A DNA stretch of 64,000 bases from Sphaerosporella brunnea (Eukaryota; Ascomycota; Pezizomycetes; Pezizales; Pyronemataceae): positions 17,494 to 81,493 of the forward strand of contig VXIS01000224.1 of NCBI GenBank assembly GCA_008704415.1, read 5' to 3'. Numbering within the stretch: position 1 is the first letter of the stretch; each line of letters opens with the position of its first letter. The notes below the pieces were generated by a model that was not told the DNA's origin, did not search any database, and saw only the letters and a list, made by a program, of their open reading frames with translations. The position numbers and the translations under genes were made by a program. Of the stretch, positions 1-64,000 are shown piece by piece.

Positions 1-2710
1 GTTCAAAGGCAGCTGGTAGCGGCTAGCACCTGGCCATAGCACAGACGTGATTGTTTTTGGGTGGTCCAAGCTTTTCAAACCTATCGCCTCACTTTTTCAA
101 TGGGCTTGCGAGATTGCGCAACCGGTGGAAGCTCGCATCTTATTTTTATAGAGCGCATCTTGTTTAGTAGACGCAAGACCGGCTTTCTCAGAGCTCTCAC
201 TAGCTCACCACTCCATTGATTATCGTCAACATCTCCACCAACGGAGCCCGCCGAACTGCTGGTTTCAAGCCGCCTGCACTATAAAGATGGATGCCAAGTC
301 GGTATTGTGAACAAGTCAGGGCAAGAGTTCCTAATCGAGGTGCCAGAGCAATTTAGGTGCATCTCGGAAGTGCCCCGTTATGTAATACGGGGCTCCGTAG
401 CCAACAACAATATGAACGCATCCACGCCATTGAACATCCCTGATCACCTGAAGGCACATCTGGGGTCCACGATTAATAAATCCGAACTTGGTTTTAATGA
501 TGGAGTTTTGTGGATACCACGTGGCATTGCTGTCCAGTGTGTATACTTGGCGTTGTTGACTTCACCGTGATCGCCCGTATGGTGAGGGTGGAGCAGTGCA
601 GGCCCTTCGACGACCCCAAATTGGACAAGCTCACCCCCCATTCACTGCCCGTCCAGACATTAAGGGCCTTTCTGTGGCAACGGTCCTTAACCGTCTACAA
701 AAAGGGCGCCAAAACGGGTCTACCTAGTGGGGAACTTGTTGAGGTTGTGGAGGAACACCCAAGACGATGAGGAAGAAACAAAGGGTTCAAACATGGGTCG
801 AGTAAAAGGGCAATCATCGGACAGCCCTTTCGCCGAAGGAGGCGATCCTGGTGCCCTCGTCTGGGCAGATATTCGCCGGCGGATTGTGCCCATTGGCCTG
901 CACAAAGGGTCGGTGGGCGACAGCAGCTACTGCCTCCTGCTCGAATCATGTTTTAACGCCCTGGAGGAGGTCTTCCATTGCGACTTCATCTTCTGCGCGC
1001 CGGGGCGGTGTGGAGCTGCTGAGGTCTGAAGAGTGGGAGACCATGGCCCATCGGATATCATCACTCGCAGGGCTGAGGGTGTTGTGTGCGCACGTCAGCT
1101 GTTGTATTTTGTGTGTGCGAGCATCCCAAATTCCTTTCTATATACTAACAGCAAGTCAGGAGTTATTGGTTTTGACGGTTTTTTTTTCTGTTATTTTCTT
1201 TGATGAAGATAAGATTGCATTGCATTGCAAGTGATGAACCTCACGAGGACGTTCTATTAGAGTTTAAACTGCTGTAATTGTATAGCTTGTTTTCTTGCAT
1301 TTGGTTAAATGAGTTATCTGGCGGTATGAGCAGGCTAGTTCTTCCATATGAAGTGTCGAGGGCGGGGCCTTTTCCGATAACTTTTACCGAGTGACAGATT
1401 GTGACTGCGAGTTCGACCAAACATTGCATTCATCCGTCCAAGCAGCAGCACGGTCAACCCATCAAGGTAGGTAATCCTTGATTTTTTGCGATCCACAATA
1501 CTGTTGCAGGAGGTGGTGGTTCGCAAGTCAGATAGATAGAGTACTCTAGATGGTTCTCACGAGGGAAGTTGGCCACGGCTGATGGCGCAGACTGACGGTG
1601 GCCGGTCAGTCACGACTTGCCGCCATGACGGTCACATAGCTTGGTGATCGACCGGCACCCGCTGGCGCCCTGAGTGTTCGCGACCGCAGCCCATATTCCC
1701 GATGGTGATCCGGGAGGTCGCGGGACGGGAACTCAAGGGGGCAGCGTCCACTGACGGTTGCAGGTAGTAACTATAATTACAAAAGCCCTGGTGATTGTAC
1801 CACCAACTTTCACATTTTCCAACTTCCACGAACGTTTTGTCTAATTGAGAAGCCGTGAAAACTTGCAGTCTGCTCCAAGAACAATCTAGCATATTATGGT
1901 GGTCCATGCAGGAAGGCTCTGCAACTTTGGGCTTTTCCAGCAACAAAATTAGCCAAATAAGGCACACCCAAAGTTCCCAAAATCTTCGTTGATGTTCCCT
2001 GGAGACATATGCAAAGTTCCACAGCTTTCCGAAGCGTGGTGGTTGGAATCGCTTGAAAATACGCTAAAATACAAGGTCCCTGTCCTTACTACTTCTACCT
2101 CTGACTTGGTAGTTGTTTTTCCACGCCTTCCCGTTGTCCAAAAAATTTGATCTTTTTATTCTAAGATCTCTTTCATATGGAGACTATACAGTGGGTGTCC
2201 CGAGTCCAAAAAGACAAAACTGGTGTTGTGGTGTTGGCGGGAATTCGGCCATTTTTGCCCATTTTTGCCCATTTTTACATCATCACCAAGACTTTTGTCT
2301 AGATACTGTCTGTAGGTGTGAATAGACAATCACAGAGTCTAAATTTGTCAAACACAGAAGTGAGTTCACACGGACGGGGACGTCGGAGATCTGTCATGAT
2401 CGTTCGCGGTCGCATACAGTCAACAAGAAGTACCGACGGCTAATGCCGCTGCTGGGGTAAATAAGCTGGTCTACAATGACTCTACATCCGCACGCTGCCT
2501 TGTGCATATTCCCGTCGGATGCCCTGCGTGCAGGCAGCAGCAACTCGAAAAGCAGTGACTCAGCCACCCAACTGTTATCACATATCCACCGAAGAGCAGC
2601 ACATACAAAGTCGTCTCTCTCCATTGGCCAATCCAACATGGCGGCCCGGCGTTGTTTTCGTCACAACGCCGCACTCGGGCAAGTCCCGGGTCCCTTCCGA
2701 GTTCCAGGCG
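1..2710. other. 2.7 kb without a convincing gene
   Basis: I see no conserved domain or intron-exon pattern here. Short overlapping frames between about 307 and 1026 on the plus strand could be a frame-broken remnant of a gene or repeat, but I recognise none of them. A short direct repeat of a CCCATTTTTG-type unit lies near 2247-2278. Before the LINE inserted, the last few hundred bases would have been directly upstream of the gene that now starts at 9618, so part of its promoter may lie here. Confidence 0.5.
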
Positions 2711-2724
2711 AGAAGTTTCGAAGA
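2711..2724 (+). repeat. 5' target-site duplication of the LINE
   Basis: The 14-mer AGAAGTTTCGAAGA occurs here and again at 9260-9273, immediately after the A-rich tail of the LINE. Such a pair is the footprint of target-primed reverse transcription. The exact match suggests recent insertion. It also fixes the 5' end of the element at about 2725. One A is shared with the tail, so the certain duplication is 13 bp. Confidence 0.9.
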
Positions 2725-2912
2725 ACACACGCTCCGACAACCACACACATCGCGCTTGGAAACGCCAAGCCGCGACGTGTCGAACCCCGATTGGTTAAAA
2801 GCTCACATCGCGAACACCGAAAAAACTTCACGCTCGCTCGCCGAGCCAAAACGCCGTGCGCAGAGAAGTAAAGGAGCGCGACGCAACTCTACCGCTCGCG
2901 TACCCTCACGAA

Positions 2913-5207
2913 ATGGCTGCTGCCACAGACCACACTATGACGGATGTCATAGCGGAGGTCCCTGACAGTCAGGCCACCCCGGATCAGACCGCTTCTGATC
3001 AAACCCCGCCCCAGACTGGAGGCCCTGAACACGCTCCAACCACAAACGCAAACGACAATAACAACAATGTCCAGATGGAAGAAGCCCACGCCATTACGGC
3101 TACGCCCCCCACCAACGTTCACATCGCCATTTGCGATGTTGTCAACAATGCCCCGAATTTCGTGAGCAACTCAAGCGAGCCGACCACCACCAATGCCACA
3201 AACGCGAAACGACAGAGGTCAGATGAGAGTGAAAACCAGCTCAGTCGCAGTCGATGGGAGCACCACATGACAAACGACCTCGAATACATTGTCAATGCAA
3301 ACACGGGAAAATTTCGGTCTATCACTCACATGTTGGCCGCGGATATGAATAAAGAAACTCGCAAGCTTGCGGAAAAGACAGCCCACACACTGGACGAGAA
3401 ATTTGACCGGATGGCCACCGAAGTAAAAATCGCGATGGATATCCACACCACCAACATTACGACAATGCTAGACCCAGGCAAACGCCACGCGTTAACCGAA
3501 GAAAAGTTCGACGAGAAGATCGACAGGGTGATGCACGTGGTAACTACCCTAGTCCAACAAAACACGACTCTCCTACAGAGAATCGAGAAGCTTGAAGCCG
3601 CTATCGCTGGTCAGGCCAACGACCAGAACGCCCTGAACCCGCCGGGGCCCAACCAACAAATGCCGGCATGCAACAAACCACCCACGATCGGCCTAGGGCC
3701 TGCCCCAAATCATATGGAGACACCACTCGACCTCACCGGCATAGGAAAGAACTGGGGAGACGATGATGAAGACATTGAGATGGTGATGCAAGCATCAGAT
3801 GAACAACATGCCGAAAAGCTGCGGACCATCGCCAACCTAGCCGCGTCCATACATGCATCCACGCCTGGGGCTGGAACTGATCCCACTGCGGCCTCAGCCC
3901 GTCCAACAGGAAATGGGCAAAAGGAAAAGAAGGGAAAGGGAAAAGGCAAAACACCGCAAATCCTACAACGACCTACCAACAATGGAAGGCAACAAACAAT
4001 TGGAACGACAAAGAAGCCAGACAGCGCTAGCAAGGAGAGCACCTTTGCAGCAATCCTCAATAAAGGAAACGACACCACGCGTAATGACGGTTCCTGGACT
4101 ACGGTTAAGGGAAAGATAACGGTCCCTAAAGACCCTAGGATCAAAGCGTTGGTCCGTTTTGATAGGCCCAGGCCTGAAAACGCACGCCGCCTCATCCTCA
4201 ACCGAGACGGCTCCCCGATGCCAAGCATAAACGATTACGGCTTCGCCTTGGCCTTGGTCATTAACCGCGCCATGGGTACGGCCGGTATACCGACGTTCTG
4301 CCGCATAACGAATGTGGCCATCAACCAGAAAGGCACCGTTACAGCCATGTCGAGTCCATACTCTTCCGCCGCCCAGTTGACGGGCTTCGAGGATATAGTC
4401 AGGAAAGCAGCCAGGAGCATCGATCCCGGCATCATCAGCGTCACCCCAAGCCTAGAGTGGGTACGTATCAAAGTACACAGTGTCTCGGTCAGGACGTACT
4501 TCAACAAAATGGACCTCTTAAAGAACGACCTCACGGCAGAGAACGAACAGCTAGAAATCCCACTCGCAATCAGGTGGCTGAAGAACCCTAATGCTGTTCA
4601 ACAACAGTACAGGGAGGGATCCGCAAGGTTCTCGTCAATAGCATTCGCGGTCAAAGATCGAGAGGTTGCCCACCGCCTGATCAAGAACGGAATATACCTG
4701 GGAGGGCTCAGGCTCAAGGCTGAGCTCTATGTCAAGTCCACACCCGAATCCTTCTGCGAAATATGTTCCTTCTGGGGACATGTGGCAGCCACCTGCGGCA
4801 ACTTGGGCATGACCCGATGCGCACACTGCAGCAGCAACAAGCACCTGACAAAGGACCATATATGTAACGTCCCAGGCTGCAAGGAGTGCGAAAAACACCC
4901 TGGGCGCATATGCTCCCACTCCAAAGACTTGCTATGCTGTCCGAACTGCGAAGGCCAACACACGGCACAGAGCCGAACATGCCCCCGAAACCCCCTGAAC
5001 AAAAAGCAACGGTCCTCACCGCCATCATCGCCACCAACGCCTAGGACAGGCAAGGCAACAGACCAAACGGAACAGGCCTCAACGACGCCCGCCATTATAG
5101 AGGCCCCACAATCGGCGACAGTGATGCCAACGACACCGCCCCCGCAATTGCCCACAGCTACCACGCCGCTCCCGACGGACTCGGAGGCCATGGCCCTTGA
5201 GGCCTAA
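2913..5207 (+). CDS. LINE ORF1 protein (Gag-like, zinc knuckles)
   Basis: This 764-residue protein probably binds the LINE RNA and packages it into a ribonucleoprotein. The start at 2913 has a good context (cgaaATGGc); an in-frame ATG at 2856 would add 19 residues. The N-terminal third is low-complexity and Thr/Asn-rich. It is followed by a likely coiled coil at about residues 190-235 and a Lys/Gly-rich basic patch near 350. Cysteine clusters begin at residue 615: the first is a canonical CX2CX4HX4C knuckle, and two further CX2C pairs with histidines follow. The tail is Pro/Thr-rich. The stop codon overlaps the ORF2 start by one base. The family is called from the knuckles and from position 5' of a LINE ORF2; the N-terminal region matches nothing I recognise. 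Confidence 0.9.
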   Translation: MAAATDHTMTDVIAEVPDSQATPDQTASDQTPPQTGGPEHAPTTNANDNNNNVQMEEAHAITATPPTNVHIAICDVVNNAPNFVSNSSEPTTTNATNAKRQRSDESENQLSRSRWEHHMTNDLEYIVNANTGKFRSITHMLAADMNKETRKLAEKTAHTLDEKFDRMATEVKIAMDIHTTNITTMLDPGKRHALTEEKFDEKIDRVMHVVTTLVQQNTTLLQRIEKLEAAIAGQANDQNALNPPGPNQQMPACNKPPTIGLGPAPNHMETPLDLTGIGKNWGDDDEDIEMVMQASDEQHAEKLRTIANLAASIHASTPGAGTDPTAASARPTGNGQKEKKGKGKGKTPQILQRPTNNGRQQTIGTTKKPDSASKESTFAAILNKGNDTTRNDGSWTTVKGKITVPKDPRIKALVRFDRPRPENARRLILNRDGSPMPSINDYGFALALVINRAMGTAGIPTFCRITNVAINQKGTVTAMSSPYSSAAQLTGFEDIVRKAARSIDPGIISVTPSLEWVRIKVHSVSVRTYFNKMDLLKNDLTAENEQLEIPLAIRWLKNPNAVQQQYREGSARFSSIAFAVKDREVAHRLIKNGIYLGGLRLKAELYVKSTPESFCEICSFWGHVAATCGNLGMTRCAHCSSNKHLTKDHICNVPGCKECEKHPGRICSHSKDLLCCPNCEGQHTAQSRTCPRNPLNKKQRSSPPSSPPTPRTGKATDQTEQASTTPAIIEAPQSATVMPTTPPPQLPTATTPLPTDSEAMALEA

Positions 5208-5209
5208 TG
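5205..5209 (+). promoter_or_regulatory. TAATG stop-start overlap between LINE ORF1 and ORF2
   Basis: The ORF1 stop TAA (5205-5207) and the ORF2 start ATG (5207-5209) share one base. This arrangement fits translation of ORF2 by termination and reinitiation from the same RNA, as described for some other LINEs such as silkworm SART1. That it works this way here is inference. Confidence 0.75.
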
Positions 5210-8200
5210 TTAATACAGGCATTACAACTAAACTGCTGGAAGAGGGGTGAAACTCTGACCGCGGTGCTTGAAACGGGAATCGAAAAGAAAGTTGACTTCA
5301 TTTGTATACAAGAGCCACCGACATTTGCAGGATGGAGACACCCAGGGTGGGACTTCATTCGAGGAGGAAGAACGCTGTTTGCTATCAGGAGGGATAGTAT
5401 ATGGCGGGCAAGCGAACGACCAGAACTATCCACAGAAAGCGGAGGTGACGTCCAAGTCTTCGACATTACACACAAAGGAAACCGGGTTCTAAGGATAGCA
5501 AATGTATACGATCAGACCGACGCTGAATCAGGAACGAGACGAGCAAGAAATGCCGACTGGTCGGCCATCATCAACCAACACACCATACTGTGCGGAGACT
5601 TTAACGCACACAGCGAACGATGGAACCCTCTGTGCCCAGTGGAGCATAGAAAGGACTGCAACTTCCTAGAAAACCTGATGGATGAACACGACCTCAAATA
5701 TATAGGGGATGGACGGGAAACTCATCAACAACCCAACCAGGGACGACACAGTGTCATCGACCTAGCCTTCGCATCGGGCGAAATAACAGAACGATGTCAA
5801 GGCGGAGTACTTCTAGACACAGCCCATGCAACAGGGTCAGACCATGAAACCATCTGGTGGCAGGTGGAAACAGACGAGACGTCATCAGAGACAGGAGTAA
5901 CAAGAGGATGGGCAATCACGGAGATGCTCCGCGCGGAGGAGGAAAGCAAAAACTCGACAATCATCCGGGAGCAAGAACCTGTCAAAAAAGACTGGCAGGC
6001 CAGGAGCGCCAACAGAACAACCCTATCCGACAACAGCACAGAACGGGATGTTGAGGAAGAGGCAGTCTGGATCAGGGAACAACTAACGGAGTTGCTCGAC
6101 GCTCATGCACGAAAGGTCACCATTGTCGCTAGGTCCAAACGATGGTGGGGAGAAGAAATAAAGAAGACACGTCAACAATATGGTAGGGTTCGAAGACGAA
6201 GACAACAGGGATTCGCCTCCTTCGAAGAGGAAAAAGAAGCGAGAAATGCCTTCAAATCCCTCCAACAAAAAGCGAAGAAAGAGACCTGGAACAGCTTCCT
6301 TCAAACAGCCAAAGGAGATGAGGTCTGGGAAGTTCTGAGAGCAACCAAAGTGGCAGCGCCCAAACTCATAGGGACCATCCAGGATGAGGAGGGCCGAATA
6401 GCTCAAAACGACCAAGAAAAGAGAAAAATGATGGCAGACATATCCTTCCCGCCCCCCAACCCGTACAACGGGCCAGAAGGAAGGCCAATGCTCTATGCAA
6501 ACGCCTACAAAAAAGTCGACAAAAGCCTCATCAACCGAGCACTACAAGGCCAGGCCAACAACAAGGCACCCGGCATCGATAAGCTGGGTACACCCATCAT
6601 CAAAGCACTTTACAAATGGGACCCCAATAGAGTCACCTCGATTGCGAGGGCCTCTATCCGATTAGGCTACTTCCCTGCTGAATGGAAAGAAGCGAAAGGA
6701 GTATGCATTCAAAAACCGGGAAAAAAGGACTACTCTAAAGCCAAAAGCTATCGCACCATCTCTCTGCTTAATTGTATGGGAAAATTGGTGGAAAAGGTAG
6801 CAGCAATCCTGATTACGGACTCTGTCGAAAGCATGGGGAGACTGCATGAGGGACAGTTCGGAGGAAGACGAAAACGGTCTGCAATAGAAGCAGCGGCTTC
6901 CCTCATCGCACAGGTTGAAGAGGCGTGGGAAGCAAAGAAATTCGTGGGCGCACTGATGATGGACGTTAAAGGGGCCTTTCCTACGGTAAACAGCCGGTGT
7001 CTGGGAAAAAAGATGAGAGACATGAAACTAGACGAGGACCTGGTACGATGGGTTCGCAGCTTTATCGAAGATAGATATGTCACCATCCTGATGAACGGAG
7101 AAGAAGGGGAAAGGATTAGGACGGAAACCGGTCTCCCGCAAGGATCGCCAGTATCGCCAGTTCTCTTCCTGATTTACATCGCCGACCTAGCCAAAAGGGT
7201 GGAACAACAAGTCCCAGGAGTACAAGCGCTCTCTTTTGTGGACGATGTTACATGGGCCGTCACAGGAGACAACGTAGGAACGATCACCAGAAGCCTGGAA
7301 GAGTGTGCTAAAATCACAACCCACTGGGCCTCGGAAAACGCCACCGCATTCGAGATGGAAAAGACTGAAGCAATCTTCTTTTCCCGAAAACATGAACACC
7401 AAAAAAATATCCGACAAAAGATATTCTTAGGTGACGGCCACGAGGTAGCATACAATAAGGCTGCAGTAAGGTGGCTCGGGATTTGGCTCGACAGCAAACT
7501 CACCATGAAGACGCACCATCAAAAGTGGACCAGCAAGGCCAAATCACAGCAGGCTCGCTTCAATAGAGTATGCAGGAAAGCGGGTCTTCCCCCAGGTAGT
7601 GCGGCGAACCTCCAACGGGCGGTGGTGCAATCCATTGCGACCTACGGCATAGAACTCGACGGCATCCGAAAAAAGACGCCCCGGGACGGACAGAGAGTCC
7701 AAGAGCTCCAGCAGGTAATCAACGCACAAGCGAGAGCAACAACGGGCAATTTCAAATCGACCCCAGTCGGAATCTTAATGGCAGAGAGCGGCATGCGCCC
7801 GGCTGAGGCCATAAAGAGAGGCAGAGAAGCAAGGCTTCGAGCAAGAATCCTTGGGAGGCCCCAACGTTTCAGCAACGACGATGAAAGTCTGGTCGAAGAC
7901 ACGCCAGCAGAGCGACTCAGAAAAAGCTGTGCCGTGGCAGTGGGTGCCGTCGAAGTGGAAAGGATTACCCCACGGAAGAACCGGCGAACGAAGGGGATCG
8001 TCATCAAAGAACCGAAAAGAGATGCCCTACGCACAGCTAAAAACTGTGATGAATCGTCATCCCTCACCCTCTGGACCGACGGATCGAGGTTGGAGGATGG
8101 GCGTGTAGGTTCTGGAGTAGCATGGAAGGAAGGGGAAGAGTACGTCGGAAAAAGCTATCACTTAGGTGTTAGCAAAGAAGTATTCGACGCAGAGCTGTTT

Positions 8201-8998
8201 GCGGTGATTGAAGCTGTCAAGCGGGCGAGCAGCATGGAGACAATCACCAACGACAAAGTCACCGTCTTCACAGACTCGCAGGCAACTCTGACACGGATCC
8301 AAGACGACAGAGAGGGCCCCGGACAGATGGCCACACGGTGGCTATATCGATGGGAAGCAACCTTGGCAAGACGGAACGTCCAACTGGAATACAGATGGAC
8401 GCCAGCACACGTCGGGATTAACGGAAACGAGGCCGCCGATCGGTTGGCCAAGAAGGGTGCAGAAGGCGGCGAAATCGCAGACCGGCTCACAAAAGGACGG
8501 GACTCGCCAACAGAATGGATGTCGCTGGCTCATGTCAACCGACTGGCCACGGATGCCGAAACAGAGGTCCAACAAAAATGGATCTCAAACAAGCTCAAGG
8601 ACGACACTCGATACAAGCCGAGAATCGTCAAGGGTAGAATATTGTGGAAGATCCGCAAGGACACTGCAAAAATCCCCAAAAAGAAAGCGCAGGTATATTA
8701 CCAGCTGATGAGCGGCCACGCGGTCACAAACGACTATCTGTTTAAGCGAAAACGGCGCGAGTCCAACCACTGCGATTGGTGCCACAACGACACGCCACAA
8801 ACGAGAAGCCACCTTCTACTGCACTGCAAGAGGTGGAAAGAAGAACGCAAAGCGTTCTTCAAAGAAGTAGAGAGAGTATGGGGGAGAAGAAGGCGGAAGA
8901 GGTTAAAAGATATTTTCGGCGATGACAGGATGACGGCGATTGTGCTGAGATTCCTTGATAGTACTGAAATTGGAAGGAGAACGGGCCAAGCCTCTTAG
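5207..8998 (+). CDS. LINE ORF2: endonuclease, reverse transcriptase, RNase H
   Basis: This 1263-residue polyprotein would nick target DNA and copy the element RNA in place. Residues 1 to about 230 form an AP-endonuclease-like domain, with the QLNCWKR start, ICIQEP, LCGDFNAH and a SDHE motif. The reverse transcriptase spans about 430-720: it carries RTISLLN near 515, a catalytic Asp in MMDVKGAF near 584, LPQGSPVSP, and FVDD near 675. RNase H follows at about 950-1090, with WTDGS near 956, DAEL near 993, TDSQ near 1022 and HVGINGNEAAD near 1067-1077. A CDWC...H...C knuckle near 1188 closes the protein. All catalytic residues I can check are present and the frame is uninterrupted. The RNase H domain groups it with I/Tad-type rather than L1-type LINEs. 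Confidence 0.95.
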   Translation: MLIQALQLNCWKRGETLTAVLETGIEKKVDFICIQEPPTFAGWRHPGWDFIRGGRTLFAIRRDSIWRASERPELSTESGGDVQVFDITHKGNRVLRIANVYDQTDAESGTRRARNADWSAIINQHTILCGDFNAHSERWNPLCPVEHRKDCNFLENLMDEHDLKYIGDGRETHQQPNQGRHSVIDLAFASGEITERCQGGVLLDTAHATGSDHETIWWQVETDETSSETGVTRGWAITEMLRAEEESKNSTIIREQEPVKKDWQARSANRTTLSDNSTERDVEEEAVWIREQLTELLDAHARKVTIVARSKRWWGEEIKKTRQQYGRVRRRRQQGFASFEEEKEARNAFKSLQQKAKKETWNSFLQTAKGDEVWEVLRATKVAAPKLIGTIQDEEGRIAQNDQEKRKMMADISFPPPNPYNGPEGRPMLYANAYKKVDKSLINRALQGQANNKAPGIDKLGTPIIKALYKWDPNRVTSIARASIRLGYFPAEWKEAKGVCIQKPGKKDYSKAKSYRTISLLNCMGKLVEKVAAILITDSVESMGRLHEGQFGGRRKRSAIEAAASLIAQVEEAWEAKKFVGALMMDVKGAFPTVNSRCLGKKMRDMKLDEDLVRWVRSFIEDRYVTILMNGEEGERIRTETGLPQGSPVSPVLFLIYIADLAKRVEQQVPGVQALSFVDDVTWAVTGDNVGTITRSLEECAKITTHWASENATAFEMEKTEAIFFSRKHEHQKNIRQKIFLGDGHEVAYNKAAVRWLGIWLDSKLTMKTHHQKWTSKAKSQQARFNRVCRKAGLPPGSAANLQRAVVQSIATYGIELDGIRKKTPRDGQRVQELQQVINAQARATTGNFKSTPVGILMAESGMRPAEAIKRGREARLRARILGRPQRFSNDDESLVEDTPAERLRKSCAVAVGAVEVERITPRKNRRTKGIVIKEPKRDALRTAKNCDESSSLTLWTDGSRLEDGRVGSGVAWKEGEEYVGKSYHLGVSKEVFDAELFAVIEAVKRASSMETITNDKVTVFTDSQATLTRIQDDREGPGQMATRWLYRWEATLARRNVQLEYRWTPAHVGINGNEAADRLAKKGAEGGEIADRLTKGRDSPTEWMSLAHVNRLATDAETEVQQKWISNKLKDDTRYKPRIVKGRILWKIRKDTAKIPKKKAQVYYQLMSGHAVTNDYLFKRKRRESNHCDWCHNDTPQTRSHLLLHCKRWKEERKAFFKEVERVWGRRRRKRLKDIFGDDRMTAIVLRFLDSTEIGRRTGQAS

Positions 8999-9239
8999 GA
9001 GGTTGAAGCCGGGAAATTGTTTGAGAATTTGTGTCTTTCCCTTTCCTTTTCCTTTTCCTTTGTCTCTCCCTTTATTTGACTTTCCTGGTTTTCCTTTGTA
9101 ACGGGGAGCCCCAACAGACGGATTAAGCCGTGGGGACAGGATACCCGGTTCCTTATGTCCGTCATAGGTCTCCGACCTCACCCCGATTCGCGAGATAGGG
9201 GGCGCCTGGGCTCTTGTCCTCGCGTACGCTGTATGATTT

Positions 9240-9260
9240 AAAACAAAACAAAACAAAAAA
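9240..9260 (+). repeat. (AAAAC)n-like 3' tail of the LINE
   Basis: AAAAC units end in a short A-run directly before the second target-site copy. This simple tail marks the 3' end of the element, about 240 bases after the ORF2 stop. Confidence 0.9.
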
Positions 9261-9273
9261 GAAGTTTCGAAGA
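9260..9273 (+). repeat. 3' target-site duplication of the LINE
   Basis: Second exact copy of the 14-mer found at 2711-2724. The sequence after it, containing a palindromic AGCTTATTTATAAGCT-like stretch around 9273-9288, was contiguous with 2710 before insertion. Confidence 0.9.
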
Positions 9274-9617
9274 GCTTATTTATAAGCTGGTGACATATGA
9301 AGCTTGGGTTGCGCGGCCGCACATCATCATCATCGTCCAGCCGAGTTGCTGCAACTGCAAGGATTGATATTTCCAGGATGGATATAAACATACACACTTT
9401 CTTTTTGTCGTTACACACTCGCGCGCCCACTCTCGTATCTGCTGACGCGTTCGGCAAGCAGGCAGTGGACGACGAGGCAGGAGGGAGTCATTGATAAAAA
9501 CCTGCGTGTTCGTCGTCGTAACCTTCGTTCGATAGCTCACCTTCGGGGGCTATCATTTCATGGTCTTAGCCTTGTCCGCAAGCTCGCATCAATATCGCCA
9601 CGACGAGAGAGGCAGAA

Positions 9618-11443
9618 ATGACAGATGCGAATGGATTCTACCGTCCTAGAGACCTGCCCCAGGACGTTCCAGACCCGCGTCCGTCCTCTGACTCGGACTC
9701 CGACTCTGACAGTTCGATCAAGAACCAGAAGAAGAAGAAGCAACAACCGCACCAGCCATACGCCGAGTCCGAATCCGGGGCGTCTTCAGTGACATATCTG
9801 AATTCTCCCACAACGCGGACAAGAGCCAGCTCCTCAGCCGCTTCGTACATATTCCCGGACATGCGGGACGGGCGCAGGAGCCCCGTTTCCATGCGTGACT
9901 ACGGCCGCTTCAACCCTGCGCCGGCATATCCACGGTTTTCGTTTGAGTACGGTACGCCGCTGGATCAACGATCGGAATATACCCCGTCGGCTTCGGCTTC
10001 GGTGTATACTCCTCAGACCACCACATTCGCGCCATCTACCGAAAATTATAGCCCCCCGGCATCGTTGTACAGCCCACCAGCTGCCAACTATGTGCCGCTC
10101 TTGCCCGCGATGTCGGAGCGTGGGAGAGCACATGGCAGCTACGGCACGGCGCCAGAGCTGCCAATGTACGTCACGGAGTCGGCAGCGCAGCCTCAAAAGC
10201 GGCGACGACGCATCCCGGGCTGTATCTGGTGTCTTCGTAGTTTTTTCCTCGTCATAATCCTGATCCCATTGCTGCTATGGCTGCTGCGGGGGGTTTCAGC
10301 ACGATTTTATGCCGACGAGGTAACCCCCCACCCCCTTTGAGCATGTACATTGGGCTGATGGAGTAGCTCCCTCCCGGCTGTCCCAACCCCAGAAATGCAT
10401 TCCAAACCAAGGGGACCTATTCCCTCCTTCCGGCCTCCACCTTCACCTTCATCGAAAACGCTCGGGACGTCATCCTCGGCGGGGAGGTGACAGTCCACCT
10501 CAGCACGGACGCAGAAGCAGAGAACGTCAGTGTCGACTACAGCATAACCTCGACGACGCACGACGCCGTGCAGATCTCGATCAGCGACGACGGGGTGGTG
10601 CAAGTGCAATCCAAGCACCGGGCGGACCGCCGCAGCGCGTGCGCCATGGTGCACATCAGCATCACGCTTCCGCACTCGCTGCAAGCGCTTTCGCTGCGCA
10701 CACACACGCTGCCACAGTACGTAGACGGCAGCGTGAGCGTAGACGCTCTTGTCCTCGACACGAAATACGCGGGGATCCACTCGCTAGCCACCGCGCGGAA
10801 CTCGACACGCGCAAGCGCAGACACGGGTAGCATCTCCGGCACGTTTTCGCTGGCGAAGTCGCTAGTCCTTGCGACGAGCAGCGGCAGCATCCACGCCGGC
10901 ATCAAGCCGCTGGACATCCCCGAGCCGACCGCCGACTTGGTGGCGAAAACCGCCACCGGCTCCATCGTGCTGGACGTAGTGGGCGAATCCCCGCCTCCTG
11001 CACGGAACTACACCTCCGCCGTCACCTCGTCCTCGGGTTCCATCGGCGGCACATTCTTGTTCGGCGCGGCGGCGCGCTTCGAGGCTGTGGCCGGCTCCCT
11101 CGACCTCCAGCTGTTACCGGTGAAATACCAAGATGTGCTCGGCACGCTGCGGACCGAGAGTAAACACGGCGCCACCAGGGTGTCGTTCACGAGCGGGCTG
11201 GCAGGGAAGCAGGTGGAAGGCTGGCACGGGGCGATTACCGGCGCTGTCGCCGTGCATTACCCGCGAGATTTTGAGGGCAAGATCTCGGCCAGCGCGACGC
11301 TGGGCCAGGTGGCTGTTTCCGGCGAGGGGATAGAGATCGAGAAGCGCAGCTGGGGGATGGTGGAGGGGTATAAGGGCGATCGAACCAAGGGGAGCGTTGA
11401 AGTGAGTGGCCATGTGGGCGAGGTTTCTTTACGCATCGAGTAG
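9618..11443 (+). CDS. Single-pass membrane protein with DUF4097-like ectodomain
   Basis: I predict a 592-residue protein from two exons, 9618-10319 and 10367-11443. The 47-nt intron starts GTAAC, has a CTGAT branch-like site and ends TAG; both junctions are phase 0, and this acceptor keeps the downstream frame open. Residues 1-200 are a cytoplasmic tail rich in Ser, Asp, Pro and Tyr, with an acidic SDSDSD run near 24-32. A basic RRRR patch precedes one membrane helix at about 201-223, which suggests type II topology. The ectodomain is rich in repeating Ser/Gly/Thr strands with GSI-type turns, as in DUF4097/adhesin-like beta-repeat proteins, and carries NVS, NST and NYT sequons. Function is unknown; a cell-surface role is only inferred. 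The LINE sits 345 bp upstream of the start. Confidence 0.75.
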
Positions 11444-12409
11444 ATACTTACTTTACTTAACTTTATCCTTCCCCTTCTTTGTACATATTGCCATTTACTT
11501 TTTCTTGTTATCCAACGAACAGATATGTACCGCTTACTATTCCTGCCCCCCATCAAACCAACCTTCACCCTCCACCGTGATAACGCAGCACACCCCAGTG
11601 CAAGCTGATCCCTAAACACCACCACCAGACGCTAGACAAGAATATCCCACGGATTAGCGGCCAGGCGTGCGTGTTCTGATGCTGAAGCTATAGATCCAGC
11701 ACACTTCCAGTATCCAAGTATGCAGTAGATACCACACCCGAAATGCTCGCTTTGTTCGTTCGTGAAGCACCACTTCAAACTACCCGTGCAGTGCACAAAC
11801 AAACCCCAACTACATACCAAGTACCGGTATGCAGCTACAATCTGGTCAGGTGGGAGTTTTCGCTCATCATTCATCAGTCTCACTCTCAAAACATACGGCC
11901 CCCTCCACCCGTTTCCTTCCACAACGGCGGCGTTCGGCAAGTGATCGATAAGTACTTAGTAGCTGAAGAAAACCCAGATATTTGGTATGTATTTCTTCCA
12001 TCCCCCCTAGCTACAGAACAAAACAGACAGAATAGTGAAAAACGGCCAACTCCTTCAAACACCCTCTACTACATAACTCATACTAAACTCGTACCTTTTC
12101 ATCCCGCTTCGTTCATATCACGCGTTCAACAAATAAGAGAGAGAGATGGCATTACAACATTAAAAGAGAGGAAATGAAAAATAAATGAAACACTGCGCAA
12201 ACTAACTCCCGCTTCACGCCTCAAAAAACGCAGACAGAGCCCTACTTAATGCAGACAACACCAACTTAGATGCATCAACTTCCCCGGAAGAAGAAAAAAA
12301 AAAAAAAAAAAAAAGGCAAAAAAAAAAGAGAACAAAAAACGACCACAGAAGAGTAGAGTATCAATGTACAACCCAGAAATGAGAAGAAAACGAGAAAGGT
12401 GGTTGGGAA
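11444..12409. other. Convergent intergenic region
   Basis: This 966-bp stretch separates the 3' ends of two convergent genes. It should hold both 3' UTRs. I see a long A-rich run at about 12293-12330 and no supportable reading frame. Confidence 0.6.
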
Positions 12410-15400
12410 TCACAACGTCCGGAGATTCGTCATGATCAGACTCGCCTCTGCGGTTCCCATGCCTTCAACAGCCAGCTGCCTCGCCTGACTGCCTTTGCGG
12501 AGTCTCTGCACGGCGTTCGCGATTTTCCACGCTTCCTCTTCGTCGCAAACAAAGACGAACCGGCGACCTTCCGCGTCTCGAACATTGGCGCGGATCATGT
12601 GCTGGCGACTGTGCCTGATGCTATCGGATGTGGACGCGGAACAGGTGGTGCTGCACACGCGGGCCAAGCTTTCTATGATGAGGTCCATTTCCTCTTCGCT
12701 CTTGACCTGCGCCTTGTCGCCACTGGAGCCGAACATCTTCCGCATGGGGTTGTCCTTCTTGATGCTTTGAGATCGAGGAGGAGGGGTGTACCGAGGACAA
12801 AACACCTCGATGAGACGGATCGTCCAGGCCTTGATGTCCCACTCGCGATGCGACAGCGTAGTCACGTCGTCGTCGATGAAGAGACCCTCGGTAGAAATGC
12901 GAAGCACCAAACCGTCAGTGACACCGGGTGAGACTCCCGGGACCAAGGAGGCAATAGGGCGGTTCTGGCTGGCGTTCGTAAACAAGTATACAGCTTTGAG
13001 AACAATCTTGTTCGGGTCCGAAGTGGAGTATTGCTGGGAGGTACGTTGCCGACGTGGAGGAGGCGGTGGTGGAGTGGCATCGGATCTCCTCAAAGGCTCA
13101 GAAGAATATCGCGGTGAGGAGGTCTTGGAGGTTGCTTGCGACGGAGGCAAGCCTGCGGAGGCCTCGGAGAGTGGCCTGGTGCGTCCGCTAACTGACGGGG
13201 GTGGGGTTTTAAATGCAGAAGATGAGGCGTCAGAGTGCTGCTTCCTGTGCGAAGGAGCCTGTCGAGGTGCCGTGCTCTGTGACCTTGGAGGCTCGGACGG
13301 ATGATATTCTGGCGGCGGATCAACTGGAATCTGATGTGGAGGGGGTGGGGGCGGGATGTCGGCGGCTGCCATTCGTTCCCTTTCCTTTTGTCTGAGCCAT
13401 TCTTCTCGTCGTTTGGCTTCTTCCACACGCTGCTTTTCGGCGACCCTTTCCCGTTGAATACGGATTCTCTCTTCAGCAGCCTTCTGTCGTTCAAGCCTTT
13501 CTCGCTCGGCCTTCTCTCTTTGCTCCCGTTCCTGCCGTTCTTTTTGCTCCTTTTCCCGTTTTTGACGTTCCGATTGCTCCTCAGAAGCCATTATATCGTT
13601 GAGAAGCTCTTGTCGGAACCTCTCATTCTCTTCTTGCTCCATACGAATCCGTTCTCGTGCCTCCCTTTCAACTCGTTCCTTTTTCTCCCTTTCCTTGCGC
13701 TCGGTTTCGGCGCGTTCCTGGTTCTGTCGAGCCATCTTCTCGCGAATAGCCTGCTCACGCTCCTTTCGGGTCCTATCTAGTCGTTCCTTCTCGATTCGCG
13801 CCGCCTCGTCCTTCTTACGCTGCTCCTCCTTTTGCTGCGCCTCCTCCGCCTCTGCTTTACGCCTTCTCTCTTCCTCGTTGCGCCTTCTCTCTTCTTCGTT
13901 GCGCCTTTCTTGCTCCTTCTCGGTCGCCAAGCGCTTCTCCTCTTGCTCTTTGGCCTTGCGCATCTGTTCCTCCCTCTCCTTTTGCTTACGTTCCTTCTCG
14001 AGCTGGCGTTGACGTGCCAGGCGCTCCTTTTCGGCCTTGACACGTTCCGCCACCTCCCTCTGCTTGCGCTCTTTTTCCGCCTTTTCTTGCATCTCTGCAA
14101 GCTTCCGACGCTCCGCCGCCTCCTTTCTCAAACGCTCATTACGTTCTCTCTCCTCCCGCTCCCTTCTTAATCGTTCCAGCGCTTCCATTTCAATGCGCTC
14201 CCTCTCCCTCAACTCCTTAACCGATCGCTCGGCCCGGGATTTCTCGGCATTCTCCTTCGCCTCTCTCTCGGCACGCTCTCTCTTTTCTCTTTCGGCGCGC
14301 AACCGTTCCCTCGCCCTTCGCTCTCGCTCCAGCCTCTCCGCTTTCGCCTGTGCAGGGTCTTTTTCGCGCTTCCCATCACTTCCGGTGCCCGACGCAGGCG
14401 ATTGGCTGGGCTTAGTCGTCGGAACTGAACTCGTGCTACTTTGGCTCGGAATCGGACCGCTCGCGGTGCCTTCCTTTGTAGAAATGGATTCTTTAGTATT
14501 TTCCTTCACAAAGCTATACGCAAACTTCGGACGGTCAAACATAAAAGGCGCATCGGAAGAGACGTTAGTATCCGGAGAGGTACCACCGCCGTCAGGTGGT
14601 GGCGATGGGGGAGGAGCTGGTCGTGGGGGAGGAGCTACGGAATCCGCGGGCTTGGGTCCAGCCTTGAGTGGTTCAGCGATCAGGGGCGCTGGGGCGAGTC
14701 TGGGCATGGTAGGAGAAGAGGCGTTCACAGGGACGGGACTTTCTGATGGCGGCTGAGGTAGTGGTATTGATGTCGAAGACTGTGGTTTGATTGGAGAGGG
14801 CAATGGCGCGACCGTGGGCTTCTGCGGCGGCACGGGTTGCGGTGTTGAAGCCCTAGCCTTAGTCGTGGAAGCAGTCTTGGGCGGCGGCAACTGCTGAGCG
14901 GGTTTTGCGATCGCCGCCGGAACGAAAGCCGGCCGAGCCTTGGAAAGTGTTGGTGTTGTCACCAACGGGCCTGGCACCACGTCTGGCGCACGCTTAGGCC
15001 TGATGGCCGGAGGAGGGGACGCCGGGGGCGGAGGGGAAGGGGGTTGGTAGGGCGGTGGCGGAGCGGCTGAGTATACTTTCTCCTTCCTGAGTGTTGGTGA
15101 CTTAGCAGATGATTTGACCCACACCGGAGAGTCCCACGAGGGAGCGTCCCAGGAAGATCGCTTTGCCGTTTCTCCACGCTCCTCGGGCTCCTCTATTTCG
15201 CGTTGAAGACGGTCCTCTTGGCGCTCGCGTTCCTTCCGCTCGTATGCTCGCTGCTGCTCCTCGCGCTCCTGTTTCTCTCTCTGCTTTTCTTGGGACGAAG
15301 ATGCACTCGCACTGGAACGCTTATAAGACTCACACCCCAGGCGTCTGCTGATGCTCCCCGAAGCTCTCTCTCCCTTGTGATCTTTGCGCTCAGTTTCAGG

Positions 15401-15766
15401 CAGTGAGTCCAGATAGCCCTTCGCGAACCAAGCAAAACCACCGACGAGCACCGCAAACACGAGCGCACCCCAAACGGTCTGCAATCCCCTAGATATCAGA
15501 GGCCGCAGGACCCAGAGTAGCGAAAGCGTTAGGAGGGTGGTAACGACGCCAGCCGCAAAGGACATGGCGTTCGTTTTGAACGACGGGATGTAGATGATAC
15601 CCCCGCCGGACGGTTTTTGCTGTACGATGTAGACGTCGAAATGCGGCGATGATGATGTCGATGATGATGACGGTGATGATGGTGAGGCTCGTGACTTTGA
15701 ATTGAGCGGTGGCAGTCGAATGTTTTCTTGTGTGGTGTTGTGAGGCGAGTGAGGCGGGTTTGACAT
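12410..15766 (-). CDS. Large two-TM protein with Glu/Arg coiled coil and C-terminal globular domain
   Basis: An uninterrupted frame of 1118 residues from the ATG at 15766; the frame stays open further upstream, but that part does not look coding. Two hydrophobic segments at about 70-88 and 97-117 form a membrane hairpin near the N-terminus. A Pro-rich disordered region follows, and then about 350 residues of almost continuous Arg/Glu/Lys sequence (repeated RERE, EKER and EEERRR patterns), surely a long single helix or coiled coil. A second Pro/Ser-rich linker leads to a conserved-looking C-terminal domain of about 180 residues beginning near DPNKIVLKAVYLF. I do not recognise that domain; a PH-like fold is possible. 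The protein probably tethers something to an internal membrane. The start at 15766 is preferred because the sequence upstream is low-complexity. Confidence 0.75.
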   Translation of the reverse strand: MSNPPHSPHNTTQENIRLPPLNSKSRASPSSPSSSSTSSSPHFDVYIVQQKPSGGGIIYIPSFKTNAMSFAAGVVTTLLTLSLLWVLRPLISRGLQTVWGALVFAVLVGGFAWFAKGYLDSLPETERKDHKGERASGSISRRLGCESYKRSSASASSSQEKQREKQEREEQQRAYERKERERQEDRLQREIEEPEERGETAKRSSWDAPSWDSPVWVKSSAKSPTLRKEKVYSAAPPPPYQPPSPPPPASPPPAIRPKRAPDVVPGPLVTTPTLSKARPAFVPAAIAKPAQQLPPPKTASTTKARASTPQPVPPQKPTVAPLPSPIKPQSSTSIPLPQPPSESPVPVNASSPTMPRLAPAPLIAEPLKAGPKPADSVAPPPRPAPPPSPPPDGGGTSPDTNVSSDAPFMFDRPKFAYSFVKENTKESISTKEGTASGPIPSQSSTSSVPTTKPSQSPASGTGSDGKREKDPAQAKAERLERERRARERLRAEREKRERAEREAKENAEKSRAERSVKELRERERIEMEALERLRREREERERNERLRKEAAERRKLAEMQEKAEKERKQREVAERVKAEKERLARQRQLEKERKQKEREEQMRKAKEQEEKRLATEKEQERRNEEERRRNEEERRRKAEAEEAQQKEEQRKKDEAARIEKERLDRTRKEREQAIREKMARQNQERAETERKEREKKERVEREARERIRMEQEENERFRQELLNDIMASEEQSERQKREKEQKERQEREQREKAERERLERQKAAEERIRIQRERVAEKQRVEEAKRREEWLRQKERERMAAADIPPPPPPHQIPVDPPPEYHPSEPPRSQSTAPRQAPSHRKQHSDASSSAFKTPPPSVSGRTRPLSEASAGLPPSQATSKTSSPRYSSEPLRRSDATPPPPPPRRQRTSQQYSTSDPNKIVLKAVYLFTNASQNRPIASLVPGVSPGVTDGLVLRISTEGLFIDDDVTTLSHREWDIKAWTIRLIEVFCPRYTPPPRSQSIKKDNPMRKMFGSSGDKAQVKSEEEMDLIIESLARVCSTTCSASTSDSIRHSRQHMIRANVRDAEGRRFVFVCDEEEAWKIANAVQRLRKGSQARQLAVEGMGTAEASLIMTNLRTL

Positions 15767-16242
15767 TTGCGAATCGCAAGGGAAGCAGTGAGAGATGAGG
15801 TGTCTAGGATCGAGTGATGAAGACAGCAATGCAAGTAAGGGGGAGATTTCTTTTGTGTATCCCGTCGGGTGTTCCGTTGGATGGAGTGCTTCTGAGTGGG
15901 GTTGTGGTGTTGTGTATATTGCGTGTCCTGATTTCAGTCGAGCAGAAATCAAAACAGATATCGATCCTAGAGAAAGACTTTCTCTTTCTTTCCTCGTGCC
16001 GCTGCTGCTTTTTCTGCTTCTTCTGCACTTCCCCCGACTACTACTGCTACTACTGCCTCAAGTCCGTCGCCGGCCTCCTCCCAGAACCCGAACCCGAACC
16101 CGCCGTACCCTCCCCACTCCCGATCCGATGTCCCACCCGATGATCGTAACGTTCCTGCTTGGTCGACGCGTATCCACCTGATCTCGTGATTTCGTCGTGC
16201 CGTGGCATGAAACGGCCGGTCGTGTATTACCTTTGTGCGATC

Positions 16243-16268
16243 GGTGGCGGTGGTGGTGGTGGTGGTGG
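16243..16268 (+). repeat. (GGT)n microsatellite
   Basis: About eight GGT units with one interruption (GGC). Confidence 0.8.
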
Positions 16269-17260
16269 AGACTGCCTAGCGAACCGTCCTTTCGTCGGGG
16301 GTTGACGCGTGCGCGCGCAGTGCAGACACACGGACGGGGTCCGAAACGGCGAGAGTGGAGTTGACTTTGAGTGAGGACGTTTGTGTGGCCGAAGCGTTGT
16401 TGTATTAATATATATAGAAATATATTTTTTAAATTTTTTAATTTTTTTTTTCTCTGGGTCTGGCTGAGACTGCTGTGGGGTTTGTTGTACTGCGAATCTC
16501 CTCAAGCTCCTTCGCCTCAAGAACGGATCAGCCGCGAGATGGGAATGGCCCACCGACTGCAACGAGGGATGATGGTGGAGGTCGTCGTCGTCTTGACGCT
16601 GCCGGACGGTACGCAGGGGCAGTGCAGGCGAGAGCCAGCGAGCGAGCGAGCGGCAGGCAGGCAGGCAGTGATGGAGTGAGGTTGCGTAAAGTGTGAGCGG
16701 GCGGGCGGTGAAGAACAGCAGGGGGAGCCGGTGGAATTCGACCGACTGAGACTGACCAGGTTGTTTATGAGCTTCGCGGGGCTTGTTTACATCCTTCTCT
16801 AGTTTCAATGTGTTTTTTTTTTGTTTTTTGTTTTTTTTTTGTTTTTTTTTGTTTTCTGTTCTTTTTTTTCTTTTTTCTTTTCCCGCCCCACAAACGACAG
16901 GCTGAGGAATTTCCTGGTTCTGTTTTTCTCCTGATGGCGCCACCCCGCAAACTGCCGCACGCAAACCAACAAACCTGGGAAGAGCGAAAGCCGCAGCGCG
17001 TAGTATGGCAGGCCGTGTTTCAGGTTTTTCAACAATTCCCCGCTAATCCAAACTGGTCTATTTTTGCCGCATCCGGCAGGGTGGGGGGTATTTAGCAAGC
17101 AACTGCGCACGGTCCTCTGCTCTCATCAGACCTGGAAAAATACAAAAAAAATTATGTACCAAAAACCAGGTCTTGAACGCACGTGCAAAAAGTCAGTGCG
17201 TTCGGAGTCTTTTTTCGTTCCCTGGATTTGTACCCCTATGCACAGGAGGATTTTAGTGGC

Positions 17261-17261
<1 letters not shown>

Positions 17262-17292
<31 letters not shown>
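17262..17292 (+). repeat. (GCT)n microsatellite
   Basis: About ten uninterrupted GCT/CTG units. No supportable gene covers it. Confidence 0.85.
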
Positions 17293-17293
<1 letters not shown>

Positions 17294-17506
17294 GCTGCGT
17301 GGAAAGCAGGTGGCGGGGAAGGGGAGCGGTGACATCGGTCGGTTAGAAATTTCCTCGCAGCTAGCAGAGCGGGCGGGTGGGTGCGCTAGCGTTCCCACTC
17401 CCAACCCCAGCCTCCCGAGTTTTTGTTTCGTCTCTTCTTTTCAGGTGACATGGCCGATGGATGGTGAACCACAGTGGGCTTTCCGTCCGGTTCGAAACAC
17501 CCACTT

Positions 17507-17534
17507 TGGTGGTGGTGGTGGTGGTGGTGGTGGT
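17507..17534 (+). repeat. (GGT)n microsatellite
   Basis: About nine GGT units in non-coding sequence. Confidence 0.85.
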
Positions 17535-19583
17535 TTGCTTGTTTGTTTGGTTGGGAGTAGCTTACCGCCCACCATGGCCAGTTGCATCACCGTCTGCATA
17601 ATCAACTTACCCAGGTATATATATACGGCGGCAAAGCGAGTTATTGGATATGCCAACTCCGCACGTAGGAATGTCAGCCTGTATTCTTCGGATCGAACAA
17701 ATCAAGTTTTTATTTAGCCCGGCGTTGACACAACAGCGAATTCGAGGATCTCATAGGCCGCCAACAAAAACGCAAGCGGGAAGCCGCCCGCTCACGCCCT
17801 CAGGGTATGAAAGTTGACAGGTGGCTTCCTTTCCTTTTCCGCGGCCGACCCATGGAACATCACCCGCCAGGATGAGTGATTGATTCGTTGGGTAATTTGA
17901 GATGGGAGCAACTGAAACGATGGGCCCACATATTCTCTCGGAAGAACCCAAGCCAAAGCCCGGTTAGGAAGTACCATTCGGAGTTTTTTTGACTGCCGAA
18001 AACGCAGAAGCCGATCCACAAAAACTGGTACCATGCTGTGCCTCTGGTACTATCTAGCTCCGGATGAATGTAGTAATTACATTGATAACCGCTTTCCCAT
18101 CATGAGACAGCGTAGAGTAGTATTCTCCCGTGGGGCTTTGCTATACCTCGTACGTGCTATGATAAGTTTCCTTGCGCGTCGGAGTTCACAGTTCACAGGC
18201 AGGGCACACGAAAGGATGAGATTGTCCCAAACCTCGTCGGCGACGTGGCTCGGAAGATTCGGAGGGCTTCCGATCGTGAAATCGGAGAAACAAGAGTTTC
18301 GCCGTTCCCAGTAGCTGTTGCTCGGGTACGAAGAATGGACGCGATTGTTGCATCACTGGATATCACTCTGTACTTAACGTGCACCGCATTACATACAAAG
18401 AGCCAATTGTCTGCTCAATGAGCTCTACACGGATATATTAGTTTGCGGTCACAGCCCATTCATCTACTCTTGGATATGGGCTGGGGGGCATCTACATCAT
18501 GTCCGATGAGAGTGGGATGCAGTGTTCTCGTAGCCAGGCAAGCCGGCGGGCTGGCTGGTTTGGGCTGCAGCCAAAGCCCGGCAGACTGTTTATCAGAGGC
18601 CCGGACTTACATGAGTCCCTGCAACAGGAGATCATGCACGGGTACTTTCTATGGACACGCTTCACCGGAGAGCACTCGTTATTTCCAAGCCGGCCCGGCT
18701 TCCAGCCATGGCTCGTTAGGCTGGCTATCGAGAACACTGGCGGGGGTGGTCCTCGCACAGTATATTCAGCTGAGTTTCCCAATCTCTTCGAGATTTATCA
18801 CGGCCCATCAGCAGCGTGCAGATAGCAAAAAGGCTGCATTCCCACAATGCTTGAACCCAGCTAGGCCCGCCACACCGAACACAAGCATTCACTCGTAATT
18901 CTCGTATATGTTCTACACGGCGGACCTTGTACATGCTCCACCGCAACGTGTGCAGCGGGGTACAGACAGTCAATATCTCACGCAGGGCCAACTAGCGCTG
19001 AAAAAAAAAAACCCCCAATTCAAACGCACAACAACTCGAAATTGAGCGACGTTCCGCTTGATTCTACTCACATCATGGCTTTTGCGTTCAACCATTAGTT
19101 CGAAGAGAGCAAGCATGCATCCACTGCTAGGTGTGGCGTATAGAGCTTTTACTGTCTTGAAAGTGCTTTCGGTGAGCGGAAACAGCGAGCTCCCGATCCG
19201 GCGAACACCATCGTGGGTTGGAATCCTTGTATGTGGCCCTCAACAATGTCTCAAAGCCCACTGTATTCTTTTTCCCCAAAGCAAAATATACCGTTGTTAT
19301 TCACTACTTGGCTGGTACACGCTTTTGTATTTTGTGGGCTACTCAGGCTCGCACAATGAGATGGCGTGGAAGTCCGTGAGGTGCTTTGATATTCTTTACA
19401 ATACTCATCTGCTGATGCAAGATGCCTCCCGTGTCACTTCGCCGTGTTGACACACAATAGGTGAGCCTAATAAGTAAATGACTCTTAAGAGACTGAGAAT
19501 AGGGAGCGCTTTCGGAAGTTAGAATTCAAGCAGAGTTCAATCGCAAGCGCGTGTAAAGAATATAACTTCGCGAGTTCTCGAAC

Positions 19584-19675
19584 AGCTCGGATGGTCTAGT
19601 GGTATGATTCTCGCTTAGGGTCGCTCCCTAAGTTCAAATTGCGAGAGGTCCCCGGTTCAAATCCGGGTTCGAGCC
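19584..19675 (+). tRNA. tRNA-Pro(AGG) with a 19-nt intron, copy 1
   Basis: The D arm, an anticodon loop TTAGGG...T, and the T arm CCCCGGTTCAAATCCGGG are all clear. The anticodon is AGG, with the intron after position 37 starting TCGCTCCC. Without the intron the molecule is 73 nt. The acceptor stem pairs except at position 1, which is A opposite C72. A T10 run near 19701 can serve as the Pol III terminator. Two further copies lie at 22261 and 51861. Confidence 0.85.
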
Positions 19676-20777
19676 TGGTAGCCTCCTCTCTGAGGAATCC
19701 CTTTTTTTTTTGCCTTTGCTTGAACGACAATTCGCTCCCCGGATCCGCTTGACCGAATTTTGCGTCGTCCATAAGCTGATACAAAGAGGGAGGGACCTGT
19801 AGTCCTCAATCACCAGCCAGCGAGAGGTTTCTTGAGGTATGTATTTCCACAATTCCCCGCTACCCTTCAGATCTTTCGACCTCAGATCTTTCGACCTCAG
19901 ATCTTTCGAGGGCAGCCTCACCATTGATGCGATTCCTACGGAATACACGCAACTCTGCAAGCTGGTCCTCAGCACTCTGCCACCATCCCGGGCGGAGTTC
20001 CCGGATCCATTTGCGAACGGATTACAGATCAAGCACTTGCCTGCAACCAAGGACGAAGCCACGGCCGACGGGTAGACTTCTTTTGTTGCGGTTGCCTCGT
20101 AGGGTCGGGATGGATAGTTTGGCCGGAGCTACTAATGAATAGCGCCTTTTACTGCTGTAACTGGCACTGTGAGGCCCTTATGGAATTATTTACCGCGTTC
20201 GACTGCCCGCCTGGAAATTGGCAGTCCTGCTTCCTCCCGAGTGTGCCAGCGTGCCTAGCGAACTTTTTTTTTTTGAGATGAAAAAATGATAAGCGCGATC
20301 AAAGAACAAGGTTTTCCGTACTCGATGTTGTGGCAGCGTGGGAGGCAGGCTATTGCATGTGTAACATACCAGTACAAACAAGCTGGGCCCTATTCCAGCT
20401 GGGCCAGGCAAGCCAAAATATTCTGGCCATGCTGGGGGCTCATATATATCTGAGGGGGGCGGACGAACCAAAAACTGGGACCAGCCCTGGTCTCGCCGTC
20501 TTATTTAGAATACCAAGTCGTCAACGCCATTTCCAACGCCTGCAGTTGAGACTTATGGAGATCCACCTCTGTCCCAGCCATTCCACCAACGGCGTCGGTC
20601 TCGACGACGATATGTATGTTTCTCGACAGTTTAAACGTGGGCTTTGGCTAGTAGGGAGGCTTGGGGTGTTTTTGGGCGAAACTCGGCAGTCATCTTCGAA
20701 GGCCACGGTCAATTTACTCACCTTCTCACTGGTCCGGGCCCACAGCTACAGACTTTCCCGCGGTCCACTGGCAAGTA
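19676..20777. other. Intergenic region between tRNA-Pro and the TIR element
   Basis: No supportable gene. A tandem 15-bp repeat of CAGATCTTTCGACCT, nearly three units, lies at 19868-19909. Confidence 0.5.
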
Positions 20778-20896
20778 AAGTCCCGACCCACACGATAGTG
20801 GACCCCACACGATAGTGGATTGATAAGATAAGAGATAATCTACACGATCTACACCGCCAAACCTCAATTCCCCCGCCCCGGTCCCGTTGTATGAGA
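20778..20896 (+). repeat. Left terminal inverted repeat
   Basis: 119 bp, matching the reverse complement of 21241-21359 at 117 positions. It contains two spaced copies of CACACGATAGTGGA-type sequence, which could be transposase-binding subterminal repeats. Confidence 0.9.
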
Positions 20897-20907
20897 TACA
20901 ACTGGCG

Positions 20908-21150
20908 TTCAAGGCAAAGAAGAAGGTTGACAAACGTCAGTTAAAAAATGACGACGCAGGGAAGGCATTTGTGGTTGAACTCGGCTCAACAAGGCAAAAG
21001 AAAGTCGTGGTAAAAAGAGCAGCGTGAGCAGGCAGAGAAGGAGCGGAAACAGGCAGAGCAGCTTGCTTCCAAGAAGCGCGGGAAGAAAAAAAAAGACGCA
21101 GTTGGCCGCAAAAATTCAAGCGGGTTCGAAGCGCAAAAATGCGGAGTAAC
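20908..21150 (+). pseudogene. Remnant of transposase C-terminal tail
   Basis: The frame from about 20908 reads a basic segment ending VVVKRAA and a stop. A +1 shift continues with a charged Gln/Glu/Lys stretch containing SKKRGKKKK. Together these resemble the charged tails of pogo/Fot1 transposases. No catalytic domain remains, so this piece can only be passenger sequence in the deletion derivative. Confidence 0.6.
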
Positions 21151-21240
21151 TACCTACATAATTATCATAGAGGGCGAAAATATATACGTGCAATTTTACA
21201 ACTTCTCGTCATGGCAGGCCAGACTGGTGCACTCGTAAAA

Positions 21241-21359
21241 TCTCATACAACGGGACCGGGGCGGGGGAATTGAGGTTTGGCGGTGTAGATCGTGTAGATT
21301 ATCTCTTATATTATCAATCCACTATCGTGTGGGGTCCACTATCGTGTGGGTCGGGTCTT
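21241..21359 (-). repeat. Right terminal inverted repeat
   Basis: Inverted partner of 20778-20896, followed by the TA duplication. Confidence 0.9.
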
Positions 21360-21361
21360 TA

Positions 21362-22260
21362 TCATAGATACTGTACCACTAGTGGAGGTCTACCTTTGAA
21401 GTGTTGGAGGTGCCAAGCGTTGAAGCATGAGGCGGCAGAGCACGGCCCGCTGCCGTCGAAATAAGAAATGATCGAATGAGATCCCATGCGCCGCAATCCT
21501 CACCGTCCCTCAACGTTCCAACCCCTCCATCGTTACTCTCTGCACTAAATTCCCTCCATGCGTTCACAGTGAGCCCGTCGATCAGCGATTCCCCTCTCGT
21601 GCTCGACAACGTCAGCAAGAACCCATCCTATCCTTCTTTGCAAAGGGATCAAAACTGCTGCGGCCTTTCTGTGCGCGTGGCACTCCAGAGTATGATCTGA
21701 GGACGCCCCGCTCTCCGACGTAGTTGGCAACGACCAGATTTTCCGCACAAGGCTTCAGGAGCATGCCTGTTCCCGCGCCGTGGGCGTCGAGTCGACGTCC
21801 CGCAGTGCATGTGGCCGCAGTGATATGTAGCGTCAAAACCGTGGTCCTAAACAGAGAGGAGGAAGGATAAATGAATCCCATTGCAAACTGAAACGAAGTC
21901 GATTTACCTCGAAACAAGAGTCTGTGTCTAGTGAAAACTCCACTCCGTTCAGGTCTATTTGTGATGCCAAACGCTATGTAATTGCAGGGTGAGGAGCTTA
22001 CAGAGGGGCGTGCGTACCTTCACTTTTGAGCTCAACTATCTTTTCAACGGCAACAGGATGTACCATGAAGTGGACTTTCCAAAGGGAAGGAATGTCCCAG
22101 GGTCGTCAGATAACCCCAAGTCCTCGAAAACTGTACTCTATACACAAGCCTCAAGCCTCGGGGAAGTTCGTATTCCTACGTTCCGCTACCTAGACTGCAT
22201 CCAGGGACAACAATACCAGCAAAACAAATGGAACCTCGTGGTGTGTGAGCAAAAAACACA
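21362..22260. other. Intergenic, nothing recognised
   Basis: Short unconnected frames only. I see no domain or repeat. Confidence 0.5.
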
Positions 22261-22352
22261 GGCTCGAACCCGGACTTGAACCGGGGACCTCTCGCAATTT
22301 TGACTTAGGGAGTGACCCTAAGCGAGAATCATACCGCTAGACCATCCGAGCT
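22261..22352 (-). tRNA. tRNA-Pro(AGG) with a 19-nt intron, copy 2
   Basis: Same cloverleaf and intron position as copy 1, with scattered differences in the intron and D loop. Position 1 is again A opposite C72, so the top acceptor pair is mismatched. A run of six T follows on the minus strand within about 15 bases and fits Pol III termination. Confidence 0.85.
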
Positions 22353-23425
22353 TATTGGTAATTTGCATGAGTTAAGTTAGTATCAAAGACTTGGATCAAG
22401 AGCTTGGATGACTGTGTGTTCATGATAACATCCATCGAGTCCGGCAGTGTTGTGGTAATACGGAGCACAAGTCTCTAAATTTGGACACACAAACGTAGGT
22501 GTACAGCTGCAAGCGGTGCAAGTGCACTGGCCAATCCGAGCCGTGGACTTTTTGCTGCGTGCCCGGGGCAGGCTATACACTGGGCTAAAGACGAGGACTC
22601 AACCTTGCTCCGAGTTACAAGTTCTCAGCACTGTGTGGATAGAGTTTGTTCGCTTTCCTCTTGGTATAACCTGTTCCCTGCGCTTTCAGTCATAGAACCT
22701 TTGCACTCACTTCTTATCTCCCCGCCCCTATTCATAGCCCTACAACCTTAGGCTCCGCTCTCAGCCCCGCTACCGCCCTCTACGCTACAGTAAGGAACAT
22801 CCGAGCCCGCAAGTTTCAGGCGCCCGCCTGATCCGGCCGAGAGCGTAAGGCTCTACTCTACGTTTGTATGTACGAGTACATAGCCTGACGTGGCACGCAA
22901 GGCTCTCAGAGTTCCAGCAATCACAGTGCGCACGCATACGTGCTCAAAAAACAATTCCGAATTCGCTTCCGCCCAGCATTTTTATGGATACATCCAGCAC
23001 CCCTTGTGCCCGCCAATAACCACCAACCCAGAAATCTAAAGCTATATGCGTCCAAGCAATCCAATCCAATCCCAAGAACTCCAAACTCCTGTGACGACAT
23101 GACATGGCAACCAAATTACCAAATACCGCCGAATGCAAGATAAAATAAAACAATAAGATGAGAGTGTACATAGTAGATAGAGGAAAAAAACAAAAACAAA
23201 ATGCTGGGACAAAAGAGTGCGATAATCGTTTTTTTGAGCGTGTATCGGGAGGGGGTATGTACAAGCGCTTGCGGCGACACTATTTTTCGTCGTGACTTTC
23301 GTGGAAGACTGCCGTAATGGCGTAGATGTGCTGCCGAAGCTTCCTCTCCGCGGTGGTTAGTGATGAACGGGATCAACGCCACAATCGCTTCACACCATCG
23401 ACTTCGCCTTAGTTTCGGCCATCAC
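22353..23425. other. Intergenic and 3' flank of the Ca2+ ATPase gene
   Basis: No supportable gene. The part next to 23425 is expected to carry the 3' UTR of the minus-strand ATPase gene. Confidence 0.5.
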
Positions 23426-26400
23426 CTACACTGGCCACGAGTTGGCGGTGTTGTTTTCGGCAGACGCCTCGCCGATCGCCGTCTCCTCGGCCGCCTTCTT
23501 CTTGGCCGCCTTCTTCCAGGGGAGGGCACGGACCATGCTCTGGTACCCTTTGACGACGGCGTTGACGAAGGGTCCAAAAACCTTGGCCAGGCCCTGCCAG
23601 AGGCGGAGGACCTGCTCATCAGGGATACACCGGATGAGGACGGCCCAGGGCAGACAGAAGAGGGCGACGACGATGGAGACAGCCCACTGGGCACCGTTGA
23701 GCGGGGTGATGCTGAAAGCGGTCTTTCCGACAAAGATAATCATGATCTGGCCTCCGATCATGATGGCGTTGATTCCCATGAAGAAGTAATTCTTGGTGAT
23801 GCCCTCGAAGATGTTGAAGTTGTTGTCGAGCCGGCGGTTGTTGAACTCGTTGAAGATCTGCATCCACACGAAGCAGTTGAAAACCACCGTGTCGAGCTCA
23901 AGCGGCGTCCAGGACGGGAAGATCTTTTGGCCGGCGAAGTGGAGGACAAAGGTGGGGATCAGCTGGAAAATCGCCTGGCCGATGATCATCTTCCACATGT
24001 TGACGGAGATAAGGGGGGCGGACTTGGGAGACGGCTTGCGGTTGAGGATCGCCGGCGTAGGGGCATCAGTGGCCAGAGCCAGAGCGGCGAAGGTGTCCAT
24101 GATGAGGTTGACCCACAAGAGCTGGACGGCGGTAAGAACCGAGTCCATAGTCGGCGAAGAAACGGCAGAAACAAAGGTAAGCAGGACGGCAGTGATGTTG
24201 ACGGTAAGCTGGAACTGCAAGAACTTCTGGACGGCGTCGTTGACCGCGCGTCCCCACATGATAGCCTTGATGATGGAGGCAAAGTTGTCGTCCATGAGGA
24301 TGATGGAAGAGGCTTCCTTGGCGACCTCAGTACCTGCGATCCCCATCGAGAAACCGACGTCGGCAGTCTTCAGCGCAGGCCCATCGTTGGTTCCGTCACC
24401 AGTAACAGCCACCGTCTCTCCGAGCTCCTTGAGGCGGCTCACAAGAATGCGTTTGTCTTCGGGAGAAGAGCGAGCGAGAACCTGGAGCTTGGGAAGCACT
24501 GCATCCATGTCTTCCTCGGAGAGCTGGCGGAACTTGGGACCTTCCATGACGACGCCTCCCTCAGTGAAGATACCGCACTCGGAGGCAATCGCCTGAGCAG
24601 TGACCATGTTATCACCGGTGACCATTCTAACGACCACACCGGCGTCCTGGCACTGCTTCACGGCCTCCGTAACACCTGGGCGCAACGGGTCCTGAATTCC
24701 AACAACACCAAGAAACACCATCTCATTGAAAATATCGTCGAAGTCGGCATGGCCAGAGTTTTCCTCGAGAGTCTTGGCTCCGATGGGGGGCCACTGGGTG
24801 TAGTCCTTGTACAGCATGCCGATCGTGCGCAAGGAGCGCTCAGCATAGAAATTGATTCTGTCCTCGAGTTCCTTATTGTCCGCCGAGGTAAGCTCGGTAT
24901 CGACAATCTCCTCCGAAGTGACATCTGCAACGCGACGAGTGGCCTTGCTCAAGAGAATCTCGGAAGCTCCCTTGACAAGCAATCTGTGAACACCGCTGGG
25001 TAGGCGAATAACGGCGCCCATGCACTTACGAGCAGAGTCGAAGGGAATCATCTGCACAACCGAAACCGAAGAGCGCTCAGCCTTGAGGGAACCCATGCCG
25101 AGGAAGTCTCGGGCGAAAGCCAACATGGCTGTTTCAGTCTTTGATCCGATGAAGGTGGCAGCGCCGTCTTCTTCGCCCTCAAACGCAGTAGAGTTGATTG
25201 TGATACTCTTCATGAGAAGGTCCTTGACTGCCTTGGAGAAAGTAGAGACCACCTTTGCGGGGGGTTCAGCCTTTTCGGCGCCGGAAAAGAATTTGGCATC
25301 CTTGGAGATTGTTCCGGCAACCACGGTCATCTTGTTCTGCGTCAACGTTCCAGTCTTGTCGGAGCAAACTGTCGTAGCGTTGCCCATGGTTTCGCAAGCC
25401 CGAAGCACACGAACGAGGTTGTTCTCTTTGAGCATGCGAGTGGTAGCGAATGCCAAAGCCAGGGTGACCGCCAAAGGCAATCCTTCTGGAATAGCCACGA
25501 CAATCAGGGTGATGGCAACGATGAGGATGTCCAAGAAAGCAGAACCCTTCTCCGCAGGAAGCCGGTTATCGCTGGCAAGATTTGCGCAAAACCGGAAGAA
25601 AAGGACCGAGAAGAGCAAAATTGCAGCTCCTCCACCAAGATATGCGATAGCGTCTGCCAGACCGCTGAGCTTGACTTGGAGAGGAGTCGGCTCGACTTCT
25701 TGGTGGAGGGAGACCATAAGTTTGCCGAAACTGGAGTTGACACCGGTAGAAGTGACGAGGTAGGTACCAACGCCCTCCAAAACCTTGGAACCGGAAACCA
25801 AGAATGGGTCAAGCTTCTCGGACGCACTGCCGTTCTCAAGGCGTCGGAATACTTCCTCGCCGGGGGTTTTCTTCATCTGATCCGATTCACCGGTGGCCGA
25901 CGACTCGTCACACTTGACATTGTGGCCCTCGATAAAAACGCCGTCCGCGGGAATCATGTCGCCGGGTTCCAGGTGGAGAACATCACCGACAAGAATATCG
26001 TGAACGTTGATCTGGACGGATTTGCCAGAACGAATGGCCTTGACTTCGCGGTCCTCTTTCTGTAAAACGATTAGCGGTGCCAGCGTAACGCAACCATAAA
26101 GAATAATACCTTAGCATTCAGCTTCACGAATTGTCTTTCCTTCTGCCAATCGTTGATAGAGCCGACGAAGACCACAATAACGATAGCCACACAGATAGCA
26201 ACTCCCTCGATCCAGTCAACCGGCGGGGGTGTACCCGGTGCGTGCTTTACACCAAGGCTTTCGTATAGACCAAGTGCCAAGGAGATGACAGCCGCAATCG
26301 TGAGCAATATCAGGATCTTATCGTTGTACTGCTCCCACATAAGGCGGAAGATACTCTTCGCCTTCTTTGACGGTAGGCTGTTATCTCCATACACCCGCTT

Positions 26401-27141
26401 CCTGTCCACAAATGTGCCCGGCCCGGCTGTCGTGCTACCAGAACTCTGGGCTGGTAGTGTTTGGGAAATGTTGTGCTCCTTGTAATCCCGCGTTGCCACG
26501 GCTGTTGCCTCCTGGAAGGAAACGCACCCGTCCAGGTTACCCTCGTCTGCGCTGAGCCCTGCGGTAAGACTAGTTCGGAGCCCCTTCTCCAGTCCTAACA
26601 TTCCGCCGACAGCCTTGAAAGCTGCAGGGGACTTGGGATCCAAAAATTTGTTCAGCTGCCCCGGACTGAACGCAAAGCAGTTTTGCTCTACAATGAAATC
26701 GTTCTCCCTGCCTCGATCAGGTCGTAGGGGGTCCGCTTCTTCAATTTTAGTGGCCGTGTCGGCCTTGTGCTCTGAATATATTCGGTCATCAGGTATGTCC
26801 GCAAGCACTGTCGTTGCGCCTGAAAGCATCGAATCCTGACCAACCGAGGAGGATCGTGAGCGCGAGGATTCAGCGCCTAGGAAGGATTTTGAAGACGGAG
26901 CTAGCGTGTTTGGCGAATATGGGGCGGCTAGAGTCGCAGCTTCCGATAATCTTCGAGGTACTGTTGTTGTTGAAGTTGGTGAATTTGGCGAATCTGCCGA
27001 GGTATCCCATCCGGGATATTGGTCGCCATCTACGGTCTAAGGCCAAAATAAACAACCAGCGGTTAGCAACGATCTCACTTTTTAAGCTCTATGTTTGGCC
27101 AAACTAACCGTTATGGCTAGTATTGGCGTCTCATAAGGCAT
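23426..27141 (-). CDS. P-type Ca2+ ATPase, type IIB (PMCA/PMC1 family)
   Basis: This pump moves Ca2+ out of the cytosol across the vacuolar or plasma membrane. I predict exons 27141-27109, 27036-26110 and 26059-23426, giving about 1197 residues. Intron 1 (72 nt) has GTTAGT, a GCTAAC branch site and TTAG; intron 2 (50 nt) has GTATTA and ACAG. Both are phase 0. After a Ser/Thr-rich N-terminal region come a first TM pair, TGES near 376, PEGL near 511, the phosphorylation motif DKTGTLT with Asp near 554, the hinge GDGTNDGP near 900, and LWVNLIMDT in the C-terminal membrane domain. All key catalytic residues are present and the length fits the family. The first exon is only 11 codons. The frame runs open upstream of 27141, so a longer N-terminus from another exon is possible. 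The exact paralogue (nca-2/nca-3 type) cannot be fixed. Confidence 0.92.
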
Positions 27142-27871
27142 TGTTTCCTGTGAAGAAGAAGGGCTCGAGTTTGTTGCTGCAACTGAGGATGGATTCGACT
27201 GAGAAGCTGCGGTGAATTAATAGCTAAATAAGTACCTAGGCACTGAGCTGTTGTTCGGCCTTGTAAATTTCGTTTGCGTGTTGGATGAGTGCTGGCAGGC
27301 TCTGAATTGGGAAACAAGCCGGTGAATAATTCGTTTTCGTGGGATCGGGAGGGTCAAGCGTAAAGCTCACTGGGCGGGGTTTTGTGAAATCCGGATTTAT
27401 ATCGCCTTTGCGTGACGGCAAATCCTAGCTGGGGTGTTAAAGAGAAATATGTCCAACAAAAAATATGGAATCTCCAGACCTTAAAAGAAGGTTTGACTTT
27501 ACACAGCCTCCATTTGCACTTGCCCCTCGGAGCAACCGCCGTGGCCCACCCCCTTGCAAAATGCCATTCTCCGATCACCCCCCCCCCCCATGCAGTGCGA
27601 GCCGCAATTCTACCCCATCCTCAGGCGGAAGCGAATCGTGACCATTACTAACGGACGGCTAACTGGACACCCATGGATTTTCGGTTTGGGGGACGTTCGT
27701 GCGGTTAAACGGTAACGTTCATCGCGGTTCAGCTGCTGCTGATATTGTTTCGCGAGGATCTCAGTTGTGCGAAGCTACATAGACACACACACGAAACGGG
27801 AATAGAGCACTCCGGCCACCTTTTGCTTTTGGTTGGTTCACTTATGCGAAAGGTACGTGGTGACGGGTGAC

Positions 27872-27903
<32 letters not shown>

Positions 27904-30900
27904 CCCGGTACGTTGCGGGAGCAGCTCCGTCTCTGCCAGCCAAGCAAGTTCCTCTGTTTTTCAGGAAAGGCATGCCATGGCGGCCAGCCAACAATTGCAG
28001 TTACCTATCTATCACCTTACAGCTTCAGGGCGGCAGTTGTATTCTAGATACATGTGCATACAGAATAATAACTCACCGGTTGTTGGCTGTTGGCTGTAGA
28101 ATATTCGAATACGGTACATGTATGCATGTATAAGCACGGGCGCTTGAATAGGCGGGAACGAGATGATCCGAGGCGCGCCGGAGCGTTGCGACTCGTCGGC
28201 AACTCGAACGCCACATGATGCACGGAAGCCCTTAAAGTTGAGGCGGTGCAGGTGCCGTGGCGCCAGCCGTCCAGCTCAAACAACCGCAACAGCTACGTAA
28301 CTGGAGACGCCTACGAAACAAAAACTACCTAGGGCAGCAGCCAGCGACTGCATGCGTTCCTGCGTCGAAGACAACGTGACGACGGGAAGGCAAATAACCC
28401 ATATCCGGCCTAAAACCCACCATATCAAACAAAAAAACACAGCCTTGCAACCAGCCACCGCCATGACAAAAAGGCAGCAAAGAACCTGAATCTCGAAGGC
28501 GGACTTCCCATCCCAACAAATTTTTCAGGTCGGCGTCAACTCCGCTCCGCTCCGCTCCACGCAAGCCCGTCCTAACGAAGTTCTATGCTCCGGAGGGTGT
28601 CACCATCGCCCCCCCTTTCGCGTACGTATCGATTCTAGCACCAAAGTGCTCATCTACCACCTGCTGTGCTGACCTGAGTACTCTAAGTTGAGCTCTTGGC
28701 TTGGGCTGTATTTTTCGCTAACGTTCGCATTTCAGGTGGTTTATAGTAATTGTGGCAATGCATATACGAGCAAGTGTGCATAATTACTTCCTAGGGCCTG
28801 AGATAGCAGATCCAGAGTCATGAAAGAATGCTGATGCACCGCCAGTACTTCGTACCTGCCTACGTACGAGGCTGTCATCAATCGGCAGTGTGTAGATCCG
28901 GGGAAGAAACAACGAAGGACCATCTCAGCCCCGGACGAGTGCGCACACAGCCAGCCAGCCGCGAATACACAATCAAATGCGGGGGGGCGAAACAACTTAT
29001 AAATCGAAGAAGAAGATAAGCGAGTCAACGTTCTAGAAGGCTGGTTGCAGGCAGACCAGCCCTGCCTGCTTGTTCCCAAAGGCAGACCCGCCATCTCTTC
29101 CATCTAGGTATCACATGACATGATCACCTTCTCCAAGAGTGCCCAAAAGCAGGTAATACGACGGCGGAGCAACCACCGTATCGCCAAATAACCAGCCTCC
29201 TTCGTCGGAGTCACCTCCATCTTGGCTACTGACTTGCTTCACATACTTCTTGAGTAATTCCGCACACTCAGAAAGCGAAGATAATATCTCTCAGGCGGAG
29301 TCGATACCGGCTCACTTGATCGGAGCCTGCGCCGTCCGCCACAAAACCCACAAACACAGTGGGTATCTATCTTGAACCATCATCGTTCCCAGATCTTGGA
29401 CGTTGTCTACTGAGTATCCAGATCCGAGGTTGCACACCAGGTAATCGGCTCAGCCCCAAACAAACAAAGCACAAGCGCTTGAAACGCCTATCAAACAATT
29501 CGCACTTCGAGCTGAAGCGACGAAGGTCTTGAAACATCCCCTTTCCGTTTCACAAAACACGATCAATGAGGCATATGCACGTGTGCTCTTAGGCGCCTTC
29601 TGTCATCCTTAGGCGGCGGGGGTTTTGGGGGAGTTTTGAGGGTTTTGGGCGGTTTGTTTTGCGGCCGGAAGGGTGGCAGGACGCATGACAACATTTACAC
29701 AAAACACACAGTGGCAGTTTGCCATATGGAGCACACGTGCCCTTCAAACCACAATCGATCACTCGTGAAAAGGGGGGGGGGTATGGTATGGATGAGATGG
29801 CCATGGGGGAGGGGAGGGGGACGTCAAAGTCAGGCAAATACCCGGCCACGAGGGTTTTCAGGTTAACAGGGATTTGAATTAGACGACGTGGATCGTTAGC
29901 AGGGGTAGCGGGCACACCTCCGTCGACTTGCATGCATGACGTTAGTTTAGTTGGGGGTGGGTTCTTTCATGAACGCTAAACATCTCCACATATCCCCCCC
30001 CATATGCATGGGAAGCTAGCTAGCCGCCCAAAGGAAATCCAGAAGAAAACGAGCATGTTCGTTCGGAGGGTGCGCGGGGGCACACACCGATGGGACGATG
30101 TCTGTCTATGTATGTATGTATGTGTGTGCTGTGCTTGTGCTGTGCTGTGCTGGTTTAAATGGGGGGTATTCTGCATACATCGATATCGTGGTTCGAACGC
30201 CTTTTTCTCTCTCTCTCTCTCGAGATCGAGAAAAACGATCGCGGAGATGGTGGCCCGAGCGAGTAGAAGAGAAGCAAGCCGCTGGAGGACAACGGCGGGC
30301 GGCCAAGCAAAAGGGTGTTGCAAAGCAAAGGAAGGATGATGGGCCGGAAAACGGGTCCACTTGAAAGGGTTCAGAGTAAATACAAGATAGATACATGTAT
30401 TCTACATAGCGGTAGTTAACGACGGGCAAACTAGGTAATTCTACGCAGGTAGGTAAACTCAGGTACCCCCCAGGTATCTACCCTGTACTTGGTAGTTGCC
30501 CTTAAAAATATACCCAGGGCCGTCTCTACTTACATACAAGTCTCCTGTTTAAAAATGCAGGAGACAAAAATCCGGGCCCGCCCCCCCCATCACCCTCACC
30601 AGCAGAACGTTTAGATACCCAGAAAGCATGTATGTGGGACGTGGCTTTCGGCGACGGTTCGCGGCGATCCAATGGATGAATCATGTGGTTGGTTTCGCCA
30701 CTGAAAAGGTGTCCGTGCGAGGAGGAAAGAGAAGGCAAAAAAAAAAAAGAACGCCGCAAACAAGCGGCATCGAATTGCACACCCACCCACAGAGGCCCGC
30801 CGCTGGTTGCACCCCCCCACTCCCTCAGGCGTCACGCGTTCAAAGCCGTGAATCGAAATTCGGAGACCCGGAGATTCAGAGGTTGGACAAAGTTCAGGTT

Positions 30901-32340
30901 TGCCGAAAACCCCTTTAGGTGCAGCCGAAGTCCTGTTTATAAAGGCCCGAGGACTGTTCCCCCGGGCGGGGGGTAAGGGCGGATGGGATGGATGATGTCG
31001 TTGCCACGAAACTCCTGTGGAGGGCCTTTCGAGCCGAGTTGCAAGAGGAAAGAGCCCGTCCCCCAGAAGTGACAGCGTGGGTGCTGGTGGGAAATCTGAG
31101 GTGGCTCGCTCTAAAGCAACCCGCACATTTTTTTGCCTGCACAGCCCCAATTTGCCGTGGTCGGAATCTAACGGTAGAGCCAAGAAGATACACCCACCCA
31201 GTAAAGCCGCAGGGCAGGCAGGAAAGATTCACGTTCCTATCCTTTTGGTCAGTGAAGTCGTGCATAACGTGCATCCCTTTCTTGCTCCTGGACGTTTGGC
31301 TTCCTGTCTCTGAATTGTTACCTATGGCCAACGCGCCATGGCAACTACCGTTCACATCCAACCACTGCAATCTTCACCACAATACACGCACCCTCATTGA
31401 ATCGAACTCCGCTGACTCGGCCAGCGCCCAAAAGTGGATAAGACGTTCAATTCGCGCCCCAATCCTTCGGCAAGCATTTGTCGCACCGGATCATCGCAAA
31501 CAGCAAGCTGGACTGAACTTGTCGACGTCGATATTAAGGTTGGCAAAGCTCTCTGGCACACCAATCCGAATTTTTTTTCCCCCCATACAACTAGCGGCCG
31601 CTGCGAGCTCGGTAAAGGTCTTGCTTTGCGAAATCCAAGAGGAGGGAAATGTTCTTGGGGGTAGCCCAAGACTTTATTGGATCTTGCTGCGACAGAAGCG
31701 GAATTAAGCAACACTCGGCACAACTCATCTCTGTGGGATATCAAGGAAGGCGCAAAAGTGAAAGAATAAGACGAAGAGCGCGAGAAAGGGGTGGGGCGGT
31801 GAAGGCTTTTTGAACGGGGAGGTTTGGGGGTGGGGAGTTGGGTTCAAAACAGGAAGGGGGAGGGGATCACGTTCCTCTGCAACAGCGAGGGGTTCAAGAG
31901 TGGAGGGGACGACGCGGGCGGACGACTGCGGGCGGGGACTCTGGGCAAAACGACGACACATATATTCACCGAGCGGGTTGTCAAGTAAGTAAGTAACTAT
32001 TACTGCTACTAACCACCGCATCACATTTTGCTCGTGCGCCACGCCACGCACACAGCAGCACAGCAGCAGCGAACGAGAGCTGCAATCCACTATCCACACC
32101 TGCACAACAAAAATTCAATTCGGTATATCTTTTTTTTTTTGTTCGCTCAGCGACACAATAAAAAGAAAAAGAATAAAGGGAAAGGGAAAGGGCAAAGGAA
32201 ACAGGGAAATTGCTGGGCCGCCGATACTTTACTTAACAGCGGTAGCAAATATCGCGAGAGCCGGCCCGCCGCTTTTTATACTCCAAAGCTTTTTGTCCTT
32301 CTTTGCTTTTTGTTTCGAATTGCTGCTCTCTGCTGTCGAC
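27142..32340. other. 5.2-kb intergenic region between divergent genes
   Basis: The ATPase and Zn2Cys6 genes point away from each other across this interval. I find no domain-bearing frame. It holds a 30-nt A run at 27871-27900, G-runs near 29771-29779, a short ATGT repeat near 30110, a CT repeat near 30209-30219 and an A12 run near 30738. A small minus-strand frame at 27421-27236 might be a 5' exon of the ATPase gene, but the splice signals to join it are weak. Confidence 0.5.
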
Positions 32341-35277
32341 ATGCAGCAGCGCGAACGTCGTACGCTGTCTGTGCCGTCCATTGTGCCGTCCATTGCGTAT
32401 GAAGACGTGGACCAGCAGCAAGACCTGGAGATGACACAGCGCCAGCAGCAGCAGCAGCAGCAGCAGCACGGCTTCCTGGGGACGCCACCGCCGAATCAAG
32501 CCCTGGGTGGTGGTGGTGTTGGGGCTGGAGGCGGAGGCCTTGGCGTTGGAGTCGGCGTGGGAGCAGGAGCAGCAGGCGGAGGAGCAGCAGGCGGAGCAGG
32601 CGGCGGAGCAGGCGGCGGAGCAGGCGGCGGAGCAGGCGTGGCGCCAGGTGCAACGTCGGGGTGGCCTCCGCACCCCCCTCAGACTCAAGCACTGGGCCAT
32701 GGCCAGATGGCGACTCTTGCAAAACCCACCGCTCACATGGCGAGATCCAGATCAGCGTCGACGTCGTCACTGTCTGCGCCGACGGGCCCCACTCCGAGCC
32801 CCCAGAAAAAGAAGATAGTCACCGCCTGTCAGAGGTGCAGAACCCGCAAGATCCGCTGTGACGGAGCCCTGCCCGCATGCCGCAGCTGCGTCAAGGCTGG
32901 CGTCGAGTGTATCGAGGTGGACAGGACGGGCGACCACAACATGCCTCGAAGGTCAGCCCCCACCCCCCTCCCCCGTTCAATCGGAAGCCTGCCGAAGCGT
33001 CGGCGTTCTGCTGCTGCTACCCGCCGCCAGACCTCAGTGATCGGTTGTGATGCCCCCGATAGCTGACCCGCGTGTTGCAGTCATGTCTTGGAGCTCGAAA
33101 ACAGAATCAAATGGCTCGAAGAAATCGTGCGCTCAAGATGTCCAGACGTTGCCCTGTCTGCGGGCCCCCCCGTGGAGCTCAGATCGAGACCGGCACCGCC
33201 TGCGATACGCATAGTCACAACGGGCCCAGATTTCAACCAACCTCAACCGCTAAGCTCAGCATCATCGCCAGTGTTTCCGCACTCGCCGGCGTCGACGTGT
33301 GCTACCCCCGTGTCGTTCGACTTTTCGTCGCCTGGGGTGTCGCCGGGATACCTGCAGCCCATGAGCCCGTTCACCTTCTCTGATGTTGGCCCTTCGCCTG
33401 CTGCGTCTCCCGGACCGTCAAGTCCGCTGCTGTTGGCCCAGGACACGCTGCCACATGAGGTGGGGCTTCTGTCTCTGGCAGCCTCCGAAGAACCAAAATA
33501 TCTCGGCGCCTCGTCGGGAGTCAACTTCGCCCGTATGGTCTTTGCGGACGCCAAAGACACAGATCTGTTGCACTCCGGCAACGACGTCATGCAGGACGCG
33601 AAGCAGCACATCCCAAGCTCAGCCGCCGAGCCAGCCCAGCTTCCGCCTTTGGATCATTGCATGGCATTGAAAAAGGCCTACTTCGAAACCGTTCACCTAC
33701 AGTATCCGTTCCTCCACCAGCCGACTTTCGACGGGTACGTGCAGGCAGTCTATCATAGGGATACGCAAAGGTTGCCAGGATCTTCATTTACCACCGCCCA
33801 GCTGCAAATGTTTCTTGTTATGTCCATTGGCGCGCACATATTATCGACACGGGCCCAGGGTCAGGATTTGAACAGCGAGGGTTACTATGCTGCAGCATTG
33901 CGACTCGCCGACGATGTCTCTTTGACGGGCAGCCTTCTAGGTGCTCAGATATCGTTGCTCCTGGCCATGCGCAGCTTGTATGCTACCGGTGGTTGGAACG
34001 TGTGGTATCTTAATGCCATCATCATGGCGACCTGCATCGACTTGGGTCTGCAACGAAAATGCCAGCCGATAGGAGGCGATCAGAGCACAGTAGCTATGAA
34101 GCGTCGCGTATTCTGGTGTGCATATGCACTTGACCGCAATCTGGGCATCGCCCTGGGACGGCCTTGCTCGATTAGAGATGAGTGCTTTGATGTGGAATTA
34201 CCGGTGGACACGGACAATGACGATGAGCTCCCACATGGACCGGCGATCCCACAATCGACCAACGCTTCGAGAGCCACTTTCAGCAATTCAATATCTATAT
34301 TGAGGATAACAAAGCTCATGTCGAGCATAAAAACTATTCTGTATCGAATCGCACCTCCCGCCAGCTCTTTGAGCCTCGACCTACCCGATTGGCAGATGAA
34401 GATTTATCAGCAGTTGCACGAGCTGCAGGAGCAAGTACGATCCTCCCGTGGCGGGGTGCGACGCAATTCTGGTTCATCACCACAAGCCACCGTGGGACAG
34501 CTTGTGGAGCTGAAAATCCACGAAGCTATCCAGCTTCTTTTCCGCCCTTCTCCTGTATTCCGACGCCCTACCGCACAGTGTTTGAGGCTGTGCTTCGACT
34601 CAGCTATCGAGACTATCCGGATATACAACCTGCCGAAACGATATAAGGAGCCCCCGTATCCTTACACACGTCTGACTGAGCATTCGGTCTTCCTTTCGGG
34701 TCTCACAATGCTATATTGCCACCGCCACTGCCCAGAAGTGCGTCAACTTGCCAGCAATGAGGTCCTTGCCGAGGATATCCGGTCATGCTCGAACCTGCTG
34801 GCGGATTTGGCCCAGCTGTGGCCAACGGCTCAGAAGTCGAAGGCCAAATTCGACGCCGTAGCACAGTCAACTTTGGCGTTCTCCTCTGCTGTCGCATCAT
34901 CACGCATGCTCTCGCCACATGATGGCGCACGACGCGCTTCTGGAAGCTCTATCCGATCTTTTGCCGAGAGCCAGACACTGGAAGTCCCATCAGTACCAAC
35001 ACTGGGCTCATCTCCTTCGTCTCACACCGCGGTTTCGGCTTGGTACGGCACACCAGATGTGGGCATTCCCTCTGGCACCCAAGACGCGGCGGATCTTGGT
35101 TGGAGTATCCCCTGGGAGGATATGTCCATATCGCAGGAGGACATCATGATCAGTGGTATGGAAGCCATGCCAACAGAAATGGAAAGCATAGGAATGCTAG
35201 CGGACTTGATGGGCGAGGATACGACAATGTGGGGGATGGACGACCCGCCGCCACAGCAACATCCACCGCCTAGGTGA
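32341..35277 (+). CDS. Zn2Cys6 fungal transcription factor
   Basis: A predicted 935-residue nuclear DNA-binding regulator from exons 32341-32951 and 33081-35277; the 129-nt intron (GTCAGC...TTGCAG) follows two bases of a codon. The N-terminus has a Gln run (about 35-42) and a long Gly/Ala/Val low-complexity segment (about 56-104). The zinc cluster lies at residues 163-190, with six cysteines spaced CX2CX6CX6CX2CX6C and the basic RTRKIRC loop. A short leucine-rich heptad stretch just after it (LELENRIKWLEEIV) would mediate dimerisation. The fungal-specific middle domain begins near 395 with the FLHQPTF motif. The C-terminal 60 residues are acidic and Met-rich, as in activation domains. The intron separates the DNA-binding and dimerisation parts. 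Target genes are unknown. Confidence 0.92.
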
Positions 35278-38180
35278 CTAACCGCCGCAAGTCTTCCCAC
35301 CGTCCACGAGGAACATAAAAACATCAATGAGTGGCTGGAGAGTCTGGGATTTCCTCCGCCTCCGCCGCCTGGTGGGTACAACTAGAACTCGGTCGCGCAC
35401 ACCCATGGCCCATCCATATCTTCCACTATCTCTCACCCAACCCACCTTTTCCGCCTTCTCTGTGCGTCTCGCCCGTCCCGCCCTGCAAAAACATATTTTT
35501 CATCATTTCTTATATTTTTTTTATGTTTGTTACTTTTCAAACAGGCGTTTGGTGGGTGTTGTTGCTGCTGTTGATAGTCATGATGAAACGCTTTTCTTTT
35601 TCGTTTTGTTTCATTTCCATATTACCGGGGATCACGTAACCAACCGATGATTGCGTTCTTTTCATTTCCGTTTCATTCCATGTTATGCGAGATTGGCGAT
35701 TGTGGCTGTGTACATATAGGACGACTTGCGTGCGGAGATCGGACCCGGCAGGGGTCGCGGTCACATCAGCAAAGCTACTTAGAGTAGACTTGGATGGAAA
35801 AACAATGAAGGGGTTACTTCATACCTAGGGCCTAGGTCCATGAAAGGTTTTCGTTTGATCGACGAAAAAAAAATGTTCCATCCTGAGTTTCACTATGCGT
35901 TGGGACTAGGGCCGCGAATGGATAAGCGCCGCAAACGCTGGAGCTACCTACCTAGCCCACTTGGCTAGCCCACTCCATCCTGTAGCATGAAAACTCACTC
36001 GCCGTTGGGCCCGGCTCATTCGACACATTGGATGCCGAAGACGGGGGGTTGCAGTTTTGCACTGCCCCCTCAACACTGCCCGCGGCCGGCGTGTGATAGG
36101 CCGTGATTACTATATGTAGATGACATGTGTCGCATGCGTGGGGTGGGCGGGTGATGGGCACACATCATGCACAATGACAAAACATGGCGATAGCGAGAGG
36201 GAGGGACTGCGCCCCCGGGGGTCGGATCATCCATCCGTCGTCACTTAAAAACACAAAGCGGGGGAGAGAGGGGGGAGGTACCGGTACTCGAGTGGGTTTG
36301 TGCTATGTGTATCAGTCAACAACCGCAAGCCAGCAATGAAGAATAGGTATCCATGCGGGATCCCCCCGGCCGATGCGCCCTATTGACTAATGGCGCCATC
36401 CCACCATCAAAGTGAAGACAAACCGAAATTTTGCGGTAACGCCAACACTAGGCTTTAGAGAAGGGACCTGTCAAAAAAAAGTGGCTATAAGTTCAACCAC
36501 GCAAAGCTTCGCCTGGATGAGGTTTACTGCTTGAAGGTGTACCCCTACAGGGGCGCTTTGAAGGCATCAATGGACTTGGATTCCTATAAAAGATTGCGAG
36601 GATGTTGCGCCTATTGTTCTGGAGTTGTTGTGTTGTGTTGTTTTTGTTGGTCATTGGTGGGCAGGATGGGCCCCCCCATTTGCCAACGAGAACATTGGTG
36701 TTGTACTTAGGTGGGAAGCGGCGTTTTCCTTGTACGAGCACGAGTTACTTGGCTTTGACGACGCATTTGGCTACAAAATGGTAGAATAAAAAAAGTGTCA
36801 GCTGCGGGGTCATTGGTGTTGGTTAGGTTTTGGCAGAGAGTGGACTTATGATCATAGGTTACCCCCGGCCTTCGTGCGAAACGACTCCCGTGCCCTTGTA
36901 CGTACACGGAGAGAAGTTGATACATCATCATCTGTGTGTTCTGTGTTGTTGCCGCAGCATGGGGGGGGGGGGGGGCGAGAACTCGTTGGGTATTTTCGTG
37001 GCTTCATGATTCAAGCAGATGCAAAAAAGCAGTGATTGGAACCCTTGGGGGTGGCGCCGGGTTCAATCCTCGGGGCTTTCTCATGGGGTTACCCCAATGA
37101 GTTTTTGGTCTTTTATACTCATGGTGGATCACGTGCTTGATAGAGAATAAGCTCACTGGCAGAGAGGTTGCACTGGATCAAAGGGCTCCCCGAACGTGGC
37201 GTCTACCAAACAAAAGAAAAGAAAGGCAAAGGAGCATGTGAAATTAGCGTGCTGGAGTGTTGGAAGGCGCATCCTATGTGCAGATGGTTAATCTGTGGGA
37301 ATCACAGAAATCGCACTTGTAGAATACCGCTTAGCTTAAACATTTTCCGTGCTCTTGGGCATGGGGGGGGGCATGGGAGCGAGTTCGGGCAAAATCTGGG
37401 GGGCATCTTAACCATCAACCGAAAAATCAAACACCAGTCTGTCTTTGAAAAACAGACCATTTGCATTGAGCCACTGTAACGCCGGGTATCGCTGCCATAC
37501 TAGTACCCCCGAGTTCTCAACTTCAGCAAAGTATCCAGCCGCTCTCATACTACATCTTCCAAACTCACGCTTCATATTCATACCAGTCAATCAGGTGCGT
37601 CCCAACCCGCGCGTCATATCTGATCTTCAGTTTGTGCGTCAGGTTACCATTTGTATCGGAAGATACTCGTTCAACCATTCCCCGTTTTTGTGCACTTCGT
37701 CGTACAGGATTTCTTGGAGCATGGCTTGGAGAGCTGTGGCAGCTCCGTTTCTGGAAGCGTGAGACGTCTACGGGACCTAGATCGGGGATGTCTTGGATCG
37801 AGGGGGGAAGGCTTGCCGCGGTAAGGAAGTAGCGGAAGCTCATCATTCTCTTGTTTTGCACTGCGGGCCACGAGTCCTACTTCGCCAATTTGGATGGTGG
37901 AAGGAAATATCGTTTGAGAATCGCTGATCCTCATCTTGTAGCCGCGGAAGCGCCACCAGTGTTTTTTCTAGTAACAATTGCAAGCGGAGATCCTCTTGTT
38001 CCTCTTGTTGTGCTTGCCATATTCGTGGATGCGGGGGGGTGTATAGAGCAATTGACTGATTGAAGGTGAGGGGTAGAGTGGGCGGTGGGTGGTGCAGCAG
38101 CAGCATGCATTGACTCTCCACAAAAGCTTTGTTAACTCCTGTTTGGCCCGATGAAGGAATTGTGCAGAGTACTAACACAT
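35278..38180. other. Intergenic, nothing coding recognised
   Basis: Includes the 3' flank of the Zn2Cys6 gene and homopolymer G runs near 36960 and 37364. No frame here has domain or codon evidence. Confidence 0.5.
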
Positions 38181-38261
38181 GATTCAGTAGTGTAGGGGTA
38201 TCATAGGCGCTTGCCATCCAGCACACTGCGCCTGACCCGGGTTCGAATCCCGGCTGAATCA
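38181..38261 (+). tRNA. tRNA-Gly(GCC), probably with a 10-nt intron
   Basis: A perfect 7-bp acceptor stem (GATTCAG with CTGAATC), discriminator A, a T arm CCGGG-TTCGAAT-CCCGG and an anticodon stem GGCGC/GCGCC. The loop reads TTGCCA followed by a 10-nt insertion and a closing T, which puts anticodon GCC at 34-36 and an intron at the canonical place after position 37. A run of six T follows within about 25 bases. The D stem has one T-T mismatch. The isotype is fairly sure; intron presence is inferred from stem pairing. Confidence 0.75.
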
Positions 38262-41194
38262 CATAATCTCACTCTGGTTCTTTTTTGTGCACCTGAGTGA
38301 CATGTGGCTTTTAAAAAGTGTTTCTATGCGATGAGTGGGATATTTGTGGCATCATTAAAAATTTTGAATTCAGGTCTACGGATACAGCCAAAAAGCCACT
38401 TCTGCAACAACAGCTGTTCTGTTTTAATCATATTGTATTCGGCCGCTTGTGGCCATGACATATGGAAGGAGAAGAGCCTATGCTACCCTCCAGGCCATAA
38501 GGAGGCCTGCGGCCCTTTTAAGGAAATGGACAAAGGAAATCCCACTAGGTAAAGAAGCACACCAAGGAAAATCGTAAGACGAACGGAGAAGAATAAGGAG
38601 AACAATCAGCAACAACAGCTGTCAGAGCTTAGGATTGCTAACTAGGAAACCCCGCTCCTAGAAAGACCTCTTTAAGAACTTTTCAGAGAAAAATATCTAC
38701 TCTCTCGTGAAAGAGATTGGTCTTGGCCCTTTGTTTTGTATGAAGGGGAAAAGTCTTGCGAGACATTTACAGCCTGCCCTTTTCCAGTTAGTCCTGTTAG
38801 TGTGGCAAAGGCGATCTAGTCCGAGTGATACCCAGTGAAGTCACAACTTCACCCCTCTCTCCATGCCATTTCTCCCATGACGCATCTTTCAACTCAACAC
38901 TTGGTGTTCTGATACATCAATCACTCTCAAGTGTTTTTTCTTTGGTTTCCCACTACGACGTTCCAAGACCGCAGCCTAGATGCTCACCCAGTCCGATTCC
39001 GAGGAAGAAGACTCGGGCAAAGTGCCCTGCAGCAGCGAGCTTTCCAAGAATAAGAGAGGCCAAGCTTCCATCCCCATTGTGCCCTGTACAAATGGTAGCG
39101 GGTTTGGCAATTGCAACTCCACGGAATTTTACTTACTATCTCGACAGTAAGTCCCTTCACCCTGTTCACCACCCATAGAATGTAACATCCATCACAGCTC
39201 AGCGTACCACCACGAGCCTCACCATTCCGGCCTAGGCCTACTCTACTGTCCTCCCGGAGAAGTCGAAAAACCTTCCTAGGCGAAGGCGGCGGTGGATCGA
39301 TGGTGGTGAGCTTGCGTCTAGGCATAAAGGGAGGAAGAAGTCAATCGCCCAGATCGCTGAGCACCCAGTTTTGCGCAGGGCCACCAGAAAGGAGACAGAG
39401 CGGGGTGTTAAAAGATGTTGTTTCATTATCTGCGGCCTTTTTTTTTCTTGTGGTCTCACGCATGCGCCGGCAGTTTTAGAGACTTGCGAAGGCGATGACA
39501 GTTCCGGAGAGAAACGATCTATGTGTCATGGATTTGTTATTTAGTGGAAACCGCTCCACCTCCAGGAATCCTCGATGCCTTCCACGGGCATGGTATGTGG
39601 GTTAGGGGTTAGGGGGTGTTGGTTGATCTTTGCTCCTCTCCTTTGTTTTCCGTTCCGTAACCGCTTTGCTATGACGAATACGATGCTTTTGTTTTGCAAT
39701 GACGATCTCCCCTCTCTTGCGCACATCCAAATCCTGACTACCGTATCTCATAGGGCCCCAGCAGAGGGAGGGGTAGTCATATAAATGCGGGCCTGTCAGC
39801 AGTGAAATCACTGACACCTTATATCCCCATCGACCCGTGGTCCTCTTCCCGGTGGCAAGAGAGCTCTAGATATCGACGGGAGGTTTGACTTCATGCCCAG
39901 CATAATCCACTCCCGGTCTGGCATCCGGAGGTGGGGGAAATGATAACAGTACTGGACTCACCGCACAGCAGCATGTTCACGCAGACGAAGTTGAAAAGCT
40001 GGTGGAGGAAGCTTGCCACCAGGGCTCGAGGCGGGTATCACAAAAGGACGGAGGTTTTTCTTTGCCGTGTCCAAATAGTGTAGCATCCATCCCCCTTTTC
40101 TCTCTAGAGGTTGCTGCACTTAAGGCTGTCGGTACATGCCCATTATCGAGCGCTCTCGATCTACTTACTGCTATAGAAGCCCAATTGGGCGCGACCCTTG
40201 ACACTCGATCGGAAAAACACAAAGTGGCCTACATTGTGCTTCATTTCCGGTGGTGGAGAGGTAATAGCTGGCTTGAACGTAGAAGACAGGAGTGTAGTTC
40301 TATCACTCACTCGATGCTGGAAATAGTGTCTGAGGGTTCGTCAAAATCGAGATCAAAAGGCGCGGCCCAGTGCATTGCGCAGGTATGAATGATGATAGCT
40401 CCAGTGAAAATGAATTGCTTTCCCTTATATATGAGCTTCTTGTAATTATGATTTAGAGGCTGATCGCCTGTGTTGATGATGGCACTCTAATAGCACCGAT
40501 TCGGATCAATGATTGGAACACTGGTCTAAATCCTCCTTGAACGAGTGGTTCTTATCCTTCTTGCACCGCTGCGTTTTGCATCCAAGTGACAGTTGGTTTT
40601 GGCCCCACTATACAAACTCGCGAAACCGTGAAAAAGTAGCCTCTTGTCGGCATGTAGACTTTGCAGCAGCGTTTGGCAACGAAACCAACCATAGGTAGTT
40701 TGTTCAGTGGCTTTATGTAAAGCCTCACTTTCTTGGCACTGGGAGACAATTTCAGGGCGGAGGCAGAAAGTTGAAAACCATGGTTTTCTAGAAGTTAAAG
40801 GTCATGCGAACCAGTTACCAACATAATAGCTGCGGCCAGCTGGCGGCTGACAGCCCTGGCCATAACCGACCGAGCCCGAGAGCGTTCAACCTCAAAACAC
40901 CCCAGGTATCGAGCTCAGAGGAGTTAAAAATTAAGGCATGCAGTCATCATCGCTCAAAGCTGAACTGTGGCCCCAGCATCCCCTACTTCCACCACAAGCC
41001 CATCCAGACCCTCGGGATCGCCTTCTGGAAGCCCGAAACCTGCCTGGAGAAGTTTTCCTCCAACAGCGCACGACCTAGCACAGTCGCTCACTCGCCCCAG
41101 ACCGGGTAACCGTCAGCCGCCAAGCCCGCGCCAAACTTTTCTTCTCCACGGCAACCACGCAGAGCTCGACGAAATTCCACCGCGCAAATCCACG
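38262..41194. other. Intergenic, nothing coding recognised
   Basis: Only short unsupported frames. The segment near 40960-41194 is open in frame with the next gene but lacks an ATG and reads as low-complexity Ser/Pro, so I treat it as 5' flank. Confidence 0.5.
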
Positions 41195-42079
41195 ATGCTG
41201 CCCCCGCACTCGCCGGCCCTCCGCCGGGCCTTCGGAACCTCCGCTCGTCGCCTCGTGGGCCCTGAGCACCCCAACTTTATCGAGATACCGCGGGTCAAGC
41301 TTCCCAAAGCGGCGCCGCCGCAGCGAAAGAAGGGAATCCTACCCAAGCCGCGAACTCTCTTCCCTGACAGCCGCCCCGAGAAGGGAACCATCGAGTACAC
41401 CAAGAAAGCGACGCCCTTGCCGAAGCCGCAGATCTCGGACCACCCCCAAGCACCCGAGGCCAAGGCATTCCAGGAATGGCAGGCCGCTATGGCGTCGAAG
41501 CGGAGAGCAAACCTGCGCGAGGGTATGAGGCTGCTGAAGAAAAGAAAGGTGTCCATTGAGCTGGCGAGAGCCAAGATCTTGCGGGAGCGGAGCAAGCTGC
41601 GAGAGGAGAAGCTGGCTGCCGCCGAGCGAGAGGATGTCAGGTTGACGCTGCCGAGCATTCTGAGCACGATCAGACTGCAGGAGAAGGGTTTGAAGGATCC
41701 GGATAGGGCGCAGAGACTGCAGGAGATGGCGGCGAGACGGGAAGCGCAGGTGCAGAAGAAGAAGCAGGAGCGCCAGCAGCTGATCCATGAGCTGTACCTG
41801 AATGCTGGAGACTTCATCCTCACCGAGCGCGACCTAGACAGAGCTATCGACGAGCAGTTCAGGGAGAAGGACCAGACCCAGGTGTACCTGGAGCGGACGA
41901 AGCCACCGACGGTGCGCGAGATGTTGGTTCAGAAGGAGAGGAATGCGCAGGGAGAGGGCTTGGGTGGAATGGGTCTGGGAGCAGAGGAGAGTGCGATTCT
42001 GGAGGTTGGAGGGGCGCTCACCGGTGGACGGATGTCGCTCGTCAACCATCTGGCCGGGCGGAATATGTACGGCGTGTAA
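41195..42079 (+). CDS. Mitochondrial small ribosomal subunit protein mS26 (PET123-like)
   Basis: A 294-residue, single-exon protein. The first ATG of the frame is at 41195 and gives a typical mitochondrial presequence: LRRAFGTSARRL is basic, Ser-rich and without acids. The body is highly charged and helical with Arg/Lys/Glu repeats. It contains a QLIHELYLNAGDFILTE segment that matches the YxNAxxFIxTExxLD signature of fungal PET123/mS26. It would act in the mitoribosomal small subunit. The gene is convergent with COQ5, whose stop lies 254 bp away, so two mitochondrial genes sit tail to tail. The family is assigned from memory of that signature and the length; another mitoribosomal protein is the main alternative. 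Confidence 0.75.
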   Translation: MLPPHSPALRRAFGTSARRLVGPEHPNFIEIPRVKLPKAAPPQRKKGILPKPRTLFPDSRPEKGTIEYTKKATPLPKPQISDHPQAPEAKAFQEWQAAMASKRRANLREGMRLLKKRKVSIELARAKILRERSKLREEKLAAAEREDVRLTLPSILSTIRLQEKGLKDPDRAQRLQEMAARREAQVQKKKQERQQLIHELYLNAGDFILTERDLDRAIDEQFREKDQTQVYLERTKPPTVREMLVQKERNAQGEGLGGMGLGAEESAILEVGGALTGGRMSLVNHLAGRNMYGV

Positions 42080-42333
42080 TTATCAGTCGTGCATTTGTAG
42101 TTATCAACCTCATTAAGGGATATAGAAGGGATATGGTGGTGCTGGATATTGTTTTTTGTAAGATATTTGTTTCTTCGTCACGGCGTGCTACCTTTTTTTC
42201 CCATTCCACCGACCAACCCACTACGCTGTCTATTCTACACCGAAAAGCAAAGAAAACCCAAAGATACGCCGTGGATATCCCAGTCTCTACCTATTGTACA
42301 ACGATATCCCCTTCACCCAAAACTACCAGCACT

Positions 42334-43320
42334 TCATTTCTTGACCTCCAGTGGCTTGATGCCCTTCCAGATGCTCGCAACACCGAAGGTGAGCTCATCG
42401 TAGCCGCGTCCAGCTGTCAAAAAACCAGCATCGCGGATCATCTGAGCGAACTCCTGCTGCGAAGGGAACCGTTTGATTGACTCCACCAAGTACTGGTAGC
42501 TGTCACGATCACCAGCCACAAGCTGTCCCATCAACGGGATGACCGAGAACGAGTACTGCTGGTAGATAGCGTCCAACGGCGCCGGCGACACCTTCGAAAA
42601 CTCCATGCACGCAAACACACCACCAGGCTTCAACACTCTGTGCGCACTCTTCAGCGCCTCCTGGATCCTGGTAACATTACGGATTCCGAACGAGATGGTG
42701 TAGAGATCGACCGAGTTGCTGGGGATCGTGTTCAGCGTCTCGGCGTCTTCAACCTTGAAGGAGATGCGGTCAGACGGCAGGTATCCAGCCGCCAGCGCCC
42801 GCTTCTCACCCTCGCGCAACATGTCGCCGTTGATGTCGGCCACAATCACAGAGGTCTCGAAGTCGTGGTGCACCTTCGCCGCGTTGTCCAGCATGCGGAA
42901 AGCAATGTCTCCGGTGCCGCCAGCCACGTCCAAGATCTTGAGGGGCTGTCCGCCGGGCTTGCGGCCGGGGTCAAGAGAGCGCACGAAATGGTCTTTCCAC
43001 AGGCGGTGGATGCCGAAAGACATGACGTCGTTCATGGTGTCATACGACGCGGCGACGGAAGAGAAAACCTCGGCGACTGGAAGTTCACACGGGGTGTAAG
43101 AAAGCGTAGAAGTAGAGCCTGAAGAGAAAAATGAATATCAATCACCTTTGCTAGCCTTGAGCGATTCTTTCACCGTTTGGAAGCCAAAGTGCGTCTCTTT
43201 GTCGGCGGCATTGCTGTTGGAGCTGCCCGAAGATCCGCTGGAGTAGAGGCGAGCGCAGCGAGGAGCGGCGACAAAGAGGCGCTTCGCAGCAGCCGAGCGG
43301 TAGAGCGATCGAGTAGCCAT
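42334..43320 (-). CDS. COQ5: 2-methoxy-6-polyprenyl-1,4-benzoquinol methylase
   Basis: Mitochondrial SAM-dependent C-methyltransferase of ubiquinone synthesis, part of the CoQ synthome on the matrix side of the inner membrane. I predict exons 43320-43146 and 43076-42334 with a 69-nt intron (GTGATT...TCCAG), giving 305 residues. The N-terminus (MATRSLYRSAAAKRLF) is a clear mitochondrial presequence. The UbiE/COQ5 signature YDTMNDVMSFGIHRLWK begins right after the splice junction. SAM-binding motif I reads ILDVAGGTGDIAF, and the second family signature RVLKPGG is present. Length and all motifs are normal for the family. A longer in-frame start at 43377 would spoil the presequence. Its start codon lies 430 bp from that of the divergent U2AF gene, so they probably share a promoter region. 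Confidence 0.95.
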
Positions 43321-43749
43321 TTCCGCACGGATTGACCTTCTTGAAGTCCAGATAATTGCCGCGGGACTCTCTTCCAAGGCGGTGGGGGAAGCAGGCTGGT
43401 TGCTTGGGCAACCGGGGAGCCGTTGGCAGAGTTTGGTTACCCGGAAATCATCGATGCTGCACGCGAACCCTCAGGGCGCGCGATTATTCTCCCCCCCGAG
43501 TCCGTCTCGTCTTGCCAACCTTATCTCATCAGACAAGGCCACAACTCCACACGCCCAACACGAAGCATCACTCTTTGCGACATCATCACGTCTCATCGCC
43601 GGAATACTGACATTACGCGCTCGCTCAAACCCTACGCGCTCACTTGCAGCGGAAAACAAGATCCAGGAGGCGCCAACTACTAACTGCCGGAGAATTTTCC
43701 ACGGTAGCTTCTGCAACACAACCAGCAACCGATTCTAGTCTCGACAACA

Positions 43750-45925
43750 ATGAACGGCGACAGCTATTCTTCGAGAGGAGGGGGTGAGTGGTCGATTGCT
43801 GAGTCCGTGCTGCTGAGCGAGGTACTAATCCGTTGCACGAATCCACAGACAGATACGGAGGACACTCATCTTCCCGTGATTATCACGTACGTTCCCGCAC
43901 GCTCGAGCTCCGCAACACGCAACGGATGGCTGACGGTGATCTACAGACTTCTGATCGTCGCAGGGACAGGGACAGAGGTGACCACCACGAACGCAGTGAC
44001 CGTGCCGACCGCGGGGACCGCGGGGATCGGCGTCGCGAGCGCACCCGCTCCCCGGGACACCGCAGACGTAGGGAAGACGACTACTACGGTGCCAGCGGCG
44101 GCGGCGGCGGCGGTGACCGTGACAGGTACAGGGAGCGCGAAGAGCGGTACGGCGGACGTGACAGGACCGACAGAGGCGGCGACAGGGAGTACGAACGCGA
44201 GCGCGGCGACCGCAGACGTGGCGGTGATCGACGCGGTGGCGACCGCAGACACGACGAGCCCCGAGGAGGACGATCCGGCGGAGATCCGTTCTCGCGCAGA
44301 CGCTCGGCAACGCCCCCTCCGAAGAGGAAGGAGCCTACACCCGACTTGACTGATATAGTGCCCATCAACGAGAGGAAGAGGCGGATGACGATGTGGGATA
44401 TTAAGCCGCAAGGCTATGAAAATGTCACCTCCGAGCAGGCGAAGCTGTCAGGTTGGTCCTTGTGTGGTCTGTGCTGGCATTCCCGATACTAACAGTGCAG
44501 GCATGTTCCCACTCCCTGGCGCACCGAGACAGGCTCCTATGGATCCGACTAGGCTCCACGCGTTCATGACGCAGCCGAACAGTGTCGCCACTGCCTCCGC
44601 TCTGAAACCAACCAACTCGCGCCAGGCGAAGCGTCTCCTTGTCAGCCATGTTCCCCAGGGCACTGACGAAGAAACTCTGTTGCAGTTTTTCAACCGTCTT
44701 TTGTCGCCTCTTAACGTCGTCACAGGTGGTCCTGATCCAATAACCTTGGTGCAGCTTAACGCAGACAAGTCCTTGGGAATGCTAGAATTCAAGAATACCA
44801 GCGATACTACAGTGTGCCTAGCTTTCTCCGGAATCGAATTTGGTGGTGCACGGTTGGAGATCAGAAGACCTAAGGATTACATCGTGCCCTTGGTCGTGGA
44901 AGACTCCAGCGAAACCGAGCCCGGCCAGATTAGCAGCACAGTGCCTGACACTCCCAACAAGATCTTGGTATCTAGAATACCGCATTATCTTCAGGATGAC
45001 CAGGTGATTGAGCTGCTCAAGAGTTTTGGAGAGCTAAAGGCGTTCGTGCTTGTCAAGGATACTACAGATGAAGTCTCAAAGGTATCTTAAACCCTATACT
45101 AACGTTAACCACCTTTGACTTACCCCTTCTTACCCCTTCAAGAAAACATGAAAATCCTCCTATATTCTCGCCCCCAGAAAAGTCAAAGGTATTCTTATGT
45201 TATAGGATTACAGTTATTAACCTAAGCCTCTCGGAATCCTTTTCCGTCGCGGGATTGAACTTATAGGGCATTGCTTTCTGCGAATATCTGGATCCGGCGG
45301 CCACCGACATTGCCGTCGAGGGTCTCAACAACATGGAGCTTGGGGACAGTACCCTGAAGGTTCAGCGTGCGTCCATTGGAATGAAGCAAGCGGCGGGAGT
45401 GGAGATGGGTGTCAACGCCATGGCAATGATGGCTGGAACTACCAGTGCAGACTTGGAGGCGAGCCGGGTCTTGCAACTGCTGAACATGGTCACGGCCGAA
45501 GAGTTGATGGATAGCGAAGAATACGAAGGTAATTCCCCCCTCCTCGCGGCTCACATCACCTCGCTGACCCCCTGCAGAAATCTGTGAAGATATCAAGGAG
45601 GAGTGCCAGAAGTTCGGCAAACTGATCGATCTCAAAGTTCCGCGTCCGAGCGGCGGATCCAGGCAGACTGCCGGTGTCGGCAAGGTTTGTTATACCCGTT
45701 GCTGGGATGCCCATAGCTTGCTAACTTGGCCCACAGATTTTTGTCCGCTTCGACACGCTTCAGGCTTCCGAGACGGCTCTCAAGTCCCTCGCTGGCCGTA
45801 AGTTTGCGGACAGAACTGTCGTCTGTACTTACTTCTCTGAGGTACACCCATTGCCCTTTATTCACACCAAAGTGAACGATTGCTTATCTGTTGTATAGGA
45901 AAACTATGAAGTCGGCGCTTTCTAG
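43750..45925 (+). CDS. U2AF large subunit (U2AF65/Prp2-like splicing factor)
   Basis: Nuclear factor that binds the polypyrimidine tract and recruits U2 snRNP to the 3' splice site. I predict seven exons: 43750-43783, 43849-44451, 44501-45081, 45267-45528, 45578-45684, 45737-45841 and 45899-45925, for 572 residues. All introns are GT-AG, and all are 49-65 nt except intron 3 (185 nt). The N-terminal 170 residues are Arg/Asp/Gly-rich, in place of a classical RS domain. The U2AF-small-subunit-binding motif with its key Trp (MWDIKPQGYENVT) lies near 195-210. RRM1 begins near 255, RRM2 near 365, and the C-terminal UHM-type RRM spans about 470-572. The reading frame closes perfectly across all junctions. 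The terminal exon encodes just eight residues. Confidence 0.95.
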
Positions 45926-46326
45926 GATTGTTTGGTGCTAAGGAGGGAAGGGATGGATGTATGATGTTTTTGTTTCTTTTTTCTTTTTTTCGCTCCGTTG
46001 CCTTGCTATGCTGTGCTATGCTATGCTACTTACAAGTGTGATTTTGCACAACAGAAAAATTTGCTGATGTAGGCGTGAGAGTTGCTTTGATGCGGATGGG
46101 ATACGCGAAGCTGTACTGTACTTTATTGCAATGAGTGAAATTTGGGTATGGTGATGACAAACTAAATGTGCGAGTCCTCTTGTAATACAAGTACGATAAC
46201 TCAGAACGCTAGCACTTCTCCTTTTCCAGTATCTAATAAAGTTGTAATATTTTATTAGCCATAACTAGCTAAGAGTTCCGGTCCCTTCTTACAATCTCTA
46301 TACTAGAGCCAAAGGCTACCTAAGTA

Positions 46327-46526
46327 GGTACCCTTGTAGAAAAGGGGGGGTAATGGAAACGTTTATGTAATGTTTTATTGTGGTTTTTATTCTGCAAACG
46401 TTTACGCCGTGTCTGCCAACGGTCAAAAAATGGTTCAAAAACGCCACAGCGACGTCTACAGAATAGAAACCACAATAAAACATTACATAAACGTTTCCAT
46501 TACCCCCCCTTTTTTACAAGGGTACC
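46327..46526 (+). mobile_element. 200-bp fold-back element with 74-bp inverted repeats
   Basis: The arms 46327-46400 and 46453-46526 are inverted copies with about four differences, separated by 52 bp. The ends read GGTACCCTTGT...ACAAGGGTACC. The whole unit would fold into one long hairpin. It has no coding capacity, so it is a MITE-like element. No clean target duplication can be seen. Confidence 0.8.
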
Positions 46527-46531
46527 TTATA

Positions 46532-46773
46532 CCGTAGAAACCCGGTAACAACGCAGTTGCGCGGCCTGAAAAGTATGCTGGGAATAAATCGAAGTACCTA
46601 TTTTTGGAAGAAAATCGAAGTCAAAAATGCCTGGGCGCAGGGAGCCGTTGGGTCGTTCCTGTCGCCGCCTCCCCCGCTGTCTCTGTCTGTTTAAAGTTTG
46701 TTCAGAACTCGCACGCACTATATAGCACACTTTTGGGGGGCCGCGCAACTGCGTTATTACCGGGTCGCTACGG
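46532..46773 (+). mobile_element. 242-bp inverted-repeat element, adjacent to the previous one
   Basis: The 35-bp ends 46532-46566 and 46739-46773 are inverted copies with three mismatches (CCGTAG...ACGCAGTTGCGCGGCC); weaker pairing (AAAAGT.TGCT) continues inward. It starts only five bases after the neighbouring fold-back element. TA precedes the left end and CA follows the right end, so a TA duplication may have decayed. Confidence 0.7.
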
Positions 46774-47773
46774 CACTGTTGAGGATGGTGATACAGTTAG
46801 TTGGTGGTGAAACTTTTTTTTTTTTTTTTTTCGCAGAGCTAAATTGCACAGGAACAGCAGTGGTTGCTGTTGGAACAGTGAGTTCGAGTCATGGCATAGG
46901 ATAAATAGACACACAAATTGTGGAGCCCTCCGGCTCCAGTAAGTCCTTACCTCCTGCTCGCATACCCCTCAGCGACGCTGAGACACCATGTTTGACAAAA
47001 CGTAATATGTGAAAAGTGGCACTCGGGCAGCCAGCCAGACAGAGGCTGACGATCAAGAAGAGCTAGAGGATTGGTCAATGGGTTTCTGCGGGGCCAGGGT
47101 TCACGGTGACATGATAATAAGAACACTCGTCTGGTGACCGGTTTTGGTTTTCTTGGGGGGTGTGACGGTGACGATGACGGATACATACCTAAGTAGGTAT
47201 GTACATGTAGGTTGGGTTTCTACGTACAAACACCCCCTCGGTGATTGGTGCTGTACTATCCTCATGATCAACGCCCGCTACAGTACTTGTTCATGCTACG
47301 GTACTTGTCAATGCTGGCTGGTAGGGCGGGGAAGGGGGCGGTAGTTGGGTTAAATGGTTAAGTGACCGCTGTTGGATGGAGAATCTATGCCATGATGTCT
47401 TCGAGCATTAAAATCTCCTGCAATAAGATACGATACTGGAAACCGGGGTTGCAGTTACTGAAGGAGAAGGAAGTTGCGTGAGTTTGTGTCGGTGGCGAGG
47501 GATTTCGGGGAGATTGAGGTGGATGTTTGCGTGAGTACGACTCGGTTGTTGTGGGGAATGCAGGATAGCATCGCTGTATAGTAATTACTGCCTCCTACAT
47601 TGCAAAACTGAAAGATAGCGCGCTGTCATGATCATGCACAGGGAAATAAAAAAAGACGATAATAAAATCGTACACGGTATCAGTCAACAAGTTATACAAA
47701 GGAAATGAAAAAACAGAATCCCGACGCCAGGAGTCGAAGCCCAATGTTGACCAACACACAGAAAAATCCTCCC
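46774..47773. other. Intergenic, nothing coding recognised
   Basis: Contains a T18 run near 46815-46832. No supportable gene. Confidence 0.5.
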
Positions 47774-48910
47774 CTACCGAATCTCCTCGTACATCATGTA
47801 GGCAGCCCTCTCGTGAGGCGTGGGAGATCTATTGTGAATGCTTGCCAAGGATTCTTGGTTCGGCATCCGAACAAGCTTGAACCTCCAGTACTGGTGTCCA
47901 TCGCGCCTTGTTGCCAACTCATATTCCGCAACCTGATACAACCCATCATATCGGTAGCCAATGCTGGGAGCCCAGGAACTCGCGCCCTTCGCACGGATCA
48001 CTCGCACCGGCTGTCTTGACTGGTGACTCTTAACCAGCAGTTCACTGTGGGCAGTCATTCTTGCATCGTCGGAATGGCTGCCAGCGTACCAGAGCCAATC
48101 TCCCTGGTCCTCGTCTGCTTCGAAATATCCACTACTGCCAGACGAAATGACCGAGAAGGCTCCTTCGGACGCAGCACCATATATGCCGGCAATCGCCGCG
48201 CCGTGACCGCCGTCCCGCCGAACCGTGAGCTGCAATATCCACCATTTGCCGAGAGGGATATTATTATGTCCAAAGATGTTGGATGGTCTGGGGTTGATGG
48301 TGAGTGTCGGGTAGCGTCTGCCTCCATCACCCGTGGTCCTAACGATGCCGCGAACAAGCTCTTGATAGACCGCGTTGTTGAGATGGAACATGCAGTAACG
48401 GAGATCGCCAGTCTCGTAATCATGCCCGTAAATCGCAGGAAATCTCGATGGCGGCGGAGGAGCTTGGGGCGCCGGGGATGACGGAAGCGGGGCGGGCCGA
48501 GACGAGGCGGGTTCCGCAACGGGGGTCTGTAACAACTTCGGTTCCCGATTTCCAGCATCCCACCGCTGTATCAACTCATTTGCCAGCGCGACAATGTCGT
48601 CACCAAATCTCTTGCCTGCATCGCCAGAGAGTTCTCGCACCGCGTCGGCAACCCCCGAGGGCTCGAAATCTTTACTTGCATCGTTACCGAAGAATTGATA
48701 TGTTGACAACTTCAGCAGGTTTTGCACAAGCAGCTTACGTCGCGGTCCGTCCGCCTTCTTGTCGTCGGGTTCCGCTGGCAGCGATAGAACTTTTTCTATC
48801 ATCTGCTTGTAGGCGCTCAACCTCTTCGTGCTGGCATTCGCATTCTCCGGTATCGGAGCACGCGTATAAAGTGCGGCGTTGCGGTTGTAGGAGGGCGGCG
48901 ATGCGGGCAT
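47774..48910 (-). CDS. SRA-YDG domain protein with TFIIS-N-like helical domain
   Basis: A 378-residue protein from the ATG at 48910; the frame upstream has only a GTG. Residues about 32-120 are helical and end in ALANELIQRWD, which resembles the TFIIS N-terminal (LW) domain. A Pro-rich linker (about 130-158) leads to an SRA domain at about 209-352. Recognisable SRA landmarks include the GAFSVISSG strand, a YFEADEDQGDWLWYAGS motif like the EDD.D.G..F.YTGSGG of UHRF1-type proteins, LVKSH...PVRVIRA, and GYRYDGLYQVAEYE followed by WRFKLVRMP. SRA domains bind modified or hemimethylated cytosine, so a nuclear reader role is plausible. No RING, PHD or nuclease partner is present. Intronless. A truncated duplicate lies 2 kb upstream, in the same orientation. 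The SRA call is strong; the helical-domain call is tentative. Confidence 0.8.
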   Translation of the reverse strand: MPASPPSYNRNAALYTRAPIPENANASTKRLSAYKQMIEKVLSLPAEPDDKKADGPRRKLLVQNLLKLSTYQFFGNDASKDFEPSGVADAVRELSGDAGKRFGDDIVALANELIQRWDAGNREPKLLQTPVAEPASSRPAPLPSSPAPQAPPPPSRFPAIYGHDYETGDLRYCMFHLNNAVYQELVRGIVRTTGDGGRRYPTLTINPRPSNIFGHNNIPLGKWWILQLTVRRDGGHGAAIAGIYGAASEGAFSVISSGSSGYFEADEDQGDWLWYAGSHSDDARMTAHSELLVKSHQSRQPVRVIRAKGASSWAPSIGYRYDGLYQVAEYELATRRDGHQYWRFKLVRMPNQESLASIHNRSPTPHERAAYMMYEEIR

Positions 48911-50214
48911 GGCTGATAACGTCGGGCGAAGGTCCACGCGGGTCGATTTGTCTGGTTGCGGTCGGTGGGAATTTGGTGCCTTCGGTATCCCGATGGATCA
49001 ATTGCGGTTTCGTTTTCTCCTGGGTAGTGGGTACAAGGGAGGGAGGGTGGCGGGCTTGAATGCCGAAGCCGCTGCGGTGATGTGATGGCCGCCCCGCCCT
49101 AATTCAAATGCCAATACAAGACCGCCGTTACGCGGGCCGCCGAGACAGGGAACAGGGGTGAACGAATAAAATGTTGGTGTGTTTGCACTCTTGGTACTCA
49201 GTTACACAAACCAGAAGATCCAAACGCTCAAGAGTGATCTAAGCCAAGGGAAACCTGCGGGAAGGCCGGGGTATTTATGCTTTCTATCAGGTTCTAAGGC
49301 AGGCTCAAACAGGATGTCCTGGAGTTTTGTGGTGAGTCATATATGTACCCATTGGCTCATAAGGCGCTCCCTCCCCCACCATGCAAGCTCAAATCACCTG
49401 TCAATTGCCCTCCCTTCTCTGTTGAAATATTATCATCCAAGCAGCAAAATAAAGCAGGACACAGCCAGCTTCCTTTTGCGGTATAGCCAGCGTGGGGGGG
49501 GTTCTTCGATCGGCAGTTATTCGGCGTCATTGATCGCCATAACCGCGGAGCGGGCCGTGGCTTGGCTTTACGTCACCGGTATAGGGTGCGTCACCGTGAC
49601 TCACACGGACCGAGGATCTTGCCAGCAAACAAACCAACCGAGTACCAAGTCCCGAGTTGAACACAAGCTGGCGTATCGCTACGGCACTCTGGGCTACGGG
49701 GCTTTGCAGAAATAGTAATGGTAACTAAGATCCACGGGCTCAAGGCGTTAAACCAACTCTGACGTGTTTTTCTCCCTTGTATCTCTAATATATGGAGGTA
49801 GCGCAGACACGCCTTATTCAACGATCTCTAGACCATTCGAAATCATAGCCGTTTGCAAAAATTGCCATTCAACCCCCCCTACCGGGCAAACAAATCACGA
49901 CTATCGTTGGAGCCACGCTCAGTGTGCTGGTGACTAACTGGATCCTTCGAAGCCTCATCAACCATCATCACAAACACCAACATCAATAACAATGGAAGTT
50001 CACAAAACGGGGGAAGATCATCCATATCACTCCGGGGCTATTACCTGTCGAAGGCTACTTCTGTTAGCAACTCGCCGCAACCGATCGAACCAACAGTAGT
50101 CCACGCCTTCGAACCTTTCACCTACTCTTTGTCCTCGCCGTAACAATCGCATACACTCGACTCTATTCCGAGTACCGATATCTTAAAGCTCGCCCGCCGC
50201 CCGGCCGCCCGGCC
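48911..50214. other. Spacer between the SRA gene and its truncated copy
   Basis: No convincing gene. A GC-rich CCGCCCGGCCGCC run at about 50190-50214 marks the left limit of homology of the downstream duplicate. Confidence 0.5.
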
Positions 50215-51021
50215 GCCCCGCCGAACCGTGAGCTGCAATATCCGCCATTTGCCGAGAGGGATATTATTATGTCCAAAGATGTTGGATGGTCTGGAGTTGA
50301 TGGTGAGTGTCGGGTAGCGTCTCCCTCCATCACTCATGGTCCTGCCGATGCCGCTAACAAGCTCTTGATAGACCGCGTTGTCGAGATGGAACATGCAGTA
50401 ACGGAGATCGCCAGTCTCGTAATCATGTTCGTGAATCACAGGAAATCTCGGTGGCGACGGAGGAGCCTGGGGCGCCGGGGATGACGGAAGCGGGGCGGGT
50501 CGAGACGTGTCCGGATCCACAGCGGGGGTCTATAACAACGTCTGCTCCCGATTTCCAGAATCCCACCGCTGTATCAACTCATTTGCCAGCACGACAATAT
50601 CATCACGAAACCTCTTCTGAGTATCCCCAGCGAGTTCTCGAACTGTATCTACAGCCCCCGAGGGCCGAAAGTCTTCTCTTAGATCGTCACAAAAGAATTG
50701 ATAAGTTAACAGATTTTGTAGATTTTGCACTAGCTGCTTGTGCCGCGACCCGTTCACCCTCTTATCGCTGGATCCTGTCGGCAGCGATATCAATTTTTCT
50801 ATCATCCGCTTGTATCGACTCAATCTCCTAGTGCTGGTGATCGTATTCTCAGGTATCGGAGCGCGCGTATATAGTGCGGCGTTGGGGTTGTCGGAGGGCG
50901 GCGATGCGGGCATGGCTGATAACGTCGGGCAAAGGCCCACGCGGGTTGATTTGTCTGGTTGCGGCGTTTGTGTAAAGGGCGGCGTTGGGGTTGTCGGCGA
51001 TATCAGCTTTTTTGGTGTCAT
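50215..51021 (-). pseudogene. Truncated, nonsense-mutated copy of the SRA gene
   Basis: The sequence is clearly a paralogue of 47774-48910: the N-terminal helical domain, the linker and the start of the SRA region (DYETGDLRYCMFHL) all align. An in-frame TAG at 50530-50532 replaces the CAG at 48527-48529 of the intact copy. That is a C-to-T change in CpA context, as RIP makes. Homology then stops at about 50215, so the core of the SRA domain with its modified-base pocket is missing. Without that stop the frame would run into unrelated GC-rich sequence. It cannot make a working SRA protein; an N-terminal-only product of about 160 residues is possible. Confidence 0.85.
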
Positions 51022-51860
51022 CGACAACACGACCGAATGGGGCCCCTCAGTTGGCGGGCGCTGGCCGCTGACGAACTGCGCTCAAAACCTATGGCGCGAT
51101 AGCTGGCTACAATGAAGGTGATTCAGTGGTACGAGAATCCCTCAGCTATGGCTCCTGAGATAACGGGAAGCCTACCTACAGGCGTGGAGCGATTTCGAAC
51201 CCGACATCCGAAGGGTCTTCAAGACAACGAAGTTCAGCAGTTGTAAGCAACTGCACGGCTCTGGGCACGGCGGTTGAAGGCTGCAGAACCGGCCTTTCAC
51301 TCCTTCACAAGGCACGCTACGAGTTGAGAAGGGGGATGTGGCAACAAAGCTGTACAGACATCAGTGATTGCGGGGTACTAAATACCGGATGACATCTTGT
51401 CTCGCCGACGCATCAGGCGGGGAAAGTTCCGGTGCGCAGGCGCCAAAAGCGCCGCAAGTCATCATGATTGCTTTCGGAATGGCAAGGCTGTGGAGGAAGT
51501 GTGAGGATGATACACAGGCCAGAAGAACGAGAAGACGACGAAGAAGGAGCTGTCTGAGGCTGATAGGGGAGCCTCTTCACTTTTGTGCTAACCTGCAGGC
51601 ATTTTTTCTGGAGAAAGATGGCCCCGAGTACGACGAGATGTGGGACTCTGACCCAGCCCACTAATCGCAATGAACACATGAATCCTTTGCGGCAATGCTG
51701 ACCACTGACCAGCGGAACTGAGGTGAAACCAGCTGACCGGAAACCCAGAAATGCCCTTCCCGGGACGAGAAAAGGTTCACCGCATTGTACAACCACTAGC
51801 TGGCCGTTCCCAAGATGAAACTCGGCGTCGCCGCCAAAAAAAAATGAAACAAAAGAGGAA
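51022..51860. other. Intergenic, nothing coding recognised
   Basis: A plus-strand frame at 51368-51664 has an Arg-rich centre but no match I recognise. I do not call it. Confidence 0.45.
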
Positions 51861-51952
51861 GGCTCGAACCCGGATTTGAACCGGGGACCTCTCGCAATTT
51901 GAACTTAGAGAGTGACCCTAAGCGAGAATCATACCACTAGACCATCCGAGCC
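51861..51952 (-). tRNA. tRNA-Pro(AGG) with a 19-nt intron, copy 3
   Basis: Like the copies at 19584 and 22261 but with a better-paired acceptor stem: G1 pairs with C72, and only a G-U closes position 7. Anticodon AGG, intron after position 37. T-rich runs follow on the minus strand and can terminate Pol III. This is the most canonical of the three copies. Confidence 0.9.
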
Positions 51953-52210
51953 GATTGACAGTTGGTGAGACAATTGTGCTCTTTAGTCATGAGGTATGCG
52001 ATGAATGCTGCCGCTTCTTTTTAAGGGTGTACTAAGTAAATCTATTGACTCGACAACAGCGGCAGCAACACATTACACCCAATGGCAGCAGACAAACTTA
52101 TTCTGTATTCAAACATAAATCCTATTAAAGCATTAATAATAGTTTGACTTTTTGTGTAGACACATGGTAGTCAAATTGTAACTAGATATCAAATATTGAT
52201 GTAGTTCAAT

Positions 52211-53163
52211 CTATAAAAAGGTACTACGTAATAAAATTTCCACATACCGCAAAAACTTCTTGACGTCACTCAATATCTCTTCAGGGATTTTTGATTTGAC
52301 CATATTCCATAGAAGCGCAAATGTGCAACTACGGACATATTCAAATTCTCTCAATGCTGTAGACTCTGCTACAAGGGTATCTTTAATTATCTTTTTGCCA
52401 AGAAGATTTGTGCCCACAAAATCGATGGACAATTCCTTTTGATTTCAGTGTGTATCCGACAAGGCCAAACATGCTGGGGTCGTTAAGCTGAACGCTCTTC
52501 CGTATTTACACACCTGTTCCAACGATGTTGTTTGCCCATTCCAAGACTGCTGAGTCGGCACAGAAGTTGCGGATAACGATGAAAACAATTTCTCCAGTCT
52601 TGTTGTCTCGCACAATCACATCCTCGTCCACTTTCACAGCTTCTACTTGCTGGGGTCGTCCATGAGAAATAAACTCTGGCTTCTAGCATGGTTGGAGCGA
52701 GAACCGTACAGCTTTCTATTGGTGAAGTGCGTTTGCCACTCTGCAGACACCAAGAGAGACGCACCCGACAACCAGGCATCAGCAGGAGGAAACTGGCGGT
52801 TTGAAGATTAGGAAGAGTAACGGTCGGCATATCCGCCAACTCTTCATGGCGCTCGTGCGGCTTTCATTCAAGCTTGAGGGATCTGATCAAGTTGCTTCTA
52901 CGCAGTTTGTAACGGCCTTTATGTTTCTGACGTTCCTTTAGGGTGGCGACGCATTTGGGAAACTGCACTGCCCACTCTTGATGTCTCAAACAGAGAAGCA
53001 TCTGGGCGAAGATCTCCTTAGGTGCATTTGGTCCCTTAAATGAAGGGGCCTGCATGTACCAGCTCTCCAACATAGCTTCCAGGTCTTTGCGATAGCTAGG
53101 GTCGTACGAATTCGTGAAGTACCCAGGAAGTTTTCTTTAACTTTTCGAGCGCGTAGTAGACAT
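52211..53163 (-). pseudogene. Decayed gene of unknown family
   Basis: Three stretches on this strand look like former coding sequence but lie in different frames with stops between them. They are about 53073-52864 (segment with FAQMLLCLRHQEWAVQFPKC), about 52690-52450 (VDEDVIVRDNKTGEIVFIVIR, then a TAA, then NDPSMFGLVGYT) and 52432-52211 (CTFALLWNMVKSKIPEEIL). Residue composition is natural and hydrophobic spacing is regular, unlike the neighbouring random frames. I do not recognise the family. An intron-rich real gene cannot be fully excluded, but the stops do not sit at convincing splice sites. Confidence 0.45.
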
Positions 53164-53206
53164 GGTCCATTTACCACAGGTCAGCGATATCGATCAGCAG
53201 GAGTCA

Positions 53207-53266
53207 GCATCGGAGCAAGCATCGGAGCGGGCATCGGGGCTGGTATCGGAGAGAGCATCGGAGCAG
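53207..53266 (+). repeat. 12-bp minisatellite, five units
   Basis: Degenerate tandem units of the type GCATCGGAGCRR. Confidence 0.75.
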
Positions 53267-53413
53267 GCACCAAAAACCAGCTTAGAGGGCCGGTGCGGAG
53301 CCAGTATCCCACGGTATGGAAGCACAGGGGAATCTGCCACACTACGTGTAGACGTACTCCAAGCAATTTGTGAACACAAGTGCAATCCAGCCTGACAATA
53401 CTGCTGCAGCGTC

Positions 53414-53493
53414 GAGCTCCTCCAGCGCCGAGCTCCTCCAGCGCCGAGCTCCTCCAGTGCCGAGCTCCTCCAGTGCTGAGCACCTCCAGCGCC
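53414..53493 (+). repeat. 16-bp minisatellite, five units
   Basis: Units of GAGCTCCTCCAGCGCC with few substitutions. A 16-mer does not keep frame, so it is unlikely to be a protein repeat. Confidence 0.8.
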
Positions 53494-53576
53494 GAGCGCC
53501 AGCATCAATACCGGGAGCAAGGATGATACATACCAGTGTGCGGCTTGTCTAGCCTTGTGGGTAGCCCTAGGATCCA

Positions 53577-53652
53577 TGGTTGGGAGTGGTGGTGATGGTA
53601 TTGATGGTAGTGGTGGTGGTATCAATGGTGGTGGTGGTGGTGGTGGTGTCGG
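53577..53652 (+). repeat. GGT/GAT-rich microsatellite
   Basis: Imperfect GGT repeat with GAT interruptions, ending in an uninterrupted GGT run. Confidence 0.75.
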
Positions 53653-53998
53653 TAATGGGAGTTTGCAATATTTGGAGGAGGGAGACAGCAAAGAGCGAGA
53701 AGTGAGAGAGTGAGGCGTTGGGGACTGGAAGGTTCCAGCCACTCAACCCACACTCCTTCCGTGTTTGCATGCAATCCTACACCCAGCGAGACGCTCACTC
53801 ACTACATATCACTCCATCCCACATTGACCGCCACCCCCCCTGTTCAAGCTCTGGCGACATCTTGGCACCAGTAGATGGGATAAGCGGCTGGCAAGCCCTT
53901 TTTTATAATATTGTATATGTCTTTTTGCCCATTAACTAACCCCTTCCTCATACTTCTCAATGCTCTTTATTACTAGCTGCAAAAGGAAATCAACAGTA

Positions 53999-54319
53999 CC
54001 GTATTCTTCCGGCACGATGAGAATTGCCGGCGCCGAAGTCAATCTTTTCTAAGTAGCAGATGTACTATGTGACGGCGTCAACACTATCTAAGGAGGCGAC
54101 AATGGCTGGGCGCGGTATGGTTGAGGACACCTATGTGCTCAAATCTAATTCTCACGGCCGCCTTGTGTCTCCGTCGTACTGCGACGTCTCCAGTGCCCGC
54201 CCCTCTTGGCCATCAATCAAGATTCGCCGGCGGTGTCATGTTTCCATACATAGTACGTTTGCTACTTAGAAAAGATTGACTTCGGCGCCGGCAATTCTCA
54301 TCGTGCCGGAAGAATACGG
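53999..54319 (+). mobile_element. 321-bp MITE with 60-bp perfect TIRs and TA duplication
   Basis: 53999-54058 and 54260-54319 are perfect inverted copies starting CCGTATTCTTCCGG; the similarity continues about 12 bp further inward (GTACTATGT). TA flanks both ends (53997-53998 and 54320-54321). There is no coding capacity. TA flanks and long TIRs fit a non-autonomous Tc1/mariner-pogo relative. The perfect arms suggest it is fairly young. Confidence 0.85.
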
Positions 54320-54918
54320 TATCCTCTAGACTGTAGCTGGCGATTTTAAGCCAAAAGATTTATGCAGTAGCTAGAAAATATAAAATTGTGAAAAGAAAGG
54401 TTAAAACCAACCTTGATGTAAACGCTGCCAAATGCCCCGCCGGGGATAACCACGCACGGCCTAGCAAAATGAACAGCCAGCCACCAACTTCTAGATCCCG
54501 ATCATGAGCTCTATTCTACTCTGCATACCGACTATCGGTGCGGGTTCCATATTTCAGAGCCTAAGTAGCTAACTAAGCCTGCACAAAATAGCTAGCCTTC
54601 CAACTTCAAAAAGACTTATGGGCGGATATAAACCACTAGCACCACGAGGAATATCCTCTCTCTCTAGATCGAGTGTTTGCGCACAATCGTCAAAGGACAG
54701 CCTAACAAGAGCCTGATCGATGACCTTGGACGCGGTTCGCCGTTCCTACTCCAACAACAAAAAGACTTCCACCGCAAATTTACTCATGAAGATTCTCAGA
54801 TTATTTGGATTTTCGAAACCAAGATGACGCCTACTGTTGAGGTACTTAGAAATCTACCTCGGCGAGCTCTTAGGGATCGCTTACAGTTGTGTTAGATGAG
54901 TGACGGCACGCCGCACAG

Positions 54919-55075
54919 TGTTGCGATGGTGTCTGTGAACCCTTACGTCGCGTAAAGAGCGATAGGGGTCACGGAAAGCGTAAGAAGCTGTGAAGGTGAA
55001 GAAGTGTATTGTAAAGATGATGAGCCAACTCTCTGTCTCCGAGCAACTTTATCTAACACCCCCTGTCCACATGTA
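54919..55075 (-). repeat. 3' LTR of the gypsy element, distal part
   Basis: This part runs from the TA shared with the inserted pogo element to a probable LTR end ...CGCAACA at 54919, which mirrors the TGT start. The end is inferred from the TG...CA rule because the partner LTR is not visible. Confidence 0.6.
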
Positions 55076-55372
55076 GAGCATGTGACATGACCTTCGGACA
55101 CTGCACACTTTCGGACGCCTTGCATTAGTGCATGCAGCCGAGGCGACGACGACGATATCTCAAGATATCTCGACAACCAGAAGTCCAATTGATACCAAAC
55201 TTGAAACAGAGCATCCTGAGATAGTAGAGAACAAAAGAGAATCGTCAAAAATTAAGAAACCCTATAGCGAGCCCAGCGCCGAGCCCAGCTCCATAAGTAA
55301 CCCGCTCCCAACTACCCTACCCACTGCCGAGCCTTTCGGGTCCTCAAAGGCCTACTACTGCCAGCCAGACTT
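55076..55372 (+). repeat. Left TIR of the pogo-like element
   Basis: Inverted partner of about 57392-57701. Its inner part is an antisense copy of the last coding exon of the transposase. Confidence 0.85.
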
Positions 55373-55560
55373 GTCTGCCGGTCCTTTTCTTCGTCCCTAG
55401 TGGGCTCAGGTTCAGCAGGTTGAGCAGGAAGCGCTGTAGTGGCATAATTCTGCAAAGTATACAGACGTGCTTTGTGTAACCTGTGAGGCAGCCCGCTTTT
55501 ATACCCTTCCTACCCCTCTTCACTGCGTCTCCCGCATCCGCACCTCAAACACTGTCAACC

Positions 55561-57448
55561 ATGGGTCGAGTAAAGTCACGCAGTTCTGTCGCTAACGAAA
55601 AAGAAGAGAGGATACGTCGAGCCTTAGATGAAAGAGCTGCTGAGGGCACTGGTCTCCGTGAGCTGGCCCTTAAATATGGAGTCCCCCGTTCAACCTTAAG
55701 TGATCGACTCCGCGGCGGTCAAAGCATGCGTCAGGCTAAGGCTGAAAAGCAGAGCTTGAACCCTTACCAAGAAAAGGCACTGGTGAAGTGGGTAGCGCAG
55801 ATGGAATCTACTGGTTTTCCACCAAGACTGGACCTTTTCAAGGCGGTGGCTGCACACTTAGCAAAACAGCGAGCAGAAGACGAGGGAGATCCCAAGTTGG
55901 CTATACTAGGCCCTACCTGGCTGCGAGGATTTCTCAACCGTCATTCCGAGATTGCGGCGAAGTATGCGGTAACACTGGACATTCCACGGGCGATCGCTGG
56001 TCAACCGGGACCCATACGGCGCTACTTCGAGCTCCTCAGCAAACTCTTTGCTAAATATCGCTTCAAGAAAGAGAATATCTACAATATGGATGAGAAGGGA
56101 TTTATGCTCGGCATGGGCAACAGAGTGAAAGTGATTTCGCACCGCAGGACGAAGCCGCCAAAGGAAACGCAGGACGGATCCCGCGAATGGATCACCGTTG
56201 TTGAAACGTGCGCCGCTGATAATACGATGCTTCCTCCGATGGTTATCTACCAAGGTCAAGCAATCTATCGAGGCTGGTACGATGTCGACGTGAAAATGGA
56301 CCCTCAAACGGTCTTTGCGCGCAGCGACAAAGGGTTCACAACTGATGAGCTTGCCCTGGACTGGCTGCGGGACTACTTTGACCCCTGGACGAGAACCCGC
56401 GCTAACGGCGAACCCCGTCTCCTCCTCCTTGACGGCCACCGCTCGCACTACAGCCTTGACTTTGTACGTTACGCTCGCTACAATAACATCCTTCTGGTTT
56501 CTTATCCTAGTCATTCGACACATTTGTTGCAGCCGCTGGACCTGGTCTTGTTTTCCCCGTTGCAGAAAGCATATAGCACCGCTGTTGCTGACTACACCCG
56601 TACAAGTCGTCGTGGAGTCACTAAGAAAGACTTTTGGACATTCTACTCTTTGGCAATGCAGAAGGCATACACAACGGAAAATATCAAGTCTGCATGGCGA
56701 AAGTCTGGAGTTTTTCCCTTCAACCCCGACGCTGTCCTGCAACCCCTAACCCTTCGCCAAGTCTCCACCAAATCCACCACCCCAAGCATGTTTCTACTCG
56801 ACAAAACACCTGTCAGTCGTCCACAGTTACGCCAGCATATGGCTTATGCCAAAGCTGTGGTCACAGACAAGCTAGGGGACACTAAGGAGGCTGCTTTAGT
56901 GCACAGAGTTTTGGATGTGCTTGGCAATCAGCGCGATGAGTTCAAGGCATCTAAAGACATTTCTATTTTTGAAAAAGAAGAGATTAGAGCGCGCTATGCT
57001 GGTAAGCAGAAAGGGAAAGGGAAAGGGGGTCGCCAAAAGCTCTCAGAGGCGCGGTGTACGGACTGGGCAGAGCTGGAGGCTAGGGAGCTGGAGGCTAGGG
57101 AGCAGGATAGGCTTGCTGAGGAAAAGGAAGCCGAAAAGGCCAAGAAAGCGAAACAGAGGGCGGAGAAGAAGGCAGAGAAGGTAGAGAAGGCAGAAAAGGC
57201 GAAGGCAGAAAAGGCGAAGGCAGAAAAGGCAAAAAAGCCTACTGTGACCCGCCGAAAGGTATGTTTCTCACTCCCGCCTTTTTGACTGGGAGCTTACTAA
57301 TTTTCCTATACAGAAACAAAGCGCTACCTCGCTTCCTGCTCAACCTGAGCCCACTGGAGACAAAGGCAATAACCAGCAGACGCCTCTGGCTGGCAGTAGT
57401 AGGCCTTTGAGGACCCGAAAGCCTAGTAGGAGGCTCGGCAGTGGGTAG
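55561..57448 (+). CDS. Pogo/Fot1-like DDE transposase
   Basis: A predicted 610-residue cut-and-paste transposase from exons 55561-57258 and 57314-57448. The 55-nt intron has GTATGT, a TTACTAAT branch site and TACAG, phase 0. The start MGRVKSR is the first ATG with good context; an in-frame ATG at 55483 is less likely. Residues about 10-57 form a Psq-type helix-turn-helix (LALKYGVPRSTLSDRL), followed by a CENP-B/Tc5-type DNA-binding domain to about 140. The DDE domain has its acids near residues 176 (YNMDEKGF), 291 (LLLDGHRSH) and 327 (QPLDLVLFSPLQ), a spacing of about 35 between the last two. The tail is Lys/Glu/Ala-rich and coiled. Its last codons lie inside the right TIR. No lesion is seen, so the enzyme may be active. 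Confidence 0.93.
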
Positions 57449-57701
57449 GGTAGTTGCGAGCGGGTTGCTTATGGAGCTGGGCTCGGCGCTGGGCTCGGCG
57501 CTGGGCTCGCTATAGGGTTTCTTAATTTTTGACGATTCTCTTTTGTTCTCTACTATCTCAGGATGCTCTGTTTCAAGTTTGGTATCAATTGGACTTCTGG
57601 TTGTCGAGATATCTTGAGATATCGTCGTCGTCGCCTCGGCTGCATGCACTAATGCAAGGCGTCCGAAAGTGTGCAGTGTCCGAAGGTCATGTCACATGCT
57701 C
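57392..57701 (-). repeat. Right TIR of the pogo-like element
   Basis: Overlaps the end of transposase exon 2 (57314-57448) and runs to the outer end GGTCATGTCACATGCTC. Confidence 0.85.
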
Positions 57702-57703
57702 TA

Positions 57704-57735
57704 AACCCTAACCTGCTTAGTCACCGATTGTGACA
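57704..57735 (-). repeat. 3' LTR of the gypsy element, proximal part
   Basis: Starts TGTCACAATCGG on the minus strand directly after the polypurine tract, and breaks off at the TA where the pogo-like element is inserted. The rest of the LTR resumes at 55075. Confidence 0.75.
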
Positions 57736-57744
57736 TCTCCCCCC
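57736..57744 (-). promoter_or_regulatory. Polypurine tract
   Basis: GGGGGGAGA on the minus strand, immediately before the TGTCAC start of the 3' LTR. This is the expected primer for plus-strand DNA synthesis in LTR retrotransposons. Confidence 0.75.
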
Positions 57745-58012
57745 ATTTTAACAAAGAGCTCTCCCGAGCGTCGTAACAAACCCATAAAACAGTAAACAGC
57801 ATCCAGCAGAGCAACGTCCTCCAATCATACGCCTCGTATAAATGCAAATCCATCAATCGTAAACGCAATCATAACCTCATAAGGTGCCGTCATCGGCGCA
57901 TAACCACTGCAAGACATAGCATCGCGTAGTAAAGTCAGGAAAATGAGAAGCAAGACAAAACGGTCGCTTTCCTCCGTCCTGTATATCTCATCCTCAACAT
58001 CCTTCCACTGCC

Positions 58013-61000
58013 TCATATTCCCTCGCTCATATCCTCATCATTCCGTTTCCCCCGTACTCCCTCCTTTTCGAAAAAATCGCCGAGCTCAGGTGAGGTTGTC
58101 ACGTATCGTGCCCGTGAAAGCGGGTCGACCATGTTCATAAGCTTGCCCGGCCTATATACGATATCCATGTCGTCCAAATACGGTTGAAGTAGCATCCTGT
58201 ATTTATCCAGTCGCTTGGACATCTTCACGTTCGGAGCTGCTTGCAAAACATCTCGCGTGCTCTGGTGGTCCGTGAACACGGTAAACGTGTTGCCCTCAAG
58301 GTATAAGGATAGCTTGTTGATCGCCCAGTAGAGACAGGCTACCTCGCGTTCCGTGGACTCGTAGGACGGTTCGGCGCCGGTGGTTTGACGTGCGATGTAC
58401 AGGATGGGGCGCTCCAGTTTCTCTCCCGGCCGGGGTTTTCTGGTTTCGAATGGCTCCTCAACTCCACGGCGGTCCGTGGGTGCCATCACGTGAGCCTGGG
58501 GCTTGTATGCGCTCAGTGCGTGCCGATCAATGGCGTCCTCCGTAATCCATCGAGCTCTCCTGTTGTCCCCAAACGAGACCTTGTAACGTGTGCCTTGTCG
58601 AGTCTTCCGATGGTCCATTATGGTGTAAGGTGCCTGAATTGCCTCGAGTAAAGCGTTTCGTTCTTCGAAGTCCTTTATCAGATCCAAGGGTGGCGTCAAG
58701 ACCCATGCATCGGAGTTCCGAGCGACTGGATTCTGAGCGTCGCCTCGCCGCAATAGGTATTCTGTCTTACCCGGGTGGCGTCTGGACATCCTGGAGTCCA
58801 CTATCTGTAAGGGCGAAGTGGACGTGTGCCGACCGAATGGGTCCTTGGAAGGGTCCTAGGCCTTCTCGACGTGCTGCACGCTCACCACCGGATGAATATT
58901 CAGGTTTGAAGGGATATCAAGTTCGAGAGCCCTCCCGTCTGATCTGATCCTAGTAACCCGGAAAGGTGGCAGCTTCTGTTGGCTCAGCTTGTTGCGCTTG
59001 ACGATTGACACGGGGTGCAGGTCCAGCCTGATCGAAACGAAATCTCCGACCGCAATGTCCGGTAATCCGGAATGGCGTCGGTCGTAGTAGGCTTTCTGAG
59101 CCGATAGCGCTTTCACAATCGCCTGCTAGGCGTCCTTCAGTCTTGCTGAAACACCGTCCAGAAAGGCCTCAGCATCGTCGTTCCGCTCGTCCTCGTTCTC
59201 CTCTGAAGGTGGCGCGGGTTGTAAAAGCCGGTCCAGGGGCTCCATAGGGTTGGCGTAAAGAAGCTCGTTCGGGCTAAATCCTGTGCCGGGATGCTTCGCC
59301 GTATTGTAAGCAAGCTGGATGAGGCCGAGATACCGATGCCAGTTGTTTTGACGTTGGTTGACATACGCCCGCAGCGCAATTTCCAGGGTTTGGTTTGCAC
59401 GCTCAGCCGCACCGTCCGCTTGAGCGTGATAGGCTGCAGTCTTGCGGTGGTCGAAACCTAGCCTGCTGGCCAGCGACTTCCAGAAGGATTGGATAATACG
59501 TGGATCTCTGTCCGTGATAAACTTAGTCGGGAAGAAGCCTCGCGACACGACGTGCTCAAAAAAGGTGTCGGCTAGCGAGGCTGCCGTGAAGTCGGAGGTC
59601 GTTGGCGCGAAAATCACGGCTTTAGTGAACCGGTCAACTACCGTTACCACTGCATCATACCCGCCACTCCTCGGAAGTCCCACGATCAAGTCCATGTTGA
59701 TCGATTCGAAAGCCTTTGGGATCCGGTGGTACGGTGGGTCGATTGAGAGTAGGGATCCGAAAGGGCGACGTCTGGAGGTCTTATTCTTCCCACACTCGGC
59801 ACAGTGTTTGATGTAGTCGGCGATCACCGTGGACAGGCCGGGCCGATAGTATGTCGTGGTAACGCGATCATATGTCTTATCTACCCCGAAGTGCCCGACG
59901 GCGTCGTGCGCCATCTCCAGGCATCCTCGGATCATGTCCTTCGGCAGGCATACCCTGTCCCCGTAGGTCGTCCTATAGTGAAGCGTCCCGTCGCGCTGCA
60001 GAGTATAACCTATTGTCGAGGGTCCGGGGGTCGGTTTCCCGTGTGCGGCTTTGTGACTTTCGGTCTCGCGATCTTCCGCTATGAGGCTTTGAAGCCGTCG
60101 GTAGACTGTGCGGAACACAGGGTCCGAAATGTAGCTGGCCTCCCAATCCCGTGTAGCCGTTGAATAAAAGTTGTGCATGGAGCTGACCGAGTCCGTTGTG
60201 TTGTCTTTGTAGTCTTCCTCCGTCCATTGCTGGGTCAGAACGGCGCCAAAGGCCTCCGCCAAAGCGTCGGTGTATAGAATGAACGGTCGGCCATCGAATT
60301 TTGGGTGCGCCAGGATGGGTGCCGAGCACAATCGACTCTTGAGCTCGTCAAAAGCAACCTGAGCCTCGTCTGACCAGGTGATGGGTCTCTTGGAGTTGTA
60401 GTCGACGCCGGATTTTGTCGAACGTTTCAGGGCCTCCAGAGGGCGCGCGATCTTGGCGTAGTTCCGTATGAAGCCCCGATAATAGCCAAACATGCCTAAT
60501 AGCCGATAGAGCTCGCCCAGCGTCTGTGGTGCCGCTAGATCGGTAATGGCCTTCACCTTGCCCTGTTGTGTGGATAGTCCGTATCGGCCTAAACCCAACC
60601 CCAGTAAGTTCAACTCTGAGAACCCGAAGCGGCACTTCTCCTTGCTAAACCTCAATCCCACCTCCTTGCACGATGTGAAGAGGCGACGTAGGTGGGTGAC
60701 GTGCTGCTCCCACGTATCGGAAAAAATCAGTACATCATCGATATAGCAGAGTGCTGCTTCCCAACGTAAAGAGCCAAGGATCGTATCCATCATTCGTTGA
60801 AACTGCGCCGGGGCGTTTCGGAGTCCAAAAGGCATACGTTTGAACTGGAAAAGACCCCGGTGGGTTATGAATGCCGTCTTGTGTCGATTGTCCTCCGCAA
60901 TGTCGACCTGGTGGTAGCCTTTGACCGCATCCAGAGCGCTGAAGAACCGTTTACCCGCCAGTGAGGAGAATATGTAGTCCGAGCGCAGCATTGGATAGGA

Positions 61001-62839
61001 GTCCTTGATCGTGATTTTATTGAGCTGCCGAAAATCGACGCAGAAACGCCATTTACTGTTCTGCCATACCAATACAACGGCGGATGCCGTGGCGGAGTCG
61101 GAGCGCTCGATGACGTCCCAGTTGGCCATTTGCCGTAGCGCTTCTTCGATCACCTGGCGTTTCGCAGGGCCGATTGGACGGAGTCTGGCGGCCGGAGGGA
61201 GGTCGCCTGACGTCTTTATGGTGGCGAGCACGCCCTGGACGTGTCCTATCGTTGAGCCATCGCTGAAAACGTCTTCGAACTCCTTCAGAAGTCGCAGCAG
61301 TTCCGAAGCCTGTTCCGAGGTAAGCTCCTCCGACAGTGTCCATGGGCCCTCTCTGTCCTTTGTAGGCGAAGCCCCTTAACGCGTTTTATCGTCTGTAGGC
61401 AGGCATGGGAACGCTACGTCTGCGTCTTCCAGGAGATTCTCCGGGAACCGGTCACCCGCGGTCCGCCTCTCGGCTGTCGACGCAATCAGTCTGATGGTGG
61501 TCTCCGGGAGTGATCGCTTCCGTGGTAATTCCCGGCCGGATGCATCGAACCGGAGTTCCTCATCGAATGCGTATTGATCGCTGTGCGCCGTGGCGCCGGT
61601 GGTGTGGAAAATCGTCATGTCGTGAATTTCCCTACCAAACAATTCTTCCACCGCGACTGTCGTTGGTGCTTTGAGACCAATTGAGGGTCCCATGTGACTG
61701 GGGTGACGAGGTTGGATAAGGTCGTCCCATCGGATGACATGCTGCGTGGTAGTGCCAATTGTACCGAATAGGACCGCCTCTGCGTCGCCAAGAACCTGCC
61801 GACGTTCGATGCGCACTGGGTGTTCCGAGTGGTTTGAGAACATGACAAATTTGGTTTGGCTGTCGATGATGGCCCTCGGCATCTGTGGCGCCGCCGGAAT
61901 CGATAACTCGGCGGTGACATAGGGAGTGAACACGTAGTCAATCCCGTCCATGCAAGCAGTACTCACCGCCACCGGGACCGTCGAACGTCCTGGGACCATG
62001 ACGCGTTTGTTGGAGAACACCTTAACTGCCTGAAACTTTGGTGCTGCCGCGGAGAACAGTGGAAACGTGAGTCCGTGAAAAGAACCGACCATCTTAGTAG
62101 TCATGATGTCGATACCGTAGTCACGAATCGCGTCGAGACCTATCAGGAGACCCGGTCGGAAACCCTCCATCACGTGTAGTTCGACGTCGAACTCTGCGAA
62201 CGCTCGTTCCTTCGTCGTATCGTCACGGCATTCCAGCCAGAGCGGGACCACTGTGAAACCAATCGTTGTAGCTTCGCCTACGCCGGCGATCTTCTTGCTT
62301 GCAGGGAAGATCGATCTGCCTGGGTAGTGTCTCTGTAGGAGGGCGTTGTCGATGATTCCGACGTTGGAGCACACGTCCATCAGTCCTGGGACCTCTTCGG
62401 ACGCTGAGGATGGTGGGGACAGCCGAAATTTCGCGGCCAGTGGTGAACAACGTAGATAACTTTTTCCGTCCCCCGCGAGTTGGTGTGGGCGCTCGAGCCG
62501 CCGAATCTGAACGCGATCAGTTTCACTGTCTGAAGTTGGGGAAGAAGAAAAACTTCCCCTGGTGTCCCCCTGGGTCAGTCCACTCGGGGGTTTACCCCAG
62601 CTGCTGCCAACCACAGGGGAGGTTAAACCGTAGCACTCGCCCATACTGCCTAGGCTCTCACATTCGCTCATACCGCCTTGAGCCTTATCGTCCTCCTTCC
62701 GGTATAGTCCATCCAACCGTATAGGACGCTGTAGAATCGGATTCTCGGACTTCATTCGGGTCTTCTTGCTGCCAGTTCCGAACTTCTCCGGTTTCTGGCA
62801 AGGGTTTTCCATATGGGGGAGGGTAGCCCGATCTACCAA
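58013..62839 (-). pseudogene. Gypsy pol polyprotein: PR, RT, partial RNase H, IN, chromodomain-like, rest of RNase H; three stops
   Basis: One reading frame spans the whole interval, broken by TAA (61376-61378), TAG (59126-59128) and TAG (58856-58858) and by no frameshift. The protease region has DVCSNVG where D-S/T-G is usual, and a second motif LLIGLDAIRDYGIDI. RT starts near 61231, with FCVDFRQLN, the catalytic LDAVKGYHQVD and YIDDVLIF. RNase H begins with ILYTDALAEAFGAVLTQQ (to about 60227) and then stops short; the linker leads straight to the integrase zinc finger (H...H near 59908, HCAEC) and the catalytic core (MDLIVGLP, FITDRDPR, E in DGAAERANQT). Two chromodomain-like blocks follow. 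The missing RNase H part comes last, at about 58414-58112, with STERE, VFTDHQ and MVDPLSR. The three stops are all explicable by C-to-T changes in CAA/CAG. Confidence 0.88.
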
Positions 62840-64000
62840 CCCACGTTGCCATTTCCCTGGTCCTTCGACATGTCTTCCTCCTCAGATTCATGGTGATACA
62901 TTACCTCCTGAGGTTCGGGGGCGCTCTCGTGATGGAAATTGTATGAAGTCAGGTTTCCTGACTCCGTGTGGTGGAGCTGGTCGGCGAGTCCATCGGGTCC
63001 GTCTGTTCCATCCATAGCGTATGTCCGTGATTGCGTTGGAGTACCGCGTGAGCACTCGAAAGAGAAGTGCATCTGGTTCAGAGCACCATTCTTCTCGCAT
63101 ATGTTGCATGGGCGTTTGATAAAAACCGGCTTACCTTGGTAGTTGAGGTAAGACCTCACCATCCTACCCGTCTCCGGATTCAACCTGCTCTGCACCGTAT
63201 TCTTTCGATCCTGAGTGCTCCGGTCTGGCATTTTCCCTTTGTCCTTTTGCACGCGCGGCATGCTAGGTGTGGCATCCGGCTTTGCCCATTGCTGGGCGGG
63301 GAAACGAGTTGTAGGGCGTGGGTTATATTCCGGTTGAACGGTGAAGCCGTCCTGCTGATAGGTCCTTCGAGGCGAGCGGGTCGCGGCCGGCGTGGTCCTG
63401 TCGTAGTCCATCAATTCGCTGACGAATATGTCGATGTTGGACTTCTCCTTGCAGAAACGAACCACTTCTGTATCCATGACCGCCTTGATCTTAAGGATGA
63501 TATTCGCCTCGTCAGATCCTTCGTAGGCGCGCTTCAGGAGTCTGTACTTGCGGATGCCGAAGGCTGCCCAACTGTCCCCGTGGGGTTTTCGATATGAATC
63601 GGCCTCGAATTGCATTACACCGAGATCCGGCTTGAACCGGGTTCGAAGCAGGGTCTTAAATCGGTCCCAACAGCCGTCACCGGTCGTCACGAACAGGTGC
63701 ACCTCGGAGGGCTTGGTCAGGTACCAATCCCTCATTGGATCTCCCACCGCAAAACAGCGATGAAGGATATGCGGGCACACCACCAATTCTCCGAACGAGG
63801 TGACGATGTGGTCAATCTGCGAAATCCATTCTTCTAAATCGTCGCCGAAGACGATTCCCGGCAGGTCTCCAGGATTGAAACGGGGTTTTGCTGGTCCGGA
63901 TCCTCCTGCGGCCGTCGAGGCGGGAGCGACGTAGATCGTGGTAGGACTCAATGAAGTCGTGGGTCCTTGCCATTGGCCGCTGTGTATCAAAGCTCGCTCA
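62833..64000 (-). CDS. Gypsy gag, 5' end outside the window
   Basis: The frame is open to the window edge, so the start codon is not visible. About 388 residues can be read. The central segment (DLEEWISQIDHI through WDRFKTLLRTRFKP) is a retrotransposon Gag/capsid-type helical domain. A basic, Arg/Lys/Gln-rich region follows, with a zinc-knuckle-like motif CX2CX9HX4C (CNICEKNGALNQMHFSFEC). The C-terminus is acidic. The stop (62833-62835) overlaps the pol frame, which is in -1 phase. No internal stop is seen in this part. Confidence 0.85.
   Translation of the reverse strand, partial: ERALIHSGQWQGPTTSLSPTTIYVAPASTAAGGSGPAKPRFNPGDLPGIVFGDDLEEWISQIDHIVTSFGELVVCPHILHRCFAVGDPMRDWYLTKPSEVHLFVTTGDGCWDRFKTLLRTRFKPDLGVMQFEADSYRKPHGDSWAAFGIRKYRLLKRAYEGSDEANIILKIKAVMDTEVVRFCKEKSNIDIFVSELMDYDRTTPAATRSPRRTYQQDGFTVQPEYNPRPTTRFPAQQWAKPDATPSMPRVQKDKGKMPDRSTQDRKNTVQSRLNPETGRMVRSYLNYQGKPVFIKRPCNICEKNGALNQMHFSFECSRGTPTQSRTYAMDGTDGPDGLADQLHHTESGNLTSYNFHHESAPEPQEVMYHHESEEEDMSKDQGNGNVGW
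62851..62857 (-). promoter_or_regulatory. Candidate -1 ribosomal frameshift site GGGAAAT
   Basis: In the gag frame the heptamer is read G_GGA_AAT, the X_XXY_YYZ form of -1 slippery sites. It lies 15 bases before the gag stop codon, and a -1 shift enters the pol frame directly. Eight bases downstream starts a possible stem: GGG/CCC, then an internal loop, then GGTAG/CTACC around ATCGGG. Location, phase and spacing all fit; activity is not shown. Confidence 0.65.

What the first reader, a model, noticed from the sequence alone, without database searches (positions are those of the whole stretch)
58013..61231. Ty3/gypsy pol with a split RNase H: the larger part lies behind the integrase
Seen: after RT the RNase H fold starts with its first catalytic Asp (YTDALAEAFGAVL), but the next 107 residues are linker leading straight to the integrase zinc finger. 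The remaining RNase H segment, with the Glu (STERE), the second Asp (FTDH) and the final Asp (VDPLSR), is found after the integrase and chromodomain-like blocks. Known: gypsy pol is PR-RT-RH-IN and copia is IN-RT-RH; I know of no family with RH divided across IN. Both junctions are in frame, and the only lesions in 4.8 kb are nonsense transitions, so the order likely existed in a functional ancestor. If so, RNase H would have to assemble from two distant polyprotein segments, which is testable and, as far as I know, undescribed.
Basis: partly seen in the sequence, partly recalled or inferred. Interest (0 to 1): 0.88.

Follow-up and report, generated by a model that had tools for sequence, protein, structure and literature searches.

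The report
Retrotransposon family with RNase H split
A family of fungal LTR retrotransposons keeps one strand of its RNase H enzyme after the reverse transcriptase and the rest of the enzyme behind the integrase, and copies with this layout have kept inserting, which suggests that the two distant pieces build one working enzyme.

Summary
On the minus strand, pol reads protease, RT, RNase H strand 1 with the first catalytic Asp, linker, integrase, SH3/chromo-like region, then the rest of RNase H with Glu, Asp, Asp. The pieces complement each other against Pfam (profile 1-52 and 53-100) and Ty3 (block ~906-1022 moved behind integrase). All 13 fetched loci of this genome that cover RT and the remainder, the window included, have this order. 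One (C636) is only ~52% identical in RT. No sister with contiguous RNase H was found; the five less related gypsy elements that I fetched have the ordinary layout. In six of six copies with both LTRs in hand the LTRs differ by 0-1 base and are flanked by target-site duplications. Between copies synonymous sites are saturated, yet both RNase H pieces are as conserved as RT and integrase. So mobile elements have carried the split for long; an assembly error or one-copy rearrangement is excluded. That the pieces fold together is inferred, not shown: no activity data, and the one structure run was uninformative. Ten literature searches listed no such element; Repbase and other fungal genomes could not be searched.

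The parts
61379..62881 (-). pol N-terminal ORF (501 aa) with the presumed aspartic protease (DVCS in place of the usual D-S/T-G)
   Evidence: ORF; no Pfam match at E 0.1; best matches 60-69% identical in nine sister copies, less in L030, L034 and L033; protease assignment is by eye
60386..61198 (-). reverse transcriptase (pol aa 60-330)
   Evidence: PF00078 E 3.8e-32 at aa 107-260; Ty3 RT
60230..60385 (-). RNase H N-part (pol aa 331-382): stretch after RT plus strand 1, core KFDGRPFILYTDALAEAFGAVLTQ (aa 359-382); first catalytic Asp D370 at 60268-60266
   Evidence: PF17919 profile 1-52; Ty3 up to residue 905 of 7q5b; aa 361-382 pairwise identity 0.945 in 8 copies
59948..60229 (-). linker (pol aa 383-476), variable at first, then the pre-integrase segment that in Ty3 follows RNase H
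   Evidence: identity 0.458 at aa 383-405; aa 408 onward aligns to Ty3 1023 onward
59210..59947 (-). integrase: H2C2 zinc finger and rve core (pol aa 477-722)
   Evidence: PF17921 E 1.2e-15; PF00665 E 1.4e-5, under its cut-off; Ty3 integrase
58859..59125 (-). SH3-like integrase C-terminal region (89 aa)
   Evidence: PF24626 E 1.8e-5, under its cut-off; 82-92% identical in L023-L029, less in L030, L031, L034, and 38% in C636
58502..58855 (-). chromo-like region (tail aa 1-118; name given by eye); the divergent relative C636 has a Pfam Chromo domain in this place
   Evidence: no Pfam match here; PF00385 E 1.2e-9 in L033
58106..58420 (-). RNase H C-part (tail aa 146-250), strand 2 to the end; catalytic E171 (58345-58343), D196 (58270-58268), D244 (58126-58124)
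   Evidence: PF17917 profile 29-105 E 2.9e-16, PF17919 profile 53-100; Ty3 915-1023; census
57700..57735 (-). first part of the 3' LTR
   Evidence: blastn to LTRs of sister copies
54934..55074 (-). rest of the 3' LTR, separated by a nested DNA transposon
   Evidence: blastn to LTRs of sister copies

Best explanation
This is a decayed copy of a mobile family of Ty3/gypsy (chromovirus-like) LTR retrotransposons in which one RNase H domain is encoded in two pieces. The first strand, with the first catalytic Asp, stays fused to RT; strands 2-5 and the helices, with Glu, Asp and Asp, sit behind the integrase and its SH3/chromo region, 581-604 codons further on. The arrangement most likely arose once, by moving a block equivalent to Ty3 ~906-1022 (or, the same thing, by dropping integrase into the strand 1 - strand 2 hairpin), before the C636 lineage split off. 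It works, I infer, because the RT-bound strand slots into the sheet formed by the C-terminal piece and completes the four-acid site, within one chain or between an RT product and an integrase product. Shown: order, completeness, conservation, long descent and recent insertion. Inferred: joint folding, activity, and which processing products carry the pieces.
For: Complement of two Pfam models and of Ty3 RNase H. Same order in 13 of 13 fetched loci covering RT and the C-part; three more loci lack RT in what I fetched but have SH3-like region then C-part (L035, L036) or integrase, SH3-like region, then C-part (L050 = C259, SH3 58% and C-part 47% identical). RT matches of this genome fall into two groups: with the C636 RT as query, C636 itself and 11 split loci at 48-52%, then 110 matches at 41% or less. 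Five less related elements of the genome and L048 from another record show contiguous RNase H (L038 was cut by my query's end at profile 80); for C412, C556, C168, C159 and C184 the RNase H remainder lies within 100 bases of RT. Acids: D370 in 12 of 13, E171 in 14 of 15, D196 in 13 of 15, D244 in 15 of 15; all losses are in the decayed loci L031 and L034. Pooled pN: RT 0.088, N-part 0.090, integrase 0.092, C-part 0.077, against linker 0.243 and chromo-like 0.199, with pS 0.75-0.82, i.e. saturated (8-10 copies by segment). Conservation has sharp edges at both cuts: 0.945 at aa 361-382 then 0.458; 0.594 then 0.86-0.93 in the C-part (8 copies). LTR pairs: 177/177, 167/167, 178/178, 182/182, 186/187, 175/176, each with a 5-base duplication (that of C125 lies in a run of C). 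RT tree: the 13 split rows lie on one side of a branch, support 100/99.
Against: No activity or structure. The tail folded alone without an alignment gave pLDDT 45. Ten of 13 loci have a broken frame between protease and RNase H or are incomplete, so some copies may have been moved by proteins of others; L027, L029 and C636 have stops inside or next to the C-part. C636 is a single locus. In C135 (L024) the RT_RNaseH_2 match in the tail reaches back to profile position 20 (tail aa 108 onward), not 53, and a motif FESR just before the C-part is conserved in close copies: both could hint at a substitute strand. The tree warns of long branches. According to PMC5348765 (passages) LTR elements in general have an RNase H that follows RT in evolution.
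Confidence: 0.78

Rival explanations
1. Only this copy, or the assembly, is rearranged.
For: The window copy lies at a contig end and has three in-frame stops and an interrupted LTR.
Against: 13 of 13 loci on different contigs have the order; six with both LTRs have different flanks and target-site duplications.
Confidence: 0.01
2. The C-part forms a complete RNase H with a substitute first strand from the region before it; strand 1 behind RT is a leftover or only a structural part of RT.
For: A conserved FESR motif lies just before the C-part in the close copies (FETR in the window); in C135 the RT_RNaseH_2 match starts at profile 20, within this region.
Against: Strand 1 with its Asp is the most conserved of the stretches measured, 0.945, and is kept in C636; C636 lacks FESR and I see no counterpart of strand 1 there. 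Pfam RT_RNaseH starts at position 28-29 in the C-parts of the window, C256, C636 and C213 and at 27 in C135.
Confidence: 0.08
3. RNase H is lost in this family and the host enzyme does the work; the pieces serve in RT or integrase structure, like the retroviral tether domain derived from an older RNase H.
For: Tether domains are known from retroviruses and Odin elements (PMC9040795, passages).
Against: All four acids are kept except in the decayed loci L031 and L034; PMC5371799 (search passages) says connection subdomains lack the catalytic residues. PMC5348765 (passages) states that an own RNase H is obligatory for LTR elements and was found in all.
Confidence: 0.08
4. The pieces are joined at RNA level: splicing out linker, integrase and chromo region gives an RT-RNase H protein, unspliced RNA gives integrase.
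For: The split would be harmless if the RNA were spliced; host introns were not studied.
Against: In ten copies no AG is invariant in the 150 bases before the C-part; the only invariant GT around the first cut is in the Val codon of strand 1, with differing following bases. The stretch between the cuts is a multiple of three in 7 of 10 copies, as translation needs. Non-invariant sites are not excluded.
Confidence: 0.04

Closest known systems
Ty3 of Saccharomyces cerevisiae (7q5b, 4ol8; PMC5371799, passages)
   Same: RT, RNase H pieces and integrase align in sequence over most of their length; the acids match D358, E401, D426, D469 by my reading of the alignments. In Ty3 RT the RNase H that cuts belongs to the other subunit of the dimer than the polymerase.
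   Different: Ty3 has one contiguous RNase H between RT and integrase; here the block ~906-1022 sits behind the integrase.
Fungal chromoviruses (PMC3248453, passages)
   Same: Ty3/gypsy pol with a chromodomain behind integrase; C636 has a Pfam Chromo domain there.
   Different: The chromodomain is followed by the larger part of RNase H; in the ordinary elements of this genome that I fetched RNase H lies before integrase.
Dual RNase H elements: retroviruses, Odin, plant Tat, oomycete Archon and Chronos (PMC9040795, PMC5348765, passages)
   Same: RNase H architecture of a gypsy-type pol has been remodelled; Chronos also has a chromodomain.
   Different: They add a second, whole RNase H; here there is one RNase H in two complementary pieces.
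Gmr1-like gypsy elements with copia-like order (recalled; one search gave only a search listing)
   Same: A gypsy pol with changed order of RT, RNase H and integrase.
   Different: As I recall, the whole integrase moved in front of RT and RNase H stayed whole.

Membership tests
Ty3/gypsy LTR retrotransposons (Metaviridae) | RT of Ty3 type | tested here: met
   Best solved match is Ty3, E 3.6e-93
Ty3/gypsy LTR retrotransposons (Metaviridae) | LTRs with TG...CA ends and target-site duplication | tested here: met
   Six of six sister copies with both LTRs in hand; of the window copy only the 3' LTR, in two parts, was found
Ty3/gypsy LTR retrotransposons (Metaviridae) | pol order PR-RT-RNase H-integrase with RNase H contiguous | tested here: not met
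   RNase H split across integrase in 13 of 13 loci. So: gypsy by descent of RT, not by domain order
Chromoviruses | chromodomain behind integrase | tested here: inconclusive
   Pfam Chromo in C636 (L033); none at E 0.1 in the window, L023 or L025
Dual RNase H elements | a second whole RNase H besides the gypsy one | tested here: not met
   Pfam finds one RNase H in two complementary parts and no PF00075 in the window, L023, L025 and L033
Split enzymes that reconstitute | activity from the two pieces together and not from one alone | not testable with these tools
   Needs protein
Ty1/copia | integrase before RT | tested here: not met
   Integrase follows RT

The most novel reading that the evidence does not exclude
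RNase H of this family exists only when the RT product and the integrase-chromo product are bound to each other, because each brings part of one active site. RNA degradation during cDNA synthesis would then be gated by integrase, tying reverse transcription to the presence of the integration enzyme in an obligate RT-integrase complex.
Probability: 0.35. Interest if true: 0.88.

Novelty: new variant of a known kind. Interest (0 to 1): 0.78.

Why it matters
RNase H is among the best studied folds, and its first strand is (from general knowledge of the fold) the central one; a lineage that has kept this strand ~590 residues away from the rest of the domain, through long divergence and continued insertion, would be a natural split enzyme inside a polyprotein. 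It departs from the contiguous RT-RNase H of other LTR elements, gives a direct test of how much RT, RNase H and integrase depend on each other, and warns that domain-order classifiers may misfile such elements as lacking RNase H or as broken.

Tried and rejected
Assembly error or single-copy rearrangement: rejected by the sister copies. Splicing: not supported. Extra captured RNase H: rejected, the parts complement each other. Relatives elsewhere: a viral-contig scan gave 0 loci; a scan of prokaryote genome contigs gave 2, of which L048 is an ordinary RT-RNase H-integrase element and L049 was not studied. Ten literature searches listed no report of a split RNase H; several lists were cut (for example 20 of 1,591, 20 of 244, 20 of 27), and only titles and starts of abstracts were seen, except passages of PMC3248453, PMC5371799, PMC5348765 and PMC9040795. 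Structure: tail alone, pLDDT 45, not used. C-part tree: my label counted L036, a tail-only fragment of the split family, as ordinary, so its 'two changes' is a labelling slip. dN/dS pooled is undefined because synonymous sites are saturated, and the pairwise ratio could be had for only 6-20 pairs a segment; pN is reported instead. L031, L033 and L034 were not in that calculation, and copies whose match covered under 85% of a segment were dropped there (L032 in three segments, L030 in one). Most of the weaker gypsy matches were not fetched, so their layout is known only where coordinates of RT and RNase H matches lie side by side. An exact 15-base complement of the primer site had 6 matches, 4 of them in stretches fetched here that hold these elements; C127 and C239 were not looked at, and no tRNA scan was made.
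Full report
What is there. On the minus strand of the window's last 6 kb lies pol of an LTR retrotransposon. Four open stretches follow each other in one frame: 62881-61376 (501 aa), 61375-59126 (749 aa), 59125-58856 (89 aa), 58855-58013 (280 aa), so the window copy has three in-frame stops. The 749-aa stretch holds RT, then the first strand of RNase H with its Asp, then a linker and integrase; the 89-aa stretch is SH3-like; the 280-aa stretch has a chromo-like part and then RNase H from strand 2 to its end. Pfam cuts RNase H at the same point in both models: RT_RNaseH_2 1-52 before and 53-100 behind integrase, RT_RNaseH 4-28 (weak, under its cut-off) and 29-105. Against Ty3 the order is 590-905, 1023-1319, then 915-1023. 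By my reading of these alignments the four acids correspond to Ty3 D358, E401, D426 and D469, which PMC5371799 (passages) names as the RNase H site.

Is it only this copy? No. The window lies in an unnamed 50.6-Mb genome of 640 contigs; fungal, judging from a Fungal_trans domain at 33067-35274. Searches with the pol and tail pieces and a placement of the pieces in 20 fetched stretches gave 13 loci, the window included, that cover RT and the RNase H remainder: L023-L034 and L041. All 13 have RT, strand 1, integrase, SH3-like region, RNase H remainder in this order. Three more lack RT in what I fetched but have the remainder behind the SH3-like region (L035, L036) or behind integrase and SH3-like region (L050, contig C259, SH3 58% and remainder 47% identical, decayed). 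Counts are lower bounds because the search scores only the best candidates. C636 (L033) is the most distant of the 13 apart from decay: 52% identical in RT, 40% in integrase and in the RNase H remainder; it is a 1556-aa open frame with a Pfam Chromo domain between integrase and the remainder and a stop inside the remainder. No contiguous sister was seen: with the C636 RT as query, C636 and 11 split loci come first (48-52% for the 11), and the next 110 matches are at 41% or less (C192 is not among them). Of these less related elements I fetched five (L037, L038, L039, L040, L042); they have RNase H in one piece before integrase, L038 having been cut by my query at profile position 80. For five others (C412, C556, C168, C159, C184) match coordinates place the RNase H remainder within 100 bases of RT. 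The rest were not examined.

Is it maintained? Yes. Six copies have both LTRs in the fetched stretches; their LTR pairs differ by 0, 0, 0, 0, 1 and 1 base over 167-187 bases, and each has a 5-base target-site duplication, that of C125 in a run of C. These are young insertions of lines that parted long ago: between copies the synonymous differences are saturated (pS 0.75-0.82), while pN is 0.088 in RT, 0.090 in the N-part, 0.092 in integrase and 0.077 in the C-part, against 0.243 in the linker (8-10 copies by segment). Identity falls sharply at both cuts: 0.945 for aa 361-382, 0.458 just after; 0.594 just before the C-part, 0.86-0.93 within it, 0.39 behind it (8 copies). The acids: D370 in 12 of 13, E171 in 14 of 15, D196 in 13 of 15, D244 in 15 of 15; the misses are L031 and L034, both decayed. 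Three copies (C256, C213, C125) have one unbroken frame from protease to the end of RNase H; the other ten are broken or incomplete, so movement by helper proteins is possible for them.

One origin. In an RT tree of 19 rows the 13 split rows lie on one side of a branch with support 100/99. Long branches meet there, and the tree is midpoint-rooted, so this is consistent with one origin and does not prove it. That the contiguous form is ancestral follows from its presence in Ty3 and the ordinary elements.

How it works (inference). The split falls in the hairpin between strands 1 and 2. From general knowledge of the fold, strand 1 is central in the sheet, so the C-part should not make an active enzyme without it. 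The simplest reading is that strand 1, held at the end of RT, completes the sheet of the C-part held at the end of integrase. Whether this happens in one uncut chain, between two cleavage products, or between two polyproteins is open. In Ty3 the cutting RNase H and the polymerase already sit on different subunits, and integrase mutations lower cDNA synthesis unless integrase is supplied as a fusion with RT (PMC5371799, passages); a split enzyme would make such a dependence absolute.

Rivals. RNA splicing is not supported: in ten copies no AG is invariant within 150 bases before the C-part. A substitute first strand cannot be ruled out: the FESR motif before the C-part is conserved in the close copies but not in C636, and in C135 one of the two Pfam models matches from profile position 20 in this region. 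Loss of RNase H function is unlikely given the conserved acids.

Novelty. Ten searches of the open-access library listed no split RNase H in a retroelement, some with cut lists; PMC5348765 (passages) says RNase H was found in all LTR elements and follows RT in evolution, and the fungal survey PMC3248453 (passages) shows no such order in what I saw of it, though it speaks of 'complex' elements with inserted domains whose figure I could not see. Repbase, most subscription journals and other fungal genomes were out of reach, so an unannotated or described relative may exist.

Noticed in passing
window 55074-57703: A DNA transposon with a DDE_1/HTH_Tnp_Tc5 transposase ORF (55480-57285, +, 601 aa) and inverted ends of about 385 aligned bases, 89% identical, sits inside the 3' LTR of this element.
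   Followed up: partly
window 62881-61376; L023, L025, L033: The presumed protease site reads D-V-C-S in the window, L023 and L025 and D-N-C-A in C636 instead of D-S/T-G; no Pfam protease was found. Whether this is an active protease is open.
   Followed up: no
L024 590-607, L025 198-215: The presumed primer site behind the 5' LTR (TGGCGTCAAGGACTCGTG) has six exact 15-base complements in the genome, four in fetched elements of this family, two unchecked; which tRNA, if any, primes is unclear.
   Followed up: partly
tail aa 136-145, window about 58450-58421: A motif FESR-x-P just before the RNase H remainder is conserved in close copies (the window reads FETR) and absent in C636; it could be a cleavage site or a structural part.
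   Followed up: no
window 2799-8998: An 802-aa ORF without Pfam match followed by a 1265-aa ORF with endonuclease, RT and RNase H: probably a non-LTR retrotransposon.
   Followed up: no
L050 (contig C259, 15901-17200): A decayed relative about as far from the window family as 47-58% identity, with integrase, SH3-like region and RNase H remainder in the split order: a possible third lineage.
   Followed up: partly
L048 (record titled Aquifex MAG): A contig filed under a bacterium carries an ordinary Ty3/gypsy element and is probably eukaryotic contamination.
   Followed up: no
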